DNA from: Thioclava nitratireducens
GTDB taxonomy: Bacteria > Pseudomonadota > Alphaproteobacteria > Rhodobacterales > Rhodobacteraceae
Reading direction: 5' to 3'
DNA length: 64,000 nucleotides
NCBI RefSeq assembly: GCF_001940525.2
Contig: NZ_CP019437.1
Location: 419,501 to 483,500, forward strand
Under the pieces are notes generated by a model. It was not told the origin of the DNA and ran no database searches. It saw nothing but the letters and a program-made list of their open reading frames with translations. Numbering within the stretch: the first letter of the stretch is position 1; each line of letters begins with the position of its first letter. Shown in pieces: positions 1 to 64,000 of this stretch. The position numbers were made by a program, and so were the translations under genes.

Positions 1-274
1 AGAAGCTCTCGGGGTCGTATCGGTCGCAGAGCGCCTTGAGCCGCGCGAGGTGGTCGCGATCCAGCGGATCGGGCCCGCCGATCGAGAGGCCCACGCCATG
101 CACCGAAAGCGCGTAGTCCGCGCGCAGCCGCTCCAGCATCGCATGCGGCATCCCGCCCGCGCCCATATAGTTTTCCGCGTGGATTTCGAAGAACCCGAGG
201 TCCGGTTTCGTCTCTGATATGGCGGGAAAGTGCTCTGGCTTGAAGCCGAGGCCCGCTTTGCGTGGCAGTGTCAT
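1..274 (-). CDS. bufB: MNIO/DUF692 family peptide-modifying enzyme BufB (N-terminal part only)
   Basis: I translated the window edge on the minus strand; the gene starts at ATG 274 and runs off the left end, leaving 91 residues. The visible part carries the DUF692 signature: GLGFKPEHF near the start, then [14 protein letters not shown], then [11 protein letters not shown] and [10 protein letters not shown]. Members of this family are multinuclear non-heme iron enzymes that convert cysteines of a partner peptide; the His of HAENY and of SVHG belong to the metal-site region of the family. It lies 57 bp downstream of a DUF2282 precursor gene on the same strand, the standard bufA-bufB order. Family assignment is firm; the role in modifying the neighbouring peptide is inferred from characterised bufferin systems. 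Confidence 0.9.
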
Positions 275-293
275 GGCAGCCTCCATGGATGAG

Positions 294-324
294 AAAACGG
301 GGCGCACGCCGACCGCACGCCCCG
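294..324 (-). terminator. Hairpin with T-tract between bufA1 and bufB (attenuator candidate)
   Basis: On the minus strand a 7-bp GC stem (arms 318-324 and 298-304, cggggcg/cgccccg) with a 13-nt loop is followed by TTTTC at 297-293. It sits in the bufA1-bufB gap, so it would reduce rather than abolish read-through and set more precursor than enzyme. Confidence 0.55.
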
Positions 325-331
325 CTTGGGG

Positions 332-604
332 TCACATCTCTTTCGGTTCGAGCGAGCCCATGCCGTGCGGCGTCTCGATCGAGGTGCAGGTGCCTGCCGG
401 GACGAGTTTCCAGGCGTTGCCCTGATAATCCATAGTCGCGGTGCCGGCGCAGGTGGTGCCGGGGCCGGCGGCGCAATCGTTCTGCCCGGCCATCGCGACG
501 CCGTAGCATTTCTCCATCGCCTGATCTTCGGCATGGGCGGCGCTGGCCAACCCCATCGCGCAGGTCAGAGCAGCGGCAAAGCCAAGGGTAGTTTCGGTCT
601 TCAT
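332..604 (-). CDS. bufA1: Bufferin precursor BufA1 (DUF2282 family)
   Basis: A 90-residue exported peptide of the DUF2282 family. Residues 1-25 form a Sec signal peptide ending in an AHA cleavage site. The core has four cysteines, C33, C44, C52 and C73, in the contexts [22 protein letters not shown] and AGTCTS, which are the hallmarks of class 1 bufferins. In studied members the MNIO enzyme converts core cysteines to 5-thiooxazoles and the product sequesters copper in the periplasm. The start at 604 has a GGGAGA ribosome site a few bases upstream. Followed by bufB; divergent from the sigma factor gene, whose promoter motif it shares. BufC and DoxX genes usual in such operons would lie outside the window. 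Confidence 0.88.
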
Positions 605-650
605 GGTAGTCTCCCTGATTGGTTGGGGCCTCTTGCGGCCCTGATCACCG

Positions 651-676
651 TTCGCGAGAGGTCACGGCGTCGTTAC
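651..676 (-). promoter_or_regulatory. SigF-type ECF promoter of the bufA1-bufB operon
   Basis: Minus-strand GTAACG (676-671), exactly 16 bases, then CGAA (654-651). The same arrangement occurs on the opposite strand in front of the sigma gene. It resembles the GTAACC-N16-CGAA motif that I recall for Caulobacter SigF. A start about 7 bases on would leave a leader of roughly 40 nt containing the bufA1 ribosome site. Confidence 0.7.
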
Positions 677-719
677 GATGCTCACGCCAGCGTGAAGAAA
701 AAAGTTTTTCGCTCCGGCT

Positions 720-745
720 GTAACGAAGGCATGATCGCGAACGAA
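720..745 (+). promoter_or_regulatory. SigF-type ECF promoter of the sigma factor-nrsF operon
   Basis: GTAACG (720-725), exactly 16 bases, then CGAA (742-745), identical in spacing and core to the divergent copy upstream of bufA1. The predicted start near 752 lies almost on the sigma gene start at 755, implying an autoregulated and nearly leaderless transcript. Confidence 0.65.
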
Positions 746-754
746 GGGACGGCG

Positions 755-1306
755 ATGATGCATGATCGGCGGGCAGATTGGTCGCAGCTCCTGCGGGCTG
801 CGAATGCGGGCGACAAGCGCGCCTATGGCTTGTTCCTGCAAGCCGTGACCCCCGTGCTTCGCTCGGTGGTGCGGTCGCGTGGCGGAGGGTTGTCAGAGGC
901 TGATTGCGAGGACGTTGTGCAGGAGGTTTTGCTCGCCATCCATCTGAAGCGTCACACTTGGCGCGAAGATGAGCCTGCTGCGCCGTGGTGTTACGCAATC
1001 GCCCGGCACAAGGTGGTCGACGCCTTTCGCAAACGCGGGCGACGTTTCCATCTTCCGGTCGAGGACTTCGCCGAGGTGCTGCCCGCCGCGCCTGAGGCGG
1101 ATCCTACAGAAAAGGCCGATATAGAGACGTTTTTGACCCATCTGGAGCCCCGCGCAGCGCAACTGGTGCGCGCTATCGGGCTCGAAGGGAAAAGCATCGC
1201 GGAAACTGGCGATGCGTTAGATATGAGTGAGGGAGCGGTGCGGGTCATGCTGCATCGTTCGTTGAAAAAACTGGCCGCGCTTCGCGAGAGGCTGATCGAG
1301 ATATGA
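755..1306 (+). CDS. sigF: ECF RNA polymerase sigma factor, SigF/NrsF type
   Basis: A 183-residue extracytoplasmic-function sigma factor. Region 2 begins about residue 8 and includes DCEDVVQEVLLAIHLKR and the melting-region stretch APWCYAIARHKVVDAFRKRGRR; region 4 is the helix-turn-helix IAETGDALDMSEGAVRVMLHRSLKKL near the C terminus. The open frame extends far upstream, but 755 is chosen because AAGGGA lies 5 bases before it and region 2 starts directly after. The stop overlaps the start of the nrsF gene (ATGA), so the two are translationally coupled. It probably drives bufA1 and itself through the two GTAACG-N16-CGAA elements; release is expected when NrsF senses metal or oxidative stress. 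Confidence 0.9.
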   Translation: MMHDRRADWSQLLRAANAGDKRAYGLFLQAVTPVLRSVVRSRGGGLSEADCEDVVQEVLLAIHLKRHTWREDEPAAPWCYAIARHKVVDAFRKRGRRFHLPVEDFAEVLPAAPEADPTEKADIETFLTHLEPRAAQLVRAIGLEGKSIAETGDALDMSEGAVRVMLHRSLKKLAALRERLIEI

Positions 1307-1932
1307 AGACCGAAGACCTGATATCCGTATTGCAACAGGACACGTTGCACGAACCCCGCCCGAAACAGGTGCTGGGCCGCTGGCTTGTGCCGGCGCTTTT
1401 CCTGTCAGCGCTGTTCGTGATTTCGGTCTATGGTTTGCGGTTTCCGCTGCAACAGACCCTTATGACGCCGGAAATCGCCCCGAAATTTTACCTGCCGCTG
1501 GTCTTGGCCGTGCTCGTGACGCCGATGGCAGTGCGCCTGGGGCAGCCCACGGCGAAGGTGTCGACCGGGTGGCTCTGGATCTTCCCGGCACTCGGCGCCG
1601 CGCTTTTGGCCTATGCTTACCTGACCACGCCCGACGGGCAGCGGATGGCGGATTTCAAGGGAGAGACGATCCTGCCCTGTCTGATCTCCGTTCCGATGCT
1701 GTCCTTCCCGGCGTTGGGCGCGCTTCTCGTGAGCCTGCGCAAAGGGGCGGTGACGCGCCCGGCGCGGGCCGGGGCGCTCGCGGGGCTCGCCGCCGGAGGA
1801 ATGGGTACCGCGATCTACGCCTTGCACTGCACCGAGGACAGCCCGCTTTTCTACGTCACGTGGTATGGCGCGGGGATCGTCGTCGTGATGCTTGTGGGTG
1901 CTTTGCTCGGGAAGCGCGTGTTGCGCTGGTAG
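1303..1932 (+). CDS. nrsF: NrsF/DUF1109 family membrane anti-sigma factor
   Basis: A 209-residue polytopic protein with about six hydrophobic segments (near residues 27-45, 62-80, 88-108, 125-145, 155-175 and 185-205), matching DUF1109/NrsF. Two conserved cysteines are visible, C126 in ILPCLISV and C176 in LHCTEDSPLFY. In Caulobacter the equivalent cysteine pair is needed to keep SigF inactive, so these are the likely sensor residues. It overlaps the sigma gene by 4 bases. Function as anti-sigma is inferred from family and operon. Confidence 0.87.
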   Translation: MKTEDLISVLQQDTLHEPRPKQVLGRWLVPALFLSALFVISVYGLRFPLQQTLMTPEIAPKFYLPLVLAVLVTPMAVRLGQPTAKVSTGWLWIFPALGAALLAYAYLTTPDGQRMADFKGETILPCLISVPMLSFPALGALLVSLRKGAVTRPARAGALAGLAAGGMGTAIYALHCTEDSPLFYVTWYGAGIVVVMLVGALLGKRVLRW

Positions 1933-1935
1933 ACC

Positions 1936-2721
1936 CTAATCAGGCCAAAACGCCAGATTCTCGATGAATTTCTCATGCAGGACCGGGTTGGCGACGACCA
2001 GCCCGCTCGATTGCGGAGGGGAGCGGTTGAACCGCAGCGCGCGTCCATTGCGATCCGTTGCCAGAAGCCCGGCGCGTTGGGCGATCAGGCTCGCGGCGGC
2101 GATGTCCCACTCCCACGCCGGACGCAGCGAGATCGTCGCGTCGAACCTCCCTTCGGCCACCAGACACAGCCGCCACGCCAGCGACGAGCGGAAATGGCGC
2201 TGATAATCCGGCTGACCGTGCCGCCAGAAGCTTGGATTGTCGGAGAGTTTCGAGGTCAGAACCGTCGCGCCGGACAGCACTTCTTGTGCACCGGGCCGCA
2301 GCGGCTCCCCGTTCAGGCAAGCCGGACCGTCGATCGATGCGGAATAGGTGAGATCGTGCACCGGCAGATGCACCACGCCCGCCACGACCGCGCCATCGCG
2401 CACCACGGCCAGCGCATGTGCGAAGCCGCCATCATGGGCGAGAAAGGCGCGCGTGCCGTCGATCGGATCGACGATGAAGGTCGAGCGCGCCTCAAGACGG
2501 GCCGGATCGTCGGTGCTTTCCTCGGACAGCCAGCCGTAATCGGGCCGGGCGCCGCGCAGGCGCTCTTCCAGCAGCGCGTTCACCGCTAGATCGGCCTCGG
2601 ACACCGGACCGGCCCCGTCGCCTTTGTCCCAGGCTTCGGGCGCTTTTTTCCAGTATGTGAGCGCGAGCGCACCGGCCTCTTTGGCGGTCTCGATGAGCAG
2701 GGGAAGATCAGTCTCCGGCAA
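1936..2721 (-). CDS. cysQ: Inositol monophosphatase family protein, CysQ-like 3'(2'),5'-bisphosphate nucleotidase
   Basis: A 261-residue Mg-dependent phosphatase. Metal and catalytic motifs are all present: E67-E68 in WLSEES, DPIDGT at 85-90, and D204 in WEWDIAAA. CysQ-type enzymes hydrolyse phosphoadenosine phosphate formed in sulfate assimilation; inositol-1-phosphatase activity cannot be excluded from sequence. It starts inside the end of the upstream pmbA gene (14-bp overlap) on the same strand, so the two are co-transcribed. It ends 3 bp from the nrsF stop, convergent. Confidence 0.8.
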   Translation of the reverse strand: MPETDLPLLIETAKEAGALALTYWKKAPEAWDKGDGAGPVSEADLAVNALLEERLRGARPDYGWLSEESTDDPARLEARSTFIVDPIDGTRAFLAHDGGFAHALAVVRDGAVVAGVVHLPVHDLTYSASIDGPACLNGEPLRPGAQEVLSGATVLTSKLSDNPSFWRHGQPDYQRHFRSSLAWRLCLVAEGRFDATISLRPAWEWDIAAASLIAQRAGLLATDRNGRALRFNRSPPQSSGLVVANPVLHEKFIENLAFWPD

Positions 2722-4063
2722 GCGTCATCCCTTCGAGGAGAAGCGAGGGCACGATATGGCTCAGATGCATCCGCGCGTCATTCGCGGGTCGGATGCTGCG
2801 GAGCATGTCGCGCAGGTTGCCCGCGATAGTGCACTCGTTGACGGGATAGACCGGCTCGCCGTTTTCGACCCAGAAGCCCGAGGCCCCGCGCGAGTAATCA
2901 CCGGTATTGGGGTTGATCGTCGCCCCGATGAAGGAGGTTACCAGAAGTCCGGTGCCCATTTCGGCCATCAGTTCCTCGCGGGTCTTGTCGCCTTGGGTCA
3001 GGGTCACGTTACCGATGCCGGGCGAGGGCGGCGAAGAGGTGCCGCGGCTGGCATTTGCCGTCGATTGCAGCCCCAGCTTGCGCGCGCAGGCGAGGTCGAG
3101 CGTCCAGCTTTTCAGCACGCCGTTCTCGACGATGGCGCGGCGCGCGGTAGCGAGCCCTTCCGCGTCGAAGGGGCGCGAGCCGGAGACCCGTTTGCGATGC
3201 GGCTCCTCAATCAGCGACAGGCCGTCGGGCAGCACTTGGTCGTCCAGAGCGTCGCGCAGCCACGAGGCTCCGCGGCAGATTGCCTGCCCGTTCACCGCGG
3301 ACAGCAGATGCCCGATCAGGCTGCCCGAGACGCGCTCGTCGATCAGCACCGGATAGGCACCGGTTTTCGGGCGGCGCGGATTGGCACGGGCCGCAGCGCG
3401 TTCGCCCGCCAGGCGCCCGATTTCTTGCGCAGTTGGCAGGTCGGACTGGAAAACACGGCTCTCGGCGGCCCAGTCGCGCTCCATCCCAAGCCCCTCGCCG
3501 GAAATCGCGACGGCGGAGACAACGCGCGAACTGCGGTCGTAGCCGCCCGCGAAACCGTTGGAGGCGGCGACATGGACACGCCGATAGGAATAGGCGGCGG
3601 AGGCGGATTGAACCTGCGTGACGCCTTCGACACCGAGCGCGGCTGCTTCGGCTTCGAGCGCGTCGCTTTGCAGTGCCTCGGCGGAGGGTTCGGCGCTCGG
3701 ATCGGCCAGTTCCATTCCGTCGGCATCGCGACGGTCGGTCAACTGAGAGGGATCGGCGAGGCCAATGAACGGATCTTCCGGCGCTTCGCGGGCCATCGCA
3801 ATCGCGCGCTGGGCCATTTCCTCGAAGGTGCGCGCGGAAATATCGGAGGCGGAAACGCAGGCTTGCTTGCCACCGAGGAGGACACGCAGCCCCATCTCGA
3901 CGCCCTCGGACCGCTCGGCCTGTTCGAGACGGCCTTCGCGTACATCGATCGCAACCGAACGCCCATCGACTGCAATGGCATCGGCGGCCGGGGCGCCTGC
4001 GCGCTTCGCGGCCTCGAGCAGCGATTGGGTCAGATCGGAGAGGGAGGGCTTGGTCATTTCCAC
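2708..4063 (-). CDS. pmbA: TldD/PmbA family metalloprotease homolog (TldE subunit)
   Basis: A 451-residue protein of the TldD/TldE family. TldE (PmbA) is the partner of the zinc protease TldD, together cleaving peptides such as modified peptide leaders and the CcdA antitoxin. The N-terminal region has AIAVDGRSVAIDVREGRLEQAERSEG and the C-terminal domain contains the typical GNVTLTQGDKT and SGFWVENGEPVYPVNECTIAGN stretches. The tldD gene is not in the window. Operonic with the cysQ-like gene. A start at 4063 is kept; the MTKPSL methionine two residues later (4057) is also possible. Confidence 0.88.
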   Translation of the reverse strand: MEMTKPSLSDLTQSLLEAAKRAGAPAADAIAVDGRSVAIDVREGRLEQAERSEGVEMGLRVLLGGKQACVSASDISARTFEEMAQRAIAMAREAPEDPFIGLADPSQLTDRRDADGMELADPSAEPSAEALQSDALEAEAAALGVEGVTQVQSASAAYSYRRVHVAASNGFAGGYDRSSRVVSAVAISGEGLGMERDWAAESRVFQSDLPTAQEIGRLAGERAAARANPRRPKTGAYPVLIDERVSGSLIGHLLSAVNGQAICRGASWLRDALDDQVLPDGLSLIEEPHRKRVSGSRPFDAEGLATARRAIVENGVLKSWTLDLACARKLGLQSTANASRGTSSPPSPGIGNVTLTQGDKTREELMAEMGTGLLVTSFIGATINPNTGDYSRGASGFWVENGEPVYPVNECTIAGNLRDMLRSIRPANDARMHLSHIVPSLLLEGMTLAGD

Positions 4064-4070
4064 CTCGTGA

Positions 4071-4110
4071 GAAAAACGCGAAGCCGCCCGGAGATCCGGA
4101 CGGCTTCGCG
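4071..4110 (-). terminator. Rho-independent terminator after the DUF2125 gene
   Basis: A 10-bp perfect stem (4077-4086 with 4101-4110, cgcgaagccg/cggcttcgcg) followed on the minus strand by TTTTTC at 4076-4071. It lies 17 bp past the DUF2125 stop and separates it from pmbA. Confidence 0.85.
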
Positions 4111-4126
4111 CCGTGGGTTTCGGTGT

Positions 4127-5617
4127 TTACTGGACGCGTTGGCCGTTGACGAGGATTTCCCCGCCATCCTTGAACTCGACCTGCGACGCGTAGGCGTCGT
4201 CGCCCGTGGGCTTGGCGTAGAGGCCCAGCATCATCCGCCCGAACATGATCTGATCCTGCGGCACGAGGCCTATCGAGACCAGCTTGTCCATCAGCGCGTT
4301 CGCCCCGGTCAGCGTCAGATCGATCTTGCCCGTGGGCATCGGCATCGGCCCGCCATTCTTCAGCTCCAGCGCGCCCTTGCCGTTCAGATCGGCGCCGACC
4401 ATCGACAGCTTGATGTTGTTGATGTCGACGGTCTGGACCTCCATCGGGGGCGAGTCCATCGCGGCGGCGGCGGGGCTGAACAGATCCTCGGTGAGCTTCA
4501 TCTTGCCCGAGAGATCCACCTGCAGCGTCGCCGGGTCATGCGGCAGATCGCCGTTCGGATCGAACATCGCCCAAATGTTGTCGGAGACCGAGACGCCGTT
4601 GAAGCCGAGCTTCGCCTTGTAGTCCTGCGCCGTATCCGCTTTTGCGACCGGCATCGCGAATGTCATGTCCGCCGACTGGATATCCGCGGTGATCGGGAAA
4701 GGCAGATCGGGCGTGGCGATCTCGATGTGGCCGTTGTTGCTCTGACCGCCGAAGGACAGACCGTCCTTCGACATCGTGACGTCGAATTTCCCGCCCTCGT
4801 CGGTGGTCTTCTGATCGACCTTGCCGTTGGGTCCGTCGGCGGTGGTCGCCCAGTTCGAGCTGGCATAGGTCATCGTCAGATCGAGGTTCGCACCGGCATT
4901 GAGCGCTTCGTCGAGCTTTTCGGAGGAGACGTCCTTGGGCATCGCGAAACTCCCCTCGTAGGAGAGATCGTTCATCTGGCCGTTCATGTTGAACGTGCCG
5001 CTGCCCTCGGGATCGGCCCCGGAGGCGGTGAGGTCGAGCGTGCCGATCGCCATCTTCGAGTCGACCGAATGCATATCGCCGTCGACGACGTGGTAATTGC
5101 CCTTGGTGTCCTTCAGCGCAAGATACATCTTGATCGGAACATCCTGCCCCTCGGCGGAGACGGTCTGGTCGAGATCCACGGTCAGTTTCGGCGCGTCGAT
5201 ATCGTAGGTCAGATCGCCCGGCGACCCGGAAACGATGATCTTGCTGTCGGTCTGGGTCATCGTCATCTTCATGGCGACGTCCGAGGTGTCGGTGCCCGGC
5301 TTTCCGGTCATGTCACCGGTCATCTTCTCGGGGAAAATGGTCTCCACCGTGCCGTCGCCGCGGTCGCGCAGCTTCAGTTCGGGAACGTCGAGCGTGAGGC
5401 TCATATTGTCGACATTGCGCACCATCTTCACGTCGGAGACGATGAGCGTGTCGCCCTCTCGGTTCTGACCGCCGACCATCACCTCGTAGCCGTAGGTCTG
5501 GTATTCGGATTGCCACGCCTGCCAGACCTGCTCCGCGGTTACATCCGCGAAAGAGGCCGTGGTGGACAGCAGCGAAACCACGACGGCGCCGGAACCGACG
5601 GTTTTGAGCCATGCCAT
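4127..5617 (-). CDS. DUF2125 domain protein, exported
   Basis: A 496-residue protein starting at ATG 5617 (MAWLKTVGSG...), chosen over the longer frame because GGAAAGG precedes it and a signal peptide (about residues 1-24, ending SFA) begins there. The mature part is rich in beta-strand-like repeats such as LTLDVPELKLRDRG, with recurring 'M/L-x-L-x-A/G' segments, and fits the DUF2125 family of alphaproteobacterial periplasmic proteins of unknown function. Monocistronic, with its own strong terminator. No catalytic motif was recognised. Confidence 0.72.
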   Translation of the reverse strand: MAWLKTVGSGAVVVSLLSTTASFADVTAEQVWQAWQSEYQTYGYEVMVGGQNREGDTLIVSDVKMVRNVDNMSLTLDVPELKLRDRGDGTVETIFPEKMTGDMTGKPGTDTSDVAMKMTMTQTDSKIIVSGSPGDLTYDIDAPKLTVDLDQTVSAEGQDVPIKMYLALKDTKGNYHVVDGDMHSVDSKMAIGTLDLTASGADPEGSGTFNMNGQMNDLSYEGSFAMPKDVSSEKLDEALNAGANLDLTMTYASSNWATTADGPNGKVDQKTTDEGGKFDVTMSKDGLSFGGQSNNGHIEIATPDLPFPITADIQSADMTFAMPVAKADTAQDYKAKLGFNGVSVSDNIWAMFDPNGDLPHDPATLQVDLSGKMKLTEDLFSPAAAAMDSPPMEVQTVDINNIKLSMVGADLNGKGALELKNGGPMPMPTGKIDLTLTGANALMDKLVSIGLVPQDQIMFGRMMLGLYAKPTGDDAYASQVEFKDGGEILVNGQRVQ

Positions 5618-5735
5618 AAGAGGGTACCTTTCCACTGAGAACCAAGTCGCGGCCATCCTCCTTTGGGTCAGGCCGATGGTCAAGCCTTCGCGGGGCTGCT
5701 AGAGGGGTTTCACGGGAGTTGTGAGGAGGCTGGGA

Positions 5736-6353
5736 ATGATCTGCCACGAGATCGAGAACGGGCTGTGGCGCGTGACCATCGACCGGCCTGAAAAAGCCAA
5801 CTCGCTGACCGGCGCGATGTTGGGCGAGATCGCCGATCTGGCCGAGCGTGCGGGGCGCGAGGAGGCGCGGGCTTTCGTGTTGACCGGGACCGGCAAGGTG
5901 TTCTCCGCCGGGGCCGATCTGGCAGAGGCGAAGACGGTAACGCTCGCGACCGACCCGGTCTGGGAACGGCTTTCCGGCGCGATCGCTTCGCTGCCCTGCC
6001 TGACGATCGCGGCGCTGAACGGCACTTTGGCCGGGGGCGCGATGGGCATGGCGCTCGCTTGCGATCTGCGCATCGCCGTCCCGGGCGCGAAATTCTTCTA
6101 CCCGGTGATGAAGCTCGGCTTCCTGCCGCAGCCCTCGGACCCGGCGCGCATGGTCGCTTTGGTCGGGCCCGCGCGGGCCAAGATGATCCTGATGGCGGGG
6201 CAGAAGATCGAGGCCGAAGAGGCCTTGGGCTGGGGGTTGATCGACCGGATCGTGCCGCGCGAGACGCTGGACGAAACGGTCGCGACGCTCGCTGCCGATG
6301 CGCTGGGTGCGCGGGCTGCGCATGTCGCGGGGATCAAGGCGCTGATCCGCTAA
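5736..6353 (+). CDS. Enoyl-CoA hydratase/isomerase-fold protein, short and lacking catalytic glutamates
   Basis: A 205-residue crotonase-fold protein. The start at 5736 follows GAGGAGG with 7-base spacing. The CoA-binding and oxyanion-hole segments VFSAGADLAEAK and LNGTLAGGAMGMALACDLRIA are clear, followed by KFFYPVMKLGFLPQPSDPARM. Compared with classical hydratases the two catalytic glutamates appear replaced: glycine at the Glu144 position and valine at the Glu164 position (PVMKLG against PEILLG). The C-terminal trimerisation segment is also about 50 residues short. Hydratase activity is therefore doubtful; an isomerase, hydrolase or non-catalytic role is possible. Confidence 0.8.
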   Translation: MICHEIENGLWRVTIDRPEKANSLTGAMLGEIADLAERAGREEARAFVLTGTGKVFSAGADLAEAKTVTLATDPVWERLSGAIASLPCLTIAALNGTLAGGAMGMALACDLRIAVPGAKFFYPVMKLGFLPQPSDPARMVALVGPARAKMILMAGQKIEAEEALGWGLIDRIVPRETLDETVATLAADALGARAAHVAGIKALIR

Positions 6354-6413
6354 AGCGAACGGCCCGGACAGGCCGGGCCGCGGGGCGTCACATTCTACGC
6401 GAGGCTGTCGCGA

Positions 6414-6755
6414 TCAGGCGTACACGCTCTCTTTGCCGAAATGCTTGGTGAGCATGTAATAGATCACGGCGCGATACTTGTTGCGCTCGGACCGGCCGTA
6501 GGTCTCGATCACGCTGTCGATCGCATCCATCAGTTCGGGGCCGTCGGAGAGGCCGAGTTTCTTGACGAGGAAGTTGTCCTTCACGGTTTCCAGCTCCCCC
6601 TTGTCTGTGGCCGCGACGGTCGATGCATCCGCATCGTAGATCGAGGGGCCGCAGCCGATCGTCACCTTGGTCAGAAGCTCCATGTCAGGGGCCATGCCGC
6701 ATTTGGATTTCAGATCCTCGGCGTATTTCTCAATCAGCTCGTCTCTTTTACCCAT
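6414..6755 (-). CDS. DUF2853 family protein
   Basis: A 113-residue acidic cytoplasmic protein matching DUF2853, with KRDELIEKYAEDLKSKCG at the start and YRAVIYYMLTKHFGKESVY at the end. Start 6755 is preferred to the upstream ATG at 6764 because the AGGTGGG ribosome site lies between the two. Predicted all-helical; function unknown. Convergent with the crotonase-like gene, with a GC hairpin (ggcccg/cgggcc, about 6361-6379) between them. Confidence 0.8.
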   Translation of the reverse strand: MGKRDELIEKYAEDLKSKCGMAPDMELLTKVTIGCGPSIYDADASTVAATDKGELETVKDNFLVKKLGLSDGPELMDAIDSVIETYGRSERNKYRAVIYYMLTKHFGKESVYA

Positions 6756-6855
6756 CTGTCCCACCTATCAGGTTGCTTTGCCCAGAAATGAAGGCAGGCG
6801 CAGGTTAAGCCCAGATAGGGAAATTACAAAGTGTAAATCCCGGACCTGTCGCACC

Positions 6856-7200
6856 TCAGCCTCCGCCTCGACAGGAAACGCATTGTGTGAAGGTCGGGTC
6901 GAGTTCGAGGCGCTTCTCGGGGATCGGCTCGCCGCAGCTGTCGCAATAGCCGAATTCGTCCTCTTCGATACGCTGGAGCGCGGCCTCTATCGCTGTGATC
7001 CGATGCTTGCGGCGACCGTCGACCGCATTGGCCATCGCCTGATTCTGCAACGCGTCCATGCGCGACAGCCGACCGACGCTTTGCTGGTCCAGCTCGACGG
7101 GTTTGCGGGTCTGCGCGGTGTCCTGCGAGGCGGTGCGCAGCTCTGCCAGCTCCGCTTCCAACTGCGGTTTGAAACGCGCGGCAAGGTCTTCGGGTGTCAT
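6856..7200 (-). CDS. DksA/TraR-family C4 zinc finger protein
   Basis: A 114-residue protein. The C-terminal zinc finger is complete: C86-x2-C89 (CDSC) and C107-x2-C110 (CVSC), with GEPIPEKRLELDPTFTQ between. The N-terminal part is helical (coiled-coil-like, about residues 10-80) but shorter than in DksA (about 150), and the acidic tip of DksA is not obvious, so it is better called a TraR/DksA-like regulator. Start 7200 follows AGGAGGAG with ideal spacing. Such proteins bind RNA polymerase through the secondary channel; the targets are unknown. Confidence 0.85.
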   Translation of the reverse strand: MTPEDLAARFKPQLEAELAELRTASQDTAQTRKPVELDQQSVGRLSRMDALQNQAMANAVDGRRKHRITAIEAALQRIEEDEFGYCDSCGEPIPEKRLELDPTFTQCVSCRGGG

Positions 7201-7250
7201 CGCTCTCCTCCTGTCCCAAGGAAAACCGATCATCGCCCGCGTTGCACGTA

Positions 7251-7280
7251 AAAAGGCCGCGCCTTGCCGCGCGGCCTTCG
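7251..7280 (-). terminator. Terminator downstream of ahcY
   Basis: An AAAAGGCCGCG...CGCGGCCTT hairpin, with the minus-strand T-tract at 7254-7251, just after the ahcY stop at 7300. It ends transcription before the DksA-like gene. Confidence 0.75.
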
Positions 7281-7299
7281 AAATCGCGATGTGATCCGG

Positions 7300-8691
7300 T
7301 CAGTAGCGGTAATGCTCGGGCTTGAAGGGGCCTTCGACCGTGACGCCGATATATTCCGCCTGATCGGGCTTGAGCTGGGTCAGCTTCACGCCGATCCGGT
7401 CCAGATGCAGGCGGGCGACCTTTTCATCGAGGTGCTTGGGCAGGATGTAGACGCCCGGCGCGTAGTCATCGCCCTTGGTCCACAGCTCGATCTGCGCCAG
7501 CACCTGATTGGTGAACGACGCCGACATCACGAAGCTCGGGTGGCCGGTGGCGTTGCCCAGGTTCAGCAGGCGGCCTTCCGACAGCAGGATGATGCGCGAG
7601 CCAGAGGGCATCTCGATCATGTCCACTTGCTCTTTGACGTTCGTCCATTTGTGGTTCTTCAGGTTCGCGACCTGAATTTCATTGTCGAAATGGCCGATAT
7701 TGCCGACGATCGCCATGTCCTTCATCTCGCGCATATGCTCGATCCGAATGACGTCCTTGTTGCCGGTGGTGGTGATGAAGATGTCGGCGCTGTCGACCAC
7801 GTCTTCCAGCACGACGACCTCGAACCCGTCCATCGCAGCTTGCAGCGCGCAGATCGGATCGACCTCGGTGACCTTCACACGAGCACCTGCACCGCGCAGC
7901 GAAGCGGCGGAGCCTTTGCCCACATCGCCGTAACCGCAGACGACGGCGACCTTGCCGGCCATCATCACGTCGGTCGCGCGGCGGATGCCGTCAACGAGGC
8001 TCTCTTTGCAGCCGTATTTGTTGTCGAACTTCGACTTGGTGACCGAGTCGTTCACGTTGATTGCCGGGAAGGGCAGCAGCCCCTTCTTGTGCAGATCATA
8101 AAGGCGATGCACGCCGGTCGTGGTCTCTTCCGAGACGCCCTTGATCGCGTCGCGCTGCTTGGTGAACCAGCCGGGGCTTTCCTTCATGCGCTTCTTGATC
8201 TGAGCGAACAGCGCCTCTTCCTCTTCCGAGGTGGGCACTTCGATCAGGTCGGTCTCACCGTTCTCGACCCGCGCGCCGAGCAGGATGTAGAGCGTCGCAT
8301 CCCCGCCGTCGTCGAGGATCATGTTGCAGGTGCCTTCCTCGAACTGGAAAATCTGGTCGGTATAGGACCAGTATTCCGCGAGCGTCTCGCCCTTGATCGC
8401 GAAGACAGGCGTGCCGCCCGCAGCAATAGCCGCGGCCGCGTGATCCTGCGTCGAGAAGATGTTGCACGAGGCCCAACGCACATCGGCGCCAAGCGCCTTC
8501 AGTGTTTCGATCAGCACAGCGGTCTGCACTGTCATGTGCAGCGACCCCGCGATGCGCGCGCCTTTCAGCGGTTTGCTCTCGCCGAATTCTGCGCGACAGG
8601 CCATCAGGCCCGGCATTTCGGTTTCGGCGATGTCGAGCTCTTTGCGGCCATATTCGGCCAGAGCTATATCCTTGATGACGTAATCGGCCAT
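7300..8691 (-). CDS. ahcY: Adenosylhomocysteinase (S-adenosyl-L-homocysteine hydrolase)
   Basis: A 463-residue full-length enzyme that reversibly hydrolyses S-adenosylhomocysteine to adenosine and homocysteine, relieving product inhibition of methyltransferases. The NAD-binding Rossmann motif [12 protein letters not shown] and the signatures [31 protein letters not shown] and the C-terminal [28 protein letters not shown] are present. In Rhodobacter ahcY follows hvrA-hvrB; here hvrA is about 1.8 kb upstream on the same strand and no hvrB is present. A hairpin covers its ribosome binding site. Confidence 0.97.
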
Positions 8692-8696
8692 GCGCG

Positions 8697-8719
8697 GCTC
8701 CCAATCTGAATTTGGGAGC
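8697..8719 (-). promoter_or_regulatory. Hairpin sequestering the ahcY ribosome binding site
   Basis: A perfect 8-bp stem (8712-8719 and 8697-8704, gctcccaa/ttgggagc) with a 7-nt loop lies 5 bases before the ahcY ATG. The 3' arm on the minus strand is the TTGGGAGC that contains the Shine-Dalgarno sequence. No T-tract follows, so it acts, if at all, on translation. It does not match the SAH riboswitch layout as I know it. Confidence 0.5.
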
Positions 8720-8764
8720 TATGTAGCACCGGGACCGTAAAGCGGCAATGAAGGCCGATCACGA

Positions 8765-9274
8765 TCAGGTGGCGGGAAGAATCCCTTCGCGATGCAGAAG
8801 CGCCACCGGGTTCTTGCCACGCTTCCAGTCGGTGCCCGAGGATACGATGCAGGAGACGTTGTCGGCGCGGGTATAGACCGCAGTCCAGGTGCCCATGAGG
8901 CTCGAGGCGTAAAGCTCGACCTTGCGGTGATCGCCGAGCTGTTTCGTCATCGCGGGCTTCTCCGCGAAATCGTGATTGAGGGAATCCACCAGCTTCGCGC
9001 GCTTGTCGCAATATGGTTGGTTGGGGCTTTGTGCCTCGCCGATCGCGGTGACGTCGTCGAAGGCGGAAAGATCGCCATAGGGAATTTCGGAGGGGATATC
9101 CTCCATCGGGCGCCCGTTGCCCTCGTAGCCGTCGAGCATGACCTGCCGCGCCGCTTGGGGATGCTGGGCAGGCGTCACAGCCTCGTCGCTGCGCACGGCC
9201 GCGATGGCGATGGTCGCGGGGATCGAAATGATGGCGATCCCGGCGGTAAGAAACGTGGTTTTCGAGGTTTGCAT
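8765..9274 (-). CDS. Exported protein of unknown function
   Basis: A 169-residue protein beginning at ATG 9274 (MQTSKTTFLT...), where AAAGGGGA precedes the start. An N-terminal hydrophobic segment (about residues 7-26) is a signal peptide or anchor. The rest is soluble with two cysteines (in QPYCDKRAKLVDS and NVSCIVSSGTDW) that could form a disulfide. No family recognised. It sits between ahcY and the hvrA region. An EcfG-like element lies upstream. Confidence 0.65.
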   Translation of the reverse strand: MQTSKTTFLTAGIAIISIPATIAIAAVRSDEAVTPAQHPQAARQVMLDGYEGNGRPMEDIPSEIPYGDLSAFDDVTAIGEAQSPNQPYCDKRAKLVDSLNHDFAEKPAMTKQLGDHRKVELYASSLMGTWTAVYTRADNVSCIVSSGTDWKRGKNPVALLHREGILPAT

Positions 9275-9310
9275 TTTCGCGTCCCCTTTTTCTCTCCGTG
9301 TCAACCCGAG

Positions 9311-9335
9311 AACTCGCCATGGGCGGAAATGTTCC
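9311..9335 (-). promoter_or_regulatory. Possible EcfG-dependent promoter of the exported-protein gene
   Basis: Minus-strand GGAAC (9335-9331), 16 bases, then AGTT (9314-9311), about 40 bases before the start at 9274. The -10 is AGTT rather than CGTT, the same variant as at the phyR promoter, so this is weaker than the others. Confidence 0.4.
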
Positions 9336-9404
9336 TCTTTATGTGACGTTTACAGCCGGATTGGCTTTGGCTAGTCACAGATACGCGCTGCATGAGAGGA
9401 GCGA

Positions 9405-9857
9405 ATGGAGATCGATCTGGCCTGCTCGAAACCGGCGCAGCACCGCAATGCGATCGCGTTTTGCTGCGACGGCGCTTACCCGCCTTATGCGGCGCATGCG
9501 GCCGCCCAGATTGCCGCGCTCCATCCGAATCGGGATTTCGACATCTGCATCGTGAGCGCCGAGCCGGTCACGCTTCCGGATTCGCTGTGCAGTTTCGATC
9601 CGGAGCCGATATTCGCGGGCTTTTCGACGGATCGCGGACGCGGTTCGGGCATGTATGTGCGGCAGATGCTCCCGCAGATTTTTGCGGATGACACCGGCCC
9701 GACGAAACCGTGTAAAGCGCGACCCGAGACGCCGCAGCCACGCTTTGGCCGGGCAGCAAGCTGATGAAGAAAATGCTCGTTCGGCGTCTCATCAACAGAA
9801 ACAAGATGGCGCGCTATCTCGCGCGTTCTCCCGACGACTATACGGTGATCACATGAA
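9405..9857 (+). pseudogene. Remnant of a family 8-type glycosyltransferase gene with an internal deletion
   Basis: From ATG 9405 (GAGGAG ribosome site) an intact-looking N terminus reads HRNAIAFCCDGAYPPYAAHA, then QIAALHPNRDFDICIVSAEP and YVRQMLPQIFADD, as in family 8 LPS glycosyltransferases. Similarity ends near residue 95, before the DxD metal motif expected for the family, and the frame stops at 9764. A second reading frame from about 9730 gives a plausible C-terminal tail (LWPGSKLMKKMLVRRLINRN...) ending at 9857 in an ATGA overlap with the next gene. This suggests a once complete, coupled gene that lost its centre with a frameshift. A genuine short protein of 119 residues cannot be ruled out. 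Confidence 0.55.
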
Positions 9858-10437
9858 ACGCGCTTGGCAAAGGATGCTCTCGGGACGCCGGCTCGACCTG
9901 CTGGACCCGACGCCCGTCGATATCGAGATCGAGGATATCGCGCATGGTCTGGCTTTCGTGGCCCGCTGGAACGGGCAGACCTTCGGTGACTGGCCCTATT
10001 CGGTGGCCGAGCATTCGCTGCTGGTGGAGCAGATTTTCTGCCACCAGAATCCTAGGATCGCGGCGAAATGGAAATTGGCGGCGCTTTTGCACGACGCGCC
10101 GGAATATGTACTGGGCGATATGATCAGCCCGGTGAAAGCGGCGATCGGCGAAGGCTACGGCGCGCTCGATAATCGTCTGATTGCGGCGGTGCATATACGG
10201 TTTGGTCTACCCGCGGCGCTTCCCGTGCGAATCAAACGCGCGATCAAAAAGGCGGATATCGTTTCGGCGCGGTTGGAGGCCGAACAGATCGCCGGATTTT
10301 CCAAGGCGGAATCCGACAAGGTTTTCGGCAAACTCGCGCCCGAATATGCCGAGACCTTTAAAATACACCTGCGGCCACCGTCGGAAGTGCGCGCTGATTA
10401 TACCGCACGCCACGAAGCGCTTCTGGCAGAGCTGTAA
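9853..10437 (+). CDS. HD-domain phosphohydrolase, YfbR-like 5'-deoxynucleotidase
   Basis: A 194-residue HD-fold protein. The metal motif LLHDAPEYVLGDMISPVK gives the HD pair; the earlier histidine of VAEHSLLVEQ and the later aspartate of IKKADIVSARLEAEQI complete the usual H...HD...D set. YfbR-type enzymes dephosphorylate deoxynucleoside monophosphates. Its ATG overlaps the end of the upstream glycosyltransferase remnant, a relic of translational coupling. Substrate not determined by sequence. Confidence 0.8.
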   Translation: MKRAWQRMLSGRRLDLLDPTPVDIEIEDIAHGLAFVARWNGQTFGDWPYSVAEHSLLVEQIFCHQNPRIAAKWKLAALLHDAPEYVLGDMISPVKAAIGEGYGALDNRLIAAVHIRFGLPAALPVRIKRAIKKADIVSARLEAEQIAGFSKAESDKVFGKLAPEYAETFKIHLRPPSEVRADYTARHEALLAEL

Positions 10438-10439
10438 TG

Positions 10440-10470
10440 CGAAAAGCCTGCCATTTCGGCAGGCCTTGCA
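10440..10470. terminator. Bidirectional terminator between the HD protein and hvrA
   Basis: The hairpin gcctgcc-atttc-ggcaggc, flanked by AAAA on the left and CTTGCAT on the right, lies between two convergent genes. Confidence 0.65.
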
Positions 10471-10491
10471 TAAAGGTATCCAATTCGAGAC

Positions 10492-10800
10492 TCAGATCTT
10501 CAGATCGTCGAGCGATTTTCCATTATCGAGAGCGGCTTGCACCCAACGCGGCTTGCGGCCACGGCCGGTCCAGGTTTCGCTGGGATTGTCGGGATTGGCG
10601 TATTTCGGCGGCACGGTGCGGCGCGGCTTGGCCGAGCCCGAACCGGTCAATTCCGCCAACGAATAGCCCATATCGCGTGCCGCGCGCTCAAGCTGATCGA
10701 TCGCTTCTTTCTTCTTGCGATCCTCGTAGCTGGAGATCGCCTTGTCGACTTGCTTGCGAAGAGCCTTGAGCTCGTCGAGGGACATATCATCTAGATTCAT
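10492..10800 (-). CDS. hvrA: H-NS family nucleoid/trans-acting regulator HvrA
   Basis: A 102-residue H-NS-like protein. Residues 5-45 form the coiled-coil oligomerisation part; the C-terminal DNA-binding domain shows KYANPDNPSETWTGRGRKP (about 66-84), the diagnostic W-T-G-R-G-R-K-P motif. In Rhodobacter capsulatus HvrA modulates photosynthesis and nitrogen-fixation genes and is encoded next to regA, the same position as here, so the symbol rests on both sequence and synteny. It ends by the bidirectional terminator. Confidence 0.87.
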   Translation of the reverse strand: MNLDDMSLDELKALRKQVDKAISSYEDRKKKEAIDQLERAARDMGYSLAELTGSGSAKPRRTVPPKYANPDNPSETWTGRGRKPRWVQAALDNGKSLDDLKI

Positions 10801-10872
10801 TTTAATGCTCCGAATTGCATATTCCGAAGCATTAAATAGAAACGTAAATTAATTAACAACCTGACCAAAACG

Positions 10873-11427
10873 TCAGCGGGGGCTCCGTTTGGCCAAAATC
10901 CGCTGAAGGGTCCGGCGGTGCATATTCAAACGGCGCGCGGTTTCCGAGACATTCCGGTCGCAAAGTTCGTACACACGTTGAATATGTTCCCAACGCACGC
11001 GATCCGCACTCATCGGGTTTTCCGGCGGCGGCGGGGCGACTTCGCCTTTCGCCAATAGCGCATTCGTGACGTCAGTGGCATCGGCAGGCTTCGCGATATA
11101 ATCGGTCGCCCCCATTTTCACGGCGGCCACCGCGGTCGCGATCGCCCCGTATCCGGTCAGGACCACGATTCGAGCATCGGCACGCTTTTCACGAAGCGCC
11201 TCGACCACATCGAGCCCATTTCCGTCCTCGAGCCGCAGGTCGATCACCGCATAGGCGGGCGGGTTCGATTGCACGATGGCGCGGCCTGCAGCCACGGTTT
11301 CGGCCGTCTGGGTCTCGAAGCCGCGCTTCTCCATCGCGCGCGCCAGCCGCGTGAGAAACGGTACATCATCATCGACGATCAGAAGCGATTTGTCCGGACC
11401 GATATCCGCGCTGATGTCTTCAGCCAT
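10873..11427 (-). CDS. regA: Global redox response regulator RegA (PrrA/ActR)
   Basis: A 184-residue two-domain regulator. The receiver domain (about residues 14-130) has the acidic pair in LLIVDDDVPF, phosphoacceptor D63 in YAVIDLRLEDGNGL, and the conserved Thr and Lys in VVLTGYGA and IAKPAD. A proline-rich linker (PPPPENP) leads to a Fis-type helix-turn-helix, VSETARRLNMHRRTLQRIL, near the C terminus. RegA controls respiration, carbon fixation and, where present, photosynthesis genes in response to RegB. It lies downstream of senC on the same strand with a 63-bp gap. Confidence 0.96.
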   Translation of the reverse strand: MAEDISADIGPDKSLLIVDDDVPFLTRLARAMEKRGFETQTAETVAAGRAIVQSNPPAYAVIDLRLEDGNGLDVVEALREKRADARIVVLTGYGAIATAVAAVKMGATDYIAKPADATDVTNALLAKGEVAPPPPENPMSADRVRWEHIQRVYELCDRNVSETARRLNMHRRTLQRILAKRSPR

Positions 11428-11490
11428 TATCGTAACTCCCTGTCGTCGAGTTTAACGTTTGATTGGTTTTAGACGCGCGCGCCTACTCGG

Positions 11491-12153
11491 TCAATTTCCG
11501 GCTGCGCCGTCGGGATTGGCGTTTTTCCATGCGTCGACGAAACAGGCGACGCTGTCGGCCATCTGCTCCGGCGTGGTGTCGCGGTTGTAGTATTCCGCGA
11601 AACCGGAATCGGGGAAGACCAGATAGCTCTGTGTCGAGTGGTCGATCAGCGTGTAGGGGTCGTTAGGATCCTGCACTTTGAAATAGGTACGATATTCCTG
11701 CGAGACCTTCTTGATCTGCTCCGGCGTGCCGGTCAGTCCGATCATTTTCGGATGCATGAAATCGGTGAATTCCTTGATAAGCTCCGGCGTGTCGCGCGCG
11801 GAATCGACCGAGATGAAGACCGGCGTCACCGAATATCCGCGCTTTTCGAGGAGGCTCACGGCCTCGGCGTTGCGTGCGCTGTCGAGCGGGCAGACATCGG
11901 GGCAGTAGGTATAGCCAAAATAGAGAATGCTCGGCTCGGTGATGACATCCGCATCGGTCACCTCCTTACCGTTCTCGTCGGTCAGCGTGAAAGGACCGCC
12001 AATCTCGCCCGCGCCGCCTGCGACGACACTCTGGCGGCATTGCGCGAAAATATCGTCGTCCTGGCTGCGGGTCGCCGCGAACCAGGTAACGCCAAGGCCG
12101 ATGACCACGATCGCCGAAGCGCCGATGGCGGAAATTTTCGCAATACGGTTCAT
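11491..12153 (-). CDS. senC: SCO1/SenC family copper chaperone of cytochrome oxidase assembly (PrrC)
   Basis: A 220-residue thioredoxin-fold protein anchored by one N-terminal helix (about residues 8-27), facing the periplasm. The copper site is complete: C84-x3-C88 in YTYCPDVCPL and H172 in LIDHSTQSYLVF. SenC delivers copper to the CuA/CuB centre of oxidases and in Rhodobacter influences RegB/PrrB signalling. Start 12153 follows GAGGAG. Divergent from regB across about 105 bp and followed by regA. Confidence 0.95.
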   Translation of the reverse strand: MNRIAKISAIGASAIVVIGLGVTWFAATRSQDDDIFAQCRQSVVAGGAGEIGGPFTLTDENGKEVTDADVITEPSILYFGYTYCPDVCPLDSARNAEAVSLLEKRGYSVTPVFISVDSARDTPELIKEFTDFMHPKMIGLTGTPEQIKKVSQEYRTYFKVQDPNDPYTLIDHSTQSYLVFPDSGFAEYYNRDTTPEQMADSVACFVDAWKNANPDGAAGN

Positions 12154-12258
12154 ATTGTCACTCCTCTCACGGCTGCATTGATCGCGCGGCGGGCGGCGAT
12201 TATCAATGCTTTCATGCCGCCAATTCCGGCGATGTGCGCTTTGGACGCGGGAGACGAC
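12154..12258. promoter_or_regulatory. senC-regB divergent promoter region
   Basis: A 105-bp intergenic segment that must hold both divergent promoters. It contains the GC-rich stretch gcgcggcgggcggcgatt (about 12183-12200) that loosely resembles RegA half-sites (GCGGC-N5-GTCGC-like). The match is partial, so this is only a candidate operator. Confidence 0.4.
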
Positions 12259-13641
12259 ATGGCTCAACGCCTCGAGGCCCAACCCGGCCCGGCCGAGATT
12301 CACCACGACTGGGTGCGCCTCCGGACGCTGATCTTCCTGCGCTGGACCGCGATCGTGGGACAGCTTGGCGCGATTTTCGTGGCCTATTTCGTTTATGATA
12401 TCGCGTTGGATCTGGCGCTGTGCCTCGCCACGGTGGCGGCAGCGATCGCGGCCAATCTCGTGGCGATTTTCCTGTTTCCCGACACCAAGCGCCTCACCCA
12501 GCCCGAAGCGGCGGCGACGCTGATGTTCGACATGGCGCAGCTCGCGCTGCTGCTGTCGATTACTGGCGGGATGAACAACCCCTTCGCGTTGCTCATTCTG
12601 GTGCCCGTCACCATAGCGGCGACCGCACTGGAGAGATCGGCCACGATCCTTCTCGGCCTTGCGACAATGGTGATGATCTCGATCGTCGCCGTGGTCTACC
12701 TACCTTTGGTCAGCAAGACCGGCGAGGTGATCGCGGTGCCGGACGTGTTCGAATTCGGCTACTGGCTTTCGATCATCATCGGCGTCGCCTTCCTCGGGGC
12801 CTATGCCCATAAGGTGGCGAGCGAAGTGCGCTCCATGGGCGATGCGCTCCGCGCGACGCAGCTCGCCTTGGCGCGCGAGCAGAAGCTGACCGATCTCGGC
12901 GGCGTCGTCGCGGCCGCCGCGCATGAGTTGGGCACGCCGCTTGCGACGATCAAGCTGGTCAGTTCGGAGTTGGCCGACGAGCTCGAAGACAGCCCCGATT
13001 TGCGCGACGACGCGCTCCTGATCCGCGAGCAGGCCAATCGGTGCCGCGACATCCTCCATTCCATGGGTCGGATCGGCAAGGACGATCTGCATATGCGCAG
13101 TGCGCCGATCGTCGCCGTTCTGCGCGAAGCGGCGGACCCGCATATGGAGCGCGGGATCGAAATTCATTTCGACGCCCATCCGATTGTCGAGGGGCTGGAG
13201 CGTCAGCCGACGATCTACCGCTATCCCGAACTGATCCACGCGCTGCGCAATTTCATCCAGAACGCCGTCGATTTTGCCCAATCCACCGTTTGGGTTGAGG
13301 CGGAATGGGATGACGAAGAGATCACCGTGCGGATCAGTGACGACGGCAGAGGCTATCCAGCGAGCGTGCTCAACCGGATCGGCGATCCCTTCCTGCAACC
13401 GCGGGCAAACGCGGCGGAACGCAAAGGTTACGAGGGGATGGGGCTTGGCGTGTTCATCGCGAAGACCCTGATCGAGAGGACCGGCGGGCGGCTCACCTTT
13501 TCCAACGGGGACGTACCCTTTGCGCCCCGCGCCGCAGCGCCTGTGCGCTCCGGCGCGGTTGTGGAGGTTGTCTGGCCCGCTACCCGCCTTCTGGCACGGG
13601 ACGAGGCAGGGCTTGGCCTGAACCAACCGATCGCGGTCTGA
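12259..13641 (+). CDS. regB: Redox sensor histidine kinase RegB (PrrB)
   Basis: A 460-residue membrane kinase. Six transmembrane segments span about residues 24-185; the ubiquinone-binding segment GGMNNPFALLILVP lies at 103-116. The phosphoacceptor is H222 in AAAAHELGTPLATIKL, and the redox-active cysteine C262 is in ANRCRDILHSMG, matching the conserved cysteine of RegB. N and G boxes follow (NFIQNAVDFA, ISDDGRGYP, EGMGLGVFIAKTL). Start 12259 follows GGGAG. It autophosphorylates under reducing conditions and passes the phosphate to RegA. Confidence 0.96.
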   Translation: MAQRLEAQPGPAEIHHDWVRLRTLIFLRWTAIVGQLGAIFVAYFVYDIALDLALCLATVAAAIAANLVAIFLFPDTKRLTQPEAAATLMFDMAQLALLLSITGGMNNPFALLILVPVTIAATALERSATILLGLATMVMISIVAVVYLPLVSKTGEVIAVPDVFEFGYWLSIIIGVAFLGAYAHKVASEVRSMGDALRATQLALAREQKLTDLGGVVAAAAHELGTPLATIKLVSSELADELEDSPDLRDDALLIREQANRCRDILHSMGRIGKDDLHMRSAPIVAVLREAADPHMERGIEIHFDAHPIVEGLERQPTIYRYPELIHALRNFIQNAVDFAQSTVWVEAEWDDEEITVRISDDGRGYPASVLNRIGDPFLQPRANAAERKGYEGMGLGVFIAKTLIERTGGRLTFSNGDVPFAPRAAAPVRSGAVVEVVWPATRLLARDEAGLGLNQPIAV

Positions 13642-13737
13642 TCCCCATCGACGCCTGCATGCTCGACGTGAGTTAACGTCGGCTTAACGATTCTCCCGCA
13701 CCTTCGACCTCGCGACAGGTTTGAAAGGCCGAAGGAT

Positions 13738-15342
13738 ATGAGGACTGCATGGCTCGAGGCGGCGATGATCGCGCTTACCTCGGTGGGCGCGGCTTTGGTC
13801 GGATTGCTGCTGACATGGATTGCCGTGGGGCGCGGGCCGAGGCGCAAGCTCACCCCCGCCGCGCGGGAGGACGTCGAGGAGGTGGCCTTACTGTTCGATG
13901 ATGAGGCGCTTGTGGATGCGACACCGCCGGCGCGGCGCTTGCTGGAAACGATGCCCGTCGGGGTGACCGATTGGGCCCGTTTCACCGCCTTCGCCGCGCC
14001 GCGGTTTCCGGAGTTTCAGTCCCGGATCGCGCGGCTCTCCGAGTTCGCGCGGCTCGAGATGACAGAAACCGCGACCCGCGGCGAGAAACCGCGGCTGCGC
14101 CTGACTGCCGAAAACCTGCGCGGCCTGGCGCGGATCACCCTCATCGATCCGGAGGGCGAAGGGCAGGGCCAGCGCGTCGACAACCTCTCGCTCCGGGCGA
14201 TGGAGGACGAGTTGGAGATGATGCGCGCCACGCTCGACCGTTCCCCCGTTCTGATCTGGCGGATCGAGAAAAATGGCGAGCTGACCTGGGCGAACAGAGC
14301 CTACCTCCTGCGCGCAGGCGCCTTCGACGCGGATGAAGAGGGGTTCGGCTGGCCGCTGCCGAAGCTGTTCACGCTGCCGCCGGACGCGTTCAGCGGCGGC
14401 GGGCCCCACCGGCTCGAGCTGACCTCGCCCGCGCCAGGAGCTTCGGATGTCGCGACCTGGTTCGACTGTCATTCCGTCGTGCTCGAAGGTGGTACGCTAC
14501 ATTTCGCGCTCCCCGCCGAGGCTGCCGTCCGGGCCGAGCAGGCGCTGCGTGATTTCGTCCAGACCCTGACCAAGACATTTGCCGATCTCCCGACCGGCCT
14601 CGCCATTTTCGACCGGGACCGCCAGCTGAGGCTGTTCAATCCCGCACTGAGCGACCTGCTTCAGCTTGGCCCGGAATTCCTCGCCACGCGCCCTACGCTC
14701 TACGCATTTCTCGACAGGCTGCGCGAGACTAAAATGGTGCCCGAGCCGAAGGACTACCGAAGCTGGCGGCAGGAAATGACCGAGCTGGAGCGGGCGGCCG
14801 CCTCGGGGTTCCACGCCGAAACATGGAACCTGCCGGGCGGGCAGACCTATCGCGTCACCGGACGCCCGCATCCGGACGGGGCGGTAGCGTTCCTGTTCGA
14901 AGACATCTCCTCGGAAGCGTCCCTAACCCGGCAGTTTCGCGGTGAAATCGAAATGTCTCAGGAGATCTTGGACAGGATCGGGGACGCGATCGCGGTGTTC
15001 CGTCCTTCCGGCGAATTGGCGATATCGAATGCTGCCTATGGAGCGCTCTGGGGCGTCGATCCCGAGGCGACGTTGGGCCGGGTGACGTTACTCGATGCTG
15101 TAAAGCAATGGCAGGCCTGCGCCGAACCCAGCGCTTTCTGGTCGTGGCTGCAAAACCTCGCGCGCGAAATCGGCGCACGCGAGAACCTGACCGAAGAGAT
15201 TACGTTGCTCGACGGTCGGCGGGTAACCTGCCGACTCGAGACGCTCTCGGGCGGGGCGTTCCTGCTGCGTTTCGCTGTTGTTGAGACTTCCGACACGCCG
15301 CCGCCACGTAAGGCCGAGGCCATCATCGCTCAGCAAGGCTAG
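13738..15342 (+). CDS. Membrane-anchored PAS-domain protein without kinase domain
   Basis: A 534-residue protein with one N-terminal transmembrane helix (about residues 7-30) and three PAS-like segments: about 160-260 (LDRSPVLIWRIEKNGELTWANRAYLLRAG), 280-390 (FADLPTGLAIFDRDRQLRLFNPAL) and 405-510 (ILDRIGDAIAVFRPSGELAISNAAYGALWG). No HisKA or HATPase region follows; the frame ends cleanly after the third PAS. It could be a signalling adaptor or a kinase that lost its catalytic part. It lies 41 bp upstream of tsaE on the same strand and may be co-transcribed. Confidence 0.75.
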   Translation: MRTAWLEAAMIALTSVGAALVGLLLTWIAVGRGPRRKLTPAAREDVEEVALLFDDEALVDATPPARRLLETMPVGVTDWARFTAFAAPRFPEFQSRIARLSEFARLEMTETATRGEKPRLRLTAENLRGLARITLIDPEGEGQGQRVDNLSLRAMEDELEMMRATLDRSPVLIWRIEKNGELTWANRAYLLRAGAFDADEEGFGWPLPKLFTLPPDAFSGGGPHRLELTSPAPGASDVATWFDCHSVVLEGGTLHFALPAEAAVRAEQALRDFVQTLTKTFADLPTGLAIFDRDRQLRLFNPALSDLLQLGPEFLATRPTLYAFLDRLRETKMVPEPKDYRSWRQEMTELERAAASGFHAETWNLPGGQTYRVTGRPHPDGAVAFLFEDISSEASLTRQFRGEIEMSQEILDRIGDAIAVFRPSGELAISNAAYGALWGVDPEATLGRVTLLDAVKQWQACAEPSAFWSWLQNLAREIGARENLTEEITLLDGRRVTCRLETLSGGAFLLRFAVVETSDTPPPRKAEAIIAQQG

Positions 15343-15382
15343 CCGCTTGGCAAAAGGGCGATGCGCGCGCTAGAAGCAACCC

Positions 15383-15877
15383 ATGCCCGCGCCGACGCAC
15401 GCCCCCGTTTCAACCGAAATGCCCTGTCTCGATCTCCCTGATCCCGAGGCGACAGAGCGGCTTGGCGCGCTGTTTGCCGAATTCGCCGTGCCGGGCGATG
15501 TGCTGCTCCTCGATGGCCAGATCGGCGCCGGCAAAACCCATTTCGCGCGGGCCCTGATCCAGACGCGGCTCGGCGTGGCCGAAGACGTGCCCTCGCCGAC
15601 CTTCACGCTGGTGCAGACCTACGAGGCCGATTGCGAAATCTGGCATGCTGACCTCTATCGGCTCACCGACCCCGACGAAGTTCTCGAACTCGGGCTGGAT
15701 GCGGCGTTCGACAGCGCGATCTGCCTGATCGAATGGCCCGACCGGCTGGGCTCGGCGGCTCCGAAAGGGGCGCTTCGGCTGCGCTTCGAGCAAACCGAAG
15801 ACGGCGCGGCGCGAAGGGTCTGTTTCGAGACTGTTACGCCTCTCGCGCAGGAAGTTCTGGAGGCATGGAATGGCTGA
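15383..15877 (+). CDS. tsaE: tRNA t6A biosynthesis ATPase TsaE
   Basis: A 164-residue P-loop protein. The Walker A motif is GQIGAGKT at 45-52; SPTFTLVQTYE and HADLYRL are the other conserved segments of TsaE/YjeE. It supports TsaB-TsaD in forming threonylcarbamoyladenosine at position 37 of ANN-decoding tRNAs. It overlaps the following kinase gene by 8 bases; this tsaE-kinase-nucleotidyltransferase order is common in alphaproteobacteria. Confidence 0.93.
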   Translation: MPAPTHAPVSTEMPCLDLPDPEATERLGALFAEFAVPGDVLLLDGQIGAGKTHFARALIQTRLGVAEDVPSPTFTLVQTYEADCEIWHADLYRLTDPDEVLELGLDAAFDSAICLIEWPDRLGSAAPKGALRLRFEQTEDGAARRVCFETVTPLAQEVLEAWNG

Positions 15878-16865
15878 CGAAGCCAAGGTTCATAGCTTCC
15901 TCGCCGCCGCCGGATGGCGGGAGGCCGCGCGCAGCCCGCTCGCCGGAGATGCCTCCGCCCGCAGCTACGAACGCCTGACCCGCGGCGCAGATCGCGCCGT
16001 GCTGATGAAGGCCCCGAACGGCTCCGAGATCGCGCGCTTCACCCGGATCGGTGATTGGCTTGCGGAGGCGGGGTTTTCGACTCCGCGGGTGCTCGCGCGC
16101 GACGATGCGGCGGGGCTGCTGTTGCTCGAAGATTTCGGCGACGCGCTCGCGGCCCGTCACCTTGATGCGACACCCGAGGATGAGGCCGCGCTCTATGCCC
16201 TGATCACAGAATTCCTCGCCGAATTGCGCCACCACGCGCCGCCCGCAGACCTGCCGCTGCTGGACGGGTCGGCACTGGCCGAACTGCTGGATCTGGTGCC
16301 GGAGTTCTATCCCTGCACCGACCGCGCCGCCGCGGATAGGTTGCAACAGGCGATCACTCGGAAATTCGACACTATTCCAGCGTGGACGCCGGTTTTGTGC
16401 CTGCGAGATTTCCATGCGGAAAATATCATTCTGCTGGATCGTCCGGGCCTGCGTCGCCTCGGTCTTCTCGACTATCAGGACGCGCTGCGCGCCCATCCCG
16501 CCTATGATCTGGTCTCCGCGTTGCAGGACGCGCGCCGCGATGTGAGCCCGCAGGTCGAGGAAGCCGAAGTTGCCCACTACTGCGCGCTGACCGAGGCCGA
16601 CACTGGCGCGTTCCACCTCGCCTACCGGCTGCTCGGTCTGCAACGTGCCATGCGCATTCTTGGAATCTTCGCGCGGCTTTGTGTCCGGGATGGGAAGCCG
16701 CAATATCTTGAGTTTATGCCGCGCGTCTACGACTATATCTCGCGTAACCTCTCCAGTCCCGCTCTTGCGGAGCTGGCAGAGCTCTTCCACGCCGCCTATC
16801 CTGCGCCCGACCCGAATTTGATTGCTGATTTGAGACGAAAATGCCCGACCAGCCAGACGCCTTGA
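15870..16865 (+). CDS. amgK: Aminoglycoside phosphotransferase-fold sugar kinase, AmgK-like
   Basis: A 331-residue APH-fold kinase. The catalytic loop reads LCLRDFHAENIILL and the metal-binding loop RLGLLDYQDALRAHP. In Pseudomonas AmgK phosphorylates MurNAc (and GlcNAc) at C1 in peptidoglycan recycling, and its partner MurU makes UDP-MurNAc; the gene directly downstream is a MurU-like nucleotidyltransferase overlapping by 25 bases, which supports that role. Substrate is inferred by context. Confidence 0.82.
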   Translation: MADEAKVHSFLAAAGWREAARSPLAGDASARSYERLTRGADRAVLMKAPNGSEIARFTRIGDWLAEAGFSTPRVLARDDAAGLLLLEDFGDALAARHLDATPEDEAALYALITEFLAELRHHAPPADLPLLDGSALAELLDLVPEFYPCTDRAAADRLQQAITRKFDTIPAWTPVLCLRDFHAENIILLDRPGLRRLGLLDYQDALRAHPAYDLVSALQDARRDVSPQVEEAEVAHYCALTEADTGAFHLAYRLLGLQRAMRILGIFARLCVRDGKPQYLEFMPRVYDYISRNLSSPALAELAELFHAAYPAPDPNLIADLRRKCPTSQTP

Positions 16866-17524
16866 TGCTCTTCGCCGCCGGTTTCGGCACGCGAATGGGC
16901 GCGCTGACGCAAAACCGGCCGAAACCGATGGTCGAAGTCGCGGGGCGTCCCTTGATCGATCACGCGCTCGACCTTGCGCGGGCAGGCGGGGCGCGGCGGC
17001 TCGTGGCCAATGTCCATTACCTTGCTGATCAGGTGATCGCGCATCTGGCCGGTCAGGACGTCGCGATCTCGGATGAGCGCGACGAGATTCTGGAAACCGG
17101 CGGCGGGCTGCGCAAGGCGCTGCCGCTGCTGGGCGAAGGGCCGGTGATGACGTTAAATACAGATGCGGTCTGGACCGGCGAGAACCCCGTGGCCCGGCTG
17201 CGCGAAGCCTGGCAACCAGAGGACATGTCGGCGCTTCTGATGCTGGTGCGGCCAGAGAATGCCCGCGGCCATGCGGGTGCGGGCGATTTCGCAATGGATG
17301 AAACCGGCCGGCTGAGACGCGGGCCGGGCTATGTCTATACCGGCGCGCAGATGCTGAATCCTGCTGGAATAGGGTCGATCTCCGAGCAGAAATTCTCGCT
17401 GAACCTCCTTTGGGATGAGATGATCGCGGCGGGGCGTGTCTTCGGGCTCGTGCATGACGGGGGGTGGTGCGATGTCGGACGACCCGAGTCTATTCCGCTG
17501 GCCGAGGCGATGCTCGATGAGTGA
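16841..17524 (+). CDS. murU: Sugar-1-phosphate nucleotidyltransferase, MurU-like
   Basis: A 227-residue nucleotidyltransferase. The nucleotide-binding signature is LFAAGFGTRMGALTQNRPKP (residues about 9-28), followed by VAGRPLIDHAL, and the metal-binding aspartate is in MTLNTDAVW. It fits MurNAc-1-phosphate uridylyltransferase of the peptidoglycan recycling route together with the AmgK-like kinase. Glucose- or mannose-1-phosphate activity is the alternative. Its end overlaps the addB start. Confidence 0.8.
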   Translation: MPDQPDALMLFAAGFGTRMGALTQNRPKPMVEVAGRPLIDHALDLARAGGARRLVANVHYLADQVIAHLAGQDVAISDERDEILETGGGLRKALPLLGEGPVMTLNTDAVWTGENPVARLREAWQPEDMSALLMLVRPENARGHAGAGDFAMDETGRLRRGPGYVYTGAQMLNPAGIGSISEQKFSLNLLWDEMIAAGRVFGLVHDGGWCDVGRPESIPLAEAMLDE

Positions 17525-20468
17525 CGGCGCTGCCTCCGTCTACGCTCTCCCGCCCGGCGTCGATTTCCCCCGTGCGCTGGTAGCGGGCCTACGAGCGCGC
17601 TTCGCCGACAAGCCGCCCGAGGCACTGGCGCGTGTCACGCTCTATCTAAACTCCGGACGGATGCGCCGCCGTGTGCGCGAGATCTTCCTCGAAAGCGGCG
17701 CGCTCTACCTGCCGCGTCTGCTATTGGTGAGCGATCTCGGGGCAGATCCGCTCGCGGGTCTGCCGCTGCCCGTGCCCCCGCTGCGCCGCAAGTTGGAACT
17801 GGCCCAGTTCGTCGAGCAACTCACCCGCGCCATGCCTGAATTCGAAGCCGGCGCGAGCCAGTTCGCGCTGGCCGAGAGCCTCTATTCTCTCCTCGCAGAG
17901 ATGAAGAGCGAGGGCGTCCATATCGACGATCTCGATCAGCTCGAACTGACCGAGACCCATGCCCGGCACTGGCAGGAGAGCCTGCGCTTCATCCGGATCA
18001 TTGCGCGCTATTTCGACAACGAAGTCGAACTGGACCGCGAGAGCCGTCAGCGGATGGTCGTCGAGGCAGTAATCGAGCGCTGGCGCGAAAGCCCGCCTGC
18101 GGATCCGGTGATCGTCGCGGGATCGACTGGTTCGCATGGGGCGACCTCGCTCTTCATGCAGGCGGTCGCGCGGTTGGAAAACGGGTCGATCGTGCTCCCC
18201 GGCTTCGACCGCGACATGACGCAGGCGGCGTGGGATAGTCTCTATTCCGGCCCATTTCCGCTCGAGGACCACCCGCAGTTCCGCTATCGCAGCTTGCTCG
18301 ATAAGCTCGGGCTCTCGGCGGAGGACGTCGTCGATTGGGACGAGATCTCCGCGCCGGACCCGGACCGCAATCGCCTCCTTTCGCTGGCGCTGCGACCGGC
18401 GCCGGTTACCGACCAATGGCGGCGCGAAGGCGCCGGGCTGGGGCCGCTCGTTCCAGCCTGTCAGGGGCTGTCGCTGATCGAAGCGCGCGATCCGCGCCAT
18501 GAGGCGCTGGCGATCGCGCTCGCGCTGCGCGATGCGGTCGAGCGTGGTGTCAGTTCGGCCCTGATCACGCCGGACCGTCTTCTGGCGCGCCGCGTGGCGG
18601 CGGCGCTCGACCGATGGGGCCTGGTGCCCGACGACAGTGCGGGTCAGCCACTGCAGCAGACAGCGGCGGGGCGCTTCCTGCGTCAGGTCGCGGCGATGCG
18701 GGCGCGTCCCGTCGGGATCGCCGATCTGATCGCGCTGCTGAAACATCCGTTGACCGCGACCGGTGATGCGGAACGCGGGCCGCACTTGCGCAACACGCGC
18801 GAACTGGAGCTTCGCCTGCGCCGCTACGGGCCCGCTTTCCCGGATCGGGACAGTCTCACGAAATGGGCTGAAAAAGACCCTGATTCACGGGAATCCTGGG
18901 CGCATTGGCTCTGCGATATTCTCGAGGATTTCGCCGCACCTTCTGCGGCCGCGCTGTCCGATCATGTGGAGCAGCATTTCCGTCTCGCTGAACGGATCGC
19001 GGCCGGCCCGAGTGCCGCGACCGAGACCAGCGAGCTGTGGCGCGAGGCCGCAGGGCGCGAGGCGCGCCGCCTGATGGAAGACCTGCGTAGCCAGTCCGGC
19101 TTCGGCGGGCATCTCGGCGCGCTCGATTACGCCGATCTTGTCAACCGGCACCTCCAGAGCGGGCTCGTGCGGCACACGCTCGCCGCGCACCCGCTGATCG
19201 CGATCTGGGGGACGCTGGAAGCGCGCGCGCAGGGGGCCGAACTGGTGATCTGTGGCGGGCTGAACGAGGGAAGCTGGCCGGAGGCGCCAGCTCCCGATCC
19301 ATGGTTCAGCCGGCAAATGCGGCTGGAATCGGGTCTATTGCTGCCCGAAAGGCAGGTCGGCCTGTCCGCGCACGACTTCCAGCAAGCGGTCGCCGGGCCG
19401 CAAGTAATCCTGTCGAGATGCGCGCGGGATGCGGAGGCGCAGACGATCCCGTCACGCTGGCTCAACCGACTTTTGAACCTAGTCGACGGCCTGCCCGATC
19501 AAGGCGGCACCGAGGCGCTGGCCGAGATGCGCGGGCGCGGCAAGCGCTGGCTCGACCTGGCGGACGCGCTCGAGACGCCGCGGATCACGCTGCAGCCTGC
19601 CAAACGCCCGTCGCCACGTCCGCCGGTCGACGTGCGCCCGCGCGAGTTGCCTGTCACCGCGATCGAGACCCTGATCCGCGACCCCTACGACATTTACGCG
19701 AAGCGCATCCTGAAGCTGCGAGTGCTCGATCCGCTGCGCCCCGAGCCCGATGCCTTGCTGCGGGGACAGGTGCTGCACCAGATCGTCGAAACCTTCGTGA
19801 AGACCTATGACGAGGCGGCCACGATCGAGGCGGCGCAGGCGCGTCTGATGGAGATCGCCGAGGAGGTTATGACCCGGGACATTCCGTGGCCCAGTGCGCA
19901 GCGCATCTGGCTCGCAAGGGTCCGGGGGATCGCCGAGACTTTCTGCCGGGCCGAGGCCGAGCGGCGCGCGCAAGGCGCGCCCATGGTGATAGAGAAAAAA
20001 GGCTCTGTTTCACTGCAAAAGCCGATTTTCACTCTGACCGCGAAGCCCGACCGGATCGACATTCTCGAGGACGGGCGCGCGTGGATCTACGACTACAAAA
20101 CCGGCACGCCACCTTCCGAGCGAGAGGTGATGGCTTTCAACAAACAGATGCTTCTGGAGGCGGCGATGGTCGGGCGCGGGGCCTTCGAGGCGATCGGACC
20201 GCGCGAGGTCGCGGGCATGTCCTATGTGCGGCTGGGCGGCGACGGCGCCACCACGCAGATCAAGGGCAAATCCGGGGATCGCAGCGAGACGCCCGAGGAG
20301 AGCTGGGAGAAATTCCGCAAGCTGATCGCGCGCTATTTCGAGCCGACGCAGGGCTTCACCGCGCGGCGCGCCCCGCAGAAGGCCCGCGCGCGGTCGGATT
20401 ACGATCAGGTCTCGCGCTTCGGGGAATGGGATGTCACCGATGAGGCCGAGGGGGAGGACGTGTCATGA
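17517..20468 (+). CDS. addB: Double-strand break repair protein AddB
   Basis: A 983-residue inactivated-helicase/nuclease subunit. The C-terminal PD-(D/E)XK nuclease domain shows KPDRIDILEDGRAWIYDYKTGTPP, with a central ICGGLNEGSWPEAPAPDPWFSRQMR stretch typical of alphaproteobacterial AddB. Start 17517 (MSDGAAS) overlaps the upstream stop. AddB partners AddA to resect broken DNA ends for RecA loading; the addA ATG overlaps the addB stop by 4 bases. Confidence 0.93.
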   Translation: MSDGAASVYALPPGVDFPRALVAGLRARFADKPPEALARVTLYLNSGRMRRRVREIFLESGALYLPRLLLVSDLGADPLAGLPLPVPPLRRKLELAQFVEQLTRAMPEFEAGASQFALAESLYSLLAEMKSEGVHIDDLDQLELTETHARHWQESLRFIRIIARYFDNEVELDRESRQRMVVEAVIERWRESPPADPVIVAGSTGSHGATSLFMQAVARLENGSIVLPGFDRDMTQAAWDSLYSGPFPLEDHPQFRYRSLLDKLGLSAEDVVDWDEISAPDPDRNRLLSLALRPAPVTDQWRREGAGLGPLVPACQGLSLIEARDPRHEALAIALALRDAVERGVSSALITPDRLLARRVAAALDRWGLVPDDSAGQPLQQTAAGRFLRQVAAMRARPVGIADLIALLKHPLTATGDAERGPHLRNTRELELRLRRYGPAFPDRDSLTKWAEKDPDSRESWAHWLCDILEDFAAPSAAALSDHVEQHFRLAERIAAGPSAATETSELWREAAGREARRLMEDLRSQSGFGGHLGALDYADLVNRHLQSGLVRHTLAAHPLIAIWGTLEARAQGAELVICGGLNEGSWPEAPAPDPWFSRQMRLESGLLLPERQVGLSAHDFQQAVAGPQVILSRCARDAEAQTIPSRWLNRLLNLVDGLPDQGGTEALAEMRGRGKRWLDLADALETPRITLQPAKRPSPRPPVDVRPRELPVTAIETLIRDPYDIYAKRILKLRVLDPLRPEPDALLRGQVLHQIVETFVKTYDEAATIEAAQARLMEIAEEVMTRDIPWPSAQRIWLARVRGIAETFCRAEAERRAQGAPMVIEKKGSVSLQKPIFTLTAKPDRIDILEDGRAWIYDYKTGTPPSEREVMAFNKQMLLEAAMVGRGAFEAIGPREVAGMSYVRLGGDGATTQIKGKSGDRSETPEESWEKFRKLIARYFEPTQGFTARRAPQKARARSDYDQVSRFGEWDVTDEAEGEDVS

Positions 20469-23400
20469 CCCATCCGGCCAGCCTAAGACAGCATCAGGCG
20501 TCGCAACCGGACAGCTCGGTCTGGCTTGCCGCGAATGCGGGCTCGGGCAAGACCAAGGTGCTGACCGACCGCGTCGCGCGCATGCTTTTGGCCGGAACAG
20601 AGCCTCAACGCATCCTGTGCCTGACCTACACCAAGGCCGCCGCGGCGGAGATGCAGAACCGTCTGCTCGGTTTGCTGGGCGGCTGGGCGATGATGGACGA
20701 GGCGAAGCTGCGCGAGAAGCTGCGGGCGCTGGGTGCCGACGAGGCGCTGTCGGCCGAGGATCTGGCGAAAGCGCGGCGGCTGTTCGCCAAGGCGATCGAG
20801 ACGCCGGGCGGCCTGAAGATCCAGACCATCCACGCCTTCTGCGCCGGGCTTCTGCGTCGCTTCCCGCTCGAGGCGAAAGTCTCGCCGGGCTTTTCCGAGA
20901 TGGACGACCGCGCCGGCGAATTGATGCGTGAGGATATCCTCGAGGAGATCGCGACCGGCCCGGATTGCGACCGGCTCGATGCGTTGCTGGGCGTCTATTC
21001 CGGTGAGGATCTGACGTCGCTCGCCGCCGATATAAGCCGGAATAGGGTCGGTTTTGCAGGCGATCTGGGCTTGCCCGATCTGCTGGAAGCCTACGATCTG
21101 CCGCGGGATATGACCGAAGAGGCGCTGCTCTCTGCGGTCTTCGACGACGGCGATCTGAAAATGATCGGCGACGTCGCGCCTGCGTTCCTTGCAAGCTCCA
21201 AGAACGATCAGCGCGTCGGCGCAGGTCTGGCGGCGGCGCGTACCCGCGATCTGGACGCTGTGCAGGCGCTGGAAGACGTTCTTTGCGTCAAGAAACCGAA
21301 GGAGGGCCCGGCCTATCAGCCCAAGCTCGACAAGGTCGCCACCAAGGCGCTTGCGAAATCGCTGGGCGACGGCACGATGGCGGCGCTGTCCGATCTGTCC
21401 GAGCGCGTCTCCGAGAACCGTCCCCGCCGCCTCGCCTTCGTCGCGGCGAAACGCGCCCATGCGTTGCACCGGTTCGCGCAGGTCTTCCTGCCGCGGCTCG
21501 ACGGCTATAAGGCCGCGCGCGGCTGGCTCGATTTCGACGATCTGATCGACCGCGCGGCGGCGCTCCTAGATGAGCCGTCGGTGGCGCAATGGGTGCTGTT
21601 CCGCCTTGACGGTGGGATTGACCATATCCTTGTCGACGAGGCGCAGGATACGAGCCCCCGGCAATGGCGGGTGATCGAGCGGATCGCCGAGGAATTCACC
21701 TCCGGCGAAGGCGCGCATGAGGGCGAACGCACGTTGTTTGTGGTGGGCGACCGCAAGCAGTCGATCTATTCCTTCCAAGGCGCCGACCTTCAGCAATTCG
21801 AGGAAATGCGCGCCCATTTTGCCCGAAAATTCGCGGATATCGGACGTTCGCTCGCGCCGCTGGAGCTGGAACATTCCTTCCGATCATCCGCCGCTGTGCT
21901 GCGTTCCGTGGACCTAGCATTCGCGCGCGGGGCCGAGCAGGGCCTGGGCGGGGCGCCCTCGCATATCGCCTTCCACGAGGCGCTTCCGGGCCGCGTCGAT
22001 CTGTGGCCCGCGATCGAGTCGGTAAAGACCGATGACGAGGACGATTGGGAGAGCCCGGTCGATCTGACCAGCGCGGAATCTGCGATTTCGCAGCTGTCGC
22101 GCATGATCGCCGCCGAGATTTCTGCGATGATCGCGCAAGGTGTGCAAATCCCCGATCACGAGGCGCCCGGCGGCGCCCGCCCGGTGCATGAGGGCGATTT
22201 TCTGATCCTCGTGCGGCGCCGCTCGGAACTGTTTTCCGAGATCATTCGCGCCTGCAAGTCGATCGGGCTCGCGGTGGCGGGGGCGGATCGCCTGAAGCTC
22301 GGTGCGGAGCTTGCGGTGCGTGACATCCGCTCGCTACTGAGCTTCCTCGCGACGCCGGAGGACGATCTGTCGCTGGCGGAGGCGTTGCGCTCGCCGCTGC
22401 TGAACTGGTCCGAGCAGGAGCTTTACCAACTCGCGCAGCCCCGGAAGGGCTATCTCTGGGAGGCGCTCCGCCGTGGCGAGATGCGCCCTGATACGCAGGA
22501 GATGCTGAAAGATCTGCGCGATCACTCGGATTTCCTGCGGCCATTCGAGCTGATCGAACGCCTGCTGACCCGGCATGGCGGGCGCGAGCGGCTTCTGGCG
22601 CGGCTTGGTCCCGAAGCGGAGGACGGAATCGACGAGCTGATCTCGCAGGCTCTGGCGTTCGAGCGCAATGAAGTGCCGAGCCTGACCGGCTTCCTCGGCT
22701 GGCTCGATGCGGATGACGTGCAGGTGAAGCGGCAGCTGGACGGGGCAGGGCGCGCGATCCGGGTGATGACGGTCCACGGCTCGAAAGGGCTGGAGGCACC
22801 GATCGTCATCCTGCCCGATACGGCGAAGAAAAAAGAGCCTAATCCGCCTAAAATCCTGCGTTTGGACAATGGCGTCGCGGGGCTGCGGCAGCCCGCACCG
22901 GACGCGCCGGAGGCCCAGCTTTCCGCCGCAGGAAAAGAGACGACCGCCCGCGCGGAAGAGGCGCAGCGACTTCTCTACGTCGCGATGACGCGGGCGGAGA
23001 AATGGCTGATCGTGGCCGCAGCGGGCGAGGTCGGCGAGGGCGACGAGACCTGGTATAGCCGGATGAAATCGGGCCTCGAAGCTGCCGGGACCGAGGACGT
23101 CACGGGCCTTTCCAAACCGCTGCAAGAACTGGGCGAGTTTCCACGCCACGCGACCGGCGCATGGCCGGAAAACGCTGCGGCGCCAGCAGCCGCGGAGGAG
23201 GTCACGCGACTGGATCTACCCGCATGGAGCCTAACGCCGGCAGCTGCCATCGAGCCCCCGCCGCGCCCGCTTTCGCCCTCCGATCTGGGCGGAGCCAAGG
23301 CTCTGTTCGGTGATGGCGAGACGATGGACGAAGACGAGGCGCTGCGTCACGGGCGCAACCTGCACCGGCTTCTCGAGCATCTGCCGGAACGGCCGCGCGA

Positions 23401-23854
23401 CCAGTGGGAAGACCTTGCCGAACTCTTGCTGTCCGAGGGCGAGGATGCGCTGCTTCCGGGTGAAATAGAGCCTGTTTTGGCCGAAGCGACCCGCGTTCTC
23501 GAAGCGCCGGGCATGGCGGCCTGGCTGGGGCCGGACTGTCTGGCGGAGGTCGAGATCACCGCCGCGCTGGAGGAATTCGGCGGCCAGCGGATTCACGGTT
23601 TCCTCGACCGTCTGCGGATTGATGCCGAAGGGGTTCACATTCTCGATTACAAATCCAACCGCATCGTCCCCCCGTCGCCCGATCAGGTGCCCGACGGGAT
23701 CGTGCGACAGATGGCCGCCTATCGCGCGGCGCTACGCCAGATTCACCCCGGACGCACGATTACCTGCGCGATCCTGTGGACACAGGACGGAACGATCATG
23801 CCGCTCGCAGATGCACAGCTAGACGGGAGCTTGCGCACGCCCACTGTATCTTGA
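20465..23854 (+). CDS. addA: Double-strand break repair helicase-nuclease AddA
   Basis: A 1129-residue UvrD/Rep-type helicase with nuclease domain. Walker A is AANAGSGKT (residues 22-30); other motifs are [57 protein letters not shown] and [11 protein letters not shown]. The C-terminal nuclease signature is [18 protein letters not shown]. Catalytic subunit of the AddAB complex, translationally coupled to addB. Confidence 0.96.
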
Positions 23855-23909
23855 CGCCGCCGGGGGCGGAACTTACCTTCCTTGCCGACCCAATATTCAG
23901 GAGGCTGAC

Positions 23910-24230
23910 ATGGCTACCGTTGCTGTTACCGACGCCACTTTCGATCAGGAAGTGCGTAAGTCCGACGTTCCCGTCGTGGTGGATTTCTGGGCTGAATGGT
24001 GCGGCCCCTGCCGCATGATCGGCCCGTCGCTCGAAGAGATTGCCGAGGAAATGTCCGGCAAGATCAAGGTCGTGAAAGTGAACGTCGACGAGAACCCCGA
24101 CAGCCCGGCGACGCTGGGCGTGCGCGGCATCCCCGCCCTGTTCCTGTTCAAGGACGGCGAGGTCGTCTCGAACAAGATCGGCGCAGCCCCGAAAGCGGCG
24201 CTGCAAAGCTGGATCAACGAATCGATCTGA
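23910..24230 (+). CDS. trxA: Thioredoxin
   Basis: A 106-residue classical thioredoxin with the redox motif W-C31-G-P-C34 in [14 protein letters not shown], the cis-proline in [13 protein letters not shown], and no signal peptide. It reduces cytoplasmic disulfides. A good AGGAGG ribosome site lies just upstream and a strong terminator follows. It probably has its own promoter in the 55-bp gap after addA. Confidence 0.97.
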
Positions 24231-24249
24231 TCTGCGGATCAGGTTTGAC

Positions 24250-24280
24250 GGAAAAGGGCGCCCTCGGGCGCCTTTTTTCA
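24250..24280 (+). terminator. Terminator of trxA
   Basis: aaagggcgcc-ctc-gggcgccttttttc: a 7-bp or longer GC stem with a six-T tract, 20 bp past the trxA stop. Its T-tract abuts the stop of the convergent gene. Confidence 0.9.
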
Positions 24281-25183
24281 TATCGGCCAGCCGAAATGGC
24301 GCAGCCTTGCGCGCAGACGGTCCTCGAATTCGGGGCGGCCTGCGTTGAGCGATTGGAGTTGCAGGAACCAGTAGAGGTATCGCGCCACGGGCGGGCTCTC
24401 GCGCAGATTCTCGAAAGCGGCCTCGATCCCGTCGCGCGGCACCGATCCGGCGATGTGGTGGAAATCCGACAGGCCGAACAGGATCGCCGGTTTGCGCAGG
24501 AAGAACCCCTCCAGCGCGAGCGCGCTATTCTGGGTGGCGACGAAGCGGCAGCGGCGGAGCAGTTCGGGGGAACCGCCGGACTGGAAGCGAAAGTGTGGGT
24601 GACGGGCCGCGATCGCCTCCAGCGCCTCGATTTCGCGCGCTGTGTAATCCTCGTTCGGGTGCAGCGTGGCCACGACCGGGCCGGAATGACGGGCCAGCAC
24701 CTCCTCGATCATCTGCACCGGGCTCACCGACTGGAACGAGCGGTGGTCCAGCAGTCGCCCTTGCAGCGGAATGAAGGCCAGATCCTCCTCATCGGACGGT
24801 TTTACGCCGGGATAGAGCCTGTTTCGCGTGGAAAAGAAGAATTGCGCGGCGGCGTCTCCATCCACCTCATCGGCATCGAACGCCGCCTGAGCGACCGGCC
24901 AGGTCCACCGCTCCGCCTCCGCCTCGACGTGCCAGAACGCCCCCACATAGGTCCGTCGGCAGGTCAGCGCCCGCGCATGGGTCGGCGGCTCCATCCGGTA
25001 GAGCGCATAGCCCTCGCGCGCGGGGGCCGCAGCGCGCGCCTCGGGGCCGGTCCGATGCAGGCTAACGGTCCAATCCGCCGCCTCCACCGCCCCGATCAGC
25101 CGCTTGAAGAAATTGTGTTCGCCAGCCCGGACCTGCTCCAGAATCCAGTCATCGAGATAGATCGAAAGGTGCTGCGCGCTCAT
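24278..25183 (-). CDS. GT-B-fold-like (capsule/Kdo transferase-like) hypothetical protein
   Basis: A 301-residue protein. The C-terminal half has the stretch [19 protein letters not shown] and then [26 protein letters not shown], reminiscent of the nucleotide-sugar site of capsule-synthesis and Kdo glycosyltransferases (serine-alanine-x-x-x-E with a following K-P). The N-terminal half shows no motif I recognise. No signal peptide. It is convergent with trxA and divergent from hslV. Glycosyltransferase function is a tentative inference. Confidence 0.55.
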
Positions 25184-25276
25184 GCGGGGACGCTAGCCGC
25201 AGGCTCCCGCACCGGCAAGCGGGGTTGCAGCCCCGGCCTGCGGGTTACATATCTTTGGCGCAAACGGAGGACTATT

Positions 25277-25834
25277 ATGGCCGAAGAGAAATTCCCGGGC
25301 TGGCACGGCACGACGATCATCGGCATCCGCAAGGGTGGTAAAGTGGTGGTCGCGGGCGACGGGCAGGTCAGCCTTGGCCAGACCGTCATCAAGGGCTCGG
25401 CGCGCAAGGTGCGCCGCCTGAGCCCCGGCGGTCACGACATCGTCGCGGGCTTCGCGGGCTCGACCGCAGATGCGTTCACCCTGCTGGAGCGGCTCGAGAA
25501 GAAGCTCGAGGCTTCGCCCGGTCAGCTGATGCGCGGCTGCGTTGAACTCGCGAAGGATTGGCGCACGGACAAATATCTGCGCAATCTCGAAGCGATGCTG
25601 ATCGTGACCGATGGCAAGGATCTTTACGTCCTGACCGGCGCGGGTGACGTGCTGGAACCGGAACACGGCATCGCCGCGATCGGCTCGGGCGGCAACTTCG
25701 CCCTCGCCGCGGCCCGCGGGCTGATGGAAACCGATCTCGACGCCGAGGCGGTGGCCCGCAAGGCGATGGAGATCGCGTCGGACATTTGCGTCTACACCAA
25801 TGGCAACCTGACGGTGGAGAGCATCGGTGGCTGA
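25277..25834 (+). CDS. hslV: ATP-dependent protease subunit HslV (ClpQ)
   Basis: A 185-residue proteasome-related peptidase. The catalytic threonine is expected to be T12 of [19 protein letters not shown], exposed after removal of an 11-residue N-terminal extension ([11 protein letters not shown]) that is typical of alphaproteobacteria and absent in E. coli. G-x-x-x-x-G loops such as [16 protein letters not shown] are conserved. The GGAGG ribosome site fixes the start. It works with HslU, encoded two genes on. Confidence 0.95.
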
Positions 25835-26888
25835 GCTGACGCGCGACGATCTGCGTGCGGCGGTCGCGGCTGGCCATATCAGCGAGGCGCAGGCCGCCTC
25901 GGTGATGGCGCTGGCGAGCAACCGCCTCGCCGGTCGCGCGGCCCTTCCCGCAGAGGACGAACCCTTCGAGCTGTTCAAAGGCTTTGCCGAAATCTTCGTG
26001 ACCGTCGGCCTCGGCATCCTGATCTTCGGGTCGTTCGGCTTCCTCCTCTTCGCGGGCGGCAAGCTGGGTTACGCGATGCTGATCCCGTTGATTGCGTTGC
26101 TGGGGGAATATTTCACCCGCAAGCGCCGGATGGTGCTGCCCTCGATCCTGCTGACGCTCACGCTGGGCGGGGCAGTTCTGGCGAGCTTCCTCGGGATTCC
26201 AATCCTCGGGATGCGCTTTGTCACCCAAGACCCGAACTTCGATCTCGCACTGGTCGCGACCGCCGTGGCGCTGATCGCGTGGTTCCTGCGCTACCGGGTG
26301 CCGTTCTCGATGTTCCTCGTGGGGCTTTGCGGGCTGGGCCTGCTGCTGTCCTTCGCGAAGGGCTTCGACCCCGAGGCGCCGATCTCAAAAACGGTCGACC
26401 TGTTCGATCTGTCCAACGGCTCGGCGCTGTCGCTGGCGATGCTGGTCTTCGGGCTCTTGGCGCTCGCAGGTGGCATCTGGTTCGACATGCGCGACCCGCA
26501 TCGGCTGGGTCGGCAATCGGCCTCGGGCTTCTGGCTGCACGTTCTGGCAGCCCCCGCGCTGGTCAACACGCTCGCGCTGACCTTCTACAAGATGGGGCCG
26601 GGGACGGGCTATGTGCTGCTGCTCGCCACGCTGGCTGTGTTCGCCGCGTTGGCGCTGATCATCGACCGGCGCTCCTTCTTCACGGCCGGGATCGGCTACA
26701 TGATCTTTCTCAGCTTCTATGCCTTCGGCAATGCCACCGATCCGCGCAGCTGGTGGATCACGCTGATCCTGATCGGCCTCTTTCTCACCGCGCTCGGCTC
26801 GTTCTGGACCGAGCTGCGCACGCGCCTGATGCGCGTGCTTCCCAATTTCCCCGGCAAGCATCGCCTGCCGCCCTATGCCACGGAGTAA
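25827..26888 (+). CDS. Polytopic membrane protein of unknown function between hslV and hslU
   Basis: A 353-residue protein with a soluble N terminus (about residues 1-50) and roughly ten hydrophobic segments. It overlaps the hslV end by 8 bases and ends 3 bases before hslU, so it is part of the protease operon. No motif recognised; a DUF2157- or DUF4401-type membrane protein is a possible relative. Its position suggests shared expression rather than a proven role in HslUV function. Confidence 0.7.
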
Positions 26889-26891
26889 TCC

Positions 26892-28199
26892 ATGACCGAT
26901 CTGACCCCCCGCGAAATCGTCTCGGAACTCGACCGTTTCATCATCGGCCAGAAAGACGCCAAGCGCGCCGTCGCCGTTGCGCTACGTAACCGTTGGCGCC
27001 GTCAGCAACTGCCCGACGATCTGCGCGAAGAGGTCTATCCGAAGAACATCCTGATGATCGGCCCGACCGGCGTCGGCAAGACCGAGATCTCGCGCCGTCT
27101 GGCGAAACTGGCCCGCGCGCCGTTCCTGAAGGTCGAAGCGACGAAGTTCACCGAAGTGGGCTATGTCGGCCGGGACGTGGAGCAGATCATCCGCGACCTG
27201 GCCGATGTCGCGATGGTGCAGACCCGCGAATATATGCGCGAAGAGGTGAAGGCGAAGGCGCATCAAGCCGCCGAGGATCGCGTGATCGCCGCGCTTGCCG
27301 GCACCGATGCGCGCGAAAGCACCCGCGAGATGTTCCGCAAGAAGCTGCGCGACGGCGAGCTCGACGACAAGATCATCGAGCTGGACGTGGCCGATCAGTC
27401 CGGTGGGATGCCGCTCGGGATGATGGGCGGTCAGCCGGGCATGGAGCAGCAGATGCAGGGGCTTCAGGACCTGTTCAAAGCCTTCGGCGGCAACCGCACC
27501 ACGCGGCGCAAGATGACCGTCTCGGAAAGCTACGAGGTGCTGATCTCGGAAGAGGCCGACAAGCTTCTGGACGACGAGACGGTGAAGACCGCGGCACTCG
27601 AAGCCGTTCAGCATTCCGGCATGGTCTTCATCGACGAGATCGACAAGGTCACGGCGCGCTCGGATGCGCGCGGGGCCGACGTCTCGCGCGAAGGCGTGCA
27701 GCGCGACCTGCTGCCGCTGATCGAAGGGACGACCGTTTCGACCAAGCTCGGCCCGGTGAAGACCGACCATATCCTGTTCATCGCCTCGGGCGCGTTCCAT
27801 ATCGCAAAGCCGTCCGACCTGCTGCCTGAATTGCAGGGTCGTCTGCCGATCCGCGTGGAGTTGCAGGCGCTGACCGAGCAGGACTTCACCCGCATCCTGT
27901 CGGAGACCGACAACGCGCTGACCCGGCAGTATCAGGCGCTGATGAAGACCGAAGAGGTCGAGGTCGCCTTCACGGAGGATGGCATCGCGGCGCTCGCCCG
28001 GATCGCGGCAGAGGTCAATCGCTCGGTCGAAAATATCGGCGCCAGAAGGCTCTATACCGTCATGGAACGCGTGTTCGAGGAGCTGTCCTTCACCGCGCCC
28101 GACCGTGGCGGACAAAGCGTCACCGTCGACGCGGGTTTCGTCGAGAAAGAGCTCGGCGATCTGACCCGCGACACCGATCTGAGCCGCTACGTCCTCTAG
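26892..28199 (+). CDS. hslU: ATP-dependent protease ATPase subunit HslU (ClpY)
   Basis: A 435-residue AAA+ unfoldase. Walker A GPTGVGKT is at 57-64, Walker B is [10 protein letters not shown], and the pore segment [17 protein letters not shown] is present. The intermediate I-domain lies about residues 110-230, including the glycine/methionine-rich stretch [20 protein letters not shown]. The C terminus [10 protein letters not shown] is the tail that docks into HslV. Confidence 0.97.
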
Positions 28200-28259
28200 G
28201 GCACTGGCACCCCGCGCGCGCTCTGGTATCCTCCTGCGGGATGATGCAAGGCACGGGCG

Positions 28260-29351
28260 ATGGCGCGGTTTCTGATCGTAATCTTGATGCTGAGCTTGGC
28301 CGCCTGCGCACCGCGCGGGCGGCTTGCCTATCTCGATCACCCGGTCGCCGATGCACGCGCGATTTTCGTGGGCTCGACACGGGCGCCCGATCCACAGACC
28401 GGCCAGCCCTTCGGCACCGCGCGCAGTCAGCAGCTGCGGCTCGCGCGCTTCGACGTGGCCACGCCGCCGGATCGCAAGGTGGCCGAGATCGCCTATCCGA
28501 TGACCGACACCTCGCCGGTCGACCCTGACAAGCAGTTCCTCGTCTCGCAATCCGAGATCGACATGCCTCGATCCGCCTTCCAGTCGGAGCTGCGCACGGC
28601 GCTGCGCAAACATGACGGACAGGCGGTGCTGTTCGTCCACGGTTTCAACAACTCCTTCGCCGAAGGCCTGTACCGGATGGCGCAGATGGGCGCGGATTTC
28701 GATCTGCCCGGCGTGATGGTGCATTACTCCTGGCCGTCGCGGGCGAATGTGCTGGGCTATGCCTACGACCGGGACTCGGTGCTCTTCGCGCGCGACGGGC
28801 TGGAGGAATTGATCGACGATCTGAACGCGGCGGGGGCGAAACGCATCCTGATCGTGGCGCATTCTCTGGGCTCGGAATTGGTGATGGAGGTGCTGCGTCA
28901 GGAGGCGATTGCGCATAAACAGGGTCGATTTTCGACGATTTCCGGGGTGGTCCTGATCTCGCCCGACATTGCGGTGGATGTTTTCAAGACGCAGGCCGAC
29001 GCGATCGGCACGTTGCCGACGCCGTTCATAATCTTCACCTCCTCGAAGGACAGAGCGCTGCAGCTGTCGGCGCGGCTGACGGGCAAGCGTGACCGGCTCG
29101 GCAATCTCGAAGATGTCTCCCGCATCGCACGCTACAGGGTGACGGTGATCAACGTCTCGGCCTTCAATACCGGGGACGGCCATTTCAACGTCGTCACGTC
29201 GCCCGCGCTGATCCGGCTGCTCGACAGCGCGCAGCAGGTGGCGCAGGTGCTCGAGGTGGAACAGCTGGGGCGCACGGGGCTGGGGGATGCGGTGGTGCTG
29301 ACGGTCGAAAACACGACGCAGATCATCCTCGCGCCGATTTCGGGCGGTTAG
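28260..29351 (+). CDS. Lipoprotein alpha/beta hydrolase, DUF900 family
   Basis: A 363-residue protein with a lipobox (MLSLAAC, lipid cysteine at about residue 16). The hydrolase core has VLFVHGFNNSFAEG (oxyanion region) and the nucleophile elbow VAHSLGSEL; the family histidine may be in NTGDGHFNVVTSP. DUF900 members are putative esterases with no assigned substrate. Start 28260 is at the first ATG in the lipoprotein frame. It is 60 bp after hslU and may be read from it. Confidence 0.8.
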   Translation: MARFLIVILMLSLAACAPRGRLAYLDHPVADARAIFVGSTRAPDPQTGQPFGTARSQQLRLARFDVATPPDRKVAEIAYPMTDTSPVDPDKQFLVSQSEIDMPRSAFQSELRTALRKHDGQAVLFVHGFNNSFAEGLYRMAQMGADFDLPGVMVHYSWPSRANVLGYAYDRDSVLFARDGLEELIDDLNAAGAKRILIVAHSLGSELVMEVLRQEAIAHKQGRFSTISGVVLISPDIAVDVFKTQADAIGTLPTPFIIFTSSKDRALQLSARLTGKRDRLGNLEDVSRIARYRVTVINVSAFNTGDGHFNVVTSPALIRLLDSAQQVAQVLEVEQLGRTGLGDAVVLTVENTTQIILAPISGG

Positions 29352-29941
29352 CGCATTCGCCGCAGATAGACGTAATAGGCACCCGCGCCGCCATGTTTCA
29401 GATGCGCCTCGCTGATCTGCATGACAGCGGGCGCGAGCGGCATCATCCGCAACCAGTGCGGCACCTGATGGCGCAGAACCCCCACCCGCCGCGGGATCGG
29501 GCCGTCATCGTCGCCCCGCTTGCCCTTGCCCGTGATCACAAGCACCAGCCGCTTGCCGTGGCTTTGCGAATTCAGGATGAAGCGGATCAGTTCGGGATGC
29601 GCTTCGGCCAGAGTCAGCCCGTGCAGGTCGAGCACCCCTTCGGGTTTCAGCTTGCCGCGGGTCATCGCCTTATGCGCCTTGCGGTCCATCGTGACCGGTT
29701 GGCGCGCAAGATGCTCGCCCGGCTCCGGGGCCAGATCGTGACGGCTGGACGAAGGCTTTGCGTGCTGACCCAGCTCGAAGCTGCGTAGACCTTCGGCCTT
29801 CGGTTTCGGCTTGGGTTTGGGCGCAAGAAAAGACTCTAATTCGGCTCGATCGGCCTTTTTGGGGCGGTAATTCTCGGTGGTCGCCGCCACGCGATCCCAA
29901 AGCGCGCGCTCCTCGGGGCTGAGTTTGCGTTTGCGGCTCAT
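29348..29941 (-). CDS. Smr/MutS2-domain protein
   Basis: A 197-residue protein with a basic, disordered N-terminal half (repeated KPKPKPK) and a C-terminal Smr domain, VLDLHGLTLAEAHPEL ... LVLVITGKGKRGDD ... SEAHLKHGGAGAYYVYL. Smr domains are nicking or RNA endonucleases; recent work on related proteins links them to collided ribosomes and mRNA cleavage. It overlaps the mltA stop by 4 bases (ATGA), on the same strand. Confidence 0.87.
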   Translation of the reverse strand: MSRKRKLSPEERALWDRVAATTENYRPKKADRAELESFLAPKPKPKPKAEGLRSFELGQHAKPSSSRHDLAPEPGEHLARQPVTMDRKAHKAMTRGKLKPEGVLDLHGLTLAEAHPELIRFILNSQSHGKRLVLVITGKGKRGDDDGPIPRRVGVLRHQVPHWLRMMPLAPAVMQISEAHLKHGGAGAYYVYLRRMR

Positions 29942-30822
29942 GCGCGCCTCCGCAAGCCGATCATCCGGCCCTTGGTGTTGATCGCGCCTGCGATGCGCCC
30001 GGCATCCGCGCCGGTGCCGATGAAGAGATCACCGCGTCCCGCGCCCTTGATCGCAGAGCCCACATCCTGCGCCACCATCAACCGCTGCCCGAAGCCGGGG
30101 CAGTCGATCCAGACCGGGCTGCCCAGCGGTACGATCTCGGGGTCTACCGCGAGGCTGCGTCCAGCGTTGACCGGACGCCCCATCGCGCCCAGGGGGCCGG
30201 TATCGCCCGGGATATCCAGCACCCGGAAGAACACGAAAGACGGATTGTGGTTCAGCAGCTCCTGCAACTGATCGGGGTTCTCGGCGGCCCAGCGTCGGAT
30301 GAACTGGGGCGTCATCTCCTGGGCCGGGGCCGCGCCGCGCGCGATCAGCTCCTTGCCGATGGAGCGGTAGGGATGCCCGTTCTTGCCGTCGAAGCCGAGC
30401 CGCAGGCTGTCGCCATCCGCAAACCGCACCCGCAGCGAGCCTTGCACCTGCGCGAGATAGGCCTCGATCGGGCTCTCGAGCCAGACCAGCTCGCGCCCCG
30501 CCAGCAGATCGCCCGCGGCGATCTCGGCGCGGGTGTACCAAGGCGAATTAGACCCTATTTCAGCCGGTTTCGCATAAAGCGGCCAGGCGAAGCGGGCGGA
30601 TTTCTCGCGCGCGCCGGGCAGTTCGGGTTCGTAATACCCAGTGAAATGGGCAGCGCCCTCTGGCGCTATTTCATAGGGGGCGAAATAGGTCTCGAAAGCG
30701 GCTCGGGCGTCGTCCAGCCCGGCGGTGTCCATCCCGTAGAGATCGGCCGTAACGCAAAACGCCGCCCAAGCGGCGGCGTGATCGTCCCGGGCCCAGCCGG
30801 GAATATCTTCGAAGGACAGCAC
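29938..30822 (-). CDS. mltA: Murein transglycosylase A-like protein (MltA)
   Basis: A 294-residue protein starting at GTG 30822. MltA and 3D domains are visible: FTGYYEPELPGAR, EPIEAYL-like WLESPIEAYLAQVQGSLRV, NPSFVFFRVL and the C-terminal 3D region VAQDVGSAIKGAGRGDLFIGTG with catalytic-type aspartates. The gene starts 5 bases after the Tim44-like stop and encodes no signal peptide or lipobox, unusual for a periplasmic lytic enzyme; the start cannot move much upstream without entering the neighbour. Family firm, localisation uncertain. Confidence 0.87.
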   Translation of the reverse strand: MLSFEDIPGWARDDHAAAWAAFCVTADLYGMDTAGLDDARAAFETYFAPYEIAPEGAAHFTGYYEPELPGAREKSARFAWPLYAKPAEIGSNSPWYTRAEIAAGDLLAGRELVWLESPIEAYLAQVQGSLRVRFADGDSLRLGFDGKNGHPYRSIGKELIARGAAPAQEMTPQFIRRWAAENPDQLQELLNHNPSFVFFRVLDIPGDTGPLGAMGRPVNAGRSLAVDPEIVPLGSPVWIDCPGFGQRLMVAQDVGSAIKGAGRGDLFIGTGADAGRIAGAINTKGRMIGLRRRA

Positions 30823-30827
30823 TAGCC

Positions 30828-31487
30828 TCAGCCGCCCGTGGCGACGAGCTGCCAGTTCGGGTCTTTCGCACCCATCTTGCGTGCGAATGTCCAGATGTCG
30901 CGCTGCTTGCGCGGCGTCTTGGGATCGCCCTCGACGACCTCACCCGAGGCATCGCGCGCCACCGAAATGATCTCCGCACCGAAGCGCACGGTCACCTCTG
31001 CCTCGTTCGTGGAATGGTCGAAATCGGCATTGCTCAGCACCAGTTCGCGCAGGCCGAGGAATTCCGCCTGAACGTCGAGGCCCTTCTCCTTGCGCGCTTC
31101 CACGGCACCTTCGAAGGCCTCGTAGACTTCGGGCGACAGGAAGGGGCGCACCTTTTCCAGATCGCCGGTCTCGAAGGCCATCAGGATCATCTCATAGGCG
31201 CCACGTGCGCCTTGCAGGAACTGCGACACCGAGAAGCTGGGCTCGACGCGCTTCATCGCGGCCAGCGCCACGGCGGAGGTCGAGCCTTCGGGAACATGAT
31301 CGATGATGTCGTGATCAGGCCCGCCCTCGATCACGTCGAAGTCACGCTTCGGTGCGGGCGTCGCGGGCGTTTCCGGCGCGACCGGCTTTTCATAGCCTTC
31401 ACGGGTCCCGAGCACGCTTTTCAGCTTGAAAATCAGGAAGATCGCAATCGCCGCGAGGACGATAAGCTGAATGACGGCACCGGACAT
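30828..31487 (-). CDS. Tim44/TimA-like inner-membrane-associated protein
   Basis: A 219-residue protein with one N-terminal transmembrane helix (about residues 4-22), a proline- and charge-rich linker, and a Tim44-like domain from about 80 to the end (FLQGARGAYEMILMAFETGDLEKVRPFLSPEVYEAF). Related to mitochondrial Tim44 C-terminal domain; in alphaproteobacteria the role is not settled. First gene of the Tim44-mltA-Smr operon and divergent from fxsA. Confidence 0.87.
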   Translation of the reverse strand: MSGAVIQLIVLAAIAIFLIFKLKSVLGTREGYEKPVAPETPATPAPKRDFDVIEGGPDHDIIDHVPEGSTSAVALAAMKRVEPSFSVSQFLQGARGAYEMILMAFETGDLEKVRPFLSPEVYEAFEGAVEARKEKGLDVQAEFLGLRELVLSNADFDHSTNEAEVTVRFGAEIISVARDASGEVVEGDPKTPRKQRDIWTFARKMGAKDPNWQLVATGG

Positions 31488-31605
31488 CGAGACCCCTGTG
31501 TTTGGCTTCGTGTTTGTTTCTAGGTCAATCGCTACTTATGTAAGGCGTCAACCAGTTCAAGTCCACCGGCGCAGCTTGCCGGAAGACGCGATAAAAGAGG
31601 ATGCC

Positions 31606-32130
31606 ATGTGGATCTTTCTGGCCTTTGTGGCCGTGCCGCTGATCGAGATCGGTCTGTTCATTCAAGTGGGCGGGCTGATCGGCCTTTGGCCGACGCTGGG
31701 GATCGTGTTGCTGACCGCGATCGTCGGTACGTCGCTGGTGCGTCGGGAAGGCGCGCGGGCGCTCGACGATCTGCGCAGCTCGCTCAATGAATTGCGCGAT
31801 CCTTCGCGGCCGCTGGCGCATGGTGCGATGATTCTCGTTGCCGGGGTGCTGCTGCTGACACCGGGCTTCTTCACCGATACGGTCGGTATCCTGCTGCTGA
31901 TCCCTGGCATTCGCGACGCGCTGATGAAGGCCGTGGGCAGCCGGGTGAAGGTGCAGCGCTTCGAGATGGGCGGCGCCTACCGGTCAAACCAGTACGACCC
32001 CCGCCGCGATGCGCCGCGCCGTCCGCGCGATCCGGAGATCCTCGACGCTGACGAGGTCGAGGAAATGACCCATCGCGACCACCCGAACGGCAAGCCCTCC
32101 GACGGGCCGTCCGGCTGGACGCGTCATTGA
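31606..32130 (+). CDS. fxsA: FxsA family membrane protein
   Basis: A 174-residue protein with hydrophobic segments near 4-24, 29-47 and 73-108, including the family signature FVAVPLIEIGLFIQVGG and LLLTPGFFTDTVGILLLIPGIR. Start 31606 follows AAAAGAGG. FxsA of E. coli alleviates F-exclusion of phage T7 when overproduced; the cellular function is unknown. Upstream of secB on the same strand. Confidence 0.9.
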   Translation: MWIFLAFVAVPLIEIGLFIQVGGLIGLWPTLGIVLLTAIVGTSLVRREGARALDDLRSSLNELRDPSRPLAHGAMILVAGVLLLTPGFFTDTVGILLLIPGIRDALMKAVGSRVKVQRFEMGGAYRSNQYDPRRDAPRRPRDPEILDADEVEEMTHRDHPNGKPSDGPSGWTRH

Positions 32131-32189
32131 GAATTGAGGCTTCTCCCAGCCGGTGCTAAACCTCGCACAATTAATTTTGGGAGAGGTCG

Positions 32190-32702
32190 ATGACTGACGA
32201 AGCAAATGGCGAGACCAACGGCGCCGCGGATCCGCAGCAAGAGCAACAAGGGCTCCGCATGAACATCCTCGCGCAATTTACGCGCGACCTGTCATTCGAG
32301 AACAATGTCGCCACCAAGGGCGTGCAAACCAGCGACATCCAGCCCGAGATGCAGGTGCAGGTTTCGCTCGACGCCAAGAAGCGCAGCGTCGAGAACCAGT
32401 ACGAGGTGATCACCAAATTCAAGATCACCGCGAACAACAAATCCGACGGGGCGACGCTTTACCTGCTCGAGCTTGATTACGGCGGCATTTTCCACGTCGA
32501 GGGCGTGCCGGAAGATCAGTTGCATCCCTTCCTGCTGATCGAATGCCCGCGCCAGCTGTTCCCCTTCGTGCGCCGGATCGTCTCGGACGTGACGCGCGAT
32601 GGTGGCTTCCCGCCCTTCAACCTCGAGATCGTCGATTTCGTCGCGCTTTATCGCAACGAACTGGCGCGCCGTCAGCAGACCGAGGCGCCGACGACGGCCT
32701 GA
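32190..32702 (+). CDS. secB: Protein-export chaperone SecB
   Basis: A 170-residue tetrameric chaperone that keeps preproteins unfolded and hands them to SecA. Recognised by LAQFTRDLSFENN, LDYGGIFHVEGVPEDQLHPFLLIECPRQLFPFVRRIVSDVTRDGGFPP (shown in parts) and NLEIVDFVALYRNEL. Good GGAGAGG ribosome site. Followed by a terminator. Confidence 0.96.
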   Translation: MTDEANGETNGAADPQQEQQGLRMNILAQFTRDLSFENNVATKGVQTSDIQPEMQVQVSLDAKKRSVENQYEVITKFKITANNKSDGATLYLLELDYGGIFHVEGVPEDQLHPFLLIECPRQLFPFVRRIVSDVTRDGGFPPFNLEIVDFVALYRNELARRQQTEAPTTA

Positions 32703-32752
32703 TCCGTCAAGCAGGCCTGGGGCGCGGCATCGTGCCTCAGGGACAAGCTGAC

Positions 32753-32784
32753 GCCGTGACTCTGTCCGGTCACGGCTCCATTTT
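32753..32784 (+). terminator. Probable terminator of secB
   Basis: An 8-bp perfect stem gccgtgac (32753-32760) / gtcacggc (32769-32776) followed by tccatttt. Stem is good, T-tract short. Confidence 0.6.
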
Positions 32785-32840
32785 GCACTGCGTGACCCGC
32801 CTGCAAGCCGGGCGGGATCACCGGATGCAAAAGAGGACTC

Positions 32841-33365
32841 ATGGGCCAGATTCAGGCATGGATCGGGGGCGCGCTCGCCCCCGTCGACGCGATGGACGCA
32901 CATCGCGAGGGGCTCCGCCACCGGGCGGTCTCCATTTTTGTCATGGATGGCGAAAAGCTTCTCCTGCAGAAGCGCTCGACGCATTGCCTGCAAGCCCCCG
33001 GTCTCTGGTCGAATACCTGCTGCAGCCATCCCGATTGGGGGGAGCGCCCCGAAACCTGCGCGCGGCGGCGGCTGCGCGAGGAATTGGGCATCGATGGGCT
33101 CTATCCCGCTCATGCAGATCGTATCGAATACCGCATGGATATCGGGGACGGCCTGATCGAGCACGAGGTGACCGACATCTACATCGCCTATGCGCAGCGT
33201 GGCCTTACCGTGACCCCCGATCCAGAGCTTGTCTCGGAGACTCGCTGGCTAAGCCTTTACGATCTCGGTGCGGAGGTGAAACGCTATCCCGAGCGGTTCT
33301 CGCGCTGGCTGCGGTTCTACATGCAAGAACATGTCTCCCGCATTCTGCCCGCACTGATCTGCTGA
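32841..33365 (+). CDS. idi: Isopentenyl-diphosphate delta-isomerase, type 1
   Basis: A 174-residue Nudix-fold enzyme interconverting IPP and DMAPP. Signature segments are LRHRAVSIFV, SNTCCSHPDWGE (catalytic cysteine region) and the Nudix-like RRRLREELGI; LIEHEVTDIYIA carries the metal/catalytic glutamate. In photosynthetic Rhodobacter idi lies in the photosynthesis cluster; no other photosynthesis gene is visible here. Confidence 0.94.
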   Translation: MGQIQAWIGGALAPVDAMDAHREGLRHRAVSIFVMDGEKLLLQKRSTHCLQAPGLWSNTCCSHPDWGERPETCARRRLREELGIDGLYPAHADRIEYRMDIGDGLIEHEVTDIYIAYAQRGLTVTPDPELVSETRWLSLYDLGAEVKRYPERFSRWLRFYMQEHVSRILPALIC

Positions 33366-33478
33366 GCGGCGGGGATTTCTGCCGATCACCTTCAGATGCT
33401 ACGCGGAATTCCGCGCTTGCCCTAGCTTTCACTTCGCTTACCTGTAACTCTGCTTCCGATTGGGCGGGGGCATGAGTA

Positions 33479-35272
33479 ATGGGACCGAAGACCATCCGAG
33501 TATTTCATCTGAGCGTGGCGGCGCTTGCGATCCTCGCGACCCCGGCACTCGCATATTCATTGAAGTTCAATACTCCCGGCGCATCCGACGATCTGCGCAA
33601 CACGATCAAGGGCGCGTTGCTTCTGGCGCAATCCGCAGACGACAAGAGCAAGGACGCGCAGGACGTGCTTGCCGAGGCGCGGGCCGACTACAACCGTATC
33701 GTTTCGGCGCTGTTCGGCGAGGGGCGCTATTCCGGCACCGTGTCGATCAAGCTTGACGGGCGCGAGGCGGCCTCGATCCCGCCGCTCGATGCGCCTTCGA
33801 CGGTGAACAACGTCGTCGTAACCGTGACGCCCGGCCCCGAATTCACCTTCTCGCGCGCCGATATCGCGCCGGTCGCGCCGAAAACCGATCTGCCCGAGGG
33901 CTACAAGGTCGGCAAGGTCGCGAAATCGGGCGTGATCGTCGATGCCGCGAGCGCCGCCACGACCGGCTGGCGCGATGCGGGTCACGCGAAGGCCGAAGTC
34001 TCCTATCAGAACATCGTCGCGGATCATCGCGCCAATCAGTTGGCCTCCGATGTGCGCCTGGCTCCGGGGCCGCTGGTAACCTTCGGCCGGCTCGAGACCT
34101 CCGGCAACAAGCGCCTGCGCACGAAACGCCTGCGCGAGATAGCGGGCTTCCCCAAGGGCGAGGTCTATGATCCGAAGAAGCTCGATCAGGTCCAGTCGCG
34201 GCTGCAGCGCACCGGGATTTTCTCCTCTGTCGCGATTACCGAGGCGAAGACGCTCAACCCCGATGACAGTCTCGACGTGAATCTCGCCGTGGTCGAGCAG
34301 AAGAAGCGCAAGATCGGCCTCGGCGCGGAACTCAGCTCCAGCGACGGGCTCGGCCTCAACGGCTACTGGCTGCATCGAAACCTCTTCGGCGGCGGCGAGC
34401 GCTTTCGCGTGGATGCGGGCATTTCGGGCATCGGCGGCGCGACGGGCGGCACGGATTACTCGATCGGCGCGCGGATCGACCGCCCGGCCACCTTCAACCC
34501 GGAAACCAGCGCCTACATCACCACCGAGATCAGCCAGAAGAACGAAGAGGATTACACCGAGAACGCCTTCGATATCGGCTTCGGTCTGACACGGATATTC
34601 AACGACAAGCTGACTGGCGACGTCTCGATCAATTACGGCTGGTCCAAGGTGACCGACGATTCCGGCGAGACCTATTTCCGGCAGGTCTATCTGCCGACAA
34701 AACTCACCTGGGACGATCGCGACAACGCGCTCGACCCGACCAAAGGCTATTACATTCAGGCCGGGGTGACGCCTTTCGTGGGGATCGGCGGCGATACCGG
34801 CACCGGGGCACAGGTCACGGGCGATCTGCGCGCCTATAAGGGCTTCGGGCAGAACGATCGCTTCGTGTTGGCGGGCCGCGTGCAACTGGGCGGCGTCTAC
34901 GGCTCGAACCTCGAGAACACCCCGCGCGACTACCTTTTCTACTCGGGCGGCGGCGGCACCGTGCGCGGCCAGCCCTACCAGTCGCTCGGCGTTGAAGTGC
35001 TCGAAGGCGGTACGCTGAAAACCGGCGGCACCGAATTCGTGGGTTTCCAGGGTGAAGCGCGCATCGGCATCACCGACAAGATTGGCGCGGTCGCCTTCTA
35101 TGACTACGGCTATGTCGCAGGCGGCGGGCAATCGGGCTCGCAGGCAGGCGCAGGTCTCGGCCTGCGCTACAAGACGGGCATCGGCCCGATCCGTCTCGAC
35201 GTCGGCTTCCCGGTCTCGGGCGGCACCGGATCGGGGGCGCAACTCTATATCGGTATTGGGCAGGCCTTCTGA
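33479..35272 (+). CDS. tamA: Omp85-family outer membrane translocation protein TamA
   Basis: A 597-residue Omp85 protein with a signal peptide (about residues 1-26, ATPALA), POTRA domains to about residue 270 and a C-terminal beta-barrel of about 320 residues with the conserved FYSGGGGTVRGQPYQSLG region. With TamB it inserts or transports outer membrane components. tamB starts at the tamA stop (TGATG), so the two are coupled. Confidence 0.93.
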   Translation: MGPKTIRVFHLSVAALAILATPALAYSLKFNTPGASDDLRNTIKGALLLAQSADDKSKDAQDVLAEARADYNRIVSALFGEGRYSGTVSIKLDGREAASIPPLDAPSTVNNVVVTVTPGPEFTFSRADIAPVAPKTDLPEGYKVGKVAKSGVIVDAASAATTGWRDAGHAKAEVSYQNIVADHRANQLASDVRLAPGPLVTFGRLETSGNKRLRTKRLREIAGFPKGEVYDPKKLDQVQSRLQRTGIFSSVAITEAKTLNPDDSLDVNLAVVEQKKRKIGLGAELSSSDGLGLNGYWLHRNLFGGGERFRVDAGISGIGGATGGTDYSIGARIDRPATFNPETSAYITTEISQKNEEDYTENAFDIGFGLTRIFNDKLTGDVSINYGWSKVTDDSGETYFRQVYLPTKLTWDDRDNALDPTKGYYIQAGVTPFVGIGGDTGTGAQVTGDLRAYKGFGQNDRFVLAGRVQLGGVYGSNLENTPRDYLFYSGGGGTVRGQPYQSLGVEVLEGGTLKTGGTEFVGFQGEARIGITDKIGAVAFYDYGYVAGGGQSGSQAGAGLGLRYKTGIGPIRLDVGFPVSGGTGSGAQLYIGIGQAF

Positions 35273-38200
35273 TGAAACGTTTCGCCATCCTTCTCGCTTT
35301 CTGCCTGACGCCTCTGATGGCTGCGGCGCAGGACAACTCGCCGCAAGCTGCGGACGGGGCAGGGGCCGCGACAGAACAGCAGACGCAGCGCGACCGCTCT
35401 TACCTGACGGGGCTGATCGAGGATAACCTCTCGGGCGCCGGGCGCACCGTGCGGCTCGACGGGTTTTCGGGCGCGCTGAGTTCGCGCGCGACCTTCGATC
35501 AGTTGACGATCTCCGACAAGGATGGCGCATGGATCACGATCAAGGATGGCGCGATCCAATGGAACCGCTCGGCGCTGCTGACCGGCAAGATCGAGATCGA
35601 TGAGCTCTCCGCCGCCGAGATCGACCTGCCACGCCTGCCGACATCCCAGAGCAGTTCGACCGCCCCCAGCCCGGAGGCCAAGCCCTTCCAGCTTCCCGAC
35701 CTCCCGGTCTCGGTGAAGATCGGCAAGATCGACGCGCAGAAGGTGATCCTCGGCGAGCCGATCCTCGGGCAGGAGGCGACGGTGAAAGTCACCGGGTCGA
35801 TGTCGCTCGCAGGCGGCGAAGGCAAGGCGAAGCTCGATATCACCCGGATCGACACCAAGAAGGGCAAGTTCTCCCTCACCGCGTCTTACGACAACGGCAC
35901 CCGCGATCTAGGCCTCGATCTGCTGGTGGATGAGGGCAAGAACGGCATCATCGTCCAGAAGATCGGCCTGCCGGGCAATCCGGCGATGACGCTTGCAGTG
36001 TCCGGAAGCGGGCCGCTCGACGATTTCACCTCCGACATCGTGCTGAGCACCGATGGCCAGCAGCGTCTGGCGGGGCAGGTCTCCATAGGCAGCAAAACGC
36101 CCGACGGCGCTCCGGCGGGCAGTCCGCCGGTCACGACATTCTCCGTCGCGTTGGGCGGCGATATCCGCCCGCTTCTGCCACCCGATTACCACGAGTTCTT
36201 CGGCAACGAGGTTGCGCTGGTCGCGGATGGCACCCGCACGGCTTCGGGGCAGACCACGCTCAGCACGCTCGATCTTAAATCGCGCGCGCTGCAGCTGAAC
36301 GGCTCGGCGCAGATCGGCGCGACCAACATGCCGGTGAAATTCGACCTGAAGGCTGACCTCGGACTGGGCAACGGGCAGGAAGTGCTGCTTCCGATCTCGG
36401 GGCCGAAAACCTACGTGCAATCGGGCAAGCTGGACCTCGGCTATGACAAGGCAGAGGGCGACGGCTGGAAACTCTCGGGCCGCCTGAACCAGCTGCGCCG
36501 CGAAGATGGCACAAAGATGCTGACCGCGAATCTCTCGGGCTCGGGCCGTATCCGGCAGGCCTCGCCACCCTCGGTCGGTGGCACGGTTCTGCTGGGAATC
36601 AACGGGCTGGAGCTTTCCGACCCGAAGCTGAGCGCGGCGGCCGGCAGCGCCGTAACCCTGCGCACCGTGTTCTCGTGGCAGCAGGACAAGCCTCTGCGCT
36701 TGTCGCAACTGGCGCTGAAAGGCACCGGTTACAGCCTGAATTCGAACCTGACGATCGACAATATCAGCGAAGGTATCACCGTCGAGGGCGCGGCGCAGAT
36801 CGACCATTCCAACCTCGCGATGCTGTCCGATCTGGCGGGGCGCAAGCTCGGCGGTTCGGCGCGGATGACGGTCGCGGGGAAATACACCGTCCTCAGCGGC
36901 GCCTTCGACGCCAATCTCAACCTCGTCGGTCAGGACGTCTCGATCGACCAGCCGCAGGCGGATCGGGCCTTGGCGGGCCGGTCGGAGATCGCGATCTCGG
37001 CCAAGCGCGACGAGACCGGGGTGACGCTGGATTCGCTTAACGTGCAGACGCGGGCGGGCACGCTTCAGGCGCAGGGCACGCTGGCCAGTCAGGATGGCAA
37101 GCTGACTGCCACGCTCGACACCAACGATCTTTCGGTGCTGGGCGGCGGCTATCGCGGCGCGCTGGCGGCCGATGCGACGGTGACGCTGAACGGAGAGCGC
37201 TACGGGGTGACGCTGAAGGGCACCGGCAAATCCCTCGCGATCGGGCAGCCCGAGGCCGACAAGCTTCTGGCCGGCACAACCAATCTCGACCTTCAGGCGA
37301 GCTACGCCAACGGCGCGGTCGAGGTGCAAAGCCTCAAACTGAGCAACCCGCAGCTCGACGTCTCGGCGAAAGGGACGGCGGGCGAGAGGTCGCGCAAGAT
37401 CGACCTGAACGCACGTCTGGCGAATGCGGCCCTGTTCGCGCCGGGCTTTCCGGGGCCGGTGACGGTGTCGGGCACGGTGGTCGATGACGGCAGCGGCTAT
37501 CAGCTGAACCTTTCGGGCACCGGCCCGGGTGGCACCGATGCGAAAGTCTCCGGCCGCGTGGCGTCGAATTTCGGCGATGCCGATCTTTCGATAACCGGAC
37601 AGGCACAGACCGCGCTCGCCAACAGCTTCATCGAGCCGCGCTCGGTGCAGGGCCCGCTCAGCTTCGATCTGCGGCTGAACGGCAAGCCGGGGCTGTCGGC
37701 GCTGTCGGGCACGGTCTCGGCGAATGGCACGAAGGTCGTTGCTCCGAACCTCGGGATGGTGCTGGAGGATGTGAATACCCAAGTGCAGCTGTCGAACGGC
37801 GCCGCGCAGCTCGGTTTGACCGGCCGGCTCGGCACGGGTGGGCAGATCACGGTCAACGGGCCGATCAACCTGTCGGCGCCCTACAACGGCAACCTGACGA
37901 TCCGTTTCGACCGCGCGCGGTTGAAGGATCCGGAGCTTTACGACACGCGCGCTTCGGGCACGATCACGATGGATGGGCCGCTTGCGGGCGGTGCGAAGAT
38001 CGCCGGGCGCATCACGCTGAGCGATACCGAATTGCGGGTGCCGTCTTCGGGCGTCGGCGGCGGCGCCTCGGTCCCCGCCGGGATCGAGCATGTCGGCGAA
38101 AGCGGCGCGGTGCGCCAGACGCTCAAGCGCGCCAACCTGCTGAACAACGGCCAGAGCGATGCGAGCGGCGGCGCCAAGGCTTCGGGCCCGTCGTATCCGC

Positions 38201-38886
38201 TCGACGTCACCATCGCCTCGGAGCGCGGCATCTTCGTGCGCGGCCGCGGTCTGGATGCGGAACTTGGCGGCTCGCTGCGGGTCTCGGGCACCACGTCGAA
38301 CGTGATCCCGATCGGGCAGTTCTCGCTCGTGCGCGGACGGCTCGACATTCTCGGGCAACGCTTCACGCTCGATCAGGGCCGGATCGCGCTGCAGGGCGCG
38401 CTGGTGCCCTATATCGACTTCACCGCGACCACGACGCAGAACGACTACACGATCTCGATCAACATTCAGGGACAGGCGAACGAGCCGAAGGTGACCTTCA
38501 CCTCCTCTCCGGAGCTGCCGCAGGATGAGGTTCTGGCACGGCTTATCTTCGGACGCTCGATCGACAATCTCTCGCCTCTGCAGGCGGCGCAACTGGCCTC
38601 GGCGGTCGCGACGCTCGCCGGCAAGGGTGGCGAGGGGATCATCGGCAAGCTGCGGAAGAATTTCGGGCTGGACGATTTCGACGTCTCGACCGATGCGCAG
38701 GGCAATACCCAGCTCAAGGTCGGGAAATACCTGTCGGACAATATCTATACCGATGTCACGGTGGGCGGCGACGGCACCTCGCAGATCAACCTGAATCTCG
38801 ATGTCACCAAAAGCCTCACCGCGCGCGGCACCGTCGGCTCCGACGGCAAGAGCGGGATCGGCCTCTATTTCGAGAAGAACTACTGA
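35272..38886 (+). CDS. tamB: Translocation and assembly module TamB
   Basis: A 1204-residue AsmA/VPS13-like protein with an N-terminal signal/anchor, very long stretches of repeating beta strands forming a hydrophobic groove, and the C-terminal TamB domain (DUF490) from about residue 830, containing FTSSPELPQDEVLARLIFGRSIDNLSP in pieces and DVTVGGDGTSQINLNLDVT. It bridges inner and outer membranes, with TamA as partner; phospholipid transport has been proposed for the family. Confidence 0.94.
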   Translation: MKRFAILLAFCLTPLMAAAQDNSPQAADGAGAATEQQTQRDRSYLTGLIEDNLSGAGRTVRLDGFSGALSSRATFDQLTISDKDGAWITIKDGAIQWNRSALLTGKIEIDELSAAEIDLPRLPTSQSSSTAPSPEAKPFQLPDLPVSVKIGKIDAQKVILGEPILGQEATVKVTGSMSLAGGEGKAKLDITRIDTKKGKFSLTASYDNGTRDLGLDLLVDEGKNGIIVQKIGLPGNPAMTLAVSGSGPLDDFTSDIVLSTDGQQRLAGQVSIGSKTPDGAPAGSPPVTTFSVALGGDIRPLLPPDYHEFFGNEVALVADGTRTASGQTTLSTLDLKSRALQLNGSAQIGATNMPVKFDLKADLGLGNGQEVLLPISGPKTYVQSGKLDLGYDKAEGDGWKLSGRLNQLRREDGTKMLTANLSGSGRIRQASPPSVGGTVLLGINGLELSDPKLSAAAGSAVTLRTVFSWQQDKPLRLSQLALKGTGYSLNSNLTIDNISEGITVEGAAQIDHSNLAMLSDLAGRKLGGSARMTVAGKYTVLSGAFDANLNLVGQDVSIDQPQADRALAGRSEIAISAKRDETGVTLDSLNVQTRAGTLQAQGTLASQDGKLTATLDTNDLSVLGGGYRGALAADATVTLNGERYGVTLKGTGKSLAIGQPEADKLLAGTTNLDLQASYANGAVEVQSLKLSNPQLDVSAKGTAGERSRKIDLNARLANAALFAPGFPGPVTVSGTVVDDGSGYQLNLSGTGPGGTDAKVSGRVASNFGDADLSITGQAQTALANSFIEPRSVQGPLSFDLRLNGKPGLSALSGTVSANGTKVVAPNLGMVLEDVNTQVQLSNGAAQLGLTGRLGTGGQITVNGPINLSAPYNGNLTIRFDRARLKDPELYDTRASGTITMDGPLAGGAKIAGRITLSDTELRVPSSGVGGGASVPAGIEHVGESGAVRQTLKRANLLNNGQSDASGGAKASGPSYPLDVTIASERGIFVRGRGLDAELGGSLRVSGTTSNVIPIGQFSLVRGRLDILGQRFTLDQGRIALQGALVPYIDFTATTTQNDYTISINIQGQANEPKVTFTSSPELPQDEVLARLIFGRSIDNLSPLQAAQLASAVATLAGKGGEGIIGKLRKNFGLDDFDVSTDAQGNTQLKVGKYLSDNIYTDVTVGGDGTSQINLNLDVTKSLTARGTVGSDGKSGIGLYFEKNY

Positions 38887-38936
38887 GCGATAAGTTTCGC
38901 TTCATTTCCGCCCCGGGAAATAAGTGAAACCCATGA

Positions 38937-39815
38937 CTACTCGCCCCCGGGCTCGGCGTCGCCTTCGATCGCGTCGCGCAATTTTTCCTGCGTGCGGCGC
39001 TTGCGGAAGGCGGCGAGTTCGGCGTTCAGCGCAGCCCCCATCAGCACCGAAAAGGCGCTCAGATAGAGCCAGATGAGCAAGGCGATTACCGCCCCGATCG
39101 AGCCGTAGATCTTGTTGTAATTGCCGAAATTCGACAGGTAGAAGGTCAGCCCGATCGAACTCAGCCCCCAGAGCGCCGTTGCCAACACCGCGCCGAGCGT
39201 CAGGATCGGATCGCGCTTGCCCACCGTATTGGGACCGTAGCGATAGAGGATGCCAAGCGCTGTGAGCATCAGCAAAAGCATCGCCGCCCAGGGCAAGCCC
39301 GAGAGCAGGATCTTTGAATATTCGTGGAACGGCAGGAAATTGATGACGATGGGCACGACGACGACCGTTGCCATCGCGGCCAGCATCACGCCGACAAGCG
39401 CGATCGTCATCAGGTAGCCCATGATGAAGCTCCAGATCGTCGCGCGGGGCCGCGTGCCGTGGATCACGTTGAGCGAAAGCACCAAAGCCGCGACGCCCGC
39501 GCGGGCGGAGAACAGGGTCACGGCGGCCGAGAGCACGACGCCCAATCCGATTGATGCACGCGGCCCGATCAGCCAACTCTGGATCTGCTCGTTGAGCAGC
39601 CCATAGGCTTCGGGCGGTATGAAATCGTCGGCCACGTTTAGATAGGTGCGGATTACCGTCGGATCGGCAAAGGCGCTCCACAATGCGATCGTTGCGGAGA
39701 TGCCGGGGAAGATCGCGAGCATGGAATAGAAGGCGACCCCCGCCGAGACGAGGGTGATATTCGACTCGAAAAGCCGCCCGAACAGGCTGACCGCGAATTT
39801 CGCCGTTTCTCTCAC
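38937..39815 (-). CDS. YihY/UPF0761 family inner membrane protein
   Basis: A 292-residue protein with six transmembrane segments, carrying SAGVAFYSMLAIFPG near the start and IALLIWLYLSAFSVLMGAALNAEL near the end, diagnostic of YihY (formerly mislabelled ribonuclease BN). The C-terminal tail is charged. It is convergent with tamB, with 50 bp between. Confidence 0.88.
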   Translation of the reverse strand: MRETAKFAVSLFGRLFESNITLVSAGVAFYSMLAIFPGISATIALWSAFADPTVIRTYLNVADDFIPPEAYGLLNEQIQSWLIGPRASIGLGVVLSAAVTLFSARAGVAALVLSLNVIHGTRPRATIWSFIMGYLMTIALVGVMLAAMATVVVVPIVINFLPFHEYSKILLSGLPWAAMLLLMLTALGILYRYGPNTVGKRDPILTLGAVLATALWGLSSIGLTFYLSNFGNYNKIYGSIGAVIALLIWLYLSAFSVLMGAALNAELAAFRKRRTQEKLRDAIEGDAEPGGE

Positions 39816-40132
39816 GCGCCACTCCTCGTTTCACCCACCATCGCGCAAGCCCCGCGTGATCGCAACGCGCGGCCCGCGCTTTGCTGAAAGCTGTTGCGCC
39901 ACAGGCGCTTGGCGTTGCGCGGGCGGGGCATGCCTAGGGCGAGGGGGAGGCGAAATGCGGAAAACAGGGTGGAATAGGGTCTGCTTTGGTGCCGGGGCCG
40001 CCGGTGCTGCTGACGCCCCGCGCGCCCCCGGCGAATGGCGGCGCGCCCGTTCACGCAAACGCGACATTGTCACAAAAGGGAATCACTTCGCCGTTAGGAG
40101 CGTCGTGAACGCAACTAGCCAAGGGATCAGCC
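39816..40132. other. Non-coding region between yihY and the DUF839 gene
   Basis: 317 bp between two divergent genes. It must hold both promoters. I see a TTGTCAC half-site near 40067-40073 that loosely resembles a Pho-box half, but no full tandem repeat, no hairpin with a T-tract and no small gene I could support. Confidence 0.5.
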
Positions 40133-41875
40133 ATGTCGCTTCGCACCACCCTCCTCCAAGCCACCGCAATTGCCGTGCTGCCGCTCGCGGCGCATGCCGG
40201 CGATATCTCCTTCTCGTCCGTTCCTTTCGCCAAGGACGACGCCGCCAAGCGTGAGGCGATCGCCTCCGACACGGTCACCGTCAACGGCAAGGACTACAAG
40301 ATCGGCTATCACGTGATGGCGCGCTCGGGCGACAAGATCGGTGACAACACCTTCGCGCTGCTGACCGACAAGGACGGCAAGCCGGTCAAGTCGGCCGACG
40401 GCTCCGAGCACATCTCCGAATCCGCCGATTTCACCTCGCTCATACGTCAGGGCGACAAGCTCTACTCGGTGACGCATTTCGAGTCGCGCCCCGGTGCGAT
40501 GTATCTCAGCGAAGTCAGCCAGGATGCCGATGGCAACCTGAAGCTGGTCTCCACCAAGCCGATCGACTTCTCTGAATATCACGGTCTCTGGGTGCCCTGC
40601 GCGGGTTCGGTGACGCCGTGGGAGACGCATCTGGGTTCGGAAGAATACCCGGCCGATGCACGCGCGATCGAAGCGGCGACCTCGCTCGACGAAATCGACG
40701 ACTACGATTTCCCGATGGTGCGCTATGCGGGCGTGAACCCCGAGGGCATGTCGCTCGAGCAGTTCCGCGACGCCTACAAGCCCTATCGCTACGGCTATCC
40801 GACCGAGATCACCGTCTCGGAAGACGGGTCGGCCAAGGCCGACAAGCATTTCGCAATGGGCCGCGTGGCTGTCGAGCTGGCCTATGTCATGCCCGACCAG
40901 AAAACCGCCTACATCTCGGATGACGGCACCAATGTCGGCCTGTTCCGCTTCGAAGCCGACAAGGCAGGCGACCTGAGCGCCGGTACGCTCTACGCGGCCA
41001 AGTGGAACCAGACCTCGGATCAGGATGGCGGCGCTGCCGATCTGGAATGGGTCGATCTGGGCCATGCCGACGATGCGACGATCCAGAAGGCGATCGAAGC
41101 CGGCACCCGGTTCTCGGACCTCTTCGAGACCGCCGAAATCGGTGAGGACGGCTCCTGCCCGGCGGGCTTCTCGGCCGCGAACGCCGAAGGCAATGCCGAG
41201 TGCCTGAAGGTCAAGGACGGTATGGATGCGATCGCCTCGCGTCTGGAAACCCGTCGCTACGCCTCGATGAAGGGTGCCACGACCGAGTTCCGGAAGATGG
41301 AAGGCATCACCTACGACTCCGACAAGCACCAGATGTACCTCTCGATGTCCTCGGTCGAGAAAGGCATGGAAGATGGCGCCAAGCAGGACATGGGCGGGAT
41401 GAACGCGATCCGCCTGCCGCAGAACAAGTGCGGCACGGTCTACGCGCTGTCGCTCGACGACAACTACGACGCGACGAAAATCTCGGGCTTCATCTCGGGC
41501 ATGCCGAAGAAGACCGAGAACAACAGCTGCGATATCGACGGCATCGCGAACCCGGACAACATCACCTACATGCCGGGCTACAACACGCTGATCATCGGTG
41601 AGGACACCGGCTCGGGCCACCAGAACGACGTGATCTGGGCAATGAACACCGACACCAAGGAGCTTACCCGCATCCTGTCGACGCCCTACGGTTCGGAAAC
41701 CACCTCCACCTACTGGTACCCGAACGTCAACGGCCACGGCTACCTGATGGCGGTGATCCAGCACCCCTACGGCGAGAGCGACGAAGACAAGCTGACCGAC
41801 CCGGCGCAGGCTCGTGCCTATGTCGGCTATGTCGGCCCGTTCCCGCAAATGGATGACACCGTGAAGACCCAGTAA
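40133..41875 (+). CDS. DUF839/PhoX-like exported beta-propeller protein
   Basis: A 580-residue protein with a Sec signal peptide (about residues 1-22, AAHA) rather than the twin-arginine signal usual in PhoX. The DUF839 fold is supported by HGLWVPCAGSVTPWETHLGSEEY, RFEADKAGDLSAGTLYAAKW, MEGITYDSDKHQMYLSMSSV, CDIDGIANPDNITY and GYNTLIIGEDTGSGHQND. PhoX enzymes are Ca/Fe alkaline phosphatases; whether this divergent member is active is unknown. Several cysteines (in DGSCPAGFSAANAEGNAEC and NKCGTVYA) suggest disulfides. Followed by a hairpin and then a diheme protein gene. Confidence 0.82.
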   Translation: MSLRTTLLQATAIAVLPLAAHAGDISFSSVPFAKDDAAKREAIASDTVTVNGKDYKIGYHVMARSGDKIGDNTFALLTDKDGKPVKSADGSEHISESADFTSLIRQGDKLYSVTHFESRPGAMYLSEVSQDADGNLKLVSTKPIDFSEYHGLWVPCAGSVTPWETHLGSEEYPADARAIEAATSLDEIDDYDFPMVRYAGVNPEGMSLEQFRDAYKPYRYGYPTEITVSEDGSAKADKHFAMGRVAVELAYVMPDQKTAYISDDGTNVGLFRFEADKAGDLSAGTLYAAKWNQTSDQDGGAADLEWVDLGHADDATIQKAIEAGTRFSDLFETAEIGEDGSCPAGFSAANAEGNAECLKVKDGMDAIASRLETRRYASMKGATTEFRKMEGITYDSDKHQMYLSMSSVEKGMEDGAKQDMGGMNAIRLPQNKCGTVYALSLDDNYDATKISGFISGMPKKTENNSCDIDGIANPDNITYMPGYNTLIIGEDTGSGHQNDVIWAMNTDTKELTRILSTPYGSETTSTYWYPNVNGHGYLMAVIQHPYGESDEDKLTDPAQARAYVGYVGPFPQMDDTVKTQ

Positions 41876-41897
41876 CGGGCGCTCGCGAGACACTTCT

Positions 41898-41934
41898 GGC
41901 GAGGCCCGGCGGCAACCCGGGCCTCGCCTTTCCT
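41898..41934 (+). terminator. Hairpin/terminator between the DUF839 gene and the diheme gene
   Basis: A perfect 12-bp stem ggcgaggcccgg (41898-41909) / ccgggcctcgcc (41917-41928) followed by tttcctt. It lies between two same-strand genes, so it may attenuate the second. Confidence 0.75.
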
Positions 41935-41954
41935 TCAAGACCGAGGACTGACGG

Positions 41955-43589
41955 ATGCTGCGGATTTCGATACTGGCGCTGTTGAGCATGACCACGATGG
42001 CGGGGGCGGTCGATCTGAAGACCACGGTGCTGGGCAATCCGACAGCCTATATTCCTCCGCAATGCTATACCAAGACGGAAGACAAGGCGGGCGCGGTGCA
42101 TAACCCGTGCCAGACCTGTCACACCTATCCCCGCCATCCGAATTACGTGCGCGATGCCGATCTGCAGACCGAATATGCGTTTCCGGGCCCGGCGCTAGAG
42201 AACCCGTGGCGCAACCTCTTCGTAGATCGCCGCGCCGAGTTGGCCGCGACGAACAGCGCGGAAATCCGCGCCTATGTGCGGCAGGACAATTACCACGATG
42301 CGGCGGGCGGGATCGCCCTGGCCGCCAAGCTCGCCGATCCGCCCGCGGATTGGGACGTGAATGGCAACGGGGCGTGGGACGGCTATATCCCCGACGTGCA
42401 ATTCGCCTTCGACGACGAGGGCTTTGACCGCAGGCCCGACGGTAGCCTGACCGGCTGGCGCGCCTTCGCCTATCAGCCGCTGCCCGGCACGTTCTGGCCG
42501 ACCAACGGCTCGACAGACGACGTGATGATCCGTCTGCCGGAGGTGTTCCGTCAGAATGCCGACGGGGTCGAGGATATTGCCACCTACAAGACCAACCTCG
42601 CGATCGTGCAGGCGCTCATCACCCGCGTGGATGTCGCGATCGAGCCGACAGATGAGGCCGCAATGGGCGTCGATCTGGACCGCGACGGTAAGATGGGGCA
42701 GGCGGAGGTGGTGAAATTCGCCTTCGCGCCGCTCGACGGGATCACGATGCATTGGGCGGGGCGCGCGGGCGTGGACGGCGCCGAGCTTGCCGCCGGGCTT
42801 TACCCGGAGGGCACCGAATTCGTGCATTCCGTGCGCTATATCGACCCGACCCCCGAGGGCATCCAGATGGCCGCGCGGCTGAAAGAGCTCCGCTACATGG
42901 TCAAGACGGATTGGGAAACCTATGCCGATCTGGAAGAGACCGCGTTGGCCGAGCTGAAGGAAGACAACGCCTTTCCGGATCGCACCAAGCAGTTCTTCGG
43001 CAGTTCCGAGACCGGCGTGCCCAACACGTTCGGCTGGCGGCTGCAGGGCTTCATCGAGGATGCGACGGGCGATCTGCGCCCGCAGAGCTTCGAGGAGACC
43101 GTGTTCTGCGTCGGCTGTCACGGCACGCTGGGCGTGAACGACGACTCCACCTTCGCCTTCGCCCGCAAGCTGGGCAAGGAGGCCTATCGCGGCGGCTGGT
43201 ATCACTGGACGCAGAAGGGACTCGCGGGTACCCCCGACCGGGCGCGCGCCGACGGCAGCGGCGATTACGCCCATTACCTGCGCACCAACGGGGCAGGGGA
43301 CGAGTTCCGCGCCAATGCCGAAGTGATCGAGGCGTGGCTGAAAGCGGGCAAGTTGCCGCCCGAGAAAGAGGCGGCCTTGGCCGAGGATATCGGCCCGCTG
43401 ATCCTGCCTTCGCCGGAGCGTGCCGATGCGCTGAACGCAGCCTACCGGATGATCGTGCGCGACCAGAGTTTCACCCAAGGCCGCGATGCGACCATCGCCC
43501 CGGTCGACGGCACGGTCTGGCGTGAACTGGAGCAGGATCAGCCGACAGGCATCGAGGAAATCGCCCAGCCGTGGTATAAGCGCCGCTAA
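41955..43589 (+). CDS. Exported diheme c-type protein of unknown function
   Basis: A 544-residue protein with signal peptide (about 1-18) and two heme c attachment motifs, C52QTC55H56 (NPCQTCHTYPRHP) and C385VGCH389 (VFCVGCHGTLG), so probably periplasmic. It also has two DxDxDG-like acidic loops, DVNGNGAWDGY and DLDRDGKMGQAE, that could bind calcium. No family beyond the CxxCH motifs was recognised. It follows the DUF839 protein by 79 bp on the same strand, suggesting a functional pair. Ends in a terminator that overlaps its stop. Confidence 0.75.
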   Translation: MLRISILALLSMTTMAGAVDLKTTVLGNPTAYIPPQCYTKTEDKAGAVHNPCQTCHTYPRHPNYVRDADLQTEYAFPGPALENPWRNLFVDRRAELAATNSAEIRAYVRQDNYHDAAGGIALAAKLADPPADWDVNGNGAWDGYIPDVQFAFDDEGFDRRPDGSLTGWRAFAYQPLPGTFWPTNGSTDDVMIRLPEVFRQNADGVEDIATYKTNLAIVQALITRVDVAIEPTDEAAMGVDLDRDGKMGQAEVVKFAFAPLDGITMHWAGRAGVDGAELAAGLYPEGTEFVHSVRYIDPTPEGIQMAARLKELRYMVKTDWETYADLEETALAELKEDNAFPDRTKQFFGSSETGVPNTFGWRLQGFIEDATGDLRPQSFEETVFCVGCHGTLGVNDDSTFAFARKLGKEAYRGGWYHWTQKGLAGTPDRARADGSGDYAHYLRTNGAGDEFRANAEVIEAWLKAGKLPPEKEAALAEDIGPLILPSPERADALNAAYRMIVRDQSFTQGRDATIAPVDGTVWRELEQDQPTGIEEIAQPWYKRR

Positions 43590-43623
43590 TCGGCAGCAAT
43601 CTGCGCCGGCCGATTGCGTTTTT
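43588..43623 (+). terminator. Terminator at the end of the diheme gene
   Basis: Stem aatcggc (43588-43594) / gccgatt (43609-43615) followed by gcgttttt; the 5' arm includes the stop codon. Confidence 0.7.
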
Positions 43624-43678
43624 CGCCGTCAATTGGCAGTGTTCGCACAAATCGGGACATTTTTTCGGGAGCGCCACC

Positions 43679-44458
43679 ATGGCAAAAGTCATCCGCCAAC
43701 TTTCCGCAAGCGCCGCCATCGCGGTCGCTGCTGTCTGCACCGCGGCGAGCGCGCAGGCAGAAAGTGGCGTGACCTTCACCATCGGTGCGGGCGCGCGCTA
43801 TGCGCCGTCCTATTTCGGCGCGGATCACTACGACACCAAGCCCACCGCGAAGGTTAAGCTCAACAGCTTCACGCTGCAGGGGATGCGGTTCGGCTCGGAC
43901 GATCCGAATTACGAAAAGCTGGGCCCGAACGTGCATGGCTCCTTCCGGCTCGTCGGCGGGCGCAATTCCAGCGATTATTCCGAAATCGCGGGTCTCGACG
44001 ATGTCGACACCTCGCTCGAACTGGGTCTCGGGCTTGGCTACCAGGCGCCGCAATGGGGCGCTTTCGCGGATATGCGCTACGGCGTGGTCGGGCATAACGC
44101 CGTCGTCGCGGAAATCGGCGCCGATTGGAAGCCGATCAAGACCGACAATTTCAAGCTGAGCATCGGCCCGCGCATCTTCTATGGCTCCGGGCTCTACAAC
44201 CGCACCTATTTCGGCATCAGCCCGTCGGAATCGACGGCGAGCGGTCTGGCAGCCTATTCGCCCGATGGCGGCCTCGTATCGACCGGTCTGGAACTGTCGG
44301 CGACCTATCAGCTCGGCAATAATTGGGCGGTGGAAGGCAAGCTGAACTACGACCGCCTGCAGGGCGATGCGGCGAACAGCCCGATCGTGCAGCAGGGCTC
44401 GCGCGAACAGAGTTCGGTCTCGTTGATGCTGACCCGTCGGGTGACGTTCCCGTTCTGA
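43679..44458 (+). CDS. MipA/OmpV family outer membrane protein
   Basis: A 259-residue beta-barrel with signal peptide (about 1-27, SAQA), FTIGAGARYAPSYFGADHY at the mature start, GLGLGYQAPQWGAFADMRYG in the middle and terminal aromatic strand RRVTFPF. MipA scaffolds murein enzymes in E. coli and OmpV members act as adhesins or porin-like proteins; the role here is open. Monocistronic between two terminators. Confidence 0.88.
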   Translation: MAKVIRQLSASAAIAVAAVCTAASAQAESGVTFTIGAGARYAPSYFGADHYDTKPTAKVKLNSFTLQGMRFGSDDPNYEKLGPNVHGSFRLVGGRNSSDYSEIAGLDDVDTSLELGLGLGYQAPQWGAFADMRYGVVGHNAVVAEIGADWKPIKTDNFKLSIGPRIFYGSGLYNRTYFGISPSESTASGLAAYSPDGGLVSTGLELSATYQLGNNWAVEGKLNYDRLQGDAANSPIVQQGSREQSSVSLMLTRRVTFPF

Positions 44459-44506
44459 TCGGATCCCTTCTGATCGGGACAAAGCTTCCTACGAGTCACG
44501 TGAAGC

Positions 44507-44541
44507 CAAGCCGCATGGGTCGCCCGTGCGGCTTGCTTTTT
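44507..44541 (+). terminator. Terminator of the MipA/OmpV gene
   Basis: A 9-bp stem caagccgca (44507-44515) / tgcggcttg (44527-44535) followed by CTTTTT. Confidence 0.85.
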
Positions 44542-44577
44542 CGGGGCCTCGCTGACGCAGCGCTCAGGGTTTTTGCG

Positions 44578-44745
44578 ATGAGTGGTCAGGTCCTCAATTT
44601 CCGGCTCGGCGCGGAAATCGTGCGCCGAAAGATGGGCTGGACGGAAATCGGCGAATCGGAAACCGCGCAGATATCCCGCGTCATCGCCGACAATCTCGAC
44701 GCGATGCTGGCGCAGGCGCGCGCGAGCGCGGCGCGCGGCGCATGA
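44578..44745 (+). CDS. Small hypothetical protein, 55 residues
   Basis: An open frame from ATG 44578: MSGQVLNFRLGAEIVRRKMG then WTEIGESETAQISRVIADNLDAML and an alanine/arginine-rich end. It is predicted helical and compositionally plausible as a small soluble protein, but a clear ribosome site is missing and no homolog is recognised. The stop overlaps the terminator of the opposite DUF1328 gene. Could be a spurious frame. Confidence 0.4.
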   Translation: MSGQVLNFRLGAEIVRRKMGWTEIGESETAQISRVIADNLDAMLAQARASAARGA

Positions 44746-44773
44746 AAAAGGCCGCCCCCGGTGGGAGCGGCCT
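44745..44773 (-). terminator. Terminator of the DUF1328 gene
   Basis: Minus-strand aggccgc...gcggcct-type hairpin (arms 44767-44772 and 44750-44755) followed by TTTTT at 44749-44745, 25 bp past the stop. Confidence 0.7.
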
Positions 44774-44797
44774 GAAATATTCCTAGCGTCTTCGCAC

Positions 44798-44971
44798 TTA
44801 CACCGGCGGTTTGCCTTTTACCGCACGGGCGACCATGGCCACCACGAACAGGATCAGGAAAACCACGAAGAGGATCTGTGCGATCCCGGCAGATGCGCCT
44901 GCGATGCCGCCAAAACCGAGCGCTGCGGCAATCAGCGCAATAACGAGAAAAGTCAGAGCCCAACCAAGCAT
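44798..44971 (-). CDS. DUF1328 small membrane protein
   Basis: A 57-residue, two-helix membrane peptide: [20 protein letters not shown] at the start, then [20 protein letters not shown] and a basic tail. DUF1328 peptides are common stress-induced membrane proteins in alphaproteobacteria. Start 44971 follows GGAG. It carries a GGAAC-N16-CGTT element upstream, so it is a likely EcfG target. Confidence 0.88.
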
Positions 44972-45032
44972 GGGTATTCTCCTTCGGATGTTGCGTACAT
45001 TAGCGCTGAGTGCTGCGCCTTCATGGCATCCA

Positions 45033-45057
45033 AACGTGCGCATTTCACGAAAGTTCC
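45033..45057 (-). promoter_or_regulatory. EcfG-type promoter of the DUF1328 gene
   Basis: Minus-strand GGAAC (45057-45053), 16 bases, CGTT (45036-45033), about 60 bases before the start. Confidence 0.75.
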
Positions 45058-45081
45058 ATTACCCTGGGTCAGTGATTCCGA

Positions 45082-45106
45082 GGAACATCCAACGCTTTCC
45101 GGCGTT
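45082..45106 (+). promoter_or_regulatory. EcfG-type promoter of the PLDc_N peptide gene
   Basis: GGAAC (45082-45086), 16 bases, CGTT (45103-45106), about 40 bases before the start at 45149. Divergent from the DUF1328 promoter 25 bases away. Confidence 0.75.
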
Positions 45107-45148
45107 TGGGGCGCGATTCATGAGCTCACGAAAAAGGGAGATGGCGAC

Positions 45149-45343
45149 ATGGAAATGAATATGACTGGCCTCGGTGGCTTTTGGGGTATCGTCCTACTGG
45201 CACTCGATATCTGGGCGCTCGTTTCGATCATCGGGTCGAATTCCAGCACCGGGAAGAAAGTGCTCTGGGCGCTTCTTGTCTTCTTCCTGCCTCTGATCGG
45301 TTTCCTGATCTGGCTGGTGGCCGGGCCGCGCGCTTCGAAATGA
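45149..45343 (+). CDS. PLDc_N-type small membrane protein
   Basis: A 64-residue peptide with two hydrophobic helices (about 9-29 and 37-57), GIVLLALDIWALVSIIGSNS and ALLVFFLPLIGFLIWLVAGPR, which match the phospholipase-D-nuclease N-terminal domain PLDc_N. It stands alone without a nuclease. Start 45149 follows AGGGAG at 8 bases. Likely an EcfG-controlled envelope stress peptide. Confidence 0.83.
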   Translation: MEMNMTGLGGFWGIVLLALDIWALVSIIGSNSSTGKKVLWALLVFFLPLIGFLIWLVAGPRASK

Positions 45344-45377
45344 CGAAATCGGGGGTGGTGGAGGCAGCGGCCGTCAC

Positions 45378-45402
45378 GGAACCGCATTCCGCAACCCGCG
45401 TT
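45378..45402 (+). promoter_or_regulatory. EcfG-type promoter of the DUF1469-DUF3618 operon
   Basis: GGAAC (45378-45382), 16 bases, CGTT (45399-45402), about 50 bases before the start at 45453. Confidence 0.75.
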
Positions 45403-45452
45403 GGAACCACAGAAATCGCGGCGAGAAGTCGCGACATGTTTGGGAGAGGTCG

Positions 45453-45872
45453 ATGAATTACCACGATACCGAGAATTCTGACGGCCACGAAGGCCGCGGG
45501 ACGGTGAGCGATTTGCTGAACCGCGTGATCGAGCAAACGCGCGAGATCGCACGGACCGAAGCAGAATTGGTGCGCGCTGAAGCGGCCCACCGGGCTGGTC
45601 TGGCACGCAATGCCGCGATTCTCGGTGCGGTCGCCCTGGTTTTCGCCCTCGGCGCGATCTTCCCCCTGACGCAATCCGCCATCTACGGGCTGGAATGGGC
45701 CGGCCTCGATCGGGGCCCCGCGACGCTGATCGTCGGCGCGGTGCTACTGATCCTCGCCATCCTCGCGGCGCTGATCGCCGCGTCGAAGCTGCGCAAAGTG
45801 TCGAGCCCGCCCACCCGTCTCAAGGAAAACCTGTCTGCTGACGCGCAGGCGCTAAAGGAGAGCTTCAAATGA
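45453..45872 (+). CDS. DUF1469/phage holin 3_6-like membrane protein
   Basis: A 139-residue protein with an N-terminal amphipathic region (SDLLNRVIEQTREIARTEAELVRAEAA) and two transmembrane helices (about 48-72 and 85-110). The domain is named after holins but these chromosomal copies accompany DUF3618 proteins and stress genes. It overlaps the next gene by 4 bases (ATGA). GGAGAGG ribosome site. Confidence 0.82.
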   Translation: MNYHDTENSDGHEGRGTVSDLLNRVIEQTREIARTEAELVRAEAAHRAGLARNAAILGAVALVFALGAIFPLTQSAIYGLEWAGLDRGPATLIVGAVLLILAILAALIAASKLRKVSSPPTRLKENLSADAQALKESFK

Positions 45873-47092
45873 CCGAGAAGAGAACCATTCAGGACATCGA
45901 GAACCGACTGCGCCAAGACCGCGCCGATCTCGCATCGACGCTCGGCGATCTGACCGCGCGTATCGCGCCGGATTACCTCTCCGAGCAGGTGTCGCAGGCC
46001 GTGCGCGATTACGCCGCGCCTGCCGCCCGCAGCGCCGAACAGGCCGTGCGCAAGAATCCGGTGGCCTTCGCCCTCGCCGGCGCCGGTATCGCATGGTTCC
46101 TGCTGCGCCAGCGCAACTCGGAGAGCATCGAGGAAGAAGATCTGGTGGCCGATGCCGATCCGCTCGTGATGCCGAGCGACGCGGGTGCCGACGGCTGGAT
46201 CGACGAGATCGATACGCTGCGCCATGACGCCTCGGTCCGTCTCGAAGATCTCGAAGCCGAGCAGCGCAGCTCGACCGACAAGGCGCGCGACTTCGTCAAG
46301 GAGCGCTCCGAGGTGATGCAGAAATTCGCGAGCGACCTGCGCAACACGCTGTCCTCGGGTCTGAGCGACCTCAACGAGGATGCGCGCGATCGCGTGGTGC
46401 GGGCCCGCGAAAGAGCCTATTCCGCCCGGATTCGCCTGCAGGACGGGGCGACCCATGCCGGGTCGACCAGCAAGCAGATGGTCAAGGATCACCCGCTGAT
46501 CGCTGCCGCCATCGGCTTCGCCGTCGGGGCCGCGATCTTCAACGCGGTGCCCAAGCCGGACGTCAATGTCAGCCGCCGCAGCTTCGGGCCGCGCGCCAAC
46601 CGCCTGTTCAACGAGGCAGAGCGTCTGTACCGCGACGAGAAGCGTCGTGCGGGCAAGGTGGCCGACCAGTTCACCGATGAACTGAAGCGGACCGCCCGCT
46701 CGGTGATGAGCTCGGCCGGTGACGAGGCGCGCAGCGCCGCACGCGATTTCGGCGATCAGGCGATGGCTGCCGGAGAGCAGCTGATCGACCGCCTCTCGCG
46801 CCAGTTGGCTGAGGAAGCCAATCGCGCGCTGCGCGATGTCGGTCAGTCGCTGCAGAAAGGCGAAGACGAGGTCCGCGCCGGGGCGCAAGAAGCCAAGGAT
46901 GCCGCGCGGGCAAAAGCCGAGGATGTGGCGTCCAAGGCCGAGGCGAAGACCCACGAAGCGGCCGAGAAGGTGAAGGCGAACCATTCTTCGTCCTCTTCGT
47001 CGAGCACCTCGTCGACTGGTTCCGGCTCGTCCGGCGCCGGCTCGACCGGCGGGGACAGCGCGTCGTCGTCGAGTTCGAAGGCCACCCACTGA
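45869..47092 (+). CDS. DUF3618 protein with serine-rich tail
   Basis: A 407-residue protein. The N-terminal DUF3618 stretch is IQDIENRLRQDRADLASTLGDL, with a short hydrophobic segment (FALAGAGIAWFLL, about 67-80) and a second near 210 (PLIAAAIGFAVGAAIF). The middle is a charged, alanine-rich coiled-coil region (about 95-190 and 255-345), and residues after about 370 are almost only Ser, Gly, Thr (low complexity). Translationally coupled to the DUF1469 gene; envelope or membrane-shaping role is only a guess. Confidence 0.8.
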   Translation: MTEKRTIQDIENRLRQDRADLASTLGDLTARIAPDYLSEQVSQAVRDYAAPAARSAEQAVRKNPVAFALAGAGIAWFLLRQRNSESIEEEDLVADADPLVMPSDAGADGWIDEIDTLRHDASVRLEDLEAEQRSSTDKARDFVKERSEVMQKFASDLRNTLSSGLSDLNEDARDRVVRARERAYSARIRLQDGATHAGSTSKQMVKDHPLIAAAIGFAVGAAIFNAVPKPDVNVSRRSFGPRANRLFNEAERLYRDEKRRAGKVADQFTDELKRTARSVMSSAGDEARSAARDFGDQAMAAGEQLIDRLSRQLAEEANRALRDVGQSLQKGEDEVRAGAQEAKDAARAKAEDVASKAEAKTHEAAEKVKANHSSSSSSSTSSTGSGSSGAGSTGGDSASSSSSKATH

Positions 47093-47111
47093 ACGGTGGG
47101 GCAGTATGCAG

Positions 47112-47143
47112 AAAGGCCGGGCATCGCGCCCGGCCTTTTTCTT
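47112..47143 (+). terminator. Terminator of the DUF3618 operon
   Basis: aaggccgggc-atcgc-gcccggcctttttc: a 10-bp stem with five Ts. Confidence 0.92.
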
Positions 47144-47180
47144 TGCGCGGTTATCGGTGGGGATGCGAGACCGACACCCA

Positions 47181-47220
47181 AAAGTAAACCGGCGCCGCGA
47201 TCTCTACGGCGCCGGTTTAC
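47181..47220 (-). terminator. Terminator of csbD
   Basis: A 14-bp perfect stem gtaaaccggcgccg (47184-47197 with 47207-47220) and TTTT on the minus strand at 47183-47180, 35 bp after the csbD stop. Confidence 0.85.
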
Positions 47221-47255
47221 ATGTTTTACGCTGAAACAGGGTCTGTTTCTGAAGA

Positions 47256-47453
47256 TCAGATCGAGCTGGACCAGGTGTCGACTTCGCGCTCGGCGTCTTC
47301 CTTGGTCTTACCGTATTTCTTCTGGATCAGGCCGACCATCTGCTCGCGATGACCTGCGGCCTCCTGAAGTTCGTCGTCGGTCAATTCGCCCCAGTTCTCG
47401 CGGGCCTTGCCCTTCATTTCGTTCCAGTTGCCTTTTATTTGATCCCAATTCAT
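47256..47453 (-). CDS. CsbD family general stress protein
   Basis: A 65-residue hydrophilic protein with the CsbD signature MNWDQIKGNWNEMKGKARE and GHREQMVGLIQKKYGKTKED. CsbD-like proteins are abundant stress-induced proteins; the molecular function is unknown. Start 47453 is set by the family N terminus and a GGAG ribosome site. A GGAAC-N16-CGTT element lies upstream. Confidence 0.92.
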   Translation of the reverse strand: MNWDQIKGNWNEMKGKARENWGELTDDELQEAAGHREQMVGLIQKKYGKTKEDAEREVDTWSSSI

Positions 47454-47501
47454 GGCGTCGCTCCTTTCAAGATGAAGACGCGGGTTCAGGCGTCTCTCAT
47501 C

Positions 47502-47526
47502 AACGTTTCGCCGGGGGCGATGTTCC
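47502..47526 (-). promoter_or_regulatory. EcfG-type promoter of csbD
   Basis: Minus-strand GGAAC (47526-47522), 16 bases, CGTT (47505-47502), about 50 bases before the start at 47453. Confidence 0.78.
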
Positions 47527-47549
47527 TCTGCACGGCAGCACAAAAACAG

Positions 47550-47575
47550 GGAACCCGCTATCGTCCGACGGCGTT
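47550..47575 (+). promoter_or_regulatory. EcfG-type promoter of the AI-2E transporter gene
   Basis: GGAAC (47550-47554), 17 bases, CGTT (47572-47575), about 35 bases before the start at 47610. Confidence 0.75.
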
Positions 47576-47609
47576 AGATCGCGAAACCAAGAGGGAAGTA
47601 ATTCTCGAA

Positions 47610-48671
47610 ATGCATCGCCTGGAGACCCTGTCGCGCATCGCCATGATCGTGATCGCTGTAATCGCTGTCGTGGCTGCGCTGAGCCAGGTGGAAAGCCTAC
47701 TCGCGCCCGTCGTGCTCGCGCTCGTCGTGGGGATCGTGCTTTCACCGATTTCCGATGCATGGGAGAAAAGAGGTCTGTCGCCTGTCTGGGGGGCGCTTAC
47801 CTCGCTCGTGATCTCGCTGATGATCGCCGTGCTGCTGGTCCTCGTGATCCAGCCGGTCGTCTCCGAACTGATGCGACAGGCGCCGAAGGTGATGGACGAC
47901 ATGCGCTCCACCATCATTCATATGCGCCACATGTTCCAAGGCATCCAGGACGCCTCGAAAGAGGTCAGCGACGCGATCACGCCGGCGACGGATGGCGCCA
48001 AGGATAGCGGCGGCAATGGCGACAAGAGCGCCGTGCCGGATGCCAAGGATCTCGTGATGCTGGCGCCGTCCATCATCGCACAGGCGCTGATCTATGTCGG
48101 GGCGCTGTTCTTCTTCCAGCTTTCGCGCGGCGAAATCTACAACTGGATCGCGAAGCACCTCGCGGAGCCTTCGAGCCGCGGCGCTACGGCTGCACGGTTG
48201 CGCAAGGCGGAGACACGGGTGTCGCGCTACTTCCTCACGATCACAGTGGTCAATGGCGGTCTCGGGCTGGCGGTGGGCGTCGCGATGCAGCTGATCGGGC
48301 TCCCGAACGCGCCGCTTTGGGGGCTTGTGGCCTTCCTCATCAACTACATCCTTTATCTCGGCCCCGCGGCGCTCATCATCGCGCTAGGATTCGCAGGCGT
48401 GGCCACGTTCGACGGGGTGCGCGTGATCCTGCCGCCGCTGATCTATATCGTGCTGAACGCGACCGAAGCCCAGTTCGTGACCCCTGCCGCGATCGGGCGG
48501 CAGATGCGCCTCAATCCGCTTCTGGTGTTCCTGTCGCTGACCTTCGGGATCTGGCTCTGGGGGCCGCTGGGCGGGATCGTGGCGATCCCGCTGCTGCTCT
48601 GGGCGCTGGTGCTGACGAACAGCTTGCCCGACCCGAAATCCGAGCCGGAGCAGAAGCTCGAAGCCGACTGA
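47610..48671 (+). CDS. AI-2E family transporter (PerM/TqsA-like)
   Basis: A 353-residue membrane protein with about eight transmembrane segments, matching the AI-2E exporter superfamily by FFFQLSRGEIYNWIA, LAVGVAMQLIGLPNAPLWGLVAFLINYI (in parts), LGPAALIIALGFAG and RLNPLLVFLSLTFGIWLWG. Start 47610 (MHRLETLS) is preferred because upstream residues are not family-like; a GAGGGA lies some distance upstream. Substrate unknown. Divergent EcfG-type promoters shared with csbD. Confidence 0.85.
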   Translation: MHRLETLSRIAMIVIAVIAVVAALSQVESLLAPVVLALVVGIVLSPISDAWEKRGLSPVWGALTSLVISLMIAVLLVLVIQPVVSELMRQAPKVMDDMRSTIIHMRHMFQGIQDASKEVSDAITPATDGAKDSGGNGDKSAVPDAKDLVMLAPSIIAQALIYVGALFFFQLSRGEIYNWIAKHLAEPSSRGATAARLRKAETRVSRYFLTITVVNGGLGLAVGVAMQLIGLPNAPLWGLVAFLINYILYLGPAALIIALGFAGVATFDGVRVILPPLIYIVLNATEAQFVTPAAIGRQMRLNPLLVFLSLTFGIWLWGPLGGIVAIPLLLWALVLTNSLPDPKSEPEQKLEAD

Positions 48672-48693
48672 ACCGGCGGGTCGCGGCGACGGA

Positions 48694-50268
48694 TCAGACC
48701 ATTTCTTCCGGAATGAACGGCACTTTGCGCGCGATCTTGCGCGCGGCCTCCACGTCATAGGGGAGCACGAAGCCCTCGCGATCCTCGGGGGCTTTCGTGG
48801 CATTCGCGCGGGCCAGCTCCGCCCAGGCAGAGACTGCGCGCGTCGGGTCGAAGAAGGCCTCTTCGGGCGCGGGCGGCAGCCAATGGCGCATCAGGCGGCG
48901 ACGCATGGCCGGGATGCCGTCGTTGCGGCGCAGATAGACACCCGCCTCGCTGTCCCAATGCAGCGACCGCGCGTTGAGATTGGCCGAGGTGATCAGCGCG
49001 GCGTCCTCGTCGAAAATCGAGACCTTCGCATGGACGTAGATCAGCGGCGCGCCGCCGGTGCGCAGCGCCCCCTCATCACCGGGGTCGGCAAGGCAGGGCT
49101 CTGCCGGGCAGCCGATGAACAGACGATTGCCGAAGGCTTCGCGGAGCGTATCCAGCGCGCGCACCTGAAGATATTCGCCATAGCGCACGTCGCTGGTCGG
49201 GCGATCGGCCAGCATCAGCGTTTCGGGCGCGGCGGGCAGGATCAGGATCAGGTTGAGATTGGGGTTCTCCCGCGCCGCCCGGGCCAAGTGGTGCGCCAGA
49301 GTGCGCGAGCGGAAGAACTGGCTCTCGAGATAGATCAGCTTCTGCGCCCGCGCGATCAGCATCTCATGCGCGTTCTCGATCTCGGTCCGATAGAACTTCG
49401 GCCCGATGCGGAAGGTCGCGAATTTGCGCCGCTGCGACAGGGTGCGCAGCAGGCGGCGCGGCGGTTTGGCGCGGTTTTCGCCGGAGCAGCTTTCGTGGAA
49501 GCTCTCGAGATGGGCCTTCGCCTCGGCGACGACGGGGCCGGTCATCATGAGCTGCACATCGTGCCATGTCATCTCGCCGTCGCGCTCGTGCACGGGGGTG
49601 TCGAAGCGCCGGTTGTCGAGATCCAGCCCGCCGATATAGAGCTTCTTGTCGTCGAACACGGCGAGCTTCTGGTGGTGTGTCGCCGGGAACAGCTTCGGCG
49701 GCGTCGCGACGAACTTGCGGCGGATTTTGCAATCCGATCCGGCCTCAAGATATTCCCGCAGCCCCGGCATGTCGCGCATCGCGGTCAGCCGCTTGGCCTC
49801 GTCCATGTCGTTGAGCCACGACGTGTGCTGCCCGAGCTTGTGATAGACATAGGGCCAGAAGATCGTACGCGGCACGATGCCCGATTGCGCCGGGTGCATC
49901 AGCGCACGCAATTTCAGCTTCGCCTTGGGACCGCCCGCCAGTTCGCGCGCGGCGCAGAACATGCGGATCGACGACCATGTCATCCGGTGAAGATCCGGCT
50001 TTGCGCAGGGGTCGAAATCGGTCAGGTCGATCTGTATCCTCACGCCGCGCTTCAGCATGTGAATGATCAGGTCGAACCACGTCTTGCCGATCGCGCGCCC
50101 GCGGTCGGATTTCAGTGTGGTGTTGAGGTCGAAGACGCGGAATGAGCAATGAATGGAATGACGCGCGTCGAGAAAGGCATCCTCGAGCACGGGATAGGCC
50201 TCTGCTGCGGTCAAAAGCAGCTTTACGCGGCTCTCGGCGTGAACTCCGGCTTGTTTAAGACGTTCCAT
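48694..50268 (-). CDS. Phospholipase D/cardiolipin synthase-like protein
   Basis: A 524-residue cytoplasmic or peripheral protein with two HKD motifs: H199-Q-K201...D206 (HHQKLAVFDDKKLYIGG) and H413-A-K415...D420 (VHAKVSIFDEDAALI), each followed by the usual G/N-rich strand (DLDNR and SANLNAR). The pair forms one active site for phosphatidyl transfer or hydrolysis. It lies 61 bp downstream of the histidine kinase gene on the same strand and may be the last gene of the stress operon. Lipid versus nuclease activity unresolved. Confidence 0.85.
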   Translation of the reverse strand: MERLKQAGVHAESRVKLLLTAAEAYPVLEDAFLDARHSIHCSFRVFDLNTTLKSDRGRAIGKTWFDLIIHMLKRGVRIQIDLTDFDPCAKPDLHRMTWSSIRMFCAARELAGGPKAKLKLRALMHPAQSGIVPRTIFWPYVYHKLGQHTSWLNDMDEAKRLTAMRDMPGLREYLEAGSDCKIRRKFVATPPKLFPATHHQKLAVFDDKKLYIGGLDLDNRRFDTPVHERDGEMTWHDVQLMMTGPVVAEAKAHLESFHESCSGENRAKPPRRLLRTLSQRRKFATFRIGPKFYRTEIENAHEMLIARAQKLIYLESQFFRSRTLAHHLARAARENPNLNLILILPAAPETLMLADRPTSDVRYGEYLQVRALDTLREAFGNRLFIGCPAEPCLADPGDEGALRTGGAPLIYVHAKVSIFDEDAALITSANLNARSLHWDSEAGVYLRRNDGIPAMRRRLMRHWLPPAPEEAFFDPTRAVSAWAELARANATKAPEDREGFVLPYDVEAARKIARKVPFIPEEMV

Positions 50269-50329
50269 GCGGCTCGTTGGGTTGAACGGCCGCGAGGGTG
50301 ACCTGTGGTCGCCGCGGCTGGTATCTCAT

Positions 50330-52180
50330 TCAATGGCTCTCATCAGAAACTGTTTCGGGCGTCTCGGATTTCAAGCGTTCTTCGTGACGCAATTCGCTCT
50401 CGACGAGGGGGCGCAGTGCGAACGCGGCGCTGAGCATATACTCGTCTTCGTCGGTCTGGATCTCGATCGAGCCGCCCAGCTGCTGCACGAAGGCGTTCAG
50501 CAGTTGCGAACCGAGCCCGGTGCCTTCGACGGCCTCCAGCGGCGGGGCATCCCTATCGACGGTATTGCGCACGCAGAGCCGCGCCTGCATCCCTTCGAGC
50601 CTGCGCAGCGAGATGTCGAGTTGCGGTTTGCCATCGCGGGCAGAGGCGTATTTCATCGCGTTTGTCATCGCTTCGGTCAGCAGAAGCGAGAGGGGCACAG
50701 CCTGATCGGGGGTCAGGTGGATGTCGTCGATATTGCAATCGACCGCGATATGGCGGCCCGGCCCGGTCGCGAGTCGGGTGATCTGGCGCACGATGTCGGG
50801 CAGCAGTTCCTGCGCCTGAATGTCGGTGAGGCCTGAGGTCTGGTAGAGTCCGCGGTGGATCGTGGCGAGCGAGATGACCCGCTCCTGGAGCGATTTCATA
50901 AGCCCCTTGGCTTCGGGCGTGCGCGCCTGCCGCATCTGCATGTTGATGATCGAGGCGATGAGCTGGAGGTTGTTCTTCACCCGATGGTGGACCTCGCGGA
51001 GCAGCACTTCCTTGTGGTGCACCATGTCCTCGAGCTCGGCCTCGTCATGCAGGATGGTTTCTGTCATCCGGTCATAGGCCTCGGCGAGGTCGCGGATTTC
51101 CGACGGTGCGGTCGACAGATTGAGATTGCCCACGATCCGGCTGCCGGTGGCGAAGCTGGAGATCGCGCTCGACAGTTTGCGGACATGGCCGATCACCAGC
51201 TTCTGCATTGCGAAGTAGGCGACCAGCAGGCTCGCCATCCACATCAGGGCCGGGAACAGCACAGGCGAAATATCAGCGAAGGGACTAAGCGCCGAGGCCG
51301 CCTGTGCGGGCCAGCTGCCAAGCGCGTAGAGCTGGTTGGGCACCAGTTCGACGACGGAATAGACCCGTTCTATTCCGAGGTTGGAGTCCCCCGAGAAAGT
51401 CACCGCGCCATTGCCCGCCAGCAGTTTCAGAGAGCGGTCCACCGGCAGGTGCGACTGGGTGTTCGAAAGCCCGTCCGAGGAGGTCAGGATCGTGCCTTCG
51501 CGGTCGAAGGTCATGATCACCAGCGGCCGGTCATCGGCGAGCTTCGGTCCATCCTTGGCCAGCGAGAGCGAGGAGTGGCTCATCGAGATCGCGATGATCC
51601 CGATATGATCGCCCGCCGCGTTGTAGACCGGATGGGCCACGCCGAGCACGGAGGTACCCGACACCGGCGCATCGCGGTTGACGTAGAAGCTGGTGCGGTC
51701 CGCAGTCAGCATCTTCTCGAAGACGTCCTGGTTCTTGAAGTCGTAACTCTTGCCCGAATTCGAGCAGGTCATCTTGCCGCTGTCTGGGATGAAGGAGACG
51801 AGCGAGAACTCCGGAAAGGCCCCTGAGATCTGCCGCATCCAGTTCGAGCAGGCCTCGGCATTGCCCACGAGCGGCTGGACCGTGCTGGCGAGGACGCGCG
51901 CGGCGTCCTGCGCGTGCTGAATCACCCGCGTCTCACCGGCGACGGCGCGCATCGTCTCGCCCATGAGGGCGGCTTCGGACCGCGCCTGCGCTTCGCGCAC
52001 TACCGAGGTCGATTGCAGCACGGCGATGATCAGCAGAGGGAAGAGAGCAACCGCCAACATGAAGGCGAGGCGCACGCCAAGCCCGTCGAAAAACGGAATG
52101 ACGCCCCGTTTCCTGGCTCGGAACGGGGCGTGATCACTGTAGTGCTCGTCGTCTGCCGCTTTCGCGGCTTCCGAATTCAT
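50330..52180 (-). CDS. HisKA_2-type sensor histidine kinase of the general stress response
   Basis: A 616-residue kinase. Transmembrane helices near residues 34-58 and 302-326 flank a periplasmic dCache-like sensor with two cysteines (C111, C139); a HAMP-like segment follows, then HisKA_2 with phosphoacceptor H399 in HHRVKNNLQLIAS and an HATPase domain with LLTEAMTNAMKYA and EGTGLGSQLLNAF. Kinases of this class phosphorylate PhyR. Its ATG overlaps the ecfG stop, which ties it to the nepR-ecfG operon and makes it the likely PhyK. Confidence 0.9.
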   Translation of the reverse strand: MNSEAAKAADDEHYSDHAPFRARKRGVIPFFDGLGVRLAFMLAVALFPLLIIAVLQSTSVVREAQARSEAALMGETMRAVAGETRVIQHAQDAARVLASTVQPLVGNAEACSNWMRQISGAFPEFSLVSFIPDSGKMTCSNSGKSYDFKNQDVFEKMLTADRTSFYVNRDAPVSGTSVLGVAHPVYNAAGDHIGIIAISMSHSSLSLAKDGPKLADDRPLVIMTFDREGTILTSSDGLSNTQSHLPVDRSLKLLAGNGAVTFSGDSNLGIERVYSVVELVPNQLYALGSWPAQAASALSPFADISPVLFPALMWMASLLVAYFAMQKLVIGHVRKLSSAISSFATGSRIVGNLNLSTAPSEIRDLAEAYDRMTETILHDEAELEDMVHHKEVLLREVHHRVKNNLQLIASIINMQMRQARTPEAKGLMKSLQERVISLATIHRGLYQTSGLTDIQAQELLPDIVRQITRLATGPGRHIAVDCNIDDIHLTPDQAVPLSLLLTEAMTNAMKYASARDGKPQLDISLRRLEGMQARLCVRNTVDRDAPPLEAVEGTGLGSQLLNAFVQQLGGSIEIQTDEDEYMLSAAFALRPLVESELRHEERLKSETPETVSDESH

Positions 52181-52782
52181 GCGGCGGCAACTCCGGATTT
52201 GCCCATCACGGCGAGGGAATTTCGATCCGTGCCGGACAGGATATCTTCACCTTCCTCGAGCCCGAGCATTTCCGCAAGCCGGGCGCGTGCGCGGTTGGCG
52301 CGGCTTTTCACCGTGCCCACGGCGACGCCCATCATGCCGGCAGCTTCTTCGTAAGAAAAGCCAGATGCGCCGACGAGGGTCAGCACCTCGCGATGTTCCG
52401 GGCTGAGCTGATCGAAGGCCTCGACGAAATCATTCATCGCGAGACGTCCGTCATGCGCAGGTTTCTCATAGAGCGATGCGGCGTGAATCCCTTCAGGGTC
52501 AGCGACCTCGCGCTTGCGCTTGCGCCGGTCCGAATAGAAGGTGTTGCGCAGGATCGTGAAGAGCCATGCGCGCAGATTGGTGCCGCGTTCGAACTTTTCG
52601 ATATTCGACCACGCCTTGACGATCGTGTCCTGCACGAGGTCGTCGGCCGAGGCCGAGTTCCGGGTCAGCGACAGCGCGAAGGCACGCAGGGCCCCGAGGT
52701 GATCGGGCAGCTCCTCACGCGGATCGCGGGCTTCGCTGGAGGCATTGGCTTTGGACGAATTGGTGTTGGAGGGCGAAGTCAT
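52177..52782 (-). CDS. ecfG: General stress response ECF sigma factor EcfG
   Basis: A 201-residue ECF15-type sigma factor. Region 2 has SADDLVQDTIVKAWSNIEKF and LRAWLFTILRNTFYSDRRKR; region 4 has LSPEHREVLTLVGASGFSYEEAAGMMGVAVGTVKSR (in parts). Held by NepR until phosphorylated PhyR displaces it. Coupled to nepR (4-base overlap upstream) and to the kinase gene (4-base overlap downstream). Confidence 0.96.
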   Translation of the reverse strand: MTSPSNTNSSKANASSEARDPREELPDHLGALRAFALSLTRNSASADDLVQDTIVKAWSNIEKFERGTNLRAWLFTILRNTFYSDRRKRKREVADPEGIHAASLYEKPAHDGRLAMNDFVEAFDQLSPEHREVLTLVGASGFSYEEAAGMMGVAVGTVKSRANRARARLAEMLGLEEGEDILSGTDRNSLAVMGKSGVAAA

Positions 52783-52925
52783 TTTCCGCCCTCCTTCGCC
52801 TTGAGTTGCGCCAGCAAATCCTTGAACCGATCCGGCACTTCTTCCTGAAGCGCCTCCTCGTAAACCTTCTTCAGGTTTTGATTGATCTGGTCCCTGATAC
52901 TGGACTTAGGCTTTTCGTCTGCCAT
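52779..52925 (-). CDS. nepR: Anti-sigma factor NepR
   Basis: A 48-residue protein, with an alternative start at 52937 adding MYSD. It contains the NepR core IRDQINQNLKKVYEEALQEEVPDRF, whose two helices bind sigma EcfG or PhyR. No strong ribosome site precedes either ATG. First gene of the nepR-ecfG-kinase operon and driven by the minus-strand EcfG element in the nepR-phyR gap. Confidence 0.92.
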   Translation of the reverse strand: MADEKPKSSIRDQINQNLKKVYEEALQEEVPDRFKDLLAQLKAKEGGK

Positions 52926-52964
52926 ATCACTATACATCCGGTTTCGATCCCACTCATTTTGCAC

Positions 52965-52990
52965 GGAACCGAACGCGGGGCCAGAGAGTT
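52965..52990 (+). promoter_or_regulatory. EcfG-type promoter of phyR
   Basis: GGAAC (52965-52969), 17 bases, AGTT (52987-52990), 33 bases before the phyR start. Confidence 0.7.
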
Positions 52991-52997
52991 TGGTTCC
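52972..52997 (-). promoter_or_regulatory. EcfG-type promoter of the nepR-ecfG operon
   Basis: Minus-strand GGAAC (52997-52993), 17 bases, CGTT (52975-52972), interleaved with the phyR promoter on the other strand. Confidence 0.8.
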
Positions 52998-53022
52998 CGA
53001 AAAAACGCAAAAGGGGGTTTTC

Positions 53023-53820
53023 ATGTCCGAAGACATCGCCGGCACCATCGGAGCCAACCTGCCGTATTTACGGCGTTATGCCCGAGCGCTTACCGGCAGC
53101 CAGGACAGCGGCGACCGTTACGCCGCGGCTACGCTCGAGGCCATACTCGAAGATACGTCGCCTTTCGAGAACAACGATCCGAAGCTCGCATTGTTCCACG
53201 CCTTCCACCTGGTCTGGGCCTCCGCGGGGGCGCCGCTGGGGGAGCCGGACAACCGGCTTTCGGCCCGCGCGCAGGACCACATGTCGACGCTGACGCCGAA
53301 CACCCGTGAGGCGCTTCTGCTGCATTCGATCGAAGGGTTCCGCATCGAGGAAATCGGCACGATCATGCAGGTCGATGCCGAAGAGGCGAAAGAACTGATC
53401 GACATCGCGATCCGCGAGATGGAAACGTCCGTCGCGGGTAAAGTGATGATCATCGAAGACGAAGCGATCATCGCAATGGATATTCGCGCCATCGTCGAGG
53501 ATATGGGCCACCAGATCACCGGCATCGCCCGCACCCGCACCGAGGCTGTGGAGCTTGCCGCGACCGACAAACCGGACCTGATCCTCGCCGACATCCAGCT
53601 GGCGGACAATTCCTCGGGGATCGATGCGGTGAACGACATTCTCGCGCAGTTCGGCAACGAATTGCCCGTGGTCTTCATCACCGCCTTTCCGGAGCGCCTG
53701 CTGACCGGCGAGCGGCCCGAACCGGCCTTCCTGATCACCAAGCCCTACACCGAGAGCCAGGTGCAGTCGGCGGTCAGCCAGGCGATGTTCTTCTCCTCGA
53801 CGGAGACGCTCGCGGCGTAA
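53023..53820 (+). CDS. phyR: General stress response regulator PhyR
   Basis: A 265-residue protein with an N-terminal sigma-like domain (about 10-130; no DNA-binding contacts of its own are needed) and a C-terminal receiver domain with VMIIEDEAII, phosphoacceptor D190 in LILADIQLAD, FITAFPE and the lysine in ITKPYTE. Phosphorylation frees the sigma-like domain to bind NepR. Start 53023 follows AAGGGGG. Divergent from nepR. Confidence 0.97.
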   Translation: MSEDIAGTIGANLPYLRRYARALTGSQDSGDRYAAATLEAILEDTSPFENNDPKLALFHAFHLVWASAGAPLGEPDNRLSARAQDHMSTLTPNTREALLLHSIEGFRIEEIGTIMQVDAEEAKELIDIAIREMETSVAGKVMIIEDEAIIAMDIRAIVEDMGHQITGIARTRTEAVELAATDKPDLILADIQLADNSSGIDAVNDILAQFGNELPVVFITAFPERLLTGERPEPAFLITKPYTESQVQSAVSQAMFFSSTETLAA

Positions 53821-53846
53821 CGGCCCGTTCAAAGCTATTTCTCGAG

Positions 53847-53882
53847 AAAGGCGGCCCCGGCAGACGGGGTCGCCTTTTTCCT
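53847..53882 (+). terminator. Terminator of phyR
   Basis: aaaggcggccccg-gcaga-cggggtcgcctttttcc: a GC stem with one mismatch and five Ts. Confidence 0.85.
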
Positions 53883-54035
53883 TTGCCGCATGTGCCTTTG
53901 CGCAGGCGATTGCGCAGGCGATGCCCGCCGCAACGCACCAGAATGTGAAGTCGCGCTCCTGCAACCCGATCTCGCCCGTGCCGGTTCTTCCTCTGAGACA
54001 GACTGACGAAACCGTTCACAACGAAGGAGCCGCAC

Positions 54036-55040
54036 ATGACGAATATCGTGATTACCGGCGCATCCGCGGGCGTGGGGCGCGCCGTCGCTCGCCGCTTCGC
54101 TGCCAAGGGCAACCGCATCACCCTGATAGCCCGCAACAAGGCGCGGCTCGAGACGGCGGCGCAGGAAATTCGCGAGAAGGGCGGCGAGGCGCTCGTGCAG
54201 CCGCTCGACGTCGCAGATGCCGATGCGGTCGAGGCCGCGGCGGTCGCCGCTGAAAGTGCCTTCGGTCCGATCGACGTCTGGATCAACGTCGCGATGGTGA
54301 CGGTACTCTCGCCGGTGTCGCAGATGACCCCGGAAGAGTATCGCCGCGTGACCGAAGTGACTTATCTCGGCACGGTCAACGGCACGCTCTCTGCGCTGAA
54401 GCGGTTCCGCCAGCAGGGCTGGGGCACGATTGTGCAGACTGGCTCGGCGCTCGCCTATCGTGCGGTGCCGCTGCAGTCGGCCTATTGCGCGGCGAAGGCG
54501 GCCATCGTGGGCTTCACCGACAGCCTGCGCACCGAGCTGATCCACGAGAATTCCGACGTGAAGATCACCGTCTGCCATCTGCCGGCGGTCAATACGCCGC
54601 AATTCGACTGGGCCCGCAGCAAGCTGCCGAACCGCCCGCGCCCGGTCGCGCCGGTCTTCGAGCCGGAGCTGATCGCAGACGGCATCCATCACGCGGCCTA
54701 CCATCCGAAGCGGGAATACTGGCTGGGCTTCTCGGCGGTGAAGGCTATCCTGTCGGAGAAGCTCGCGCCGGAACTGGGCGATCTCTACCTCGCGCGCACG
54801 GCGGTGTCCGGGCAGCAGACGGGCGAGGCAGCCGATCCTGATCGGGCCGACAATCTCTATGACAGCGTCGACGGTGACTGGGCAGCGCGGGGGCGCTTCT
54901 CCGACGAGGCGAGCGACAGTTCCCCCGCGATGGCGCTGTCCGAGCATGGCGGCTCGCGGCTTGTCGCGGGCGGCGGCGCGGCGCTCGTCGCCGGGCTGAT
55001 GCTGGGAGCGATCTTCGCGGTCTCCCGTCAGCGAGCCTGA
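54036..55040 (+). CDS. Short-chain dehydrogenase/reductase with C-terminal membrane anchor
   Basis: A 334-residue SDR. The cofactor motif TGASAGVG is at residues 7-14, and the active site has S in TGSALAYRAV and Y-x3-K in YCAAK. The usual NNAG motif is replaced by NVAM (WINVAMVTV). After the core, residues about 255-300 are a polar extension and 308-330 a transmembrane helix (GGGAALVAGLMLGAIFAVS), unusual for SDRs. Substrate unknown. It sits within the stress island but I found no EcfG element directly upstream. Confidence 0.85.
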   Translation: MTNIVITGASAGVGRAVARRFAAKGNRITLIARNKARLETAAQEIREKGGEALVQPLDVADADAVEAAAVAAESAFGPIDVWINVAMVTVLSPVSQMTPEEYRRVTEVTYLGTVNGTLSALKRFRQQGWGTIVQTGSALAYRAVPLQSAYCAAKAAIVGFTDSLRTELIHENSDVKITVCHLPAVNTPQFDWARSKLPNRPRPVAPVFEPELIADGIHHAAYHPKREYWLGFSAVKAILSEKLAPELGDLYLARTAVSGQQTGEAADPDRADNLYDSVDGDWAARGRFSDEASDSSPAMALSEHGGSRLVAGGGAALVAGLMLGAIFAVSRQRA

Positions 55041-55061
55041 CGATCGCGACAAGGAAACGAG

Positions 55062-55092
55062 AAACGCGCGCCCGGGTGGCGCGCGTTTTTGT
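55062..55092 (+). terminator. Terminator of the SDR gene
   Basis: aaacgcgcgcccgggtggcgcgcgtttttgttc: GC-rich stem and T-tract after the stop. Confidence 0.85.
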
Positions 55093-55114
55093 TCTTGTGT
55101 AGGTGGCAGCGAGA

Positions 55115-57013
55115 TCAGTCCTTCACCGCGCCCCGATATGCGGTAATCGCCGCGATCATCCCGGCATGGGACAGCCCTTGCGGGAAGTTTCCAAGCTGGG
55201 CGCCGCTCTCCGGGTCGTGCTCTTCCGACATCAGTCCGAGATCGGTCGTGGCCTTCAGCATCCCCTCGATCTGGGTCCGCGCGTCATCAAGCCGCCCGGC
55301 CCTCACGAGGTAGTCGGCGGCCCAGAACCCGCAGACGTTGAAATGGCCCTCGACGCCGGGCATCCCGTCTTCCTGCGCGTCGTAGCGCCGCAGATGAACG
55401 CCCGTGCCAAGCCGCTCACGGATGGCAGTGTAGGTCGCCGCCATCTTCGGGTCGTCTGCGGGGATCACCCCGATACGCGGCATCAGCAGAACGCTCGAAT
55501 CGAGCCATTCCTCGCCGATCGCACCGGTGAAAGCGCCGATCTCCTCGTTCCAGGCCTCTTCCCGGATCAGGGCTTCGATCGCGGCGCGCTCCGCCTTCCA
55601 CAGCCGCGTGTCGGCATTGATCACGCCGTTCTCGGCCAGCGAGATCACCCCATCCAGCGCGCCCCAGCACATCGCCTTGGAATAAGTGTGGTGTCGGCGC
55701 GGATTGGGCATTTCCCAGATTCCGTTATCGGGCCGCGTCCATTGCGAGACCACGACATCGGCGAAATTCGCGAGCCGGATGCCTTCGCCCGGATGCAGCT
55801 CGCCGCCGGCCTCGACATAGGCGCGCGCGGCCATGATCATCGAGCCATAGGCGTCGAGTTGCAGCTGTGTCGCCGCGCCGTTACCCAGCTGCACCGGGGC
55901 CGAGCGGCGATAACCCTCGAGCGTCTGCAAGCTCGAGATCGAGACGTTGCTGTCGCCCCGCACCGTGTAGAGCGTCCCAAGTTCCGGCGCCGTTTCGCGT
56001 GTTGCTGCCATCAGCCAGCGGAAGAAGGCGTCGGCCTCGTCGGTGAGGCCCTGATCGAGAAAGGCGTGGAGCACGAAATAGGCGTCGCGAAGCCAGCAAT
56101 AGCGGTAGTCGTAATTGCGGATGCCGCCGATCACTTCCGGCAGCCCCATCGTCGGCGAGGCGATCACTGCGCCGGTGGGGGCGTGGATCAGAAGCTGCAG
56201 CGCCAGTAGCGAGCGTTTGAGCGCTCCGGAAAAAGGCCCGTCGCCGAAATCCGTCTTGGACTGCCGCTTGCGCCAAGCCTCACGAGTTGAGGCGAGCGCC
56301 TCTTGCGCCGCCTGCATTCCGCCGACATGGCCGTGCCCGCCTTGCGTCACGGTGAGGGTAACATAGCCGCGTTCCCCGGTGGCGAGGGTACCGCGCCCGT
56401 TCAACCGGCCGGAGCCTTCGATCTCCAGTTCTATCGAGCTGTCGATCAGGATGATGTCGCCGTCTTGGGTAAACTGCCAGCTGCCCGGGCCGCGCCGGAT
56501 GAACTCGGGTGTGCTCAGCGCGTAGTTGCAGCGCGGTGCGATGCAGATTTCGACGTCTGCCGCGCCTTCGGTGGCCTCGAAAAGACGCACGACCGAGCGC
56601 CCGAAGCTCGCCGCTTCTTCGAGCGAGTCCGGCAGGTTCATGAAGTCGGTGACCTTGAGGCCGCCCGCCTCGGACGCGTGGGTGGTGGTCAGGATCGGGC
56701 CGTAATCTTCATAGACGCGTCGGGCGGTCGTCTGACGATCTGGATCCGGCACCGGACCGACATAGAAGGTCCCGCCGCGAAACTGGTCGAGCAGCCGCCC
56801 GAAGAGCGGGTCGCCGTCGAAATCCGGCCCGCAGAACCAGTCGATCGCGCCGTCCCGGGCCACCAGCGCCGCCGTGCGCGTATCCCCGATCACCGCGTAA
56901 TCGGCAATCGGGAGATAGCCGCGCCGGCCCTCCAGAAAGCGCAGCGGCGGGCTGTTCGGATCGGGCTGGGTCTTCGAGGATGTGCCGGAATCGGGATCGG
57001 TGCGTTCGGTCAT
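55115..57013 (-). CDS. Glycoside hydrolase family 15 protein (glucoamylase/trehalase-like)
   Basis: A 632-residue alpha,alpha-toroid hydrolase. The N terminus has YLPIADYAVIGDTRTAALV and DGAIDWFCGPDFDGDPLF, the central YRYCWLRDAYFVLHAFL is the catalytic-acid region of GH15, and the C-terminal GHFNVCGFWAADYLV part follows. No signal peptide, so cytoplasmic. Relatives include bacterial trehalases and dextrin glucosidases; trehalose breakdown would fit a stress island but is inferred. An EcfG-type promoter lies upstream. Confidence 0.9.
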   Translation of the reverse strand: MTERTDPDSGTSSKTQPDPNSPPLRFLEGRRGYLPIADYAVIGDTRTAALVARDGAIDWFCGPDFDGDPLFGRLLDQFRGGTFYVGPVPDPDRQTTARRVYEDYGPILTTTHASEAGGLKVTDFMNLPDSLEEAASFGRSVVRLFEATEGAADVEICIAPRCNYALSTPEFIRRGPGSWQFTQDGDIILIDSSIELEIEGSGRLNGRGTLATGERGYVTLTVTQGGHGHVGGMQAAQEALASTREAWRKRQSKTDFGDGPFSGALKRSLLALQLLIHAPTGAVIASPTMGLPEVIGGIRNYDYRYCWLRDAYFVLHAFLDQGLTDEADAFFRWLMAATRETAPELGTLYTVRGDSNVSISSLQTLEGYRRSAPVQLGNGAATQLQLDAYGSMIMAARAYVEAGGELHPGEGIRLANFADVVVSQWTRPDNGIWEMPNPRRHHTYSKAMCWGALDGVISLAENGVINADTRLWKAERAAIEALIREEAWNEEIGAFTGAIGEEWLDSSVLLMPRIGVIPADDPKMAATYTAIRERLGTGVHLRRYDAQEDGMPGVEGHFNVCGFWAADYLVRAGRLDDARTQIEGMLKATTDLGLMSEEHDPESGAQLGNFPQGLSHAGMIAAITAYRGAVKD

Positions 57014-57082
57014 GCAATGCCTGTCCTTTGACGGTTTTCCGGGCGTCGCCCCGGAGATATATCGCGCCCCTCTCAGGGATCG

Positions 57083-57107
57083 AACGGACGCGCCGCCCCC
57101 CAGTTCC
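57083..57107 (-). promoter_or_regulatory. EcfG-type promoter of the GH15 gene
   Basis: Minus-strand GGAAC (57107-57103), 16 bases, CGTT (57086-57083), about 70 bases before the start at 57013. Confidence 0.75.
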
Positions 57108-57145
57108 TTGAAAAAACCGTGTGCGTGCGTGTGCTCTCGCGCCGC

Positions 57146-57667
57146 TCAGATCCAGTAGCGGGGCCATTTCTCGGTGTTGCGCGCATTGTTCACGAGGTAG
57201 GCCAGAAGCACGAGGATCACGGCGCCCGTCAGCACCGGCGTCAGAAGAAAGCTCCAGCCGAGCGTGTGGCCCTTGAGAAGGATCACCAGCGGATCGGCCC
57301 CTGCGGGCGCGTGGACTGTGCGGGTCAGTTGCATCGCGACGATGGCGATCGTCACCACGGCTGCCAGACCGATCGCCCCGTGCAGATCGGCAAGGTGCTG
57401 CGCCGTAAGCCCGATGGCGCTTGCGAGAACATGCCCGCCGATGACGTTGCGCGGTTGGGCGAGCGCCGTGTCGGGCGTCGCGAAGAGCAGCACACAGGTC
57501 GCGCCGAAGGGCGCCATCAGCAGGTCGACCCCGGCGTGACGGGTGAGCCCGGAAAGGATGGCGATGCCGAGGAAGCTACCCGCCGTCGTGGCCAGAACTT
57601 GCCGAAGGCTCGGAAGCTCCGGCAGGCGATGGGGCGCGCGATGGCATTCGAGCAATCGTTTCAGCAT
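57146..57667 (-). CDS. HPP family membrane protein
   Basis: A 173-residue protein with four to five transmembrane helices and the HPP domain signatures LLMAPFGATCVLLFATPDTALAQPRNVIGG (in parts) and the variant HAPAGADPLV in place of HPPGGAT. Bacterial HPP proteins have been linked to nitrite transport in cyanobacteria and plants; here the role is unknown. Upstream of GH15 on the same strand, with 132 bp and the EcfG element between. Confidence 0.85.
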   Translation of the reverse strand: MLKRLLECHRAPHRLPELPSLRQVLATTAGSFLGIAILSGLTRHAGVDLLMAPFGATCVLLFATPDTALAQPRNVIGGHVLASAIGLTAQHLADLHGAIGLAAVVTIAIVAMQLTRTVHAPAGADPLVILLKGHTLGWSFLLTPVLTGAVILVLLAYLVNNARNTEKWPRYWI

Positions 57668-57765
57668 TGACGGTCCTGTCGGGCTGGCCTTCAGAACCCG
57701 AACCCCGGAGCGTCTGCCCGGTTTCCTTCGCCCGCGTCACGTCGCAGTGAAAGGGGGACAATCCT

Positions 57766-58470
57766 TCAGGACGCTTTGACCAATGCCGGCATCCGCGCGA
57801 AGCTCATCGAGATGTGGCCGCGCCTCATATGGCCGAGCGCGTCGAGATCGCCGAGCCGCAGCGCGCGCAGCATGTCGCGCAGCTCGTTGTTGTAGATCTC
57901 GATTTCCTGCATCAGGTCGATCTGCGAAGCCGTGACCTGCTGTAGCCAGATCCGCGCCGTGCGGAAATACAGCGCCGCCGACATCGTCCGGAGCGGTGCA
58001 TTCGCGGTCAGCTCCAACAAGGCGAGGAAGGTGTCGCGGTCGAGCTCCGAGAAGGCCCTGGCGGTGGGTGCATCGACCAGTTCGCGGCCGCGCTCCTGAA
58101 AGGTGACGAAACGCGCGATCAGCGCGGCGCTGGGCGGCACCGGATCGAGGCTCGTCTGCAGCACGGCGAGTTCGCGCCGCAGCCGGAAGACCTGCCCAAG
58201 CTCGGTGTAATCAACATCGGTGACGAAGGTGCCGACCCCATGCATGGAGCGCAGCATCCCCTCGTCCTCGAGCCGCGCCAGCACCCGACGCAGCGGAGTC
58301 CGCGAGATGCCGAATTCTGACGCGAGCGCGGTCTCTGACAAGCGCATTCCCGGCGGGTAATCGAGCAGGCAGATGCGGCTGCGAATTTCGTCGTGAATGA
58401 GATCGTAGCGGTCGCGGGCGCGGAGCCGCTCCGGATCGGTTTGCCGGGGGATCATGGAGATGTCGTCCAT
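57766..58470 (-). CDS. GntR family transcriptional regulator (FCD/FadR subfamily)
   Basis: A 234-residue regulator with N-terminal winged helix (IHDEIRSRICLLDYPPGMRL then SETALASEFGISRTPLRRVL) and a C-terminal all-helical FCD domain with metal-type histidines near the end (GHMRRGHISMS). Divergent from the EhuB-like transporter operon, so it probably controls that operon in response to its substrate. Confidence 0.9.
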   Translation of the reverse strand: MDDISMIPRQTDPERLRARDRYDLIHDEIRSRICLLDYPPGMRLSETALASEFGISRTPLRRVLARLEDEGMLRSMHGVGTFVTDVDYTELGQVFRLRRELAVLQTSLDPVPPSAALIARFVTFQERGRELVDAPTARAFSELDRDTFLALLELTANAPLRTMSAALYFRTARIWLQQVTASQIDLMQEIEIYNNELRDMLRALRLGDLDALGHMRRGHISMSFARMPALVKAS

Positions 58471-58838
58471 AGAGTTCTGTCGTCTGTTCGCGCAAAGCCA
58501 TGATCGGCGGCGGAGGCGCGCAGGTCAATCCGCTTGGCCGCGTCATCCCCCAAGGGGGCGTTTCAGCCGCAGATATTGCGGAGAGCCGGGCGGCGCAATC
58601 GGCACGAAACGACGGCCTTCGGCGGAACCGGCGCACACACATGCGCGTTCAATGCTCAAAGCTCCGGCATTGGTGCACAACATATGCGTTTAGCTCTTTA
58701 TCGGCCTACGACATCTGCTTTTTGCCCCAGTATAATCAATGCGATCTGCTTGACACTCCGGAGAAACTCATAGGTGTTGTGTACATCAATCACGGGAGGC
58801 TTGGGCTTCCCGTCAACAAGAACCAACGGGAGAGACGC
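58471..58838. other. GntR-ehuB intergenic control region
   Basis: 368 bp without a gene. It holds a good -35 TTGACA at 58750-58755 (with a weak TAGGTG at 58771-58776), a TGTACA core in GTGTTGTGTACATCAA near 58775-58790 that could be part of a GntR operator, and a leader hairpin cgggagg/cttcccg at about 58792-58812 before the ehuB ribosome site. Confidence 0.5.
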
Positions 58839-59681
58839 ATGAAATCGATCTTGAAATCTGTCGCCGCCGCCGGCATCGGCATCGCGCTGAGCGCAAGCGC
58901 CGCACTCGCTGGCCCCCTGATGGACCGTATCAATTCGGGCGAGCCGATCCGCATCGGCTTCGCGAACGAAGTTCCGTGGGCCTACCCGGGCGAAAACAAC
59001 AAGCCGCTGGGCTTCGTGAACGCCTATGTTCTGGGTGTGCTCCACGAGATGGGCTATGACAACATCACCCCCGTCGTGACCGATTGGGGCGGGTTGATCC
59101 CGGGCCTCAACGCGAACCGCTTCGACATGGTCACCGGCGGTCTCTACATCCTCAACTCGCGCTGCCAGAACGTTGCCTTCTCCGAGCCGATGGCGAAAGT
59201 CGGCGATGCGTTCATCGTGCCCAAGGGCAACCCGAAGAACCTGAACAACTACGAACAGATCGCCAAGGCTGGCGCGACCTTCGTGACGGGCGCGGGCTAT
59301 AACCAGGTGGAGTCCGCCAAGAAGGGCGGTATCCCGGATAGCAACGTGATGACCGTGCCGGGCCCGACCGAAATCCTCGCCGCCGTGAAAGCGGGCCGCG
59401 CGGATGCAGGTGGCGTGACCTACTTCACCGCGCAGAACCTTGCCGATCAATCGGACGGCGCGGTCGAGGTGTCGGACGTGAGCCAGCTGCCTGAATGGAC
59501 CCAGAACTGGGTCGGCATCGGCTTCCGCAAAGCGGATCAGGACTTCGTCGACAAGTTCAACGAAGCCCAGAAGAAGTATCTCGGTTCGGACGCGATGATG
59601 AAAGCGGTCGGCGAGTACGGCTACTCGAAAGGCAACCTGCCGGGCGACAAGACCTCGGCTGAAGTCTGCAAGATGCGCTAA
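58839..59681 (+). CDS. ABC transporter substrate-binding protein, EhuB-like
   Basis: A 280-residue periplasmic binding protein of family 3 type. Signal peptide residues 1-23 (ASAALA); the mature part has PIRIGFANEVPWAY, DWGGLIPGLNANRFDMVTGGLY and CQNVAFSEPMAKVGDAFIVP. It matches EhuB of ectoine/hydroxyectoine uptake in overall pattern, but the following enzymes are not the ectoine degradation set, so the substrate is uncertain. Start 58839 follows GGGAGAG. Confidence 0.85.
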   Translation: MKSILKSVAAAGIGIALSASAALAGPLMDRINSGEPIRIGFANEVPWAYPGENNKPLGFVNAYVLGVLHEMGYDNITPVVTDWGGLIPGLNANRFDMVTGGLYILNSRCQNVAFSEPMAKVGDAFIVPKGNPKNLNNYEQIAKAGATFVTGAGYNQVESAKKGGIPDSNVMTVPGPTEILAAVKAGRADAGGVTYFTAQNLADQSDGAVEVSDVSQLPEWTQNWVGIGFRKADQDFVDKFNEAQKKYLGSDAMMKAVGEYGYSKGNLPGDKTSAEVCKMR

Positions 59682-59698
59682 GCGCAAATGCTGAAGAC

Positions 59699-59731
59699 AT
59701 GGACGGGCCTGTGCATGGCCCGTCCATTTTG
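59699..59731 (+). terminator. Attenuator hairpin between the binding protein and permease genes
   Basis: An 11-bp perfect stem atggacgggcc (59699-59709) / ggcccgtccat (59717-59727) followed by TTTT. Such elements after binding-protein genes raise their expression relative to the permeases. Confidence 0.85.
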
Positions 59732-59757
59732 ACATTCACCGCCGGGGCGGGACGGGA

Positions 59758-60423
59758 ATGAGCTACATAGAATTCTTGAAAGAGTACGGGCCGCGCTTCT
59801 GGGACGGCACGCTCGTAACGGCGGGGCAGTTCTTTCTGGCCTCCGCTCTGGCGATCGTCATCGCGCTCGTCGCAGGGCTGATGAAGCTCTCGCGCAACGG
59901 GCTGATCCGGGGCATCGCCGTCGTTTATATCGAAATTTTCCGCGGCACCTCGCTGCTGGTCCAGCTCTACTGGATCTTCTTCGTGCTGCCGCTGTTCGGA
60001 CTGACGCTGCCGAAATTCACCGCGGGTTTCGTCGCGGTGGGGATGAACCTCGGGGCATACGGCGCCGAGCTGGTGCGCGGCGGCATCCAATCCGTGCCGA
60101 AAGGGCAATGGGAGGCGGCCTATGCGCTGTCGATGAGCCCGATGAAGCGGATGTGGCGGATCATCCTGCCGCAGGCGTTCGTCAACATGCTGCCGCCGTG
60201 GGGCAACCTGCTGATCGAACTGCTGAAGAACACCGCGCTGGTCGCGCTGATCTCCGTGTCGGACCTGATGTTCGAGGCGAAGCAGATCAATGGCTCGACC
60301 TTCCTCTCGGCGCAGACCTTCGGGACGGCGCTGATCGTGTACTACATCTTCGCGCGCTTCATCGTGACGCCGTTCATGCGCTGGCTCGAGCTGGTCATGC
60401 GGCGCAAGCTGGGGAGGGCCTGA
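59758..60423 (+). CDS. ABC transporter permease, EhuC-like
   Basis: A 221-residue permease of the His/Glu/Gln-type (HisM/GltJ) family with about five transmembrane helices; the coupling loop to the ATPase is EAAYALSMSPMKRMWRIILPQA. Pairs with the next permease, 3 bp downstream. Confidence 0.9.
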   Translation: MSYIEFLKEYGPRFWDGTLVTAGQFFLASALAIVIALVAGLMKLSRNGLIRGIAVVYIEIFRGTSLLVQLYWIFFVLPLFGLTLPKFTAGFVAVGMNLGAYGAELVRGGIQSVPKGQWEAAYALSMSPMKRMWRIILPQAFVNMLPPWGNLLIELLKNTALVALISVSDLMFEAKQINGSTFLSAQTFGTALIVYYIFARFIVTPFMRWLELVMRRKLGRA

Positions 60424-60426
60424 TCC

Positions 60427-61098
60427 ATGGGGTTCAACTGGAACTGGGAATTCACTTGGGAAATCCTGCCCAAGCTGATGCATGCGACGCTCAACACGCT
60501 GATGGCGGCGGGGCTGGGCTATGCGATCGCGGTTGTGCTGGGCATGGTCTTCGCGCTGGCGCAGCGGACGCCCTACTGGGCGCTGACCAAGGTCGTTCGC
60601 GAATTCATCGAGTTCATCCGCTCGACCCCGCTGATCCTGCAGATCTTCTTCGTCTATTACGTCGGTCCGCAATTCGGCCTGAAGCTGGGGCCGTGGACGG
60701 CGGGCATGATCGCGATCGGTCTGCACTATTCGGCCTACCTGTCGGAGGTCTATCGCGGCGGTCTCGACGCGGTGCCGAAGGGCCAATGGGAGGCTTGCAC
60801 CGCGCTGAACATGTCGACCCGCGATACCTATTGGCGGATCGTGATCCCACAGGCCATCCCGCCCGCGCTGGCGGGGATGGGCAACTACCTCGTGGGGATC
60901 TTCAAGGACACGCCGATGCTCTCGGTGATCGGGGTGGCCGAACTGATGCACACAGCGAACGCGATCGGCTCGTCGAGCTATCGCTATCTCGAACCCTATA
61001 CGCTGGTGGGGGTTATCTTCCTCGCCATCTCGCTTCCCACCGCTGCCCTGATCCGCGTCTTCGAGGATCGCGTGCGGCGTAAACTCGGATTGAAATGA
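60427..61098 (+). CDS. ABC transporter permease, EhuD-like
   Basis: A 223-residue second permease of the same family: EFIRSTPLILQIFFVYYVG, the coupling loop EACTALNMSTRDTYWRIVIPQAI and five helices. It overlaps the ATPase gene start by 4 bases. Confidence 0.9.
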   Translation: MGFNWNWEFTWEILPKLMHATLNTLMAAGLGYAIAVVLGMVFALAQRTPYWALTKVVREFIEFIRSTPLILQIFFVYYVGPQFGLKLGPWTAGMIAIGLHYSAYLSEVYRGGLDAVPKGQWEACTALNMSTRDTYWRIVIPQAIPPALAGMGNYLVGIFKDTPMLSVIGVAELMHTANAIGSSSYRYLEPYTLVGVIFLAISLPTAALIRVFEDRVRRKLGLK

Positions 61099-61913
61099 TG
61101 GAAGATCTTTCGAACTATCCGCTCGAACTGACGGGCGACGACGTGCCGATGGTGCGGTTCCTGAAAGTCACCAAACGCTATGGCGATCTGGTGGTGCTCG
61201 ACCAGCTCGATCTCGATGTGGCCGAGGGGGAAATGGTCACGATCATCGGCCCCTCCGGCTCGGGCAAGACGACCGTGCTGCGGATGCTGATGACGCTCGA
61301 GACGATCAACGAGGGCGTGATCTACGTGGACGGCAAGCCGCTGACCCATATGGAGAAGAACGGGAAGCTGGTGCCCGCGGACCGCAAGTATCTGCGCAAG
61401 GCGCGCAGCCAGATCGGCATGTGTTTCCAGCATTTCAACCTTTTCCCGCACATGACCGCGCTGGAGAACTGTATGGAGGGCCCGGTGCAGGTGCTGGGCA
61501 TGAAGAAGGCCGAGGCGCGCGAACGGGCCGAGGAACTGCTGGAGCTTGTGGGCATGTCCGACAAGCGCGACCAGCACCCCTCGCGGCTCTCGGGCGGTCA
61601 ACAGCAGCGCGTCGCGATCGCACGCGCGCTGGCGATGCGGCCCAAGGTGATGCTGTTCGACGAGGTGACCTCCGCGCTCGACCCGGAGGTGATCGGCGAG
61701 GTGACGAACGTGATCCGCTCGCTGGTGGAGAAGCACAATCTGACGATGCTGATGGTGACGCACCAGATGGGCTTCGCGAAGGACATCTCGGATCGGGTCT
61801 GCTTCTTCTACGACGGCAAGATCGAAGAGCAGGGCGCCCCCGACGATTTGTTCGGCAATCCGCAGAAAGAGCGCACGCAGCAATTCCTCTCGGCGGTGAA
61901 AGAGGCCGACTGA
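61095..61913 (+). CDS. ABC transporter ATP-binding protein, EhuA-like
   Basis: A 272-residue ATPase. Walker A GPSGSGKT, Q-loop CFQHFNLFPHM, signature LSGGQQQRV, Walker B VMLFDEVTSALD and the H-loop MVTHQMGFA are all present. Powers import through the two permeases. Start uses ATGATG at 61095; the second ATG is equally possible. Confidence 0.95.
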   Translation: MMEDLSNYPLELTGDDVPMVRFLKVTKRYGDLVVLDQLDLDVAEGEMVTIIGPSGSGKTTVLRMLMTLETINEGVIYVDGKPLTHMEKNGKLVPADRKYLRKARSQIGMCFQHFNLFPHMTALENCMEGPVQVLGMKKAEARERAEELLELVGMSDKRDQHPSRLSGGQQQRVAIARALAMRPKVMLFDEVTSALDPEVIGEVTNVIRSLVEKHNLTMLMVTHQMGFAKDISDRVCFFYDGKIEEQGAPDDLFGNPQKERTQQFLSAVKEAD

Positions 61914-61930
61914 CGCGCCTCACGATGTCG

Positions 61931-61960
61931 CGCAATGGCCTTTCCGAAAAGGCCATTGCG
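61931..61960 (+). repeat. 13-bp perfect inverted repeat after the ATPase gene
   Basis: Arms 61931-61943 and 61948-61960 (cgcaatggccttt with its complement) around a 4-nt CCGA loop. No T-tract follows, so it is more likely an mRNA stabiliser or processing site than a terminator. Confidence 0.75.
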
Positions 61961-62015
61961 TGCGTCGACGTCTCGTTGCCTTATGGGCTTGGTTCCATCG
62001 CAGCGAGGCTCCGAC

Positions 62016-63062
62016 ATGCCGATCACGATAGACAACCCTTGGCGCGGCGACGGGCTCGACCCGGACGGCGTCATGCCAATTGCCGATGCGGCGGGCGTGG
62101 CCAGCCTGCTTGCGCGCTGTCCGGCACATCACGAGACCCCGCTGCGCGCGGCGCCCGAGATCGCGCGGCTTGCCGGGGTCGGTGAGGTCTGGATCAAGGA
62201 CGAGCGTGAGCGCATGGGGCTCGGCAGCTTCAAAGCGCTGGGCGCGGTCCATGCGATCGCCCGGGAGGCTGCGGCGCGAGCGGAGGGCGACGATCTTCAG
62301 ACAGCTCTCGCCGGCGAGACCTATGTCGCGGCCAGCGCAGGCAATCATGGCCTGTCAGTCGCGGCAGGAGCGCGGATATTCGGCGCCCGCGCGATCATCT
62401 ATCTGGCCGAGACCGTGCCTGAGGCCTTCGCCGCGCGGTTGGAGGCACGCGGGGCGGAGGTCGTCCGGGTGGGTGCGGAATACGAGGCCAGCATGCAAGC
62501 CGCCGAGCAGGCGGCTGCCGAGAATGGCTGGACCCTTTTGTCGGACAGCTCGTGGGAGGGCTATGTCGATCTGCCGCTGCGGGTGATGGAGGGTTACACC
62601 CAGCTTGCGGCGGAGGCCGTCGCGCAGATCCAAGCGCCGCCCACCCATATTCTGCTGCAGGCGGGCGTTGGTGGTCTCGCGGCAGCCGTCGCGGCTCATG
62701 CGCGGCTTGTCTGGGGCGATGCGCCTCAGATCATCGTGGTCGAACCTGATGCAGCGCCCGCGCTGATCGAGAGCATTCGCGCAGGCCATCTGGTGACCAC
62801 GCAAGGGCCGGTCTCGGCGATGGGGCGGCTCGATTGCAAGACACCTTCGATGGTGGCGCTGGCGGGTTTGTCGCGCGATGCGGATCGCTTCGCCACGATC
62901 ACCGAAGCCGAGGCGCAGTCCGGCGTCGATATCCTCGCCGCGCACGGGCTGGCCACGACGCCTTCGGGCGGCGCCGGGCTGGCGGCTCTGCTTGCCGGGC
63001 TGTCGCTGGGACCGGAGGCGCGCGTTCTCGCGATCCTCAGCGAAGGCCCCGAAGATGGCTGA
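62016..63062 (+). CDS. Diaminopropionate ammonia-lyase-like PLP-dependent enzyme
   Basis: A 348-residue fold-type II PLP enzyme. The Schiff-base lysine is in GLGSFKALGA, the phosphate-binding and substrate loop in AASAGNHGLSVAAGARIFGA, and the glycine-rich loop in LLQAGVGGLAAAVAAH. Closest pattern is 2,3-diaminopropionate ammonia-lyase; serine/threonine dehydratase-type or EutB-like activity is the alternative. Start 62016 (MPITIDNPW) has only a weak ribosome site. It is the first enzyme after the transporter on the same strand. Confidence 0.82.
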   Translation: MPITIDNPWRGDGLDPDGVMPIADAAGVASLLARCPAHHETPLRAAPEIARLAGVGEVWIKDERERMGLGSFKALGAVHAIAREAAARAEGDDLQTALAGETYVAASAGNHGLSVAAGARIFGARAIIYLAETVPEAFAARLEARGAEVVRVGAEYEASMQAAEQAAAENGWTLLSDSSWEGYVDLPLRVMEGYTQLAAEAVAQIQAPPTHILLQAGVGGLAAAVAAHARLVWGDAPQIIVVEPDAAPALIESIRAGHLVTTQGPVSAMGRLDCKTPSMVALAGLSRDADRFATITEAEAQSGVDILAAHGLATTPSGGAGLAALLAGLSLGPEARVLAILSEGPEDG

Positions 63063-64000
63063 GCGCTCGCTCATCTTTCCGGCCGAGGAGTTTCGCACCC
63101 GCGTCGCTCGCCTTCAGGCCGAGATGAGCGCACAGGATCTGGATGCGCTGTTCCTGACCTCGGCTGCGGATATCTTCTACGTCACAGGCTTTCTGACCCG
63201 GTTCTGGGAAAGCCCCGCGCGCCCGTGGTTCGTGATCGTTCCGGCCAGCGGTGCGCCGGTCGCGGTGATCCCCTCGATCGGGGCGGAACTGATGGGCCGC
63301 ACCTGGATGACGCAGATCCGGACATGGGAGGCGCCCGATCCGAGGGATGACGGCGTGAGCCTGCTTGCCGAGACGCTCTGTGATCTGCTGCCCGAGAGCG
63401 CGCGGATCGGGGTTCCGATGGGGTTGGAGACGCAGCTGCGGATGCCGCTCGCGGATTACGCGCGGCTTGGGGAGCGTATCGCGCCGCGCCGCTTCATCGA
63501 CGGCACCGCCGCGATCCAGCGGGTGCGTGAGATCAAGAGCGCGGCGGAGATCGAGAAGATCCGCAGGGCCTGCGCCATCGCGGGTCGCGCTTTCGCGCGG
63601 GTGCCGGAATTCGCGGGGCAGGGGCACCCGCTCGACGGTATCTTCCGCGCCTTCCAATCGGCGCTGCTGGAGGAAGGAGCCGATTGGGTCAGCTATGTCG
63701 CCGGGGCGTCGGGACCGTCGGGCTATGAGGATGTGATCTCGCCCGCCGGTCCCGCGCCGCTGCAAGCGGGCGATGTGCTGATGCTGGATACCGGCGCGGT
63801 GCGCGACGGGTATTTCTGCGATTTCGATCGCAATTTCTCGGTCGGTCCGGCGTCGGATCCGGTGCGGCGCACCCATGCCGCGCTCTGGGAGGTGACCGAG
63901 GCGGCGATGGCGCTGCTGCGGCCCGGCATGCGGGCGCATGATGCGCATCGTCTGCTGGTCGAGGGGCTGGCGGCGCGCGGTATTGAGGCGGGCAGCGGAC
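63055..64000 (+). CDS. M24 family metallopeptidase (partial, cut by window end)
   Basis: 315 residues visible. An N-terminal creatinase-like domain (about 8-150; LFLTSAADIFYVTGFLTRFWESPARPW in parts) leads to the pita-bread fold with DTGAVRDGYFCDFDRNFSVG supplying two metal-binding aspartates. The family includes Xaa-Pro aminopeptidases, creatinase and ectoine hydrolase DoeA, but the sequence does not look like DoeA. It overlaps the lyase gene by 8 bases, so the two act in one pathway or process. Confidence 0.88.
   Translation, partial: MAERSLIFPAEEFRTRVARLQAEMSAQDLDALFLTSAADIFYVTGFLTRFWESPARPWFVIVPASGAPVAVIPSIGAELMGRTWMTQIRTWEAPDPRDDGVSLLAETLCDLLPESARIGVPMGLETQLRMPLADYARLGERIAPRRFIDGTAAIQRVREIKSAAEIEKIRRACAIAGRAFARVPEFAGQGHPLDGIFRAFQSALLEEGADWVSYVAGASGPSGYEDVISPAGPAPLQAGDVLMLDTGAVRDGYFCDFDRNFSVGPASDPVRRTHAALWEVTEAAMALLRPGMRAHDAHRLLVEGLAARGIEAGSG

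Follow-up and report, generated by a model that had tools for sequence, protein, structure and literature searches.

We consider it likely that the bufferin locus at the left edge of the window, a 64,000-nt stretch of the Thioclava nitratireducens genome (contig NZ_CP019437.1, positions 419,501 to 483,500), combines a complete Buf1 bufferin operon and a divergent sigF-nrsF switch with a second input to bufferin output. This input would be a putative dimeric DNA-binding protein other than SigF, most likely an activator, occupying a dyad upstream of the -35 element of bufA.

The host genome consists of three contigs (4.24 Mb) and contains the complete bufferin gene set, the window starting inside that set. 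The genes bufA, bufB, bufC and doxX run leftwards from a 150-nt spacer, and sigF and nrsF run rightwards from it. The bufA gene (332-604, minus strand) encodes a Buf1 (DUF2282) bufferin precursor of 90 amino acids, which matched PF10048 with 94 bits (cut-off 22.4). The 5' part of bufB, the MNIO enzyme gene, lies at 1-274 on the minus strand with a likely ATG at 274, and it runs on leftwards to L002:7432 (L002 position = window position + 8000); the whole frame (L002:7432-8307) matched MbnB_TglH_ChrH of Pfam with 359.6 bits. Beyond the left end of the window, where the preliminary description had suggested looking for bufC and a DoxX gene, both were present: bufC (DUF2063) at L002:6675-7457 with a Pfam score of 85.0 bits, and doxX (DoxX) at L002:6211-6678 with 59.7 bits. 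On the other side of the spacer, sigF (755-1306, plus strand) encodes an ECF sigma factor of 183 amino acids (Sigma70_r2, 42.9 bits; Sigma70_r4_2, 39.8 bits) and overlaps by 4 nt with nrsF (1303-1932, plus strand), which encodes the anti-sigma factor (NrsF, PF06532, 168.9 bits). All named Pfam matches exceeded their cut-offs. DUF2282 gave one match in the whole genome, and so did the MNIO family (E <= 0.001). The closest named loci to this NrsF were those of Thioclava sediminum and Thioclava sp. JE_KL1 (94%).

Peptides of the bufferin class buffer copper and are widespread. Of the five cysteines in the BufA precursor, one (C15) belongs to the signal peptide and four (C33, C44, C52 and C73) to the mature part; the N-terminus (27 letters) looked by eye like a typical Sec-type signal peptide. 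The best solved relative of BufB was 3bww (153.8 bits), and C126 and C176 of NrsF were invariant in an alignment of 23 sequences. The four parts named in the preliminary description, that is, a DUF2282 precursor with the four-cysteine bufferin pattern, the start of its MNIO enzyme at the left edge, and a divergent ECF sigma factor and NrsF protein with the C126/C176 pair, were all found in their places, with agreement from Pfam. The MNIO survey describes bufferins as peptides with cysteine-derived thiooxazoles that sequester copper in the periplasm (PMC12452194). Following the description of Buf1, BufBC would turn C44 and C52, the central cysteine pair of BufA, into thiooxazoles, and C33 and C73 would form a disulfide; by homology, the peptide would be exported by Sec and would buffer periplasmic copper. 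Both the cysteine modification of BufA and the metal induction of the locus are predictions based on homology.

The spacer contained GTAACG-N16-CGAA twice, back to back. One copy (651-676, minus strand) points towards bufA and has conserved counterparts before bufA in relatives wired to SigF, and the other (720-745, plus strand) points towards sigF-nrsF. The pattern GTAAC-N17-CGAA matched 11 times on both strands of the 4.24-Mb genome and the reversed control pattern 24 times. Since two of the 11 matches stand back to back between exactly these genes, a chance arrangement is very unlikely, and it is strongly supported that SigF would read both divergent promoters. The sigF ATG lies 9 nt past the -10 element (window 720-757), so the sigF mRNA is probably nearly leaderless. 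None of the remaining nine matches was accepted as a regulon target beyond the bufA-sigF locus. Frames close downstream of other matches were rpmB (L010), a CorA-like gene (L013) and an ATPase-like gene (L011); these three matches differ in the sixth letter, reading GTAACC or GTAACT, and possibly arose by chance.

The gene order and domains equal those of Caulobacter CC3252-CC3257, with sigF-nrsF corresponding to CC3253-CC3252 and the bufferin 1 operon to CC3254-CC3257. According to the Caulobacter paper, SigF promoters (GTAACC-N16-CGAA) precede the DUF2282-DUF692-DUF2063-DoxX operon and sigF, the SigF regulon answers to chromate and cadmium, and NrsF is a negative regulator whose two conserved cysteines matter (PMC3511200). 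Copper is also reported to induce the SigF regulon, and a sigF mutant to be copper-sensitive (PMC8224329). The published target differs by one hexamer letter from the GTAACG-N16-CGAA found here. A further difference is that Thioclava nitratireducens has a single bufferin operon and a single MNIO gene, whereas the Caulobacter regulon, as described, adds a second operon, CC2907-CC2905, and CC2748 (PMC3511200). If the mechanism published for Caulobacter applies here, NrsF would hold SigF until metal acts on the NrsF cysteine pair and frees it, and the freed SigF would transcribe bufA and, weakly, its own operon.

The Buf1 clusters of the MNIO survey share with this locus the core gene set, the four cysteines and, as far as its N-terminus can be judged by eye, the Sec signal peptide, and sigma and NrsF genes had already been reported in them (PMC12452194). 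By its description, the GIG operon of Legionella, which is similar to the Cupriavidus one, is also alike, with DUF2282, DUF692 and DUF2063 and a copper/gold response (PMC5413113). Because the architecture and metal response were published for Caulobacter and the sigma and NrsF genes were known in Buf1 clusters, the locus itself is known in kind, and the SigF/bufferin reading of the preliminary description is a sound transfer from published work.

The wiring of the locus to SigF-NrsF that had been proposed was borne out by the domains, the gene order and both SigF-type promoters. However, the accompanying statement that the peptide is made under sigma control was incomplete, as there is a conserved dyad at the bufA promoter, without counterpart at the sigF promoter, and many relatives show similar dyads at bufA without a SigF-type promoter. 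The preliminary description mentioned neither the two SigF-type promoters (651-676, minus strand; 720-745, plus strand) nor the dyad.

In the window the dyad is a perfect palindrome, TCACGCTGGCGTGA, which reads along the minus strand from 695 to 682 (half-sites TCACGC and GCGTGA around a central TG) and stands 5 nt upstream of the bufA -35 element; we propose it as the operator of the second regulator. The bufA-side promoters of relatives showed a second conserved block upstream of -35 with the same general form, TCAC-N6-GTGA. A divergent bufA was present in 37 of 80 named NrsF loci, within the DNA stretches examined. We found 56 divergent bufA-sigF loci, of which 54 had a readable bufA-side motif and 42 were non-redundant (<80% identity across the promoter stretch). 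Allowing no more than one mismatch in its eight letters, we located the dyad 4-6 nt before GTAAC in 35 of these 42 promoters and within 35 nt, at any position, in 39. Shuffled bufA-side promoters, which keep base composition only, gave 0.04 on average and never more than 3, against the 35 of 42 observed. An early composite pattern, built with a spacer of 4 nt, had matches in 4 of 385 genomes but not in the window, where the spacing is 5 nt; it was not used as support.

The wider bufA set, with bufA starts chosen by rule, comprised 136 non-identical loci, 74 of them with a SigF-type motif and 63 of those non-redundant. The dyad was present in 55 of these 63 promoters, a denominator that retains at least L061, L132 and L151, which are probably false SigF matches. 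Among the named loci obtained after the pattern was first noticed, 34 of 39 had the dyad, and the five lacking it were L090, L093, L095, L132 and L151. Four Thioclava-type loci (L090, L092, L093 and L095) kept the SigF-type bufA promoter with the dyad missing. Three of these four showed a clearly A/T-rich stretch in its place.

The conservation of the dyad bears on whether SigF alone controls bufA, as described for Caulobacter, in which case the dyad would be incidental, for instance a flanking sequence favoured at SigF target promoters. The published Caulobacter reporter work, as given in the article text, explains bufA expression by the SigF -35/-10 elements alone (PMC3511200), and at L310 and L311 the dyad stands before SigF-type promoters whose genes are not bufA. 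However, none of the 27 sigF-side promoters had the dyad; among the loci outside the family described below, L315 had a single imperfect copy with one mismatch, located 17 nt from its sigF-side -35. The SigF-alone explanation also leaves aside the tandem dyads at bufA promoters that have no SigF-type motif, and the five loci in which the dyad lies farther upstream by about one helical turn, as would be expected of a bound protein. We regard control by SigF alone as improbable.

The distance between dyad and -35 took few values in the promoters of the wider set. It was 4 nt in 6 promoters, 5 nt in 42, 6 nt in 2, 15 nt in 2 and 16 nt in 3, with no other spacings. The 15-16-nt class (L026, L041, L130, L195 and L305) covers at least four genera, judged by genus codes and titles, and places the dyad about one helical turn farther from -35 than the 4-6-nt class. 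Two spacings one turn apart suggest the behaviour of an activator that is kept on one face of the DNA. A site next to -35 can also serve a repressor, and the dyad might be an operator where, as long as metal is absent, a repressor keeps RNA polymerase from the bufA -35. The fixed spacing, the one-turn alternative and the lack of a recognisable sigma70 -35 in promoters with tandem dyads would fit an activator better, and we take a repressor to be possible though rather unlikely. The dyad is most likely bound by an activator, and conservation, spacing and geometry support a dimeric protein that would assist RNA polymerase at bufA.

Related dyads were found at bufA genes without an NrsF neighbour. 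Among 198 genomes of the Rhodobacteraceae-type family, DUF2282 matched in 140 and NrsF in 30, so many bufferin operons of the family are probably under control other than SigF-NrsF. Genome G581, from the genus of the window genome, had two DUF2282 matches (L300 and L306). Upstream of bufA without an NrsF neighbour we observed two dyads 15 nt apart, TNAC-N6-GTGA-N-NCAC-N6-GTGA. This template was first seen in 29 loci. For scoring, 60 loci (L173-L232) from genomes with a DUF2282 match were chosen for the absence of a divergent NrsF match. A tandem score of at least 12 of 14 letters was reached in 46 of the 60 loci and in 0.07% of shuffled regions. Of the 60, 19 belonged to the loci in which the template had been seen and 41 were new, and the score was reached in 15 and 31 of them, respectively. 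Two of the 60 (L186 and L227) still hold an NrsF-like frame and two (L195 and L227) a SigF-type motif; none of these three loci was among the 46.

The tandem form was close to specific for bufferin, since 28 of the 32 matches to a strict tandem pattern, found in 29 of the 198 family genomes (reversed control, 3), lay 157-218 nt from a DUF2282 match on its upstream side; the other four were elsewhere. About 25 nt after the tandem dyads there was a weaker conserved CTAnnTT, which resembles a sigma70 -10 element, and no sigma70 -35 was recognisable in these promoters. Measured from its centre, the dyad lies 37.5 nt from the end of the -10 element in both promoter classes, with start sites assumed.

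The inverted repeats could in principle act as RNA, folding into a hairpin or terminating a transcript such as that of thrS, as bufA stood directly behind thrS in 45 of the 60 loci without an NrsF neighbour (same strand, with no more than 600 nt between the end of thrS and the bufA frame). However, SigF-wired loci have the same dyad between their divergent promoters, and its GTGA letters were nearly fixed across loci with tandem dyads. Two examples that were folded showed nothing exceptional, being little or no better than their shuffles (z = -1.75 and -0.34). A hairpin is thus an extremely unlikely explanation of the dyads, and a protein-binding site remains our reading of them. The bufferin operons of these relatives probably answer to a putative second regulator.

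Outside the family we took the best-scoring 29 NrsF loci of a profile search, and 15 of them had a divergent bufA with the exact SigF-type motif. The dyad was present at 4-6 nt in eight of these 15 loci (four from family f93 and one each from f66, f145, f176 and f95) and missing in seven (three from f37, three from f66 and one from f63). Five of the eight positives (L314, L317, L322, L323 and L325) are from genomes already met in earlier pattern searches, and L322 was first picked up by a pattern of which the dyad was a part.

Two loci show that the single dyad also occurs at genes other than bufA. At L310:494-739 an exact dyad and a SigF-type promoter precede a small, methionine-rich, secreted-looking protein with no Pfam match, near a cytochrome-b561-like frame. 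At L311:2-775 an exact dyad is located 17 nt upstream of the SigF-type promoter of a DUF1223 protein.

Back-to-back pairs of SigF-type promoters were found in 10 of 385 genomes of the class, and the reversed control had no match among those tabulated. Five of the ten pairs were bufA-sigF spacers (L073, L074, L075, L078 and L079). At L076 and L082 bufA was present and sigF was not beside it, and at L077 the pair adjoined sigF-nrsF and no bufA was found. At L080:826-2853 and L081:827-2868, back-to-back GTAACC promoters without a dyad stood between cytochrome b561 and msrA-msrB, with gene identities at L080 taken from Pfam. We read these two loci as a methionine-repair version of the SigF wiring.

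From these comparisons we lean towards a putative dimeric regulator, binding TCAC-N6-GTGA, that would be common to the bufferin operons of the Rhodobacteraceae-type family and of some other Alphaproteobacteria. It would act from the same distance (centre near -44.5) at sigma70-like promoters with two tandem sites or at SigF promoters with one. The sigma factor would have changed and the operator been kept, which would have made the promoter a gate with two inputs in Thioclava, among other lineages.

We searched for the protein that might bind the dyad. In the gene clusters around the 60 loci without an NrsF neighbour, no transcription factor was common next to bufA, and thrS was the gene found upstream; neighbour genes were picked by a rule based on GC position, under which some genes can be overlooked. 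The single-dyad pattern matched six times in the window genome (reversed control, 0), and five of the six matches lay 29-95 nt upstream of a gene on the same strand. The genes behind the matches included Rrf2, ABC-transporter, MFS and Hint-like genes.

An exact TCAC-N6-GTGA stands 29 nt ahead of the start of the Rrf2-family gene (G000:C1:2587852-2588301, L263), whose closest NCBIfam model was RirA, with 139 bits and below the cut-off of 193. An Rrf2-family regulator encoded elsewhere in the genome could bind the dyad, which would link bufferin to iron or Fe-S status. In line with this, 9 of 21 orthologue loci, among them that of the window genome, had the exact dyad upstream of rrf2, and it was conserved in several genomes of the genus. 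However, the rrf2 and bufA dyads did not track each other within the genus: the dyad was at bufA and absent at rrf2 in G594 and G587 (and in G589, with one mismatch in the bufA dyad), and it was absent at bufA and present at rrf2 in G584, G588 and G592. Outside the genus, all four rrf2 genes at loci of the same family (L279-L282) were without an upstream dyad. As its site does not follow the bufA dyad across the genus, the Rrf2-type candidate was not supported as the dyad binder, and we judge it very unlikely.

The new part of the locus is regulatory, namely the conserved dyad at the bufA promoter as found by sequence comparison. The available text of the Caulobacter paper mentions no upstream dyad and does not contain 'palindrom' (PMC3511200), and the main text of the MNIO survey does not use the word 'promoter' (PMC12452194); the operator proposed here is additional to what the survey describes. 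In the literature covered on bufferin, MNIO, SigF/NrsF, DUF2282 and ECF16, with most subscription papers outside its scope, we recognised no report describing the dyad. As far as these texts go, SigF-NrsF was the sole control of bufferin that we met. A site conserved nearly only at bufA would offer a handle, as bait, on the missing regulator and on copper sensing besides SigF.
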